From positions 1-35,335 of IMG/VR virus record IMGVR_UViG_3300031601_000009: a DNA stretch of 35,335 nt, one strand, 5' to 3'. A model generated the notes under the pieces. The model did not search any database. It saw nothing but the letters and a program-made list of their open reading frames with translations, and was not told the DNA's origin. The DNA comes from a virus. Below, in pieces: positions 1-35,335 of the stretch (its first letter is position 1; every line of letters begins with the position of its first letter). Made by a program: the position numbers and the translations under genes.

Positions 1-496
1 GGTCTGATGGTGTATTAGGGTCTAACTCATTTAACTCAAAAGAACCCCCGAGTCTAATTTTGTATTTCTTACCATTAGCTAAACCCTTTATCGGTTCATC
101 CACACCTGGTATTTTAACAGTTAATTCTTTGGGGTTTATCATAATTAACCATCCATTATCTAACTCTAAGATATTGTGGTCACCATTTGAACCTTTTTTA
201 ATTCTCCCCCTGTGGTCACCATTGTGTAGTACAACATTTTGGTCCCACTTACTCAACCCACTAGCTAATATCTTAAATTTAATACCGAAATCCATAGCAC
301 TAAGTTGTTCCATGGTGTAGATATCATCGATATGGTCCACACCAACACCCATTGACCTTAGATTACTTCTCATTTTATCTAAAGTCACCGATACCTTATC
401 TGAACTACTAACTGAACTGTTTCTAATTACTTTAGAATCAACCTCCAGCAGAACAGTGACACCCCTCTTTATAATACTTTTTAATCTATTAGACAT
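1..496 (-). CDS. Unknown phage protein, C-terminus cut by window edge
   Basis: An open frame begins with ATG at 496 and runs without a stop for 165 codons to the left edge, so only the N-terminal part is visible. It starts MSNRLKSIIKRG and continues as a mixed alpha/beta sequence with an asparagine- and glycine-rich middle part. I do not recognise the family. It follows the gp26-like hub genes on the same strand and has its own ATATTTAT promoter motif at 511-519, about 15 nt before the ATG, so it may be another tail or baseplate gene. That role is inferred from position only. Confidence 0.8.
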   Translation of the reverse strand, partial: MSNRLKSIIKRGVTVLLEVDSKVIRNSSVSSSDKVSVTLDKMRSNLRSMGVGVDHIDDIYTMEQLSAMDFGIKFKILASGLSKWDQNVVLHNGDHRGRIKKGSNGDHNILELDNGWLIMINPKELTVKIPGVDEPIKGLANGKKYKIRLGGSFELNELDPNTPSD

Positions 497-510
497 AAAC
501 TAGTTTTACA

Positions 511-519
511 TATAAATAT
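511..519 (-). promoter_or_regulatory. Phage promoter motif for the 1-496 gene
   Basis: The minus strand reads GATATTTATATGTAAAAC about 15 nt before the ATG at 496, matching the ATATTTAT-nn-TAAA motif repeated through the window. Confidence 0.5.
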
Positions 520-538
520 CTTAAAATACTATTTAAAG

Positions 539-769
539 TTATTTCTTTTTATTAGCTTTATCGTACGCTTTCTTCTTCTCTTCTAATTCCTTTTGCCAAT
601 AGTCAAGATATAACCTTCTTTCGTAGACGGGCATATTCTGTACACACTCATATGAAAAACTCATGTGTTTGACTAAATAGTAAATTTCTTGGGTAAGACC
701 TAACTTATACTCCAGCGTTAGGCCAAAAAAAGTCGAGTCCAATTGGAACTCCAACGGGAAACGTCTCAC
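539..769 (-). CDS. Small tail-assembly (gp51-like?) frame downstream of gp26-like gene
   Basis: A 76-codon frame can start at GTG 769 and overlaps the last 65 nt of the gp26-like gene. The part beyond the overlap is a helical, charged segment with YYLVKHMSFSYECVQNMPV, then YERRLYLDYW and a Lys/Glu-rich tail. That looks like small T4-type hub-assembly or tail-chaperone proteins. The only early start is GTG; the first ATG (codon 36) would leave about 41 aa. The overlap contains seven T residues, so the frame may instead be made as a +1 frameshift extension of the gp26-like protein. The gp51 relation is a guess from size, position and sequence style. Confidence 0.6.
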   Translation of the reverse strand: MRRFPLEFQLDSTFFGLTLEYKLGLTQEIYYLVKHMSFSYECVQNMPVYERRLYLDYWQKELEEKKKAYDKANKKK

Positions 770-1469
770 CTGAAGGACCCTCCACTTCCACAGTCAAATC
801 AATACCTGGTTCAATACTATCAGAATATTCTCTGAATTTTAATGAATCAAAAGCTGGCATTACTTGAATAAACTGTCCTATGTAATTTTTATCAATATTA
901 CCATCAATCGAATGGATTTGTGTTTCCAATCTATATGTTAACGTGTTCGATATTTGTGACTTGGTAACTTTGTTACGAGCCTCAGACTTCTTAATGATTT
1001 CACTTTCATCATTTACTGTTAAAAGTTTGAACTTGATTGTCTTTTTAGACCTCGGTAAATCGAATTCGAAAAGACCATTTTCATCAGGGTCAGCACCTAA
1101 TGGTTTAGATTTTAGTGTACTTAGGTTGACATCATAATCAAATTCCTCATATGTGTTAGGGTCAGTTAATTTAACTGGGTACATTTCACCATACCCTGTA
1201 GCTCTTAACCAAACCATAACAGAATTTCTATCACCAACTAACATATCCTTAATTGGGATTGGGAATTCTTTAATTTTTCTATCCAACAATACATCAATAA
1301 CTTTACCGTTCTTAATTAAGTTCGGTGATGTTAGGATATTTTCATCAGACGCAGTAAGGTATTGAACCTTAACTGTGTTATTTTTACCAGGGTATAATAA
1401 CCCTTTTGATGGAAGTTCGATTACATCGAATGGAACTTCGAAATTTGTTTGTTGATTTTCAGTTGACAT
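705..1469 (-). CDS. Baseplate hub protein, T4 gp26 family
   Basis: This 254-aa protein has the look of the T4_baseplate (gp26) family. It has ELPSKGLLYP at residues 18-27, then a TASDENILTSPNLIKNGKVID stretch, the LVGDRNSVMVWLRATGYG block near residues 98-115, a second domain with KLLTVNDESEI, and the C-terminal FFWPNAGV. T4 gp26 has 208 residues and acts in assembly of the baseplate central hub. The ATG at 1469 is the first start and lies in a T/A-rich leader. The 3' end overlaps the small downstream frame at a T7 tract. Family assignment rests on motif recognition, not a search. Confidence 0.75.
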   Translation of the reverse strand: MSTENQQTNFEVPFDVIELPSKGLLYPGKNNTVKVQYLTASDENILTSPNLIKNGKVIDVLLDRKIKEFPIPIKDMLVGDRNSVMVWLRATGYGEMYPVKLTDPNTYEEFDYDVNLSTLKSKPLGADPDENGLFEFDLPRSKKTIKFKLLTVNDESEIIKKSEARNKVTKSQISNTLTYRLETQIHSIDGNIDKNYIGQFIQVMPAFDSLKFREYSDSIEPGIDLTVEVEGPSGETFPVGVPIGLDFFWPNAGV

Positions 1470-1578
1470 TAAAAACTATTTTAATTATTATTATTACACT
1501 ACAAGTATAAAAGTGACTTATAATTTGTAAAGTGTTACTTATAAATAACTACATACTCATTTTTTATTAAAACAATTG

Positions 1579-1588
1579 TATATTTATA
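1579..1588 (+). promoter_or_regulatory. Phage promoter motif for the 1617 endonuclease
   Basis: TATATTTATA followed by GACAATAATATAC lies about 30 nt before the ATG and matches the window-wide ATATTTAT motif. It also resembles a Bacteroidota -7 element (TAnnTTTG) lacking the final G. Confidence 0.45.
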
Positions 1589-1616
1589 GACAATAATATA
1601 CTAAAAACACTGAACT

Positions 1617-3398
1617 ATGAATTTAGAATACTTCCTAGAGAATAAAAATGGGTCTAGATTAAAACCAAAATCATTAAAAAAGGAGAACATAACATTATAT
1701 AATAAGATATTAGATTATAATGTAGGTAATGGTTTTAATGATTTACCGTTTAAGGAACAAGTGTGGTTCTACATTAATAGGTGTGACACAAAACCCAAAT
1801 GTGGTGTGTGTGGTGGGGAAACAAAGTTTGAACGAGTGAGTACTGGGTATCGTAATTATTGTTCTATTAAATGTAAATCCATATCTAAAACGGTAAAAGA
1901 TAAAACAATAAACACATTTAATGAGAAATATGGTGGACACCCAATGAAGAACGATACCATTAAAGATAAAATAAAGAAAACTAACATGGGTAGGTATGGT
2001 CATGAATCCCATTTAAGTTCCGAAATCATAAAATCTAAAATAGAATCAACCAACCTAATTAAATATGGTGTTAAACGACCATTAGAATCAAAAACCATCC
2101 AAGACAAAAGTCGTAACACTATGATGGATAGACATGGTGTTGAACATGGTTTACAATCAGATGATATACACAAAAAAACCACAGAGTCGTTAATAAAGAA
2201 TAATGATTGGGGTGTGTTTTATGGTAAAATACAGGACACTAAGGAATGGTTATATGGTGATAAAAACTATAATAACACGGAGAAAAATAAAGAAACGTGT
2301 TTAGGGAAATATGGTGTTGATAGTGTCTTAAAAAACCCTGACATACGAAATAGAATCAGTGATACAAAATTGAGGGACAGTGTTAGTGGATATAGGTTTG
2401 GTGGTGATATAGAAATTGTTTCACATGACAGTGACACATGTTGTGTTTATTGTAAAGTGTGTGGTATGGAAACTGAGACACCGAGACATTTTATGGTGAT
2501 GAGGGGTTATAGGGGCAACAACATGTGTCTCGAATGTAACCCCAAAGGTAAATTTAATTCAGAAAATGAGTTAACACATTTTATTACTGAGGAATATGTT
2601 CAGAATGATAGAACTGTATTAGAGGGGTTAGAGATTGACATCTTAATACCTAACAAAAAAATGGGTATAGAGTATGATGGTGTTTATTGGCACAATGAAC
2701 TATATGTGGATAAAAAATATCACCTAAATAAAACCGAATTAGCTAAACAAAAGGGGTATGATTTAATACACGTATTTGAGGATGAATGGGTTAATAAGGA
2801 ACCCATTGTTAAATCTATCATTAACAATAGGTTAGGTAATACACTTGATAGGGTTTATGGTAGGAAATGTGTTATTAAAGAAATTAACTCTAAGGTGTCA
2901 AAACAATTTCTAATAGATAACCACATACAAGGGAATGTTAATTCTAAAATTAAATTAGGTTTGTATCATGTTGATGAGTTGATATCGGTTATGACCTTTG
3001 GTGGTAATAGGGTAGCTTTAGGTTCTAAAAATAGGGTAGGTGAATGGGAAATGTTACGATTTTGTAATAAACTGAATACCTCGGTTATCGGTGGTGCATC
3101 AAAATTATTCAAGTACTTCATTAAAACATATGAACCACAAAAAATAACAACATACGCTGATAGACGATACTTTAATGGTGGGTTATATGAAAAATTGGGT
3201 TTTACCTTCCATTCGAATACCGTACCTAACTATTACTACGTAATTAACAACAAAAGACATCACAGGTATAAATTTAGGAAAGATGTTTTGGTTTCGGATG
3301 GTTATGATAAAAATAAAACGGAACACCAAATCATGTTAGAACGTAAGATATATAGAATATATGATTGTGGTAATAGTAAATGGGAATGGGATATTTAG
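1617..3398 (+). CDS. Homing endonuclease-like protein: zinc ribbon, Vsr/EDxHD-type nuclease, GNAT-like C-terminus
   Basis: This 593-aa protein starts with a helical region and a Cys4 zinc ribbon (C62, C65, C82, C86). Repeats of the form K-x-x-x-T-x-x-x-(K/R)YG follow at about 95-250, resembling DNA-binding repeats of phage homing nucleases. A second Cys4 cluster lies near 277-312. A PD-(D/E)xK-type core follows, with LEIDILIP, GIEYDGVYWHNE and LIHVFEDEW at about 340-400. The last 180 residues (GRKCVIKEI, HIQGNV, LGLYH, YADRRY, RIYDCGNSKWE) match the same region of the 13559-15067 protein and look GNAT-like in layout. It stands alone between tail genes on the opposite strand, as expected of a free-standing homing endonuclease. 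Cutting activity is inferred. Confidence 0.75.
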   Translation: MNLEYFLENKNGSRLKPKSLKKENITLYNKILDYNVGNGFNDLPFKEQVWFYINRCDTKPKCGVCGGETKFERVSTGYRNYCSIKCKSISKTVKDKTINTFNEKYGGHPMKNDTIKDKIKKTNMGRYGHESHLSSEIIKSKIESTNLIKYGVKRPLESKTIQDKSRNTMMDRHGVEHGLQSDDIHKKTTESLIKNNDWGVFYGKIQDTKEWLYGDKNYNNTEKNKETCLGKYGVDSVLKNPDIRNRISDTKLRDSVSGYRFGGDIEIVSHDSDTCCVYCKVCGMETETPRHFMVMRGYRGNNMCLECNPKGKFNSENELTHFITEEYVQNDRTVLEGLEIDILIPNKKMGIEYDGVYWHNELYVDKKYHLNKTELAKQKGYDLIHVFEDEWVNKEPIVKSIINNRLGNTLDRVYGRKCVIKEINSKVSKQFLIDNHIQGNVNSKIKLGLYHVDELISVMTFGGNRVALGSKNRVGEWEMLRFCNKLNTSVIGGASKLFKYFIKTYEPQKITTYADRRYFNGGLYEKLGFTFHSNTVPNYYYVINNKRHHRYKFRKDVLVSDGYDKNKTEHQIMLERKIYRIYDCGNSKWEWDI

Positions 3399-3417
3399 AA
3401 TAAATATTAATTTAGTC

Positions 3418-3448
3418 TTTGTCACTAAGAAACTTATCCCTATATTTG
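3418..3448 (+). promoter_or_regulatory. Bacteroidota-type promoter (TTTG / TATATTTG)
   Basis: TTTG at 3418-3421 and TATATTTG at 3441-3448 are separated by 19 nt, which fits the Bacteroidota -33/-7 consensus (TTTG, 19-21 nt, TAnnTTTG). The predicted start of transcription near 3455 leaves an A-rich leader of about 19 nt before the ATG at 3474. The core TTATCCCTATATTTG recurs exactly before the peptidase gene. Confidence 0.75.
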
Positions 3449-3473
3449 TATAACGTATTAAAAAAAATAAACA

Positions 3474-4112
3474 ATGGGAAATGGTATAACAGTGATTGGT
3501 AAATTTGAAGAAAAGGTCTTGGTTGATTTTGATTTAACGGGTAAAGTTAGAGAATATATTTCAACCCTAACTAAGGAACTAGGTGTTGGTAAGTACAACA
3601 ACTCACACACATATAAAGACACAAATGGTGTTGTGGTCATGGTGGAACCAATGACCGTGGTGTATGATGACATATATAAACAAAGAGAGATATCCTACCG
3701 TTTAGAACACATATATAAAAATGTATTGGGTGATTATAGGATAGCTGACAGAGCTCACCAAATAGATAGGAAATATAACCCTAATAACATCTTTTTCAGT
3801 GTGTTAACTAAGTCGATAACGTTATGTATGTCACAACAGTATAGAAAATTCTATACAGCGATACCAACAAGTGATAAACAAATAGATGAGAATTTACCTA
3901 AAAACCTTAAAATAATGTCAAAAACCTACAAGACCTTGGTAGGTAAGAACAAAGCTTTGGTTCGACAAATGAAGAAAGGTTGGGATTGGTCTGATGTTAA
4001 TTTTATAGTGAAAGAAAATAGGGAAAAGGTCGTAACTGATTATGTTGGTCATTTTTATGATTTCGACACACAAAATTCACTTGTATTGTATGTAATAAAC
4101 CCCGATAAATAA
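3474..4112 (+). CDS. Unknown 212-aa protein
   Basis: A soluble 212-aa protein with no signal peptide or membrane segment and no family I recognise. The N-terminus is beta-rich (MGNGITVIGKFEEKVLVDFDL), the middle is helical, and the C-terminus carries a Trp/Asp stretch (KKGWDWSDVNFIVKENRE). It is the first gene behind a Bacteroidota-type promoter and is followed after 10 nt by the 270-aa gene, so the two are probably co-transcribed. A host-polymerase promoter suggests early expression and perhaps a host-takeover role, which is inference only. Confidence 0.85.
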   Translation: MGNGITVIGKFEEKVLVDFDLTGKVREYISTLTKELGVGKYNNSHTYKDTNGVVVMVEPMTVVYDDIYKQREISYRLEHIYKNVLGDYRIADRAHQIDRKYNPNNIFFSVLTKSITLCMSQQYRKFYTAIPTSDKQIDENLPKNLKIMSKTYKTLVGKNKALVRQMKKGWDWSDVNFIVKENREKVVTDYVGHFYDFDTQNSLVLYVINPDK

Positions 4113-4122
4113 ATTAAAAATT

Positions 4123-4935
4123 ATGGAAAAATATTTCACAACAAAACGTATCTCATTAAAATTAAAGGGTTTTGGTTTTAATGAAAATTGTGTAGCTCAC
4201 TTTAACGATAATAATGAATTAATTATACATGGTGATGAAATACCATTTAATGAACACAAATTCTCATCACCCATGTATGAACAAGTAATTGATTGGTTGT
4301 ATGATAACTATTCCATGAAGATTGACACCTTAAAAACAGCTGACCCAGCTATCACACCGTATTACAGTGTGTTCATCTACGGTAACGTTAGGGTTTATGG
4401 TATAACACAAAAACTAAATGGGGGTTTACTTAAAGAAGATGGTTCACATTTTAACCGACACAACATTTTTGGGACAACACACAAAAAAATGGGAGTTTTA
4501 CGGGAACAACGGAATAACACTTTAGAAAATGTTATTTTAATGTCACTGGAGTACATAGAAAAATTTAATCACATCATCTATAATGAACCAATCATACAGG
4601 GTTACAGTGATGGTACAGTGAAAACGTGGAAATCAATCGTAGACATATGTGAAAAAGGTGATTTCCCTAACTACGTATTACAAAACATAAACCCAACATA
4701 CATTTTAAGTAAACTTATAAAACAATGGGAGGAGAAAACCACTAAATACATGGTGATAGTGGATGGGATGAATACTTTTATGGGTGGTGATAACCTATCG
4801 AATGGTGTACACTATGTACAAGGTAAATTCTATTTAAAGTTTAGTGGTGATACACATAAAATTCTATTTGATTTGATATCCCATTCTGAGATAGAGGGTA
4901 GAATCTTTCGTGAGTATAATGATTTAAAAATGTAA
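4123..4935 (+). CDS. Unknown 270-aa protein with a Bacteroidota-phage N-terminal domain
   Basis: The first 70 residues (TTKRISLKLKGFGFNENCVAHF, then SSPMYEQVIDWLYDNYSMKID) have the layout of a small domain common in Bacteroidota prophages and mobile elements, where it usually reads LKxLGFDEPCxxYY followed by QxxxWLRxKH. The remaining 200 residues are of unknown function and contain a second globular region (VIVDGMNTFMGGDNLSNGVHY). It is 10 nt downstream of the 212-aa gene and probably in the same operon. The domain comparison is from memory; the function is unknown. Confidence 0.85.
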   Translation: MEKYFTTKRISLKLKGFGFNENCVAHFNDNNELIIHGDEIPFNEHKFSSPMYEQVIDWLYDNYSMKIDTLKTADPAITPYYSVFIYGNVRVYGITQKLNGGLLKEDGSHFNRHNIFGTTHKKMGVLREQRNNTLENVILMSLEYIEKFNHIIYNEPIIQGYSDGTVKTWKSIVDICEKGDFPNYVLQNINPTYILSKLIKQWEEKTTKYMVIVDGMNTFMGGDNLSNGVHYVQGKFYLKFSGDTHKILFDLISHSEIEGRIFREYNDLKM

Positions 4936-4964
4936 CCACAAACTAATTAAAATATGGTTATATA

Positions 4965-4996
4965 TTTGGCCGTTAGTTATATTATCCCTATATTTG
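4965..4996 (+). promoter_or_regulatory. Bacteroidota-type promoter (TTTG / TATATTTG)
   Basis: TTTG at 4965-4968 and TATATTTG at 4989-4996 are separated by 20 nt. The 20 nt ending in the -7 region and its TATAA flank are identical to the promoter before 3474, so one is probably a copy of the other. The leader to the ATG at 5022 would be about 19 nt. Confidence 0.75.
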
Positions 4997-5021
4997 TATA
5001 ACATTAAAAATGACATAAAAC

Positions 5022-6068
5022 ATGAACACAGATAAATTAGATAGATTAAAAGAAATACTTTCAGTACCATCGTACTCAGGTGATGAATCAAGAATGATTA
5101 GTTACTTAAAGGGTGTGTTGGATGAACAAGGTTATGACCACACTATTGATGAACAAGGTAACATTTATGTTACTAAGGGTGTGTCAGAAGCGTACCCATT
5201 GTTTGTAGCACATACCGATACAGTACATAGGGTGAATGAAAATTTAAGAATTAAAGAATATACCCACAACGGGGATGGTCACGTAGATAAATTAGCTCTA
5301 ACAGGTTTTGATTCAACTAATGATAAACCATCAGGTTGTGGTGGGGATGACAAATGTGGTGTGTATTTAGCGTTAGAAATGTTGGATACTTACGATAATG
5401 TTAAGGCAGCATTCTTCATCTCAGAGGAAATAGGTTGTATCGGTTCAAGGGGAGCGGTTAAAACAAACCCTGAGTTTTTTGAGAACGTAGGGTACGCTAT
5501 CCAATACGACTCACCTGAGGGTAACTCATTGAGTTCTACTTTAATGGGTAAATACTTGTTCGAGAGTTCAGATGTGTTTACTGATAAGGTCGGGGGTTTA
5601 ATTAGAGAACATGGTATCACGGAATGGGCGAACCACCCTTACACAGATATTTGGCCTTTAATGGATACATTTGACTTTTGTTGTTTGAACTTAGCGGCTG
5701 GTTACTACAGATACCACACAAAACATGAGTATGTTATCGTTGATGATGTTCAAAATGGTTATGACTTAGGTATTAAATTGGTTGAAACATTAGGTGAAAC
5801 TAAGTACGTAAGACCTGATAAGAGTTATTCTTACACTTACCCAACGAGGGGTACACAATCAACGTCTAGAGTACAAACCAACACAGGTACACAAGTTTTA
5901 GTTGAACGTGTTGAAATCACACCTGAAGAAGAAACTAGAATGGATGACCTACAAGTGAAGTCGTTACATGCTTGGTCTGAGGGTGACTGGGTTTTCTATG
6001 ATGACTACACTGAGAGAAAGTGGGTGAGTCATAATGATAATGATGATGATGATGATTATTTCGGATAA
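5022..6068 (+). CDS. M20-type (peptidase T-like) zinc metallopeptidase
   Basis: This 348-aa protein has the motif order of M20 di-zinc exopeptidases. H64 and D66 lie in AHTDTV, the bridging Asp is D109 in GGDDKCG, E135/E136 in ISEEIG give the catalytic base and a ligand, D163 lies in QYDS, and a late His is H235 in KHEYV. The layout is closest to peptidase T and M42/M20 aminopeptidases that trim small peptides in the cytoplasm. The dimerisation domain looks shortened. After residue 265 come a Ser/Thr-rich linker and an extra tail ending in a run of seven Asp residues. It is transcribed alone from a Bacteroidota-type promoter to the terminator at 6075. Its role in infection is unknown. Confidence 0.85.
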   Translation: MNTDKLDRLKEILSVPSYSGDESRMISYLKGVLDEQGYDHTIDEQGNIYVTKGVSEAYPLFVAHTDTVHRVNENLRIKEYTHNGDGHVDKLALTGFDSTNDKPSGCGGDDKCGVYLALEMLDTYDNVKAAFFISEEIGCIGSRGAVKTNPEFFENVGYAIQYDSPEGNSLSSTLMGKYLFESSDVFTDKVGGLIREHGITEWANHPYTDIWPLMDTFDFCCLNLAAGYYRYHTKHEYVIVDDVQNGYDLGIKLVETLGETKYVRPDKSYSYTYPTRGTQSTSRVQTNTGTQVLVERVEITPEEETRMDDLQVKSLHAWSEGDWVFYDDYTERKWVSHNDNDDDDDYFG

Positions 6069-6074
6069 AATATA

Positions 6075-6108
6075 AAAAGGGACCTTAATAGGTCCCTTTT
6101 CTTTTTTT
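6075..6108. terminator. Rho-independent terminator, bidirectional
   Basis: AAAAGGGACC (6075-6084), a 6-nt loop and GGTCCCTTTT (6091-6100), then a T-rich tract. It lies between the convergent peptidase gene and the 304-aa membrane protein and can serve both strands. Confidence 0.9.
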
Positions 6109-7021
6109 AAACCCCTTCTTGTTGTTCTTCACTTGGTTGTTCTGAATCAGTAGATTCATCACTATGGTCACCACCATCCATAACACATTGTAATACCATA
6201 TCTTTGTATTTATCATCATTATTCATGTGTTTAAGTTCAGACATTAATTCAGACATACCACTAACACCACCTTCGATACACTCACCCAACGAATGTGATA
6301 CGTGACTAATACTACCCTTAATTTTATCTTTATGTTGTCTTAATATAAAAAAGGCAATAACCAATAGGACCAATTCATAAAATTTAGTACTACTAGTAAC
6401 TAGTTCAACAATTTCGGGTATATGACTCAAACCATGACCCATAACTGTTGTAAAACCGTGGACACCAACAATCGTTATACTAGCGTAAAACAATGTTGTT
6501 GCTAACGTTTCCATCAAATCACTATCCATTAACACTATTGGTGCTAAATAAGTAGCTAAAGCTGTCGTTAACACCTTAAAGAACCCCATAACCAATGTCT
6601 TATGAATCCATTCCCCAGCTTTTTCAAACCAAGTCTTACCTAATACTCTTGGGTGATTCTTTAACGCTTCTTCAGCACACCTCTTTTTATCTTCTTTAGG
6701 TAAATCTTTACAGGTCTTACTTTTTTTAGCGGCCACCTTAAGTATACCATTCCATACCCTTCTAAACCAAGTACCTATCAAATCAATAATCTTCCCCGAA
6801 GCTAAAGCCGAACCAACAACCATACCAACAACCTCATTTAAAACCACTTTGGATTGGGTACTCTCTAGTATCATACTACGGTCATACTTAATATTTAATT
6901 CATCACACGACTCAAATAGTGTTGTGATGTATTCATAATCACTAATGAAAGTATCATCATGTGTCATCTCCAATCTTAAATTAGCTTCAAATATATTTTG
7001 TTTTTTGTCGTATCTTCTCAT
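6107..7021 (-). CDS. Predicted multi-pass membrane protein, unknown
   Basis: A 304-aa protein with about four hydrophobic segments: near 65-85 (VVLNEVVGMVVGSALASG), 143-166 (FFKVLTTALATYLAPIVLM), 172-195 (LATTLFYASITIVGVHGF) and 215-228 (YELVLLVIAFFIL). The C-terminus is acidic and Ser/Gln/Glu-rich. The N-terminal 60 residues are polar and contain ILESTQSKVVLNE. I recognise no family; a membrane-acting virion or lysis-related protein is possible. A 20-codon frame ends 3 nt before its ATG and shares the promoter at 7105-7112, so translation may be coupled. Confidence 0.85.
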   Translation of the reverse strand: MRRYDKKQNIFEANLRLEMTHDDTFISDYEYITTLFESCDELNIKYDRSMILESTQSKVVLNEVVGMVVGSALASGKIIDLIGTWFRRVWNGILKVAAKKSKTCKDLPKEDKKRCAEEALKNHPRVLGKTWFEKAGEWIHKTLVMGFFKVLTTALATYLAPIVLMDSDLMETLATTLFYASITIVGVHGFTTVMGHGLSHIPEIVELVTSSTKFYELVLLVIAFFILRQHKDKIKGSISHVSHSLGECIEGGVSGMSELMSELKHMNNDDKYKDMVLQCVMDGGDHSDESTDSEQPSEEQQEGV

Positions 7022-7024
7022 AAC

Positions 7025-7087
7025 TTAAATTGTTTGGTCAGGGAACCACCCGTAATCGTCTTCTTCAGTTTCATCAGGTTTCCCCAT
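7025..7087 (-). CDS. 20-aa micro-ORF upstream of the membrane protein
   Basis: The frame MGKPDETEEDDYGWFPDQTI runs from ATG 7087 to TAA at 7025. It ends 3 nt before the ATG of the 304-aa membrane protein, and the phage promoter motif lies about 18 nt upstream of it. It could be a real small acidic protein, a leader peptide or chance. Position immediately downstream of the promoter and tight spacing favour translation. Confidence 0.45.
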   Translation of the reverse strand: MGKPDETEEDDYGWFPDQTI

Positions 7088-7104
7088 GTTAATTTGTTTA
7101 TATA

Positions 7105-7112
7105 ATAAATAT
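7105..7112 (-). promoter_or_regulatory. Phage promoter motif for 7025-7087 and the membrane protein
   Basis: The minus strand reads ACATATTTATTATATAAAC, matching the ATATTTAT-nn-TAAA motif, about 18 nt before the micro-ORF ATG. Confidence 0.55.
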
Positions 7113-7118
7113 GTGGTG

Positions 7119-7508
7119 TTATGAAGGAATTTCGAAAATTACCCTACCGTTATTAGGGAGGCCTTCATCACTATCTTCATCCATAAGTTCGTGAATAAAA
7201 CATTCCTCAGTATCACACCCAAAATATTCTAAATCACCACCTAAAATGGACCACCTTGGGTTGTTGTGTAATTCGATATGGTCGATTATACCCGTACCAC
7301 TCACTTTATCCATAATTCCCACATTAAACGATGAGATTAATATTGGTTTAACATATTTAATGTATTCATCATGTGTTATGTATGGGTAGAAATAAAACAC
7401 ATAGTGATAACCATCAAATTTTAGATTTTTAACGTCTATTGATGGTTGGATGTCGTCAGCCCACCCAAAACTGTTAACTTCTTCTTCTATTATTTTTTTA
7501 ATGTTCAT
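7119..7508 (-). CDS. Unknown tagged protein (129 aa)
   Basis: An acidic 129-aa protein whose N-terminus, MNIKKIIEEEVNSFGWADDI, follows the pattern shared by several neighbours: a basic amphipathic helix, an I/L-x-E site, then a xFxW patch. The body is beta-rich and aromatic (GYHYVFYFYPYITHDEY) and does not resemble any family I know. It has its own promoter motif at 7513-7521. By analogy with T4 internal head proteins, the tag may target it to the prohead, which is inference. Confidence 0.85.
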   Translation of the reverse strand: MNIKKIIEEEVNSFGWADDIQPSIDVKNLKFDGYHYVFYFYPYITHDEYIKYVKPILISSFNVGIMDKVSGTGIIDHIELHNNPRWSILGGDLEYFGCDTEECFIHELMDEDSDEGLPNNGRVIFEIPS

Positions 7509-7512
7509 ATCT

Positions 7513-7521
7513 TATAAATAT
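7513..7521 (-). promoter_or_regulatory. Phage promoter motif for the 7119-7508 gene
   Basis: The minus strand reads AATATTTATAAGATATG just before the start at 7508. It overlaps the stop codon of the 39-aa frame at 7521. Confidence 0.5.
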
Positions 7522-7640
7522 TATGATAAATGGGTTAATTGTTCCATTACCCATTCAGGTCGTTCATTAATGTCAGTTTCCCAAAAACGGAGGAGGGTGA
7601 TACCATTAGTGTTTTCACATGTTTCACATTTGTATTGCAT
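7521..7640 (-). CDS. 39-aa CxxC micro-protein
   Basis: A frame from ATG 7640 to TAA at 7521 encodes MQYKCETCENTNGITLLRFW followed by ETDINERPEWVMEQLTHLS. It has one CxxC pair near the start, as in half of a zinc knuckle. It fills what would otherwise be a gap between the tail tube gene and the 129-aa gene and sits directly after a perfect 12-bp inverted repeat. Amino acid content looks natural for a protein, but there is no clear promoter of its own. Confidence 0.5.
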   Translation of the reverse strand: MQYKCETCENTNGITLLRFWETDINERPEWVMEQLTHLS

Positions 7641-7642
7641 AA

Positions 7643-7684
7643 TTTGTCCCCTTTGTATATAAACACACACATAAAGGGGACAAA
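7643..7684 (-). terminator. Perfect 12-bp inverted repeat after the tail tube gene
   Basis: TTTGTCCCCTTT (7643-7654) and AAAGGGGACAAA (7673-7684) are perfect complements with an 18-nt loop. It lies 23 nt beyond the tail tube stop codon and 3 nt before the CxxC micro-ORF. It lacks a T-run longer than three, so it may be a weak terminator, a 3' RNA-stabilising hairpin or a processing site. Confidence 0.55.
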
Positions 7685-7706
7685 GTCAATATTCGATGAA
7701 GGAATT

Positions 7707-8195
7707 CTAAAATACGTGTATGGCCCTATCAAAACGAAGTGTAGCAGATATATCAGCGATATCAGATGAACTATAATCCAAATCACCAAATCCAACGTTA
7801 GTTAACATTGTACCTTGTAATATCCATTTTTCAATCACCACACCTGTTGGGTCAAGTAATTCAAGTTCAATATCCTTCTTATAACCAGCAGCATAACCTT
7901 GTCTACCTGTAACTGATTCAGAATGTAATCTCACCCATTCCATTAATGCTTGTGATGCTGAAGGTCCAATAGGGTCTCTAAATGATACCTCAATTGTGTC
8001 CCAAGTAAATCTACCCAGTACATATGTTGATGTATTCAAGAACTGAATTTCAGTTTCTTCCTGAGTAATAGATGGTCTAGCACCAGACGATACGAACCAC
8101 TCTTGAATTCCTAACGGTGTAGGGAATCTAAATATAAACCTATTCTTCTTTTTTGGTTCGTAAGGAATAGGCATTCTCATTAATAAATCAGCCAT
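7707..8195 (-). CDS. Tail tube protein, T4 gp19-like
   Basis: This 162-aa protein is nearly the same length as T4 gp19 (163 aa), the subunit of the inner tail tube. It has the beta-rich layout of that fold: an N-terminal strand pair (NRFIFRFPTPLGIQEWFVSSG), IQFLNTSTYVLGRFTWDTIEVSFRDPIG in the middle, one helix (SQALMEWVRLHSES) and a C-terminal beta region ending ISATLRFDRAIHVF. It has its own promoter motif at 8236-8243 and is followed by a strong hairpin, so it is probably transcribed alone at high level. The matching sheath gene lies 7 kb away on the same strand. Confidence 0.8.
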   Translation of the reverse strand: MADLLMRMPIPYEPKKKNRFIFRFPTPLGIQEWFVSSGARPSITQEETEIQFLNTSTYVLGRFTWDTIEVSFRDPIGPSASQALMEWVRLHSESVTGRQGYAAGYKKDIELELLDPTGVVIEKWILQGTMLTNVGFGDLDYSSSDIADISATLRFDRAIHVF

Positions 8196-8235
8196 GTTGT
8201 GTTTTGTTTTAGTTTTTTAGTTTTATTCTTTAATA

Positions 8236-8243
8236 ATAAATAT
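8236..8243 (-). promoter_or_regulatory. Phage promoter motif for the tail tube gene
   Basis: The minus strand reads CATATTTATTATTAAAG about 40 nt before the ATG at 8195, matching the common motif. Confidence 0.6.
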
Positions 8244-8311
8244 GTTACCATTTACTTTTTTATTCGGTAATGTGTTTGACCACCCATTTTTATTATGGGT
8301 AACTAAAAACA

Positions 8312-8629
8312 TTAATTATTTAATATATCATCATAATCACTAATCATCTTATTCATGGTAATACTTAAATCATTTAGTTTAACAACCTGTTCATCGGTCA
8401 ACCAAAAATATTTACCCTGACCATTCATCTTAGTTTTGGGTACTTCTGACATAATACCACCCTTTTTCACATACGGTTTTCTACCTTTACGAACATTTAA
8501 GTGATACTCCGAAGACCAATTCGAGGTATCTAAATCACTAACATTCATAATGGTAGTGTTGTCGTTTTCTTTTAATATTTTTTTAATAATGTTCTCTATG
8601 TCTCTCTCATTTAGTTTAACTACCCTCAT
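8312..8629 (-). CDS. Unknown tagged protein (105 aa)
   Basis: A small basic protein starting MRVVKLNERDIENIIKKILK followed by END. The opening fits the shared tag pattern: V-x-L-(T/N)-E-x-(D/Q), an amphipathic helix and an L-x-E site. The remainder includes a Lys/Gly-rich stretch (RKGRKPYVKKGG) and a C-terminal helix (EQVVKLNDLSITMNKMIS). I do not recognise it. It has its own promoter motif at 8647-8655 and stands upstream of the tail tube gene. Confidence 0.8.
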   Translation of the reverse strand: MRVVKLNERDIENIIKKILKENDNTTIMNVSDLDTSNWSSEYHLNVRKGRKPYVKKGGIMSEVPKTKMNGQGKYFWLTDEQVVKLNDLSITMNKMISDYDDILNN

Positions 8630-8646
8630 TTGACTATTCGTTTTAT

Positions 8647-8655
8647 TATAAATAT
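8647..8655 (-). promoter_or_regulatory. Phage promoter motif for the 8312-8629 gene
   Basis: The minus strand reads GGATATTTATAATAAAACG about 18 nt before the ATG at 8629. Confidence 0.55.
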
Positions 8656-8708
8656 CCTTGTAAGGAGTTAAATAACTAAAACGTAGTCACAAAAAATATC
8701 ACACAATA

Positions 8709-8740
8709 TTAGGTAGACTTAATTAAAGTCACTATCTTTG
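8709..8740 (+). promoter_or_regulatory. Probable Bacteroidota-type promoter for clpP-like gene
   Basis: TATCTTTG (8733-8740) fits the Bacteroidota -7 consensus TAnnTTTG. The -33 box is weak (TTAG at 8709-8712, 20-nt spacing). The predicted transcript would start near 8747, giving an 18-nt leader before the ATG at 8765, close to the spacing seen at the two better promoters. Confidence 0.5.
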
Positions 8741-8764
8741 ACACAAACCATAAAAATAAAATAT

Positions 8765-9463
8765 ATGAATAACGAATTTAACAAGTACGCAAAACAACAT
8801 TTAGGTCTTCACGAAAAGTTAATCGCTGGATACCAAGGTATTACAGCTCAACTACCAATGACACCTAATGGTTCGGTAACACCGACAATTATTGAGGAAA
8901 GAAAGTTAAATGTGGCCGCAATGTCCGTGTTTGACCGTTTGATGATGGATAGGGTTTTATGGATAGCTGGACCCGTTGATGACCGAATGGCTGTCATCGT
9001 TCAAGCACAATTACTTTTCTTGTCTAACCAAGACCCGAAGAAACCAATTAAATTCCACGTTGACTCACCAGGTGGGTCAGTTAAAGCTGGTTTATCCATG
9101 GTGGATAGTATGGAGTTGTGTTCAGCACCTATTGAGACGATTAACACAGGGATGGCGGCATCAATGGGTTCTGTTATATTAGGAGCTGGAACAAAGGGGA
9201 TGAGAAGTTCTCTTAGACACTCGAGAACCATGTTACACCAATCAAGTGGTGGTGTTCAAGGTAACATCCAAGATGCTGAAATCACATGGAACGAATGGAA
9301 GAAAGTGAATAAAGAGTTGTTCGTCTTATTAGGTGAGTACACAGGTAAGGATTGGGAAGAAGTTGCTAATGATGCATCAAGGGATTTATGGTTATCAGCT
9401 GAAGAGGCCGTCGATTATGGAATCATCGATAATCTAGTTTTACCACCACACTTAATGAAGTAG
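8765..9463 (+). CDS. ClpP-like serine protease (S14 family)
   Basis: The 232-aa protein contains the ClpP fold signatures: HVDSPGGSVKAGL near 98-110, the nucleophile S133 in GMAASMGS, H158 in RTMLHQSSGG and D207 in SRDLWLSAEEA, so the Ser-His-Asp triad is complete. ClpP forms a barrel-shaped degradation chamber that normally works with an unfoldase; no unfoldase is seen here. An upstream TTG at 8738 overlaps the promoter, so ATG 8765 with its A-rich leader is preferred. It is a lone plus-strand gene among minus-strand virion genes, with its own terminator. It may redirect host Clp proteolysis or serve as a prohead protease; the host-type promoter favours the former. Confidence 0.88.
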   Translation: MNNEFNKYAKQHLGLHEKLIAGYQGITAQLPMTPNGSVTPTIIEERKLNVAAMSVFDRLMMDRVLWIAGPVDDRMAVIVQAQLLFLSNQDPKKPIKFHVDSPGGSVKAGLSMVDSMELCSAPIETINTGMAASMGSVILGAGTKGMRSSLRHSRTMLHQSSGGVQGNIQDAEITWNEWKKVNKELFVLLGEYTGKDWEEVANDASRDLWLSAEEAVDYGIIDNLVLPPHLMK

Positions 9464-9483
9464 TGTAAAGACTAAGAAACAAT

Positions 9484-9514
9484 AAAGGGACCTACTTAAG
9501 GTCCCTTTTTTTTT
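9484..9514 (+). terminator. Rho-independent terminator after clpP-like gene
   Basis: AAAGGGACCT (9484-9493), loop ACTTA, AGGTCCCTTT (9499-9508), then a T run. The stem has nearly the same sequence as the terminator at 6075. Confidence 0.9.
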
Positions 9515-10088
9515 ATCGTTGTGAATATGGAACATTAATTCCCATATACCTTTTTAATGTACCTGACTTCCATGATTCGTAGTTTGGTCCGATGGAATAC
9601 ATAAATTCACCGTTAGGTCCCTTTTCTGTTTTAATAATCCCCGAATCTTGTATGGAACCGAAGAATTGTGATTGGTGACCTGAATAATATTCTCTTTCTA
9701 AAACTTCCAAATAGAACTCACGTTTAGTCCCACCAGGGTTCCATCTAACCCAATCCACAAATTTTCTTGTTAATGAATTCCATCTCGGTGGGTAATTAAA
9801 TTTAAATGTTGATGAACTATTATTGGGTGACCAATATGTATTGTCATCATCATATACATGTTTGTCCTTATGTTTATTATTTGGTTCCACCTTATCAGCT
9901 AAAACTTTCATAGCCTCATCTCTCGTATAACCGAGTCTTTTTGTTAAGGCATTCAACATAACATATGGACCACCTTCAATCTCACGTTTCGTTAATAGAC
10001 CAATAAAGTAATCATGTCTATTAGCTGGGATTTCCTTAACCCAATCGAAATCGTTCTCTTTTAATATTTTCTTAATTAAATTTTTCAT
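9513..10088 (-). CDS. Unknown tagged protein (191 aa)
   Basis: This basic 191-aa protein starts MKNLIKKILKENDFDWVKEI, a clear copy of the shared tag with its L-K-E site followed by the DFDW patch. The body has a helical part (MLNALTKRLGYTRDEAMKVLADKV), an Asn/Ser-rich linker, then an aromatic region (RKFVDWVRWNPGGTKREFY). The last part (FFGSIQDSGIIKTEKGPNGEFMYSIGP) resembles a small winged-helix-like module. No family was recognised. Its first 20 or so nucleotides of coding and leader sequence are almost identical to those of the 98-aa membrane protein at 11121-11417. Confidence 0.85.
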   Translation of the reverse strand: MKNLIKKILKENDFDWVKEIPANRHDYFIGLLTKREIEGGPYVMLNALTKRLGYTRDEAMKVLADKVEPNNKHKDKHVYDDDNTYWSPNNSSSTFKFNYPPRWNSLTRKFVDWVRWNPGGTKREFYLEVLEREYYSGHQSQFFGSIQDSGIIKTEKGPNGEFMYSIGPNYESWKSGTLKRYMGINVPYSQR

Positions 10089-10094
10089 AATATC

Positions 10095-10631
10095 TTATAG
10101 ATAAATATCTCCATCAACCTGAACCGATTGTCTTATTTGTTCTTCGGAATGTGTTTCACTGATTGGTGTCCTCAACAAATACAAATTACCACCAACAGAT
10201 TGAAGATTACCGAGGGATGTGATTTTTGTCCCATTCAAAAACAAATAACCACCAACGGATTGGAGATTACCGAGGGATGTGATTTTTGTCCCTCTCAAAT
10301 TCAAACCACCACCAACGGATTGGAGATTTCCGAGGGATGTGATTTTTGTCCCATACAAATCCAAATAACCACCAACGGATTTAAGATTACCGAGGGACGT
10401 GATTGGTGTCCCCCACAAATCCAAATAACCACCAACGGATTTAAGATTACCGAGGGATGTGATTGGTGTCCCCCTCAAATCCAAATCACCATCCCAATGT
10501 TCCCCAAAGGTCCATTCGGTGATGTCGTTATCTTTAATATGTTGAATCACCTCCTTATGGGTGAATTCGTGTTCCTCAATCCAATCGAAATCATTGATTT
10601 CTTCTTTTATAATTTGTTTTATGTTTTTCAT
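10095..10631 (-). CDS. Tagged leucine-rich-repeat-like protein, five 20-aa repeats
   Basis: From ATG 10631 the protein has 178 aa; a longer frame upstream would overlap the next gene and skip the promoter. Residues 1-20 are the shared tag (MKNIKQIIKEEINDFDWIEE), residues 21-50 a helical linker (FTHKEVIQHIKDNDITEWTF). Five 20-residue repeats follow with consensus L-x-GT-x-ITSLGNL-x-SVGG-x-L-x, then a cap (THSEEQIRQSVQVDGDIYL). The repeats are LRR-like and should form a solenoid for protein binding. It is a paralogue of the gene at 11425-11838, which has three repeats. An injected effector binding a host protein is a guess based on the tag. Confidence 0.85.
   Translation of the reverse strand: MKNIKQIIKEEINDFDWIEEHEFTHKEVIQHIKDNDITEWTFGEHWDGDLDLRGTPITSLGNLKSVGGYLDLWGTPITSLGNLKSVGGYLDLYGTKITSLGNLQSVGGGLNLRGTKITSLGNLQSVGGYLFLNGTKITSLGNLQSVGGNLYLLRTPISETHSEEQIRQSVQVDGDIYL
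10101..10108 (-). promoter_or_regulatory. Phage promoter motif for the 9513-10088 gene
   Basis: The minus strand reads AGATATTTATCTATAAG about 13 nt before the ATG at 10088. It lies inside the last codons of the preceding repeat-protein gene. Confidence 0.55.
10161..10500. repeat. 60-bp in-frame tandem repeats (LRR-like)
   Basis: Between five and six units of exactly 60 bp, strongly alike, for example CGAGGGATGTGATT recurring every 60 bases. They encode the 20-residue protein repeats. Near-identity at the DNA level points to recent expansion or gene conversion. Confidence 0.9.
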
Positions 10632-10636
10632 CTTAA

Positions 10637-10645
10637 TATAAATAT
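10637..10645 (-). promoter_or_regulatory. Phage promoter motif fixing the start at 10631
   Basis: The minus strand reads AATATTTATATTAAG directly followed by ATG at 10631. The very short leader supports ATG 10631 over the longer upstream frame. Confidence 0.6.
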
Positions 10646-10686
10646 TTGGATTGTTGGTAATGGACAAACCACTATCGGTTGGGTTT

Positions 10687-11121
10687 TTAGGTTTCCTTAA
10701 CCCAAATTTTATTGTAGAATAATGTGAAGGTGTTGTTCCAAACAGCACCCATAATAAGTATCTGACCGATGAAGTTAACCACATAGTCAACCCACCCACA
10801 TGTTAGTTGTATTGTTAATACAGGACTAAATACCATAAGTGTAATACTTGTACAGATGAATATAATCATCCACATCTTAAAGAAGTGCCACGAGTCGGTT
10901 AGTTGAACGGGTTTATTCATTCCGAAGTACCACTTAACCCTACCCTTTTTAGGGTCTCTATCGACGTACTTGTTCCTCCAACCCTCGTCAGAATTCCACC
11001 ATAGTGGGTTCTTAAAACTAGAAAAAATACTATCCCCTTGGTGGTGGTCAACCGTATCTAATACCGAATTACATATCGACGCTAATAACAGGGAGAAGAT
11101 GGAAAAAATATAAATAACCAT
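10687..11121 (-). CDS. Membrane protein (144 aa), unknown
   Basis: An N-terminal hydrophobic segment (residues 1-20) is followed by a polar loop with tryptophans (WWNSDEGWRNKYVDRD, then TDSWHFFKMW) and two more hydrophobic segments near 82-103 and 112-130. This layout recalls small Bacteroidota and phage membrane proteins, though I cannot name the family. The ATG shares one base with the stop of the preceding 98-aa gene (TAATG), so translation is probably coupled and the two may act together. Confidence 0.85.
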   Translation of the reverse strand: MVIYIFSIFSLLLASICNSVLDTVDHHQGDSIFSSFKNPLWWNSDEGWRNKYVDRDPKKGRVKWYFGMNKPVQLTDSWHFFKMWMIIFICTSITLMVFSPVLTIQLTCGWVDYVVNFIGQILIMGAVWNNTFTLFYNKIWVKET

Positions 11122-11417
11122 TACCTACTTGTCCCGTTTTTTAAGTCATTCCAATGTTGTAGAGTCTTAAATATCAATAGAACCCATATAAGGAATATGA
11201 AACCCTCAACCAAATAGAATACCCACTCACCACCCCAGTCACCCGTCTTGGGTCCTTGGAATATAGCCATTAATACCATAAACGAACCTAATAATAGGAA
11301 CGTCCCTATTCTACTAAAATTCATAACCCACTTACTGAAACGTAATCCACCCATTTGATGTTTTTCATCCACTGGTGAGAAGAACCCACCTTTTGTTTTT
11401 TTAATTAAATTTTTCAT
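11121..11417 (-). CDS. Small membrane protein (98 aa), unknown
   Basis: ATG 11417 is chosen because the promoter motif lies just upstream; a longer frame would start inside the preceding gene. The protein begins MKNLIKKTKGGFFSPVDEKH and has two hydrophobic segments, near 37-55 (IGTFLLLGSFMVLMAIF) and 68-88 (VFYLVEGFIFLIWVLLIF). Its first codons and leader match the tagged 9513-10088 gene, but there is no I/L-x-E site after them. It is translationally coupled to the 144-aa membrane protein through a TAATG overlap. Confidence 0.8.
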   Translation of the reverse strand: MKNLIKKTKGGFFSPVDEKHQMGGLRFSKWVMNFSRIGTFLLLGSFMVLMAIFQGPKTGDWGGEWVFYLVEGFIFLIWVLLIFKTLQHWNDLKNGTSR

Positions 11418-11424
11418 AATGTCT

Positions 11425-11838
11425 TTACATATAAATACCACCACCAACCTGAACCGATTGTCTTATTTGTTCTTCGGAATGTGTTTTACTGATGGGTGTC
11501 CCACTCAAATACAAATCACCAACAACGGATTCAAGGTTTCCAAGGTTTGTTATTGGTGTCCCTTCCAAATACAAATCATCACCAACGGATTGAAGATTTC
11601 CGAGGGATGTGATGGGTGTCTCTTCCAAAAACAAAAATCCACCAACGGATTCAAGGTTTCCAAGGTTTGTTATTGGTGTCCACCCCAAATCCAAATAACC
11701 ACCCCAATGTCCCCCAAAGGTCCATTCGGTGATGTTATTATCTTTGATGTGTTGAATCACCTCATCGTGGGTGAATTCGTGTTCCTCAACCCAATCGAAA
11801 TCGTTGATTTCTTCTTTTATAATTTTTCTAATACCCAT
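11425..11838 (-). CDS. Tagged leucine-rich-repeat-like protein, three 20-aa repeats
   Basis: A 137-aa paralogue of the 10095-10631 protein. It has the tag MGIRKIIKEEINDFDWVEEH, the same linker (FTHDEVIQHIKDNNITEWTF), then three full 20-aa repeats (L-x-x-TPIT-(N/S)-LGNL-x-SVG) and the same end cap (THSEEQIRQSVQVGGGIYM). Its ATG overlaps the stop of the HAD-like gene (TAATG). Compared with the paralogue it has two fewer repeats and more variation between them. Confidence 0.85.
   Translation of the reverse strand: MGIRKIIKEEINDFDWVEEHEFTHDEVIQHIKDNNITEWTFGGHWGGYLDLGWTPITNLGNLESVGGFLFLEETPITSLGNLQSVGDDLYLEGTPITNLGNLESVVGDLYLSGTPISKTHSEEQIRQSVQVGGGIYM
11430..11438 (-). promoter_or_regulatory. Phage promoter motif for the 98-aa/144-aa membrane pair
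   Basis: The minus strand reads GGTATTTATATGTAAAG about 13 nt before ATG 11417. It differs from the consensus at the first base and lies within the last codons of the three-repeat gene. Confidence 0.5.
11510..11715. repeat. 60-bp in-frame tandem repeats, second copy
   Basis: Three to four 60-bp units homologous to the array at 10161-10500; two alternating subtypes (CAAGGTTTGTTATTGG and CGAGGGATGTGATGGG) are visible. Confidence 0.85.
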
Positions 11839-12728
11839 TAATCCCTTTCGATTACAATTTTGTTATTACCACCTTCAGATGTATCGTACACAACAAAGTG
11901 TATTTCAGGGTATATATGTTTCAGTTCATTCTCAATGAACTCTTCTGACGCCCTAACGTTCCTTATGTCGTCGTCAGAGAACCCAACAGAAACTTTAGTG
12001 TAATGACCCGAGTCAACCAATTTCTGTACGTTACGTAAGACCTTCTGGGTAAAGTGTTCAATAGCCACTTTCTTAGCGTGTTCAGGGTTAGCAGCCCCAC
12101 CTGTCGTATCCAAACCAAATCGTTCACCGAACTCTTCAGATGAAACAGGGTAGTACTCACCGAACTCATTTAAATAGATGTCGATTATTTGGTCGTTGTT
12201 TAATGAACCCGACTTTAATTGTTGATGACCTTCAACATCCTGTGGTATATTCTTACGAATATTACTTACCATAGTCTCTTCCTCTTCATCAGTTAACACT
12301 AAATCGATGAATATTCTAACACCTTGTTTTAATGCCTCAGGTTTGTGACCTCTTGCTGTGTTAATAGCGAATTTATTACCATATATCATCGACTCTTTAA
12401 ACTTATCAAAACTAGGTGCGTGTTTCTCATCACGGATAGCTTGAACAGTGTCATCTAAGAATGATTGTGTACTTCTGAAGTTTTCGAATGCAACACCAGG
12501 GTCACTATTCCTTAACCTATATTCAGGACTTGTACGAATCTGTGCGAACTCCTCCGTTGAAACATCAACAGGTGTCCACCCACCACCTTCTTTCTTATCC
12601 ATCTTAATCTTAGTTGGCATAAATAAGATATTATCGTCCCAGTCAAATATATAAGACCTCGACGCCACTTCGTTTAGATGTGTTTTAATTGTTTTGTATT
12701 GTGATTCAGTTATAACTAGTTTTTCCAT
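11838..12728 (-). CDS. HAD-superfamily phosphatase-like protein with N-terminal tag
   Basis: Residues 1-20 (MEKLVITESQYKTIKTHLNE) are a tag of the ITESQ type ending in an L-N-E site. The HAD core follows at once: motif I is IFDWDDNIL (D29 nucleophile, D31 acid/base), motif II is INTARG (T124) with a Lys in GHKPEALK, and motif IV is GFSDDDIRN (D252-D254). An insert of about 70 residues between motifs I and II would be the cap. HAD enzymes of this kind remove phosphate from nucleotides, nucleic acid ends or small metabolites; the substrate here is unknown. It is first in a unit with the three-repeat protein, transcribed from the motif at 12742. Confidence 0.8.
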   Translation of the reverse strand: MEKLVITESQYKTIKTHLNEVASRSYIFDWDDNILFMPTKIKMDKKEGGGWTPVDVSTEEFAQIRTSPEYRLRNSDPGVAFENFRSTQSFLDDTVQAIRDEKHAPSFDKFKESMIYGNKFAINTARGHKPEALKQGVRIFIDLVLTDEEEETMVSNIRKNIPQDVEGHQQLKSGSLNNDQIIDIYLNEFGEYYPVSSEEFGERFGLDTTGGAANPEHAKKVAIEHFTQKVLRNVQKLVDSGHYTKVSVGFSDDDIRNVRASEEFIENELKHIYPEIHFVVYDTSEGGNNKIVIERD

Positions 12729-12741
12729 TTTCTACTTTTTA

Positions 12742-12750
12742 TATAAATAT
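12742..12750 (-). promoter_or_regulatory. Phage promoter motif for the HAD-like gene
   Basis: The minus strand reads TAATATTTATATAAAAAG about 14 nt before the ATG at 12728. Confidence 0.6.
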
Positions 12751-12765
12751 TAGGTGGGGCATAAA

Positions 12766-12789
12766 AAAACCCACCGTGTGGTGGGTTTT
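12766..12789 (-). terminator. Rho-independent terminator after the 12814-13197 gene
   Basis: AAAACCCACC (12766-12775), loop GTGT, GGTGGGTTTT (12780-12789). In the minus direction the stem is followed by a run of T, so it ends the basic-protein transcript just before the next promoter. Confidence 0.9.
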
Positions 12790-12813
12790 AAACATATCCA
12801 TAAGTTTTGTAAC

Positions 12814-13197
12814 TTAATTTCTTCTTTTAACTCTTCTTCTGTTTTCAGCTACCGAACCTTTTACATGTTTCTTAGCGTCCTTAGATTGTTTTACCTTGTC
12901 ACCTTTAGTTCCAGGTTTAACCTCACTTGCGTTTGGTGTGTTTTCTCTTTCATCAACCATATCACCAGATTCAGAACCCTTTACATGTTTCTTAGCCTCA
13001 GCCGCTTGTTTCTTAGCGTCGTTACGACCCCAATCCTTCTTAGATGGGGTTCCACCACCGTTTGGTCTCTTTTCAACCATAGTTCCACCTTCGGAACCTT
13101 TAATGTGTTTTGTTGCTTCAGGTGCTGCTGCCTCCATTACGAAGTTTTCTACCAACTTCTCAACTTGTTCTTTTGTTACTTTATATCTTGTACCCAT
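12814..13197 (-). CDS. Basic low-complexity protein with KHVKGSE repeats
   Basis: A 127-aa, Lys/Arg-rich, probably disordered protein. It starts with a tag-like segment (MGTRYKVTKEQVEKLVENFVMEAA) and then carries three copies of a motif of the form (T/K)KH(I/V)KGS: TKHIKGSEGGTMV near 29, KKHVKGSESGDMV near 69 and KKHVKGSVAEN near 108. The C-terminus is RRRVKRRN. The composition suits a DNA-binding internal head protein, and the tag would fit, but this is inference. It follows the acidic 101-aa gene by 7 nt and probably shares its promoter; a terminator follows. Confidence 0.8.
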   Translation of the reverse strand: MGTRYKVTKEQVEKLVENFVMEAAAPEATKHIKGSEGGTMVEKRPNGGGTPSKKDWGRNDAKKQAAEAKKHVKGSESGDMVDERENTPNASEVKPGTKGDKVKQSKDAKKHVKGSVAENRRRVKRRN

Positions 13198-13204
13198 TTT
13201 TATA

Positions 13205-13510
13205 TTAGTATTTGTAATTAATTATTTTATTGAATGATGCTAAATCTTTCTTAAGGTTTTCACTTATTAGATTATGTTCACCAGCTTGACCAGCTAATTT
13301 CTTCGTTGATTCAGCAACAACGTCTAAGTCTTCAGATTCTTCTAAATCACAGTCCTCTTCAAGGTCTTCAACCTCTTCAACCTCTTCAATTACCTCATTT
13401 TCATCAACATCAACTTCTATTATCTCTTCATCCTCTTTCAAGATACCAGCTTGTTTCATAGTTGATTCAACCAGGTTAGTGATATCACTCTTTTTTATAA
13501 TTTTACTCAT
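13205..13510 (-). CDS. Acidic tagged protein (101 aa)
   Basis: The N-terminus MSKIIKKSDITNLVESTMKQ is tag-like, with L-V-E and L-K-E sites. A highly acidic segment of Glu/Asp/Val repeats (residues about 26-62) follows, then a short helical end (NLISENLKKDLASFNKIINY). The family is unknown. Paired with the strongly basic gene downstream, it could be its charge partner or a scaffold-like component; this is speculation. The promoter motif is at 13525-13532. Confidence 0.8.
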   Translation of the reverse strand: MSKIIKKSDITNLVESTMKQAGILKEDEEIIEVDVDENEVIEEVEEVEDLEEDCDLEESEDLDVVAESTKKLAGQAGEHNLISENLKKDLASFNKIINYKY

Positions 13511-13524
13511 AGTATTGTTTTATA

Positions 13525-13532
13525 ATAAATAT
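13525..13532 (-). promoter_or_regulatory. Phage promoter motif for the acidic/basic pair
   Basis: The minus strand reads ACATATTTATTATAAAAC about 15 nt before the ATG at 13510. Confidence 0.6.
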
Positions 13533-13558
13533 GTGTTAATTCTTAAAAAGTTAGGTAA

Positions 13559-15067
13559 TTAAAATGTTAACTCGAACTTCATGGTACCACAATCCCATAT
13601 CCTATCATAACCGTTCTCTCTCATAATTTCCCACTCGGTTTTGTTTGGGTCAAATCCTTTACCGACGAGAACACTTTTTCGATAGTTATATCGATGTTCC
13701 CTAGTGTTATAACCTACCTTGGTGTACCAATAGTTCGGTGGTGATTGTTTTATGAATTTAAATTCATTTTTGTTATACCCATTTTCAGTTATATTATTAC
13801 CTGACCATCGAATGTCAGCGTATGTGAATAACCTATCCGTTAAACCCATACCGATAAAGTGTTTCAGTAATTTAGACATCCCACCATTAACATTATTGTT
13901 GATTAGTGAGGCAAACCGAATAAGTTCCCAATTTGATTCACCTTGTGTGATTTTACGTTTACCGAAAGTCATCACAGAAACTAATAGGTCATTATGGTAT
14001 AAACCTAGGTTTATACCACTTTTAGTGTCACCTTGTATATGGTTCTGTGTTAAAAACACCTTCTTGGTTTTATAGTCTAACACTTTAACCACACATTTCC
14101 TACCATGTATTTTATTTGGTGTTATTTTTAATAAATTACGTAACCTAGATAATATTAATTCATAATTATCTAATTCATCACTGAATATATGGATTAACTT
14201 AATGTGTTTATCTTTACATAAATCAGTTTTCTTTAGATGGTAATTTTTATCCTTACCATTACCCTCACTATGCCAATACAAACCATTTAATTCTATAGCT
14301 AAATTGTGTTCTGGGATATAGAAGTCTAGTTCCATTGGTGATATTACTTTTCTATCGTTTTTTATGTAATTAATCCCATTACTTATTAAAAATTGTTCTA
14401 ACTTAATTTCTGATTTTGGGTTTGTTATGATTGGTTTACAAACTCGACATATCGGTACCATTCCACTACCTAACACAGTACTCGTAAAACTATTATCACA
14501 CATCAAACAATGGAAGGTGTAATGTCTAGATGTGTTACCGTCTTTATTATTTATGTAGTCATCAACAATTATTAAATCATTTTTAAATAAACGTTTGGTT
14601 AGTAGCTCTAGGTGTTTAACCCTAACGGTTTCCTTTTGTTTACGTATAGATGTTTCTGTGTCTCTATTCACCATTGTTTTCTCATGTATTTCTTTTACAT
14701 TCCACACATGGTCAACACCATACTTTTCTTTTACGGTTTTTTTTATCGATTTTTGTTGTTTTTCTCTGTTTTCGGGTATGTTCATCCACCCCATTCGACA
14801 TACATCGGAACAAAATTCACGTTTATGTTTCACACGTTCCGTGAATTTTGTGTCACATAACTTACAACACCTTTCCTCCCTAGTGGTCGTTGCTCTACAT
14901 TCTGTAGAACAATATTTTCGACCCTTAATACCACGATACTCTTTTTCACACACCCCACAGACATTATCAGTGTATTTATTATACTCTATTTTACAAACCT
15001 TCGAACAAAATTTTTGTGTTCTCTGTTTTGGTGTAAATTCATTATCACATTGATTACAACTACTCAT
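13559..15067 (-). CDS. Homing endonuclease-like protein, paralogue of 1617-3398
   Basis: This 502-aa protein has three N-terminal Cys4 zinc ribbons (CNQC with CSKVC, CGVC with CSTEC, CKLC with CSDVC) within the first 90 residues. A KYG-type helical region and another Cys4 cluster (CLMC with CRVC, about 186-212) follow. The PD-(D/E)xK core reads MELDFYIP, LAIELNGLYWHSEG and LIHIFSDEL at about 240-315. The C-terminal 190 residues (GRKCVVKVL, NHIQGD, LGLYHNDLLVSVMTFG, YADIRW, RIWDCGTMKFE) are clearly homologous to the 1617-3398 protein. The N-terminal halves differ, as if target-recognition modules were exchanged. It sits between sheath and accessory genes with its own promoter inside an inverted repeat. 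Confidence 0.78.
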   Translation of the reverse strand: MSSCNQCDNEFTPKQRTQKFCSKVCKIEYNKYTDNVCGVCEKEYRGIKGRKYCSTECRATTTREERCCKLCDTKFTERVKHKREFCSDVCRMGWMNIPENREKQQKSIKKTVKEKYGVDHVWNVKEIHEKTMVNRDTETSIRKQKETVRVKHLELLTKRLFKNDLIIVDDYINNKDGNTSRHYTFHCLMCDNSFTSTVLGSGMVPICRVCKPIITNPKSEIKLEQFLISNGINYIKNDRKVISPMELDFYIPEHNLAIELNGLYWHSEGNGKDKNYHLKKTDLCKDKHIKLIHIFSDELDNYELILSRLRNLLKITPNKIHGRKCVVKVLDYKTKKVFLTQNHIQGDTKSGINLGLYHNDLLVSVMTFGKRKITQGESNWELIRFASLINNNVNGGMSKLLKHFIGMGLTDRLFTYADIRWSGNNITENGYNKNEFKFIKQSPPNYWYTKVGYNTREHRYNYRKSVLVGKGFDPNKTEWEIMRENGYDRIWDCGTMKFELTF

Positions 15068-15089
15068 GGGGGTTAAATATTTATTAATG

Positions 15090-15119
15090 TTATACCTATG
15101 TATATAAATATAGGTATAA
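15090..15119 (-). promoter_or_regulatory. Phage promoter motif inside a perfect 10-bp inverted repeat
   Basis: TTATACCTAT (15090-15099) and ATAGGTATAA (15110-15119) are perfect complements. The ten bases between them, with the arm edges, form the promoter motif (minus strand ATATTTATA, 15103-15111). The layout suggests an operator over the promoter of the endonuclease gene that starts at 15067. Confidence 0.55.
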
Positions 15120-15125
15120 AAACAA

Positions 15126-15152
15126 AAAACTCCACTATTTTAGTGGAGTTTT
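15126..15152 (-). terminator. Rho-independent terminator after the sheath gene
   Basis: AAAACTCCACTA (15126-15137), loop TTT, TAGTGGAGTTTT (15141-15152). The T-rich side follows in the minus direction, 20 nt after the sheath stop codon. Confidence 0.9.
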
Positions 15153-15171
15153 AGGTAAATGTTTAGTTGTA

Positions 15172-17913
15172 TTAGATGTTATCGAATGATGCCCCTGTTG
15201 GAGTCACGTTAAATTCTATCTCGATGAATTCCAATGTTGGAATCGGTTTCAAGAAGATTTTACCTCTCATTTCATTTCTATCTATCTCTTCAGGGTCATC
15301 AGAAAGTACTACTCTAAAGTCTACAAGACCTCTTTCTTTTCTAATACCGTCTAAGATTGGGTTAACTAAGTTTAAGAACTGACTTCTTACAATTTGGTCG
15401 TTTTGTTCGAACAATAGTCTTACGGCTACTGCTGACACTAACTTACGTGCTTGTAATAATAATCTTCTTATATTAATTCTATCTAATGCTGAATCCTTAA
15501 CTTGTAAGTTTTTATTACCCCAAATGATTGTACCCTCGTCAGAGAAGTAAGCCATCGGATTAATTCTACCTTCATATAAAGTATCTCTTGCTTCCTCAGT
15601 TAATTTAACCCTTGGTTGAATAGCTTTAGTAAGACCTCTTGAGTAACCAGCGACTGCGAACCATGGGAAAGCAACGTTGTCAGTTAACGCGATGTTTCTT
15701 ACAACCTCTAATGTTGGTGGTAACCATACGTTAATTGTGTTCTCAGAATCTCTCTCCTGAATCCATGGCCAATATGTACATGTGTAGTTTGAATCGATGT
15801 CAGCGTTATCAAGTAAGTCAACCATAGATTCAGCTGAAGAAACGTCTGAAGTACTAAAACCTAAACCTGATGTACTCGATACGTTATCATAAGTAACACC
15901 TTCAGAAGTTGTACAAATGTATAATGAATCAGCTCTATCTTCTTCAATCAAATCAATTGCTTCATTAACTAAATCTAAGTTATCTGTATAATCAAGACCT
16001 GGTGTAGCGAACACGTTAATGTTTACTGACTCAGGGTTTCTAAATGTATCTAAACCATCAAGGTAAGCGTAGTAATCTGATGTACCCTCAGTTGCCGATG
16101 TTAATGTGAATTGTCCATCAGTAGTACCGTTCGTGTAACCAGCTTTACCTACTTTATATCTGTCAGTGTTTGTTCTAGAAGTTCTATAACAATCCCATCC
16201 ATCATAACCTAAGTAAGGTACGAATGTGAATTTTCTTGCGAATAACGATTCATAATCAGTACCTTCGATACCAGCTTCACTTGTGAATGGGAAGGACCCT
16301 ACTTCAAAGTTACCAGCCACAGTAGCTCCTGAATCCATATGGAATCCTTTAGTTGTTGCTGTCCACATGTTCGGTGTAGAGTCATTAGTATGACCTTTCC
16401 AATTAAACATTGTTTGGTCAATACCAGTTGTGTTTGAAATTCCTAAGTATACTTTCTTAATTCTTTCATTCGTTGGGTCATAAACCGTTTTATAGTCGAT
16501 GTAAGGTGCTTGAACACCTACAGGGTAATCTTTTACGATGTAACCTTCATAACCTGCTGGGAACGTATCGATTGCTGCGTTTTCATTAACAACAACCATA
16601 ACATATTTACTTCTTAATATAAACTCACCATCAGCTGTACCTATTCTTCTAGCAACATAGTTGTTAGAAGTTGGGTCCATATTACATTTAGTGAATCTTT
16701 CTAAGATAGTTGGTCTAGCATCTAAATCATGAAATTGTCTCACAACAACATCAAATACTTTATCACCTGGTTTGATGTTTTGTATAGATATTTTAATTTC
16801 TCTGTTTGCTTCAGTACCATCTGAAATAGAAATTAATTTAAACATTTTTTGTACCTCAGAACCACGTAGTTCAGAAACAACCCAAGGAGTCTCGGGAGTT
16901 TGGTAACCTTGTTTATAGTTCTCAAAAGTAGTTGTTTGTGTAATAGATTCGTTAAGACCTAAGATATACCTATTGGTAATCATATCCTCTAACATTTGTG
17001 GGTAAATTTCTTCAACCCAAATATCAGTGTCTTTATCTTGACATTCCATACCGAACACACCTGACATATAATCTCTAGATGTTGTATCAAGTGATACAGT
17101 GTATTGTGTTGCTGCTGATACAGTGAACGACGCTAAAGGGTTAGTTAAAGCGTTTGTCATATCAGTTAATGCCACACCTGATGGTGATGTTCTAAACACT
17201 AACACATCTGAAGCGTAATCAGCTCTAGACCTTAATTGTGCTAATACAATACCATCATACTCTGTGTAAGCTGTCGCTGTATAAGTTGTAACGGTACCTG
17301 TCATGGTACCTTCATTACCACTAGTGATTGTGATTCCATCAACAACTGCTGACACACCACTAAACGCGGTACCAACAGTTCTTTCGAATACAATACCTTC
17401 AGGGTATGTAACAACGTCATTAGGTATTGACACACCATTAGAGTTTTCCCCACTTGGGAATAAACCTATGTTGTATAAATACTCAGCATCTAAGTCATCA
17501 AAGTTGTCATATGTCAACCCAGTGAACGACACAGTAAATGTTGATGGTGTACCTGATGAAATTGTACTAGGGTCGTAGTTCGCCCTAGATGTTATTAACC
17601 ATGTTGAACCAGCATCATACCCGTTAAGTCCAAGGACTCTTGTAACGAATAATTGATTTGACTCAGTCAGGTAATGTTTAGCGACATACGATAATTCATA
17701 TCTCGGCTTGTTATTAGAATCTTTCTTTGGGTTTAGACCACCGAAGATTGCTGTAAACTCATCATATTTAGAGATGAAGATAGGTTCGAAGGCTGGACCT
17801 TTTACGGTCTCACCAACAAGACCTAATGTTGTTACCCCAACTTGTTGGGCTACAAACGTCAAATCCTTTTCTGAGGTGAATACACCTGGTGATACAAATA
17901 TTTTACTTGCCAT
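15172..17913 (-). CDS. Contractile tail sheath protein, T4 gp18-like
   Basis: From ATG 17913 the protein has 913 aa and begins MASKIFVSPGVFTSEKDLTF, typical of sheath N-termini. An upstream start at 17997 would read through the promoter and palindromes and is rejected. LVGETVKGPAFEPIFISKYDEF near 32-53 and the long C-terminal domain (NINVFATPGLDY, PWIQERDSENTINVWLPP, AFPWFAVAGYSRG, INPMAYFSDEGTIIWGNKNL, RINIRRLLLQARKLV, VDFRVVLSDDPEE) are the conserved inner sheath domain. T4 gp18 has 659 aa, so about 250 extra residues sit in the middle, probably surface-exposed domains. Sheath contraction drives the tube through the cell envelope. The gene has its own promoter motif and terminator. Confidence 0.93.
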   Translation of the reverse strand: MASKIFVSPGVFTSEKDLTFVAQQVGVTTLGLVGETVKGPAFEPIFISKYDEFTAIFGGLNPKKDSNNKPRYELSYVAKHYLTESNQLFVTRVLGLNGYDAGSTWLITSRANYDPSTISSGTPSTFTVSFTGLTYDNFDDLDAEYLYNIGLFPSGENSNGVSIPNDVVTYPEGIVFERTVGTAFSGVSAVVDGITITSGNEGTMTGTVTTYTATAYTEYDGIVLAQLRSRADYASDVLVFRTSPSGVALTDMTNALTNPLASFTVSAATQYTVSLDTTSRDYMSGVFGMECQDKDTDIWVEEIYPQMLEDMITNRYILGLNESITQTTTFENYKQGYQTPETPWVVSELRGSEVQKMFKLISISDGTEANREIKISIQNIKPGDKVFDVVVRQFHDLDARPTILERFTKCNMDPTSNNYVARRIGTADGEFILRSKYVMVVVNENAAIDTFPAGYEGYIVKDYPVGVQAPYIDYKTVYDPTNERIKKVYLGISNTTGIDQTMFNWKGHTNDSTPNMWTATTKGFHMDSGATVAGNFEVGSFPFTSEAGIEGTDYESLFARKFTFVPYLGYDGWDCYRTSRTNTDRYKVGKAGYTNGTTDGQFTLTSATEGTSDYYAYLDGLDTFRNPESVNINVFATPGLDYTDNLDLVNEAIDLIEEDRADSLYICTTSEGVTYDNVSSTSGLGFSTSDVSSAESMVDLLDNADIDSNYTCTYWPWIQERDSENTINVWLPPTLEVVRNIALTDNVAFPWFAVAGYSRGLTKAIQPRVKLTEEARDTLYEGRINPMAYFSDEGTIIWGNKNLQVKDSALDRINIRRLLLQARKLVSAVAVRLLFEQNDQIVRSQFLNLVNPILDGIRKERGLVDFRVVLSDDPEEIDRNEMRGKIFLKPIPTLEFIEIEFNVTPTGASFDNI

Positions 17914-17945
17914 TTTTTTGTCTTTATTTAAGTAGTTATTTAATA

Positions 17946-17953
17946 ATAAATAT
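17946..17953 (-). promoter_or_regulatory. Phage promoter motif for the sheath gene
   Basis: The minus strand reads ACATATTTATTATTAAATAAC about 33 nt before ATG 17913, matching the tail tube promoter closely. Confidence 0.6.
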
Positions 17954-17954
17954 G

Positions 17955-18037
17955 TTTTGGGAACCCAAAAGAATAAGCATGGTGTATAATACACCATTAT
18001 AAGTGTGATAATTTTCTACCTTTCATCATACTTATAA
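17955..18037. promoter_or_regulatory. Cluster of three inverted repeats between sheath promoter and RHH gene
   Basis: Three symmetric elements follow one another: TTTTGGG-AA-CCCAAAA (17955-17970); ATGGTGTATAATACACCAT (17979-17997), perfect apart from its centre base; and TTATAAGTGTGAT (17997-18009) with ATCATACTTATAA (18025-18037), 12 of 13 complementary. They fill the space before the small RHH-like gene at 18049. Operator sites for that protein, or for control of sheath expression, are the simplest reading. None is followed by a T-run, so they are poor terminators. Confidence 0.5.
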
Positions 18038-18048
18038 AGTAAACAACC

Positions 18049-18201
18049 ATGAAAAGGACAAAAAACTTGAAGATTACCCCCTTAACACATAAAATATTAA
18101 AGGACTATTGTGAAGAAAATGGTCTTAAGATGTTTGCGTTTGTCGAAAAAATTATTAAAGATAAGTGTGTTGACCCTAAGGATATCTATAACGAGGATTA
18201 A
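18049..18201 (+). CDS. 50-aa ribbon-helix-helix-like DNA-binding protein
   Basis: A short plus-strand frame encodes MKRTKNLKITPLTHKILKDY and then CEENGLKMFAFVEKIIKDKC, ending at TAA 18199-18201. One basic beta strand (about 4-10), helix A (12-24) and helix B (28-42) fit the ribbon-helix-helix fold, whose members bind palindromic DNA as dimers. The cluster of inverted repeats immediately upstream supports this. Its last four bases overlap the end of the convergent patatin-like gene. No clear Bacteroidota promoter was found. The target could be its own gene or the divergent sheath gene. Confidence 0.7.
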   Translation: MKRTKNLKITPLTHKILKDYCEENGLKMFAFVEKIIKDKCVDPKDIYNED

Positions 18202-19199
18202 CCTCGTTTCTTAATATTACCTTTAACTTCAGTATTAATTTCAACAATATCACCCTTCATACCGTCAAAGATTAATTTAGGTTTTCTCCTACCAACCAAC
18301 TCATAAGTTTTACAGTATTGTAACTTAGCTGATTCATAACCTTCATCCCACCACTCAGACATTGCCTCTTTATTAAAGATTAATGAATTATTTGTTAATT
18401 TCCTCGGTGTGTAATAGAGGTTAATTTTAACATCACCTTTAATGGTAGCTTTAAGATTAACCAAACGAATGTCGTCACGACCAATTTCAGTCATCATTAA
18501 ATCAATCGTTCTCAGTAAATAGTGGAATGGATTTCTAATCCTTTCAGGTGCTAACGGGTCATGTTCTTTTTTAAGTACAATAACATCAATTTCAGTGGCA
18601 CCTCTATCGATAGCCTCTTGGATTGGAATGTTTTCTAAAATACCACCGTCCGCGTAATCGTAACCACCTTTAGTGACGTATTCCATAAAAGGGGGTACTG
18701 TTGAAGAAGCCAACATCCAATCCCCAAAATCCTTCCAACCATAATCATTTGTTGATTTAAATTCGGATTGTGCTAACGTTAAGTTTGTAACACAAGCCAA
18801 TACCTCTTTATCTGAGTTTTTAATAATCTCAAAGTCACGTTCTGTCATAAACGTATTTATTATATCTCGTAGGTTAGATGCATCCCCGAAAGCGTTTTTA
18901 CCCCTAATTATTACATTGTATAACACATTCAAATAATCAATCCCAACCTTAGTCGAACCATTAATATCTTTTTTAACTTTAAATGGGTTAACCTTAAATA
19001 TGTCGTCTTGGGTTACAGAGGTGAAAGCCTCCCTCAACCTACTGAGTTCACTGATTGATAAGAACGGTACCAATAAACTCCCAGTTGATGTACCAATAAA
19101 TAAATCGTAGTTTCTGTGTTCTTCTTCAATAAGGTATTGTGCGACACCACCACCGAATGCCCCCTTACTACCACCACCTGAAACTACTAATGCTTTCAT
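18198..19199 (-). CDS. Patatin-like phospholipase
   Basis: This 333-aa protein has all patatin landmarks: the oxyanion loop GGGSKGAFGGG (8-18), the nucleophile elbow GTSTG with S38, the segment LASSTVPPFMEYV typical of the family, and the catalytic Asp in DYADGGILENIP (D184). Such enzymes release fatty acids from membrane phospholipids. The gene is the last in a run of adhesin and fibre genes and starts 1 nt after its neighbour ends, so it is probably co-expressed late. It may act in lysis of the outer membrane or be carried in the virion for entry; which is not shown. No signal peptide is present. Confidence 0.9.
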   Translation of the reverse strand: MKALVVSGGGSKGAFGGGVAQYLIEEEHRNYDLFIGTSTGSLLVPFLSISELSRLREAFTSVTQDDIFKVNPFKVKKDINGSTKVGIDYLNVLYNVIIRGKNAFGDASNLRDIINTFMTERDFEIIKNSDKEVLACVTNLTLAQSEFKSTNDYGWKDFGDWMLASSTVPPFMEYVTKGGYDYADGGILENIPIQEAIDRGATEIDVIVLKKEHDPLAPERIRNPFHYLLRTIDLMMTEIGRDDIRLVNLKATIKGDVKINLYYTPRKLTNNSLIFNKEAMSEWWDEGYESAKLQYCKTYELVGRRKPKLIFDGMKGDIVEINTEVKGNIKKRG

Positions 19200-19200
19200 A

Positions 19201-19533
19201 TTAACCCTCGGTATTTGTAATTTCCATGTATGATATTGTTAGGTCTATTGAATTCACATCACCACCCGTTTGTGCCTCCAAGTAATCATTGTTCTCTAAA
19301 ACAAATGTACCATCCAATGCTTGGTAACTTGCTGTTTGTGGTATTGTCACATCGTAAGACAATGAATATGTAGTTGCCTCACTACTATCATACCACCTTA
19401 GGTGGATTGATGTGTCACCACTAAATGTGTTAGTGGCGTGTACCGTCTTAACTAATAACTTAGTGTTAGTGGTAGCACTTAACACTGTTGTGTATGTACT
19501 TGTTATTGTTACTCCCGCGTTTAAATATTCCAT
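19201..19533 (-). CDS. Small virion beta-sandwich protein, copy of adhesin N-terminal domain
   Basis: A 110-aa protein made of one beta-rich domain (MEYLNAGVTITSTYTTVLSA, then LRWYDSSEATTYSLSYDVTI and DLTISYMEIT). It is nearly identical to residues 1-108 of the 315-aa protein at 19833-20780; the DNA is a long direct repeat. Short phage structural proteins of this layout are common and are probably exposed on the virion. Either the single domain works alone as a decoration protein or this is the remnant of an adhesin whose tip domain was lost. Confidence 0.85.
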   Translation of the reverse strand: MEYLNAGVTITSTYTTVLSATTNTKLLVKTVHATNTFSGDTSIHLRWYDSSEATTYSLSYDVTIPQTASYQALDGTFVLENNDYLEAQTGGDVNSIDLTISYMEITNTEG

Positions 19534-19545
19534 TTTCTATTTTCT
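19212..19545. repeat. Direct repeat copy A (with 20459-20792)
   Basis: About 330 bp, including the leader CATTTTCTATTTT and the domain-coding part, recur at 20459-20792 with few changes. Confidence 0.85.
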
Positions 19546-19555
19546 ATTTTAATCA

Positions 19556-19822
19556 TTACACCCCGAATTGACTATCTAAAGACACCTCAACTTGGTTTAT
19601 CAGTAATTCACTGTCAGTGAAACTCATTGTCTCACTTTGTATAACATCGATTGTTAAACCAAATTTACTTTGAGGTGTGATTAGATGTAGTTCAACCTTA
19701 TACATTTTATTAGGTGGTGTTTGACCACTTATATTAGGGTTTACTTCAGATAAACCCAAGACCTCAATCGTAGGGTTAATGATTTCAACTATCCCATTTA
19801 AAGATTCTATTATATATTTCAT
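19556..19822 (-). CDS. Unknown 88-aa structural-region protein
   Basis: A beta-rich 88-aa protein (MKYIIESLNGIVEIINPTIE to VEVSLDSQFGV) with no motif I recognise. It lies between the two copies of the duplicated adhesin domain, with short gaps on both sides, and is part of the same minus-strand unit. A chaperone or a small virion component of the adhesins is possible. Confidence 0.8.
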   Translation of the reverse strand: MKYIIESLNGIVEIINPTIEVLGLSEVNPNISGQTPPNKMYKVELHLITPQSKFGLTIDVIQSETMSFTDSELLINQVEVSLDSQFGV

Positions 19823-19832
19823 ATCTATTTAT

Positions 19833-20780
19833 TTAATTAAAGTGATTTCTACAGATGACAGTACCTACATTCGAAGATACTGTTGTATTTGTGAATAAGT
19901 TATTCCAGTTGGTTGCTGTTGGTACTGCGTTGGAGTTCCAACCGGCACTTCTAACAGAGCTATTAGCATTCATTAGGTAAATATGTCCAGTCGTATTGGC
20001 AGACCCAGCAGTACGTAGTATATTAGTATCACCTAAACCAGTACATACAGTGTATGCATCTACGATTGTCATCATGTGCCAATCGTTAAAACCTAAAGTT
20101 GTTAGTAATTGTATTGCGGCTTGTGAATCTATCCAATTTAAAGTCTCTGGTACTGGCTCGTCCAAATAATAACCTTTACCTGAGTAATTGTCAACTAAGT
20201 ATCTAGCAATCGAACCATCTGAACCATCAAAAACAGTACCTCCTAAATTGTTGGTAGCACGTTCATAATTACTCCAATAATTTAATGTTAGTAGTTTAGT
20301 TTCATCAATGTGACTTAACACAGGTTTTACTCCCTCAACCACATAATCAAAATATGTTGTATTAGATAGATACCAACCCAAATCATGGAGTATAAATTGA
20401 GTAGTTCCGAACTTCCAATTTTCCCTAACATAACTTATGGGGTCTATAGGTGGTGTGGTATTTGTAATTTCTAAGTATGATATTGTTAGGTCTATTGAAT
20501 TCACATCACCACCCGTTTGTGCCTCCAAGTAATCATTGTTCTCTAAAGCAAACACCCCATCCAATACTTGGTAACTTGCTGTTTGTGGTATTGTTACATC
20601 GTAAGACAATGAATATGTAGTTGCCTCACTACTATCATACCACCTTAAGTTGATTGATGTGTCACCACTAAATGTGTTGGTAGCTTGTATTGTCTTAACT
20701 AATAACTTAGTGTTAGTGGTAGCACTTAACACTGTTGTGTATGTACTTGATATTGTTGCTCCTGCACTTAAATATTCCAT
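19833..20780 (-). CDS. Adhesin/receptor-binding protein with DUF1566-like C-terminal domain
   Basis: Residues 1-108 are the duplicated beta-sandwich domain. Residues 110-230 form a second part (YVRENWKFGTTQFILHDLGW, then YWSNYERATNNLGGTVFDGS). The C-terminal 90 residues (FNDWHMMTIVDAYTVC, GHIYLMNAN, SAGWNSNAVP, GTVICRNHFN) look like a DUF1566/C-type-lectin-like domain, a fold often used at phage receptor-binding tips. The Asn/Ser/Thr-rich stretch before the final strand would be the variable binding surface. The location among fibre genes fits a tail-tip adhesin. Domain naming is from memory. Confidence 0.7.
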   Translation of the reverse strand: MEYLSAGATISSTYTTVLSATTNTKLLVKTIQATNTFSGDTSINLRWYDSSEATTYSLSYDVTIPQTASYQVLDGVFALENNDYLEAQTGGDVNSIDLTISYLEITNTTPPIDPISYVRENWKFGTTQFILHDLGWYLSNTTYFDYVVEGVKPVLSHIDETKLLTLNYWSNYERATNNLGGTVFDGSDGSIARYLVDNYSGKGYYLDEPVPETLNWIDSQAAIQLLTTLGFNDWHMMTIVDAYTVCTGLGDTNILRTAGSANTTGHIYLMNANSSVRSAGWNSNAVPTATNWNNLFTNTTVSSNVGTVICRNHFN

Positions 20781-20792
20781 TTTCTATTTTAA
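20459..20792. repeat. Direct repeat copy B (with 19212-19545)
   Basis: Encodes the N-terminal domain and leader of the 315-aa adhesin; differs from copy A mainly by scattered single bases. Confidence 0.85.
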
Positions 20793-21388
20793 TATCCGTT
20801 AGTGATTATACTCACCATCTTATCCTCAATCACCTGAGTGTGATAACCTTTATTAGGTAAACCAACACCCACATATGACGAAGTCCCTTGAAACCAATCA
20901 ACTAACCCGTCCAATCCATCCACAACGTTAGACTCGATACCGTACTCTTTATAATCAGCACTAAGTTTATCCGTTGTCTTAGCTAAATCGAGGGAATCGA
21001 TAGGTGTTAACACAAATGATGCATAATTTTTAGCTAAACTCCACCTCTTCACTCTATTCAACTTACTCTGTGAAACAAACGTACCCCATTGTTTAAATTG
21101 TTCGTCGGTTGTTAGGATTTCATCTCTTTCATTTTGACCAACTAAATAATGTCTAACTGACATCAATTTATTGTTACTCGTTAATCCAGACCAAGGGTTT
21201 GTTCCCAAATATAGTTTAGACTGTTCTCTACAGAACAGATAGTCGTAATGTGATACACCAACGGTCATCCACGTCTCAACACTCGTAATATCACCATACC
21301 CAACATCCAAAGTTTCCTTTATTTGTATAGTCGGTTTACTATCCATGTCTGTGTCAGCCCCGTAATTTTTACCTATTTTTAATGTCAT
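20789..21388 (-). CDS. Unknown 199-aa protein in the adhesin unit
   Basis: A soluble 199-aa protein with a beta-rich N-terminal half (IQIKETLDVGYGDITSVETW) and a helical second half (KLNRVKRWSLAKNYASFVLT). I do not recognise it. It is the first gene of the unit that ends with the patatin-like lipase, and the promoter motif at 21401-21409 lies 13 nt before its ATG with AGGAG directly adjacent to the start. A virion role is inferred from position. Confidence 0.85.
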   Translation of the reverse strand: MTLKIGKNYGADTDMDSKPTIQIKETLDVGYGDITSVETWMTVGVSHYDYLFCREQSKLYLGTNPWSGLTSNNKLMSVRHYLVGQNERDEILTTDEQFKQWGTFVSQSKLNRVKRWSLAKNYASFVLTPIDSLDLAKTTDKLSADYKEYGIESNVVDGLDGLVDWFQGTSSYVGVGLPNKGYHTQVIEDKMVSIITNGY

Positions 21389-21400
21389 CTCCTATTTTAT

Positions 21401-21409
21401 TATAAATAC
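21401..21409 (-). promoter_or_regulatory. Phage promoter motif inside the adhesin operon
   Basis: The minus strand reads AGTATTTATAATAAAATAGG 12 nt before ATG 21388. It overlaps the end of the 262-aa gene and would start a second transcript covering 21388 to 18198. Confidence 0.5.
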
Positions 21410-22197
21410 TAACAATTTATTGTACAAGCTGAGTACGTCAGTAATATATTATCCACCGCGAATGGTGGGTTACCCGATGTACCAGCGGCTGCGTCATCAT
21501 GCCAAGACCAAATTAGTCTAGTGGTGGTAACACCTGACCACCCAGATAAATTTGTGTCCTGTGTGTACCAAGTTGTGTAATCCTGTGGTGTTATATACTC
21601 ATCATTATAAAGACCTTCGATACCACCACCGATTTGACCAGGTGGTGCGTAATTTGTCCCAGCTACCGATGTGGTACCTGTGGTAGTGAATCTAACATAA
21701 CCATAATCATAAGGTGTGGCTGTACCCTCACCAAGACATCTCCAATCAAAAGTTAATCGAAGTAGTGGGTCAGACCCGTTATTCCACCAATCCGTAGGTA
21801 TTTCAAATTGTAATATTATGTGTGAATCAGCCGCACCATTATCTGTATACACGTTATCACCATTTGTTGCTGTACCAGTACCATTCGTTATATAGGCTGA
21901 ATTAGTCCCACCACTAAGTGTGGACCTATCATCACCAACGACCCAATAGTTAGTTTCAGTACCATTCGATACTATCCATGTGTAGTTCGTCCCATCTATG
22001 AAACTAGTACCACCCTCAAAATCTTCGAATAATAATGTTTTCACATATGGTCCACTGTTCGGTGTTGGTTCAGGTGATAACCTACCTTGTGTTCTTTCTA
22101 AGAAATGTTGTTCTCTTTGGATATGCCCGATTGCTGTCCCCCCTGAGAGGAATCTACCATCATAACCTTTATACCCACCGTTAAGTCTACTACTCAT
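21409..22197 (-). CDS. Virion adhesin with cleaved-adhesin/choice-of-anchor-J-like domain
   Basis: The 262-aa protein has an N-terminal segment (GGYKGYDGRFLSGGTAIGHI, then QHFLERTQGR) that it shares in pattern with its neighbour, probably for virion attachment. A jelly-roll domain of the choice-of-anchor J/cleaved adhesin type follows: LLFEDFEGG near 54, WIVSNGTETNYWVVG, LRLTFDWRCLGEG, DYGYVRFTT and PPFAVDNILLTY at the end. Such domains bind carbohydrate or protein and are frequent in Bacteroidota surface proteins. The ATG overlaps the previous stop (TAATG). The fold assignment comes from the motif order. Confidence 0.7.
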   Translation of the reverse strand: MSSRLNGGYKGYDGRFLSGGTAIGHIQREQHFLERTQGRLSPEPTPNSGPYVKTLLFEDFEGGTSFIDGTNYTWIVSNGTETNYWVVGDDRSTLSGGTNSAYITNGTGTATNGDNVYTDNGAADSHIILQFEIPTDWWNNGSDPLLRLTFDWRCLGEGTATPYDYGYVRFTTTGTTSVAGTNYAPPGQIGGGIEGLYNDEYITPQDYTTWYTQDTNLSGWSGVTTTRLIWSWHDDAAAGTSGNPPFAVDNILLTYSACTINC

Positions 22198-23051
22198 TAT
22201 GTGTTATATGTTAATTTTATATTCGCTATCGTAAACGATGGGTTATCTTGTATAGAGGAGTCTGACATAAAACTAAATGTTAAACCTCTTGTACAGTTCG
22301 TACACCATTCACCACCTGTTATTTCACCACTACCTATGGATATTTTTTCATAAACAAACCCATCGGATGATAAATTATTCGACCTACTTGCTGTGGGTGA
22401 ATCACCCGTAAATCTACCACCATCATCATTAGGTGCTGTATCGGAACCAATAATCCTCTCCCACCCTACACCAACATCCGTGTAGTTAGCACCAGCGATT
22501 GGTGTGAATGTTGATGGGTTAAAGAATAATAAATAACCCATGTCGTAATTTAAGTAGGAAGTTACTAATGCACTCCTCTCCATAAAACCCGACCAATCAA
22601 ACTCTAATGTTAAATCCACGGTTCCTGCTGGGATTAGAAATTCAAAATATAGGTGGGTGTAATTACTAGCATCATAATAATTATTCGTTGTGTTATTAGA
22701 AACAAAAGCGGCATAAGTACTACCTGATGGTATTGTCGTCGATAAACCACCTACATCACCAGTTCCTACATTCGAGTCTCTAGTATCCGTACCAACAATC
22801 CATGGGGATGTCTCAGCACCATTCACTACCACCCAAGTCCCTGTTTGTGGGTTAGAAAACCCACCCGAACTAAAATCATCCTCGAATAATATATTCCCAG
22901 ATGGTGTGGGGTCGGTGTGTGTAAAATGCCCTAAACGTCTTTCTAAATAATATTTTTGTGCAGAAACGTTTCCGACGGTGGTACCGCTATATTGACCTCG
23001 TTTATCTAAACCTAGGTACCCACTATTTCCTTTAAGACTACTTAAACCCAT
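22197..23051 (-). CDS. Virion adhesin, paralogue of the 262-aa protein
   Basis: ATG 23051 (MGLSSLKGNSGYLGLDKRGQ) overlaps the stop of the fibre gene in TAATG and is preferred to an upstream start at 23072. The 284-aa product has the same N-terminal module (GYLGLDKRGQYSGTTVG, then YYLERRLG) and the same jelly-roll order: ILFEDDFSSGG, WVVVNGAETSPWIVG, LTLEFDWSGF, YDMGYLLFF and PSFTIANIKLTY. It carries an extra insert with CTNC near residue 258. A pair of related adhesins behind a long fibre suggests attachment to different receptors or a heteromeric tip. Confidence 0.7.
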   Translation of the reverse strand: MGLSSLKGNSGYLGLDKRGQYSGTTVGNVSAQKYYLERRLGHFTHTDPTPSGNILFEDDFSSGGFSNPQTGTWVVVNGAETSPWIVGTDTRDSNVGTGDVGGLSTTIPSGSTYAAFVSNNTTNNYYDASNYTHLYFEFLIPAGTVDLTLEFDWSGFMERSALVTSYLNYDMGYLLFFNPSTFTPIAGANYTDVGVGWERIIGSDTAPNDDGGRFTGDSPTASRSNNLSSDGFVYEKISIGSGEITGGEWCTNCTRGLTFSFMSDSSIQDNPSFTIANIKLTYNT

Positions 23052-26000
23052 TATGTTATGTTCATATACCAACTGAAAATCTTAGTTGCATCATTTACAG
23101 TGTTACCACCACTAGATTCAACGTTGACTGTTGTTGCGTTATTACTTATGGTAATTGTACCACCTGTGGAAGTCAACCCTTTAAATTGTAAATCATCACT
23201 AACTTTTTGTGCGTAAAAACCTGTTGTATCTAAGTTGGATGCTGTGTTGTCTTGACCAGCTCCAGCTGGTCCATTAACAACTATTGTGTCACCATTAAGG
23301 TCCACAGTTACATTAGTTCCACCTGATATTGAGTAGAATCTTAAATCGGAAGCTACCTTATCTTTCCAAAGACTTTGACCGAAACCAACACTAGATGCTG
23401 TATTCGACTCACCACCACCAGCGGCGTTCTCTATATTAACCTCAGTCCCATTAGTTGTGATAACAACTGTTGACCCTGTGGATGTTAATGTTTTTAATTG
23501 ATTCTCAGTACCAACCTTTTGAGCGAACGTACCGATACCCCCACCAATGTTAGCCACCGTAGTTACTGACACACCCGACCAATCAACTTTCTTATGTATT
23601 GAATCGGTTTGGTCCCAAAACATTAAATTATCTGTTGGGTTCGGTGTTGTTACTTTTGTTAAATCGTTTATTGTTGTCTCTACACCAACGTCGTCTGTAC
23701 CACCTAACCAAAATTTACTATACGATAAGTTAGGGATATCATTCGCTCTATTAGCTCCATGGACAGTGATAATACCCACCGTTGCGTCGACCTTTAACAC
23801 CTGACCAATTTTTTGTACTTGTGTGTCACCAGTAGGTCGGATGTTTGTTAATGTACTAATAGAACTAACATACAACGGGTCTCTGATTGCCCAAGATGAT
23901 GTGTCGAAATTATCATGTTGTCCAGACACTAATAACGTAGCTTGGACTGTTGTGTTACCTGTGTGAATGATAACACCTATTGCTGGCATCGTACCTGACG
24001 ATGTTGTGGCATCAGCCAATTCAACACTAACCACGTCGAATGTGTCGTTCCACGATTTGGCGAACACTGGGTCACCGACATTTAAAGTACCAGCTGAATC
24101 CTTTAAACAATTATGAACAACATTTAAACCAATTAGTTCGGTTGTAATACCTGATAGACCACCATTTCTCCCTAATGTCAAGGTAGAATCACTAAACGTA
24201 CTACCTGTCACATAAAAGTTTGTGTTATCTATGAATTGTGATAAATCTACGGTTACATCAGATAAACCTTGTGTCCTACCAAGTTCCAACGTGTTACCAT
24301 TCATACTAGCTCCTGATACCACACCATCATTCGTATCATCGATGAATTGTGATAAATCTACGGTTACATCCGAAAGACCACCACTTCTAGAAAGTTCTAG
24401 TGTGTTGACATTCATTGTTGCTCCAGTTACGAAGTTATCTGTGTTGTCGAAGTATGCTGACGTATCTATTGTAACATCAACAAGTCCACCGTTTCTACCT
24501 AATACCAAGTCTGTACCACTTACGGTACCACCTGTTACGTATGAGTTGGTGTCATCTAATAAAGCTGACACATCCACAATAAATGAGGTTTCCGAACTAT
24601 TACCACTAAAGAATAAATTCCCCGTGTTATATGTTCCACCAGACACAAAGGTGTTTGTATTATCTAAGAATTGTGATAGGTCAACAGTGACATCGGATAA
24701 ACCACCTGAACGTGTTAACTCTAATACATTAACATTCATTGTCGCCCCAGTTACGAATCTATCCGTATTATCTAAGAATTGTGACAAGTCAGTTGTTAAT
24801 GTTGGTAATCCACCATTACGACCTAACTCTAATGTATTACCATTAAGTGTTGAACCTGTAACAAATGTGTTTACATCCTCAGGTATTGTAACGTCTATCT
24901 TAATAACATCATTAATGGTTGTTAACGTTGTGTTTGTACCACCAGATAACGTTCTAAAATAGATATCCGTACCCGTGATACCACTAAAGATTTCGTGACC
25001 ATCACCCACATTAATACCATTATCCACCTTAGTGTTCAGTGTTGTTAATGTGTCGGCTGTATACGTCGTAAATGTGGTGTTATCTACCTTACCACCTATT
25101 TGTGTTTGAACTGAACCACTATAAGAACTGAAATCAGTAATCTCAGATAATGTATGTGTGTGACCAGTATTAATTAAATTACTAAATGTTGTTTGGTGTG
25201 GGTTATTTGTATCCCCCGTATGAACCCAAAAATCAGTATTATTGGTTTTGCCTGTGAATAACGGACCTAAATCCACCCCATATGTAACTGGACCTAATAT
25301 ATTATTTTCAAACTCAATGGTGGTGTTGTTCAAGTTAGCTGATATCGTATACGAATCAGTCATCCCTGAAGTGAACCCACTCACGTTGAATGTTGTCCCA
25401 CTATTTGTTGTGTATGTAACAACACCTGTTGAAACATCATATACACCACTTAAGACGAATATATCTGAAGCTAACGTAGCTAAGTTAGAAACATAACTAG
25501 GTTTACCGTTGTCTTGACTTAAAGTTAAATCGTATGTTGCTGGGTTGTATGTTAACCCTGTTACCGATGTATCTAAATCAATAAACTGACTAAGGTCCAC
25601 TGTGACAGCTGATAAAACATCCGTTCTGTTAAGGACAAGTGAGGTACCAACCATGGCACCACCCGTAATAAAGTTATCGGTATTGTCAACGAATTGTGAC
25701 AAATCGGTTGTTAATGTACTAAGACCACCACTACGACCTAACTCTAATACGTTACCGTTAAGTGTTGAACCCGTCACATAATAGTTAGTGTTGTCGATAA
25801 ACTGACTAAGGTCCACTGTTACATCACTTAAACCACCTGAACGACTTAACTCTAAAGTGTTAATGTTCATTGTCGCCCCCGTAACGTAGTTATCGACATC
25901 ATCGAAATACACGGACGTATCAATTGTTATATCAGATAAACCACCATTCCTACCAAGAATTAAGTTGGTCCCCGAAACCGTACCACCCGTCACATATGAA

Positions 26001-26584
26001 TTAGTATCATCTAATAAAGCTGATACATCCACAATAAATGAAGTTTCCGAACTATTACCACTAAAGAATATGTTACCCGTATTATATGTCCCACCAGACA
26101 CGTAATTATCTACCGTGGTTAGTGAAGATAGGTCGGTTGTTAATGTTGATAACCCACCATTACGACCTAACTCTAATGTATTACCATTAAGTGTTGAACC
26201 TGTAACATAATAGTTGGTGTTGTCTAATAAAGCTGACACATCGATAGATACGTCAGAAAACACACCATTACCACTAAACGTGATGAACCCATTAGTGTAG
26301 GTACCACCAGTCATGTAACTATCTACTGACGATATACCAATTAGGTTTGAACCATCACCGTAATACGTTCCACCACTAAATGTAGTGGCATTTATTGTTG
26401 GTATGGTTAACACACCATTATTGAATATACCACCTTCGAGGTTAACACCATCACTAGTACAACCAGTAATAAAGTCGACAGTAAGTCCATTACCACCACA
26501 AACGGTAAGTCCAGAGAACGAACCACCCGATGTGGACGCCTCGACTATAATATATTTAGTTACACTACTTGAACTATGACTCAT
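23051..26584 (-). CDS. Long tail fibre protein with 36-aa repeats
   Basis: A 1,177-aa protein rich in Thr, Ser, Gly and Asn with no catalytic motif. Repeats of about 36 residues have the pattern DNTN-x-x-VTG-x-T-x-N-x-N-x-LEL-x-R-x-GGLS-x-(L/V)T-x-DLSQF and occupy roughly residues 110-330 and 570-800. A different beta-rich region with THTLSEITDFSSY separates them. The C-terminal third is a further beta-rich part ending IFSWYMNIT. Such repeats form elongated trimeric fibres. The ATG lies 1 nt after the preceding stop and the stop overlaps the next start. Confidence 0.88.
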   Translation of the reverse strand: MSHSSSSVTKYIIVEASTSGGSFSGLTVCGGNGLTVDFITGCTSDGVNLEGGIFNNGVLTIPTINATTFSGGTYYGDGSNLIGISSVDSYMTGGTYTNGFITFSGNGVFSDVSIDVSALLDNTNYYVTGSTLNGNTLELGRNGGLSTLTTDLSSLTTVDNYVSGGTYNTGNIFFSGNSSETSFIVDVSALLDDTNSYVTGGTVSGTNLILGRNGGLSDITIDTSVYFDDVDNYVTGATMNINTLELSRSGGLSDVTVDLSQFIDNTNYYVTGSTLNGNVLELGRSGGLSTLTTDLSQFVDNTDNFITGGAMVGTSLVLNRTDVLSAVTVDLSQFIDLDTSVTGLTYNPATYDLTLSQDNGKPSYVSNLATLASDIFVLSGVYDVSTGVVTYTTNSGTTFNVSGFTSGMTDSYTISANLNNTTIEFENNILGPVTYGVDLGPLFTGKTNNTDFWVHTGDTNNPHQTTFSNLINTGHTHTLSEITDFSSYSGSVQTQIGGKVDNTTFTTYTADTLTTLNTKVDNGINVGDGHEIFSGITGTDIYFRTLSGGTNTTLTTINDVIKIDVTIPEDVNTFVTGSTLNGNTLELGRNGGLPTLTTDLSQFLDNTDRFVTGATMNVNVLELTRSGGLSDVTVDLSQFLDNTNTFVSGGTYNTGNLFFSGNSSETSFIVDVSALLDDTNSYVTGGTVSGTDLVLGRNGGLVDVTIDTSAYFDNTDNFVTGATMNVNTLELSRSGGLSDVTVDLSQFIDDTNDGVVSGASMNGNTLELGRTQGLSDVTVDLSQFIDNTNFYVTGSTFSDSTLTLGRNGGLSGITTELIGLNVVHNCLKDSAGTLNVGDPVFAKSWNDTFDVVSVELADATTSSGTMPAIGVIIHTGNTTVQATLLVSGQHDNFDTSSWAIRDPLYVSSISTLTNIRPTGDTQVQKIGQVLKVDATVGIITVHGANRANDIPNLSYSKFWLGGTDDVGVETTINDLTKVTTPNPTDNLMFWDQTDSIHKKVDWSGVSVTTVANIGGGIGTFAQKVGTENQLKTLTSTGSTVVITTNGTEVNIENAAGGGESNTASSVGFGQSLWKDKVASDLRFYSISGGTNVTVDLNGDTIVVNGPAGAGQDNTASNLDTTGFYAQKVSDDLQFKGLTSTGGTITISNNATTVNVESSGGNTVNDATKIFSWYMNIT
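24190..26300. repeat. 108-bp imperfect tandem repeats in the fibre gene
   Basis: Two blocks (about 24190-24860 and 25590-26300) carry units of about 108 bp, some nearly identical across blocks, such as those containing TCCGAACTATTACCACTAAA at about 24590 and 26050. They encode the 36-residue repeats. Confidence 0.8.
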
Positions 26585-26585
26585 A

Positions 26586-27626
26586 TTAATTTATTATTGT
26601 ACCCCTTAATTTCATCTCACTACTTAGTAAGGAATTTGTCCTAACGATAGTTAATGTTATTGAATCACCTGCCTCTACCGAAATAGGTGTTGAAACAATG
26701 ATACCATTCACCCGTACAGTGTAGTTACTAACATTAGTAACCTCTATGGTATTAAATACAGACCTGTAGTCTGATTGGAACGTTATTTCCGTCGTTGATT
26801 TAGCTTGGAACTGAACAATAACAGTTGTATCTGTGTCATTCAGTGTATCATCTTTAATGAATTTAACTGTTGCTCGAGGTCTTTTATCACACAACTCAAC
26901 GGACATAAATGTTCGTTCTAACGCTGGAACAACCTCAAACTCATCTTCATCAATCAGATACCCCATTAATCTCATTTCGTATGATTGTACGTAATATCTT
27001 TTACCATCTAAATTATCAACAGTACTTTCATCACCTATCGACTCTAACATCACAGGGAAATAGTGACCCTTAATATTCACATAAGCTTGTGCTGATGCGA
27101 AGTTTTGTAATACTTTTTGATTCAGTTTATTTAACTGTCTCATTTTATATGTGAATAATCTAACCGTGTAGGTTAAATCAACCCCAACAGGGTTAGGTAT
27201 TTTATGTATGTCAACACCTTTCTTATTCCCATCCCACACAGGGATTCTAGCATACTCGAAAGTTTTCCTAACTGGAATCTTAAAATCAGCTGGGTTAGTA
27301 CCAGGTTGTGCATCGGGTTTTCTAACTATCGATATGAATGGTATTTTCACATTCTTATAATTGTCAGAGTTTTGCCATGTTTTAACAAACTCTCGCCATC
27401 TAGATAGTGTTAAGAAAAGTACGGACACTTTGTCGTTATTGACGACCATCTCTAAATCATCCTCAACAAAACTAACAAACCCAGCATCTAAATCCGCGTG
27501 GTCTACACCTCGTGGTAAAAATGCTCTATTTTGTTCAAGGAATTGTTCTTGATATTCTCTAGGTCCATCATCTAAATCCCTCCCCTTAACATTTAAATTG
27601 TTCTTTTTCTTCTTTGGTAATGCCAT
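26586..27626 (-). CDS. Tail sheath terminator-like protein (T4 gp15-like)
   Basis: The 346-aa protein starts with a basic segment (MALPKKKKNNLNVKGRD). It then shows the order of elements I know from T4 gp15: a helix with LTLSRWREFVKTWQNS, a central PNPVGVDLTYTVRLFTYKMR, an amphipathic helix leading to GHYFPVML, then VQSYEMRLMGYLIDEDEFE. T4 gp15 (272 aa) caps the tail and joins it to the neck. The extra C-terminal 110 residues form a beta-rich domain (VIVQFQAKSTTEITFQSDYR, then VEAGDSITLTIVRTN). The TAATG overlap with the neck-like gene supports a shared role at the head-tail junction. Confidence 0.5.
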   Translation of the reverse strand: MALPKKKKNNLNVKGRDLDDGPREYQEQFLEQNRAFLPRGVDHADLDAGFVSFVEDDLEMVVNNDKVSVLFLTLSRWREFVKTWQNSDNYKNVKIPFISIVRKPDAQPGTNPADFKIPVRKTFEYARIPVWDGNKKGVDIHKIPNPVGVDLTYTVRLFTYKMRQLNKLNQKVLQNFASAQAYVNIKGHYFPVMLESIGDESTVDNLDGKRYYVQSYEMRLMGYLIDEDEFEVVPALERTFMSVELCDKRPRATVKFIKDDTLNDTDTTVIVQFQAKSTTEITFQSDYRSVFNTIEVTNVSNYTVRVNGIIVSTPISVEAGDSITLTIVRTNSLLSSEMKLRGTIIN

Positions 27627-28153
27627 TATATTGGTGGATTAAATTCATCTAAGTCAGCCGTAACACAGGTTATTGACCTGTAATATGACTTATAACCTAG
27701 TCTTGTATGTGTGTTATCTGAGTTCACCCTACCATCATCACTCACTGTGAAGTATTTGATATTATCTTCCCTATCTGGGTATCCGATATAATCACCGTAG
27801 GAAATATCAACATCTAATTCTTTTAGGTGGTCCATGAACACGGTAAAACTCAAGTTACCATAATCAGAGTATTGTACGTGACCACCCGCGTATGATGTGT
27901 TAGGTACACTAGGTTCTAGTGTTATCCTAACATTAAGTTCTTTAGGTGCCTTAAATTTAATCTTATCACCATCCACTTCACCATAGACATCATCACCCGT
28001 TTTCTCACTTTCGATTTTATCTACTTGGAATAGAACAACGACTATATTGAGGTCACCCTCTATATATTCTCTTGCCATTTCGTTCTCTAATGAGAAGTCT
28101 GTCTCATCGTAGAATTTATTCATACGTGAGATTGGGAATTTTTTCTTTGCCAT
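27626..28153 (-). CDS. Probable neck/head-closure protein
   Basis: A 175-aa beta-barrel-like protein with DDVYGEVDGDKIKFKAPKEL near 54-73, then GNLSFTVFMDHLKELDVDIS and YGDYIGYPDREDNIKYFTVS. Phage neck proteins that close the head (T4 gp13/gp14 type) show the same order of a PLYGE-like motif and a GDxIxYxxxYYxV motif. It is followed, with TAATG overlap, by the gp15-like gene, which is the expected neighbour. It has its own promoter motif at 28172-28180. The assignment is by pattern and context. Confidence 0.45.
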   Translation of the reverse strand: MAKKKFPISRMNKFYDETDFSLENEMAREYIEGDLNIVVVLFQVDKIESEKTGDDVYGEVDGDKIKFKAPKELNVRITLEPSVPNTSYAGGHVQYSDYGNLSFTVFMDHLKELDVDISYGDYIGYPDREDNIKYFTVSDDGRVNSDNTHTRLGYKSYYRSITCVTADLDEFNPPI

Positions 28154-28171
28154 GGTTACAACGTGTTTTAA

Positions 28172-28180
28172 TATAAATAT
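28172..28180 (-). promoter_or_regulatory. Phage promoter motif for the neck/terminator/fibre operon
   Basis: The minus strand reads AAATATTTATATTAAAACAC about 19 nt before ATG 28153. It would drive 28153 down to at least 21409. Confidence 0.6.
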
Positions 28181-28239
28181 TTAGTTTTTACCTATTCCAT
28201 TTAATTTTTTCACTTCTTTATTATATTTCTTTGACAAAT

Positions 28240-31176
28240 ATGTTAGATTTATCTAAACTTAAAAATAGAACCGTTCTTTTAAAGCTAAAAGAATATGATG
28301 GTCCGAACGAGTATATACATAGATTACGTATGGATGCTCTTAGGGGGAAAGTGTTACTTACCCTCACTCAGGTTGCCTATATAAATGATAATTACACAAC
28401 GGAACCTATTGAAATAGGGAAAGTGGTTGATATTACATCTTTTTTTGGTGAACAATTACAAGAGAAGTGGGAATTAAAACACACACCCGAAAGAATTCTT
28501 GTTGAGATGTTATTAGCTGAAAGTGAGAAAGCTTACCATATAAAAGGTAAATTATATAAAAATCAAAAGAAATCAGAACTTTATTTCATACCAAAGACAC
28601 AACTTAATTCAGATTTATTCGAGGACGAGGTTATCGATATTGATGTGGATTTTGAACGACTGAATAATATGTCCACATTGGGTAGGAAATTATTCAAACA
28701 TCAAGAGGGGGCTGTAAAATTTTTATTACGTAAAAAGAAGGGTATTTTAGCTGACGATATGGGGTTAGGTAAGACAGCGAGTAGTATTGTAGCCTCTATC
28801 GAGGTTGATGCACAAAAGGTGTTGGTGGTTTGTCCATCTAACGCTAAGGTAAATTGGAAACGTGAGATACTGAATTATGGTGTATTAGATGATGATATTA
28901 ATATTATATCTGGTAAAAACTGGGTTAGTAATGGTAAATATACAATAATTAATTATGATATTCTTAAAAATTTTCACACACTAGTCGATGGACGAAAGAG
29001 GTATGAAGATGGTGAGATTAATAGGTCGTTAGTTGAAGAAAATTTTGATTTAGTGATATTAGATGAATGTTTCACATATAACACAATGGTTACAACTGAA
29101 ATGGGTAAGTTACCTATTGGGAAAATTGTTGATGATGATATGGATGTGAAAATTCTTAGTTACAACCTTGAAACAAATAAATTAGAGTATAAAAAAATTA
29201 ATAGATGGGTATCTAAAAAAACAAAGAACACTTTGTTAAGAATAAAACTTCACAACGACATATTTATAGACTGTACACCGAATCATAAAATATATGTAAA
29301 AAATAGAGGATATGTTAAAGCCGAAGAAATTAGAGAAAACGACGATTTGTGTTATTTGTCAGAAAGAATTAACGAAAAGACAAATGTGCAAGGGGGGTCG
29401 GTATTGTTCGAGAACGTGTGTGAACAACGACACGGAGATGAAAAAAAAATCGGGAGAGAAAGTGAGTCAGAGTCACATGGAAAACCGAAAGACAATTGTA
29501 TGCGAAGTATGTGGGGTAGAAAAAAGGGTGGTACCATCCTCAACCCAAAGATTTTGTTCAACAAGTTGTTCAGCCAAGTGGAGAGTGACACAGGAAGATA
29601 TATCGGAAAAGATAAAAAAGAGTTTACCGAAAGAAAGGCGTTCACAAATATCGAAAGATATGCACAAAAAACACCCACACATTGCGAAACTAACATCGGA
29701 AAGAATGAAAACAAACAACCCAATGACGAACCCAGAAACAGTGGAAAAAATGAGACAATCATTAAAAGGTCGAACATTTTTAAGTCGTGGTGGGAATGGG
29801 AAATTAACAAAACAACAAAAGATAATACACGAACTATTAGGTGGGGTGGAAAACGGGTGGATAATGGAATATCCAATAAAAACAAAGGAAGTATGGGGAG
29901 AATTCCAATCCTTACCAAATTGTTACAGTCCAGATATTGGAAATCCATCAATAAAACTAGCTATAGAAATAGATGGGAACAGTCACAAGACCAAGAAATG
30001 GAAATTCTTGGACAAGAGGAAAACAGCTGTGTTAGAACGTTTAGGGTGGAAAGTGTTACGGTTTTGGAACGAGGAAGTGGACAAGAACCCCAATATGATA
30101 ATAGAGGATATACAAAGGTTTATAATTTAGAAATAGATGATAATCACAACTATTTTAGTAATGGTGTGTTGGTTAGTAATTGTCACATGGTTAAAAATCA
30201 GAAGTCACAGAGAACCAAAATTATTAATGAGGTGTCTGAAAACATTGACCGTAGATGGTTATTAACAGGTACACCAATTGCTAATAGACCGATGGATTAC
30301 TATAATCTACTATTCTTATGTGATTCACCAATCACATCTAATTGGCAATACTTCGCTTTTAGATACTGTGAGGCTAAGAAATTCTATAAGAGAACTAAGA
30401 ATGGTGGTTCTAGGCAAATATGGTTAACGGATGGGTCATCTAATTTAGAGGAATTACATAATAGAACTAAGAAATATATCCTAAGAAGGATGAAGGAGGA
30501 CCACCTAGACTTGCCTCCGAAGATTGTGGCACCTTATTATCTTGAGATGGATGATATGAAGGCTTACAACTCAGTATTCGATGAGTACCTTGAATGGGCC
30601 AAATCTGAGGGTAGAAGTCTTGGTACTGGTAGACACATGGTTGAGTTAGGAATCCTTAGAAAGTTTATCTCACTCAAGAAGGTTGAACATAGTATCGAAA
30701 TAGCACAACAGGCTATGGACCAAGGTAAGAAGGTTATTATCTTCACATGTTTCACTGATTCATTTAATGCTTTGATGTCACACTTCGGTAAACTCGCTGT
30801 GGGTCATAATGGTAAGATGAATGGTAATCAGAAACAATCATCAATTGATAACTTCCAAGAGAACGATAAAGTAAAGGTATTTGTTGGGAATCTTGTGTCA
30901 GCAGGAACAGCTATCACATTAACAGCGGCGGAAGTGGTTATAATGAATGATTTAGATTTCGTCCCTTCTAACCACGCACAGGCTGAAGATAGGGCATATC
31001 GTATCGGAGCCACAAAAACGGTTAACGTATACTACCCAATATATGAGGGTACCATAGATGAAATGATGTATGGTATGTTACAAAAGAAGAGACAAATTAT
31101 TAATACGATTATGGGTGAGGACCACGAGGAAGTTAACATATCGGAAGATTTCATCAACCAAATTACGTTATCTTAA
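28240..31176 (+). CDS. SNF2-family helicase interrupted by an intein
   Basis: The 978-aa precursor has a phage-specific N-terminus (1-150), then the SNF2 core: motif I ADDMGLGKTASS (about 176), Ia VLVVCPSNAKVNWKRE, motif II VILDE|CH, III LLTGTPIANRP, IV KVIIFTCFTDSF, V VSAGTAITLTAAE and VI QAEDRAYRIGA. Residues 277-647 are an intein lying exactly between DE and CH of motif II, so the mature helicase has 607 residues. SNF2-like phage ATPases remodel or translocate on DNA during replication and repair. ATG 28240 is preferred to an upstream TTG at 28231; a weak TTTCTTTG box lies just before. The last four bases overlap the convergent 129-aa gene. Confidence 0.92.
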   Translation: MLDLSKLKNRTVLLKLKEYDGPNEYIHRLRMDALRGKVLLTLTQVAYINDNYTTEPIEIGKVVDITSFFGEQLQEKWELKHTPERILVEMLLAESEKAYHIKGKLYKNQKKSELYFIPKTQLNSDLFEDEVIDIDVDFERLNNMSTLGRKLFKHQEGAVKFLLRKKKGILADDMGLGKTASSIVASIEVDAQKVLVVCPSNAKVNWKREILNYGVLDDDINIISGKNWVSNGKYTIINYDILKNFHTLVDGRKRYEDGEINRSLVEENFDLVILDECFTYNTMVTTEMGKLPIGKIVDDDMDVKILSYNLETNKLEYKKINRWVSKKTKNTLLRIKLHNDIFIDCTPNHKIYVKNRGYVKAEEIRENDDLCYLSERINEKTNVQGGSVLFENVCEQRHGDEKKIGRESESESHGKPKDNCMRSMWGRKKGGTILNPKILFNKLFSQVESDTGRYIGKDKKEFTERKAFTNIERYAQKTPTHCETNIGKNENKQPNDEPRNSGKNETIIKRSNIFKSWWEWEINKTTKDNTRTIRWGGKRVDNGISNKNKGSMGRIPILTKLLQSRYWKSINKTSYRNRWEQSQDQEMEILGQEENSCVRTFRVESVTVLERGSGQEPQYDNRGYTKVYNLEIDDNHNYFSNGVLVSNCHMVKNQKSQRTKIINEVSENIDRRWLLTGTPIANRPMDYYNLLFLCDSPITSNWQYFAFRYCEAKKFYKRTKNGGSRQIWLTDGSSNLEELHNRTKKYILRRMKEDHLDLPPKIVAPYYLEMDDMKAYNSVFDEYLEWAKSEGRSLGTGRHMVELGILRKFISLKKVEHSIEIAQQAMDQGKKVIIFTCFTDSFNALMSHFGKLAVGHNGKMNGNQKQSSIDNFQENDKVKVFVGNLVSAGTAITLTAAEVVIMNDLDFVPSNHAQAEDRAYRIGATKTVNVYYPIYEGTIDEMMYGMLQKKRQIINTIMGEDHEEVNISEDFINQITLS
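29068..30180 (+). mobile_element. Intein in helicase motif II (371 aa)
   Basis: The intein starts at Cys1 (precursor C277) with block A CFTYNTMVTTEMGKLPIGKI, block B TPNHKIYV at intein residues 70-77, and ends with block F/G VYNLEIDDNHNYFSNGVL followed by VSN. The next extein residue is Cys. All nucleophiles for protein splicing are therefore present (Cys1, the block B Thr and His, terminal Asn, Cys+1). The penultimate residue is Ser instead of the usual His. No LAGLIDADG or HNH motif exists in the splicing frame between blocks B and F. That stretch of about 250 residues is low-complexity Lys/Glu/Arg/Ser/Asn-rich and covers a homing endonuclease gene in another frame. Confidence 0.92.
29312..30130 (+). 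CDS. Homing endonuclease encoded out of frame inside the intein
   Basis: A complete 272-aa gene runs in the +1 frame relative to the helicase, from ATG 29312 to TAG 30128-30130, with an in-frame TAA 18 nt before the ATG. It has two Cys4 zinc ribbons (C13, C16, C32, C36; C64, C67, C82, C86) and a NUMOD3-like helix stretch (TNNPMTNPETVEKMRQSLKG, about 134-153). A C-terminal Vsr/DUF559-type nuclease follows: YSPDIGN (D208), LAIEIDGNSH (E219, D221, H225), LDKRKTAVLERLGWKVLRFW. It overlaps intein block B at its start and block F at its end. It is probably the mobility nuclease of the intein, made as a separate protein. Confidence 0.88.
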   Translation: MLKPKKLEKTTICVICQKELTKRQMCKGGRYCSRTCVNNDTEMKKKSGEKVSQSHMENRKTIVCEVCGVEKRVVPSSTQRFCSTSCSAKWRVTQEDISEKIKKSLPKERRSQISKDMHKKHPHIAKLTSERMKTNNPMTNPETVEKMRQSLKGRTFLSRGGNGKLTKQQKIIHELLGGVENGWIMEYPIKTKEVWGEFQSLPNCYSPDIGNPSIKLAIEIDGNSHKTKKWKFLDKRKTAVLERLGWKVLRFWNEEVDKNPNMIIEDIQRFII

Positions 31177-31562
31177 CAAACAATTTCAGATTTAGTGATA
31201 CTATCAACAACATTAATATATAGTTCCTCCCTGATTGGTGTGATTAATGATGCACCATCATCTAAGAAATCTAACCTAAATTCAGCCTTATAACAACCAA
31301 CCTTCTTGGTGTCCTTTAGTTTGAATTGGTATCCGATGTAAAACTCTTCACATTCAGTACAGTTAACTTTTTCTACTGGGATTAATATCCCTTGTTGGTT
31401 ATACACCCTCGGAATACCCTTTTCATCGACCATGGAGAATGTTACAGCTGCATTCTCCAGTCTATCGAATATCTTCTTATAGTCGTATCTACCGTCATTT
31501 ACCACCTTCATCTGTAGAATTGGTAATGTTGAATCTTTTTTTATGAAAAAATGTTGTGCCAT
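31173..31562 (-). CDS. Fibre-associated virion protein, BppU-like N-terminal fold (tentative)
   Basis: A 129-aa protein beginning MAQHFFIKKDSTLPILQMKV with ENAAVTFSMVDEKGIPRVYN, a CTEC pair near residue 69, GYQFKLKDTKKVGCYKAEFR and LITPIREELYINVVDS. The sequence order matches small beta-sandwich proteins at phage baseplates and fibres that resemble the N-terminal domain of BppU. It is the last gene of the right-hand fibre unit, with its own promoter motif, and ends inside the last four bases of the convergent helicase gene. Confidence 0.6.
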   Translation of the reverse strand: MAQHFFIKKDSTLPILQMKVVNDGRYDYKKIFDRLENAAVTFSMVDEKGIPRVYNQQGILIPVEKVNCTECEEFYIGYQFKLKDTKKVGCYKAEFRLDFLDDGASLITPIREELYINVVDSITKSEIVC

Positions 31563-31565
31563 GGT

Positions 31566-31574
31566 TATAAATAT
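31566..31574 (-). promoter_or_regulatory. Phage promoter motif for the 31173-31562 gene
   Basis: The minus strand reads CCAATATTTATAACC directly before ATG 31562, leaving a leader of only a few bases. Confidence 0.5.
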
Positions 31575-31587
31575 TGGTTAGTTTAAG

Positions 31588-31848
31588 TTATGCCTCTTCT
31601 TTATAATATTTTAAAAACCCCCCATTAATATAAAGGGACCCTGGTTGTGGGTTTTCCGTGTTTGTGATATATATACCACCCTCACTTATCACTGAAGATT
31701 CTAATGGTGTTTCCAATAGGTTACCTTCGTAATCATACGTATCACCACCAACACTAAAACTAAAGTTATGTGGTGATGTCACCATGTAATCAATACCACC
31801 CTGAATGGTATCGAACCCTAATAAAATTATGTATTCCTTTTCTATCAT
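31588..31848 (-). CDS. Unknown 86-aa protein in the fibre unit
   Basis: A beta-rich, acidic 86-aa protein (MIEKEYIILLGFDTIQGGID to GGFLKYYKEEA) with YDYEGNLLETPLESSVISEG in the middle. It begins 4 nt after the 621-aa fibre gene ends, so it is probably translated from the same message. No family was recognised; a fibre chaperone or small fibre-associated protein is possible. Confidence 0.75.
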   Translation of the reverse strand: MIEKEYIILLGFDTIQGGIDYMVTSPHNFSFSVGGDTYDYEGNLLETPLESSVISEGGIYITNTENPQPGSLYINGGFLKYYKEEA

Positions 31849-31852
31849 TTTT

Positions 31853-33718
31853 TTAATATATTAAATCGGTTAATGTTGTTATAGTACCTTTAAGGTCGAA
31901 TATATTGTAACTAGTGTTTACTGTAGTATTTGATGATATTACAGATGTTACCCCTGTGTACGCTATAGATTTTGCCCCTGGATAAGATGATATTAATGTA
32001 GAGTTAACAATTTGTAAGTTACCGTTATCAGTTGTGTTATAAGCAACTGTTGACCCTGACCCTAAATTAATGATATTCGAATTATTAATGAAAATGTTAT
32101 TATCCTCACCATCAACGACACCGTTGGTGTTATTCGTTAATCTAACATAAGAGTTATTAAGTCTACCAGTACCAAGGTTTACACCACTATTACCAAATAC
32201 ACTACTTGTTGCCCCGTCTACCGTTGATTCGATATGAACACCATCTAAGTTAATAATACCACCATTTTGTGGTAATGCAACCTCAGTAGCAAAATTCCCA
32301 GTTATTCTACCAGTATAATTAGTTGTACAAACACCATTCCCCTTAAATAAATAAGTTGATGTAACACCAGTCCCTAACATAGAAATGTTACCATTTATAT
32401 TAACAACATTTCCAGCAGCAATAGATGATATAAATCTTCCACCACCACTATTAGTGTTTGTTGTGATATTACCATTAAAATTCAGAACATTACCTGTGCT
32501 ACCAACAACAAATATACCAGTAGTATATGTATTAGGTGATAAATCATATAAATTAGAATCCATATTTAAGGTCCAACCACCACTACCACTTGTTGACATC
32601 ACTGAACCTTGGTAACCGAATGGTGTGTAAGCGTTACTATAGTAAACATTATCAATATTAATATCTATAACACCACTTAAATCTTTAAGTAACATAAATT
32701 GTCTAACACAACGTACCTCACGACCACTAAAACTTATACTTGCATCACTATTATCACCTCGTATATAAAGTGGGTAGGCTGTATTAATACCATAACTTCT
32801 AAACTTAACGTCCGACCTAAACTCTAGTGGATACCCATTACTCTTTATATAGTAAAGACCACCAGTCCATGATTGTCCACCTAAATAATCGGAATATTCT
32901 TCTTCTGATGTGATTGTTACTATTGATTGACCCACATCATATCGAACTATTAAAACAAGGTCATTGTGATGTGATGTTAATTTTTTAACTTCAGCGTGAA
33001 ATATAGAACCGAGTGTTGAACCATCATCATCATAATAAAAAAAGTTAGCCCCATTTGATGAATCAGCCCCATAACCAAATTGTTCATATTCTAAGTGTCC
33101 TAAAACAGTACATGTTTCACCACTTGAACCCGATGGGTTAAATAGGGCCATATTCGTACCTGTAACTGTCTGATTATGGAATATAATCTTTGTATTTGGT
33201 GAAAAGTAATATGTCACACCATCTTTCCATAAATTAACAAGAGTGTCTACTTGTCCAGTATATGGGTTCCCATTTGTATCTCTATTATCATAAACAATTG
33301 TCTGAGGTAATACATAAATCGTATCACCTGATGTTGACGCTGACTTAGCTATATGAATGTTAACGTATGGTCGAAGTGGGTTACCCTTAATCGCGGTAGA
33401 GTCATCACCTGTGGATGATACAAATAAAACATTCCCATAATAATTACCACTCGGTGATAATGAACTTAAATCAACCGTTATTGGTGATAGACCTTGGTTT
33501 CTATCCAACTCCAATGAATCGACGTTTAATGTAGCACCCGTAACGAAAGTATCATCAAATGTAGCACCCGTTATACGACCATCGATATAGTCGGTTATGG
33601 CGTCCATTGTTTGGTGTCTTGTATTTGGTGTACCGTTAGTTGTCCATATTGGGATTAAATCTGTACCTAATATAGGGTCCGTACTCGGAGTTAACTGGTC
33701 TATTCTTTTATTTGCCAT
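31853..33718 (-). CDS. Tail fibre/spike with beta-helix region
   Basis: The 621-aa protein opens with MANKRIDQLTPSTDPILGTD, an N-terminus common in phage fibres that dock to the baseplate. Residues about 50-90 (FVTGATLNVDSLELDRNQGL, then SPITVDLSSL) are one copy of the 36-aa repeat found in the 1,177-aa fibre. The rest is Asn/Thr/Ser/Gly-rich with regular short strands such as VLNFNGNITTN, VVNINGNISML and IINLDGVHIES, as in right-handed parallel beta-helices of phage spikes. No catalytic pair could be picked out, so depolymerase activity is not claimed. The promoter motif is at 33733-33741. Confidence 0.85.
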   Translation of the reverse strand: MANKRIDQLTPSTDPILGTDLIPIWTTNGTPNTRHQTMDAITDYIDGRITGATFDDTFVTGATLNVDSLELDRNQGLSPITVDLSSLSPSGNYYGNVLFVSSTGDDSTAIKGNPLRPYVNIHIAKSASTSGDTIYVLPQTIVYDNRDTNGNPYTGQVDTLVNLWKDGVTYYFSPNTKIIFHNQTVTGTNMALFNPSGSSGETCTVLGHLEYEQFGYGADSSNGANFFYYDDDGSTLGSIFHAEVKKLTSHHNDLVLIVRYDVGQSIVTITSEEEYSDYLGGQSWTGGLYYIKSNGYPLEFRSDVKFRSYGINTAYPLYIRGDNSDASISFSGREVRCVRQFMLLKDLSGVIDINIDNVYYSNAYTPFGYQGSVMSTSGSGGWTLNMDSNLYDLSPNTYTTGIFVVGSTGNVLNFNGNITTNTNSGGGRFISSIAAGNVVNINGNISMLGTGVTSTYLFKGNGVCTTNYTGRITGNFATEVALPQNGGIINLDGVHIESTVDGATSSVFGNSGVNLGTGRLNNSYVRLTNNTNGVVDGEDNNIFINNSNIINLGSGSTVAYNTTDNGNLQIVNSTLISSYPGAKSIAYTGVTSVISSNTTVNTSYNIFDLKGTITTLTDLIY

Positions 33719-33732
33719 GTTTTAATGTTTAT

Positions 33733-33741
33733 TATAAATAT
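33733..33741 (-). promoter_or_regulatory. Phage promoter motif for the 621-aa fibre gene
   Basis: The minus strand reads GGATATTTATAATAAACAT about 14 nt before ATG 33718. Confidence 0.6.
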
Positions 33742-33846
33742 CCACAAAATAACTATAACAAAAGAAAACACTAATGGTGTGTGTTTTTTATATCACAAAC
33801 AACTAAAGTGTTAGACATTATAAAAAAAACTTATTACCTACATGTG

Positions 33847-33854
33847 ATATTTAT
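33847..33854 (+). promoter_or_regulatory. Phage promoter motif for the J-domain-like gene
   Basis: GATATTTATGTAAAG is directly followed by ATG 33861. The spacing is as short as at 10637, implying a nearly leaderless message. Confidence 0.5.
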
Positions 33855-33860
33855 GTAAAG

Positions 33861-34421
33861 ATGGACACTTTAAAGAAACTAGAAATACAAAAACTACTCA
33901 AAGAGTACGACCTACTTAAATTAGAGGAACAATACAAAAAAGAGGTTATAGATAAATTCACATCAAAGTTCATTGATGAGGTGTATTGTGGTGTTAAACA
34001 ACCAAGTGAGGAAGGTGAGGTAAAACCGACGATTAAAACAACAAAAGCCATTAAAAAAATATCTGATGATAGTCTAACACCAGAAACTAAAAAATTAATG
34101 AAAAAACTTTTTAGGGATGTGATGAAAAAAACCCACCCCGATGCGACAAACACAGATGAGTTTGTGGACCTATATAATTCAGCTAAATTAGCTTATGAGA
34201 CAAATGATTTAATAGGGTTATCCGTAATAGGTAATGAATTAAAAGTGGAAGTAAACCTTAATGAAGGTCATATTAACACATTAAGGCTATTATTAGACAA
34301 GGAAAAAGAAAAGTCTATCGATTTTAAAAACTCATATTTATGGTTATGGGTACACACTAAAACGGATGTGGAAAAAGAAAAAATTATACAATTATATGTA
34401 GAAAGGGTGATTAAAAATTAA
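33861..34421 (+). CDS. J-domain-like (DnaJ-type) co-chaperone
   Basis: The 186-aa protein has an N-terminal Lys/Glu-rich coiled-coil-like helix (1-40), a linker, then LMKKLFRDVMKKTHPDATNT with the HPD tripeptide at 92-94. FVDLYNSAKLAYETNDLIGL follows. The helix-HPD-helix order with an aromatic-rich third helix is that of a J domain, which stimulates the ATPase of DnaK. The C-terminal 60 residues are helical and unknown. The J domain lies in the middle of the protein, unlike DnaJ where it is N-terminal. It may recruit host DnaK for replication or virion assembly. Confidence 0.7.
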   Translation: MDTLKKLEIQKLLKEYDLLKLEEQYKKEVIDKFTSKFIDEVYCGVKQPSEEGEVKPTIKTTKAIKKISDDSLTPETKKLMKKLFRDVMKKTHPDATNTDEFVDLYNSAKLAYETNDLIGLSVIGNELKVEVNLNEGHINTLRLLLDKEKEKSIDFKNSYLWLWVHTKTDVEKEKIIQLYVERVIKN

Positions 34422-34440
34422 ATCTTTAACACATTTTATT

Positions 34441-34449
34441 ATATTTATA
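34441..34449 (+). promoter_or_regulatory. Phage promoter motif for the 34472 gene
   Basis: TTATATTTATATACATAG lies about 23 nt before ATG 34472. Confidence 0.5.
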
Positions 34450-34471
34450 TACATAGAAAATACACACAACC

Positions 34472-34705
34472 ATGGAAAAAACTAAAAACTACAAAACAAC
34501 AGATTTATACCTAGCAGCCTTTTTAAAACTAAATGACCAAAAACTGAGGGTCGAGAAGGTTAAAGGTAAAACCAATTTTATATTCACATCTAATGACGAG
34601 TTATTGGTTCTGGTTAATCTTTATTTAACGGAAGAGGGTAGTTGTACACCATTAACCTACACAAACTCAATAAAAAACCTTAAAAACTTAATTTACAATA
34701 TTTAA
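34472..34705 (+). CDS. DUF5659-like small protein
   Basis: A 77-aa protein with YKTTDLYLAAFLKLNDQKLR at the start, a beta hairpin (KGKTNFIFTSNDELLVLVNL) and YTNSIKNLKNLIYNI at the end. This is the order of the DUF5659 family, small phage proteins of unknown function. Its length is as expected for the family. It follows the J-domain gene on the same strand with a separate promoter motif. Confidence 0.7.
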   Translation: MEKTKNYKTTDLYLAAFLKLNDQKLRVEKVKGKTNFIFTSNDELLVLVNLYLTEEGSCTPLTYTNSIKNLKNLIYNI

Positions 34706-34954
34706 GTTTTTAATTAAATTTTGTAAATTAAGTCTTTTTAGAGATTACCACATATTTATATTAGGTGATTACACAATGTGTACACTTATTTATATTTAAA
34801 TTCGTATCTTATTTAAATTACTACCAGGTGGGGTGATGATACACCCTTACACCAATCCAATATTCATATTTTTATTTATCAACCAAAAAGAAAATTCATA
34901 TTTTTTTTCTTTGTGTGAACGAACATATTATAATAAAAATCAAAAACAAAAATT
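34706..34954. other. A+T-rich intergenic region with repeated ATATTTAT-like boxes
   Basis: These 249 bases hold no convincing gene. They contain CACATATTTATATTAGG at 34750-34766, further loose matches (TTATTTATATTTAAA, TTTTTATTTATC), the palindrome GTGTACAC at 34778-34785 and a small hairpin GGGTG-ATGATA-CACCC at 34831-34846. It is probably the control region of the repetitive gene that follows. Confidence 0.45.
34752..34760 (+). promoter_or_regulatory. Phage promoter motif, possibly for the 34955 gene
   Basis: ATATTTATATTAGG lies about 195 nt before the ATG, farther than at other genes, so the link is uncertain. Confidence 0.35.
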
Positions 34955-35335
34955 ATGGCACCAAAAATTAACAATACTAAAATAGTATTAAATAAACAAT
35001 CGGATTTAGTCTTAACTAACGCTGAAATCATCTCACCATTAGGTATCACGAAAAATGATATACCTGAATTAGTGGGTGATATACGTAATATAGTATCAGC
35101 TATCGACGCAAACAAAGTGTCTTCTGAAGAGGCTGATGTAACTGAAACAACTAGAGCGAAATTAGCTGAAACTGGATTACAGGAAGATATCAAAGCAAAC
35201 AAAGTATCTTCTGAAGAGGCTGATGTAACTGAAACAACTAGAGCGACATTAGCTGAAACTGGATTACAGGAAGATATCAAAGCAAACAAAGTATCTTCTG
35301 AAGAGGCTGATGAAACTGAAACAACTAGAGCGACA
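34955..35335 (+). CDS. Coiled-coil protein with 29-aa repeats, C-terminus cut by window edge
   Basis: From ATG 34955, 127 codons are open to the right edge. Residues 1-52 form a non-repetitive head (MAPKINNTKIVLNKQSDLVL, later LGITKNDIPELVGDIRNIVS). Then come 29-residue repeats of the form ANKVSSEEADVTETTRA-x-LAETGLQEDIK; two complete and a third partial copy are visible. The heptad-like spacing of hydrophobic residues suggests a trimeric coiled coil, as in fibre stalks. The total length is unknown. The leader is A-rich (AAAAACAAAAATT). Confidence 0.85.
   Translation, partial: MAPKINNTKIVLNKQSDLVLTNAEIISPLGITKNDIPELVGDIRNIVSAIDANKVSSEEADVTETTRAKLAETGLQEDIKANKVSSEEADVTETTRATLAETGLQEDIKANKVSSEEADETETTRAT
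35107..35335. repeat. 87-bp near-identical tandem repeats
   Basis: Units containing GCAAACAAAGT(G/A)TC(T/C) and GAGGCTGATG recur every 87 bp with only a few changes and continue beyond the window. Confidence 0.9.

What the first reader, a model, noticed from the sequence alone, without database searches (positions are those of the whole stretch)
29068..30180. Homing endonuclease gene nested out of frame inside an intein
The helicase frame stays open from block A to the terminal Asn of the intein. The nuclease domain expected between blocks B and F is instead encoded in the +1 frame as a complete gene (29312-30130) with its own ATG and stop. Its zinc ribbons and Vsr/DUF559-like core are clearly protein-like. 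The helicase-frame translation of the same bases is low-complexity filler. Inteins normally carry the nuclease in frame, so this is a different design: splicing domain and mobility nuclease share the same DNA in two frames and are made separately. I know of no described case.
Basis: partly seen in the sequence, partly recalled or inferred. Interest (0 to 1): 0.92.

Follow-up and report, generated by a model that had tools for sequence, protein, structure and literature searches.

The report
Intein hiding a nuclease gene out-of-frame
A self-splicing protein insert (intein) in a phage helicase gene carries the gene for the DNA-cutting enzyme that should spread it in a second, shifted reading frame of the same DNA, and this two-layer design turns out to be conserved in roughly a hundred related inteins of phages and bacteria.

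Summary
Window 29068-30180 is an intein in motif II (DE|CH) of an SNF2-type helicase. A complete 272-aa DUF559 (EDxHD/Vsr-like) endonuclease gene lies in its +1 frame at 29312-30130. A search with the nuclease found 96 distinct inteins, plus 3 divergent or cut ones, with the nuclease in this same phase; 2 distant ones have it in frame, none in the third phase. A search with the intein alone found 75 of 80 with the nuclease in +1, and 5 mini-inteins. In 93 of 96 the intein frame has no stop across the nuclease, where codon shuffling expects about ten each; most free-standing and in-frame relatives sit near the shuffled level. The intein's ends fold confidently; the middle is predicted disordered. 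At the 3' end the same bases encode nuclease strand GWxVLRF and intein strand RVxSVxVL, with biased codons serving both. Shine-Dalgarno signals are enriched before the nuclease start. Eroded mini-inteins keep the nuclease's 3' footprint; two loci are fractured. Splicing, separate translation and homing are inferred. Closest precedent: ShiLan, an out-of-frame HNH insertion that is not an intein. A 2025 preprint on actinophage inteins could not be read.

The parts
28240..31176 (+). SNF2-type (SF2) helicase gene interrupted by the intein; N-extein 28240-29067, C-extein 30181-31176
   Evidence: PF00176 E=1e-26, Helicase_C E=9e-13
29068..30180 (+). Intein, 371 codons, Cys1...Asn371, followed by +1 Cys; inserted in motif II as DE|CH
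   Evidence: intein-less homologues read DEAH here
29312..30130 (+). Homing-endonuclease-like gene in the +1 frame: two zinc ribbons, helical linker, DUF559/EDxHD-Vsr nuclease, 272 aa, own ATG and TAG
29068..29367 (+). N-terminal Hint half of the splicing domain (blocks A and B); last 56 nt overlap the nuclease start
   Evidence: pLDDT about 90-98 for residues 1-100
29368..30027 (+). Intein-frame stretch that only keeps the frame open over the nuclease gene; predicted disordered
   Evidence: pLDDT about 45 for residues 101-320; 0 stops where about 13 are expected over the nuclease
30028..30180 (+). C-terminal Hint half (strand before block F, blocks F and G); first 103 nt overlap the nuclease C-terminus
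30043..30076 (+). Dual-coded motif: nuclease GWKVLRFWNEE and intein strand RVESVTVLERG from the same bases
29348..29569 (+). Two zinc ribbons of the nuclease (C13/C16/C32/C36 and C64/C67/C82/C86), probable DNA-binding part
   Evidence: sequence; second ribbon invariant or nearly so in the alignment
29933..30070 (+). Nuclease core with invariant D208, E219, D221, H225, D234, K237, R250, N253
   Evidence: structural match to I-Bth0305I 3r3p and to 3hrl

Best explanation
This is a member of a widespread class of mobile helicase inteins in which the homing endonuclease gene is overprinted in the +1 frame. The long frame is translated straight through; the Hint domain (N- and C-terminal parts) splices the helicase back together and discards the intein with its disordered middle. 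The nuclease is translated separately from an internal start codon inside the intein coding region and would cut intein-less helicase genes at the motif II codons so that repair copies the element. The intein frame over the nuclease is kept open by synonymous third-base choices: in this phase a stop needs NNT followed by AA, AG or GA, and every NNT codon has a synonymous NNC, so stops can always be removed without touching the nuclease protein. At the 3' end the overlap is true dual coding, where nuclease strand GWxVLRF and intein strand RVxSVxVL use the same bases. Shown here: anatomy, conserved phase, stop avoidance, dual-coded motif, separate predicted folds, enriched start signals. Inferred: splicing, separate expression, DNA cleavage, homing.
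For: All 96 distinct inteins carrying this nuclease and a recognised N block, apart from two distant in-frame ones, have it in +1. The intein-first survey, blind to the nuclease, gave 75 of 80 with it in +1, 5 without it and 0 in frame. 93 of 96 have zero intein-frame stops across the nuclease; in total 42 stops, all in L082, L086 and L019, against 982 expected by shuffling, while the third frame has 1661 against 1546. Controls: free-standing L066, L072, L090, L092 and in-frame L116, L135 have stops at the expected level. The nuclease frame is the conserved one: 58% against 34% identity over 130 pairs. Dual-coded Leu is TTR in 72/81 against 45% elsewhere and Arg AGR in 68/92 against 38%, against 16/47 and 2/47 in free DUF559 genes. 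Strong Shine-Dalgarno pairing before 39% of nuclease starts against about 10% of control ATGs, p=1e-8; ATG in the nuclease frame at the boundary in 89/96 loci against 57 and 43 in the other frames. Nuclease model pLDDT 90, intein ends mostly above 90, middle about 45; Foldseek finds I-Bth0305I first for the nuclease and inteins for the intein. Intein-less helicase homologues L167-L170.
Against: No transcript, protein or activity data. The window nuclease start has a weak Shine-Dalgarno match, though genes of this phage in general show none (mean +0.57 kcal). The penultimate intein residue is Ser rather than the usual His. Loci are related, so counts are not independent events, although the nucleases fall into 90 clusters at 70% identity and 31 at 50%, and the codon bias holds for Leu in three of four GC classes and for Arg in three of four.
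Confidence: 0.88

Rival explanations
1. Programmed ribosomal frameshifting: part of the ribosomes shift +1 near 29300-29340, so the nuclease is made as a fusion behind the N-extein and intein N-half rather than from its own start.
For: The nuclease frame lies +1 of the intein frame, and its open stretch often begins slightly upstream of the start codon.
Against: ATG at the boundary is enriched in the nuclease frame (89/96) and Shine-Dalgarno pairing is enriched just before it. In the window an in-frame stop lies directly upstream of the open stretch, which begins at 29300. No slippery motif was noticed by eye; none was searched for systematically.
Confidence: 0.07
2. Two compensating sequencing or assembly indels have thrown an ordinary in-frame nuclease out of frame.
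For: It is a common cause of such a picture in single draft contigs (general knowledge).
Against: Same phase in 96 distinct loci and in cultured phages sequenced independently; stop avoidance and codon bias are evolutionary signals that a sequencing error cannot make.
Confidence: 0.005
3. The nuclease ORF is a decaying passenger with no current expression; the intein alone matters.
For: Shortened members with nuclease remnants and nuclease-free mini-inteins exist.
Against: In full-length members the nuclease protein is conserved (substitutions at nuclease positions 1, 2, 3: 8083, 7128, 12890), catalytic residues are invariant over 43 sequences, and the ORF is intact in nearly all.
Confidence: 0.05
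4. The insertion is retained in the helicase (ShiLan-like) rather than spliced out.
For: The ShiLan insertion, an out-of-frame nuclease in a phage methylase, is held to be unspliced (PMC11855218).
Against: Here all splicing blocks, Cys1, terminal Asn and +1 Cys or Ser are present and conserved, the ends fold as a Hint domain, and the element sits in the DEAH motif that helicases need.
Confidence: 0.03

Closest known systems
Canonical bifunctional inteins with an in-frame homing endonuclease (PF14890 class)
   Same: Hint splicing blocks at the ends, nuclease between blocks B and F, insertion in a conserved active-site motif
   Different: Nuclease here is a separate gene in the +1 frame; the intein-frame middle is predicted disordered; the nuclease 3' end overlaps the intein strand before block F and, in many members, blocks F and G
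ShiLan domain and Pacc40 insertion, phage methylase insertions with hidden HNH endonuclease (Arsenault et al. 2025, PMC11855218)
   Same: Out-of-frame nuclease inside a host gene whose frame stays open across it
   Different: Those have no detectable intein or intron and are held to be unspliced; HNH, not DUF559; third frame, not +1; Mycobacterium phage methylases, not helicases
Fractured genes: split inteins with a free-standing Vsr-like nuclease gene between the halves (Dassa et al. 2009; paper not held, from general knowledge and a citation in PMC12350094)
   Same: Vsr-like nuclease between the two intein halves, outside the intein frame
   Different: Here the intein is one uninterrupted chain; L082 and L086 of this family look like the fractured state reached by stop accumulation
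I-Bth0305I (PDB 3r3p), EDxHD homing endonuclease
   Same: Top Foldseek match of the nuclease (target TM 0.73) and weak profile match (E=0.02)
   Different: Named a mobile intron protein by the depositors; nearer by sequence is the DUF559-like 3hrl (E=7e-11)
Nested overlapping phage genes such as phiX174 E within D (general knowledge)
   Same: Complete gene with own start in another frame of a host gene
   Different: Those are not mobile elements and have no splicing

Membership tests
Intein | N-terminal splicing region with nucleophile Cys/Ser at position 1 and block B TxxH | tested here: met
   TIGR01445 E=3e-11; C1, T70, H73 invariant in 36 sequences
Intein | C-terminal blocks F/G ending in Asn with +1 Cys/Ser/Thr | tested here: met
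   TIGR01443 E=5e-7; terminal N371 invariant in the 36 aligned sequences, and Asn followed by Cys or Ser in every locus with a located C block; penultimate residue is Ser in the window, not His
Intein | Hint fold | tested here: met
   Foldseek: NrdJ-1, DnaE, RecA inteins, E about 1e-6
Intein | Insertion absent from some homologous host genes | tested here: met
   L167-L170 uninterrupted DEAH
Intein | Self-excision with extein ligation | not testable with these tools
   needs expression
Canonical large intein with in-frame nuclease | Nuclease domain in the intein frame | tested here: not met
   +1 frame
EDxHD / Vsr-like (DUF559) endonuclease | Homology of sequence and fold with conserved catalytic residues | tested here: met
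   PF04480 E=2e-14; 3r3p, 3hrl, 1vsr; invariant D208, E219, D221, H225, D234
Homing endonuclease | Cleaves the empty allele and drives copying | not testable with these tools
   Only indirect: sporadic presence, empty alleles, several insertion points in helicase motif II
ShiLan-type hidden endonuclease insertion | No intein or intron splicing elements | tested here: not met
   Intein blocks present
Fractured gene / split intein | Intein halves on separate ORFs | tested here: not met
   Single ORF in the window; met only in L082 and L086

The most novel reading that the evidence does not exclude
A self-contained lineage of mobile inteins runs on overprinting. The nuclease entered the one phase in which host-frame stops are always removable by synonymous changes, its 3' end also came to encode the intein's own strand, and from this state come both mini-inteins (internal deletion leaving the nuclease footprint) and natural split inteins (stop accumulation), so that out-of-frame nesting is a main route to fractured genes.
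Probability: 0.5. Interest if true: 0.92.

Novelty: new variant of a known kind. Interest (0 to 1): 0.86.

Why it matters
Inteins are taught as one chain with splicing and nuclease domains in frame. A conserved class in about a hundred phage and bacterial helicases that instead stacks two genes on the same DNA shows how a mobile element can let its nuclease evolve or die without harming splicing. It offers a testable path from full intein to mini-intein and to split intein, a workhorse of protein engineering. It also means that many 'plain helicases' in public phage records, including Vibrio phage CP-T1, hide an unannotated endonuclease gene.

Tried and rejected
Single-sequence search of IMG/VR with the nuclease found nothing; the alignment search worked. 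The indel explanation was rejected on homologues. A third-phase or mixed-phase explanation was rejected: no locus in that phase, and 90 of 96 nucleases would have unavoidable stops there because Met is followed by a codon that must begin with A. L116 and L135 have the nuclease in frame but are distant and on long branches, so the direction of change between in-frame and nested could not be settled. L019 has one intein-frame stop and may be a sequencing error or a recent break. The intein-first search was confirmed against L065, so it samples relatives of that intein, not all inteins. Dassa 2009, Taylor 2011, Gorbalenya 1998 and the 2025 actinophage intein preprint were not held.

Full report
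1. Observation. The helicase frame 28240-31176 is open and contains an intein by curated models (PF14890, TIGR01445, TIGR01443), Cys1 at 29068 to Asn371 at 30180, between E and C of motif II. The ORF 29312-30130 is in the +1 frame and encodes 272 aa with two zinc ribbons and a DUF559 domain.

2. It is not an indel artefact. tblastn of the nuclease against phage records found 40 records, every match lying under a large annotated CDS, mostly named helicase. In six representatives fetched (CP-T1, 1.088.O, 159E43-1b, phi673, MR14, 103E44.1) the match lies in the +1 frame of the annotated helicase CDS. No nuclease gene is annotated there.

3. Extent. A profile search of IMG/VR and GTDB genomes with the nuclease alignment, followed by profile detection of intein N and C blocks, gave 96 distinct loci with the nuclease in +1, plus L097, L114 and L117 seen by eye. 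Two distant loci, L116 and L135, are in frame. None is in the third phase. Bacterial hosts of the genome loci span at least nine named phyla. Exteins fall mostly into one similarity group with smaller groups, nearly all with the insertion at or beside a helicase motif II. A second survey started from the intein N block and so was blind to content: 75 of 80 carry the nuclease in +1 within an open intein frame, five of them shortened to 141-196 aa with remnants, and five are mini-inteins of 128-138 aa.

4. Selection on the open frame. Shuffling synonymous codons within each nuclease gives 982 expected intein-frame stops; 42 were seen, all in L082 (26), L086 (15) and L019 (1). The third frame has 1661 against 1546 expected. 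L082 and L086 are broken into halves, and there the stops sit close to expectation (30.7 and 18.0). Free-standing and in-frame relatives also sit at expectation, except L062, L089 and L102, which are residually depleted as if freed recently from a nested state. In the nested phase the intein codon is base 3 of one nuclease codon plus bases 1-2 of the next, so a stop needs NNT before AA, AG or GA; every NNT codon has a synonymous NNC, so all stops are removable without changing the nuclease. In the other phase Met followed by Lys, Asn, Thr, Ile or Met makes TGA unavoidable, and 90 of 96 nucleases contain such a pair. This, together with common descent, explains the single phase.

5. Which frame is protein-like. 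Over 130 pairs, amino-acid identity in the nuclease frame is 58% and in the intein frame 34%, with substitutions concentrated at nuclease third positions. AlphaFold2 gives the nuclease mean pLDDT 90, with I-Bth0305I, 3hrl and Vsr among the best Foldseek matches, none reaching E 0.001. The intein model has pLDDT of 90 or more at residues 1-100 and for most of 321-371 and about 45 between; its ordered part matches known inteins at E about 1e-6.

6. True dual coding at the 3' end. The near-invariant nuclease motif GWxVLRFxN and the intein strand RVxSVxVLExG are the same bases, most often 45-46 codons from the intein end. Codon choice serves the intein: Leu TTR 72/81 against 45% elsewhere in the same genes, Arg AGR 68/92 against 38%, and only 16/47 and 2/47 in free DUF559 genes. 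By GC class the Leu excess is significant in the three classes above 40% GC and the Arg excess in all but the 40-50% class. Shortened inteins L210 and L251 (141-142 aa) have lost the nuclease but still show KVLRFTNKQV or KVLRFKNKQV in the +1 frame: the intein has kept that stretch.

7. Expression. A boundary ATG is present in the nuclease frame in 89/96 loci against 57 and 43 in the other frames; Shine-Dalgarno pairing of -6 kcal or better precedes 39% of starts against about 10% of internal ATGs. The window phage has no such signals before its genes, so the weak signal at 29312 says little. Internal initiation is therefore favoured over frameshifting; no expression data exist.

8. Life cycle. 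Intein-less helicase homologues (L167-L170), full nested inteins, shortened inteins with remnants, mini-inteins, fractured inteins whose N-half stop overlaps the nuclease start by 20 nt and whose C-half overlaps its 3' end, and free nucleases scattered among nested ones in the tree make a plausible series. The tree was a quick search with many open forks, so the order of events is inference.

9. Known things. Out-of-frame HNH insertions in phage methylases (ShiLan, PMC11855218) lack splicing elements. That paper cites a preprint on actinobacteriophage inteins with 'non-canonical architecture' for overlapping frames, which was not held. Further searches found no description of an intein with its nuclease in another frame; the library misses most subscription papers. 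The finding is therefore filed as a new variant of a known kind, with the caveat that the preprint may anticipate it in part.

Noticed in passing
window 13559-15067 (-) and 1617-3398 (+): Two further large homing-endonuclease-like genes (PHROG 3339, E=6e-108 and 4e-127), with weak Vsr and MTES_1575 matches, so the phage carries at least three EDxHD/Vsr-like nucleases.
   Followed up: partly
window, 30 gene starts: No Shine-Dalgarno signal (mean duplex energy +0.57 kcal) and A-rich upstream regions, as in phages of Bacteroidota (host inferred, not shown).
   Followed up: partly
window 18198-19199 (-): Patatin-like phospholipase domain (PF01734 E=2e-23) in a phage contig, near the tail sheath gene.
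   Followed up: no
L082 3502-4500 and L086 3541-4494: Fractured members: intein frame broken by many stops, N-half stop overlaps nuclease start by 20 nt, C-half ORF overlaps its 3' end; candidate new natural split inteins with +1 Cys.
   Followed up: partly
L066, L072, L102: Nuclease gene free-standing immediately upstream of a helicase gene with no intein found, possibly the same nuclease acting without a splicing element.
   Followed up: partly
L116, L135: Distant relatives of the nuclease in the intein frame; possible ancestral or convergent in-frame arrangement.
   Followed up: partly
L019 intein frame: A single intein-frame stop in an otherwise open nested intein; sequencing error or the first step towards a fractured gene.
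   Followed up: no
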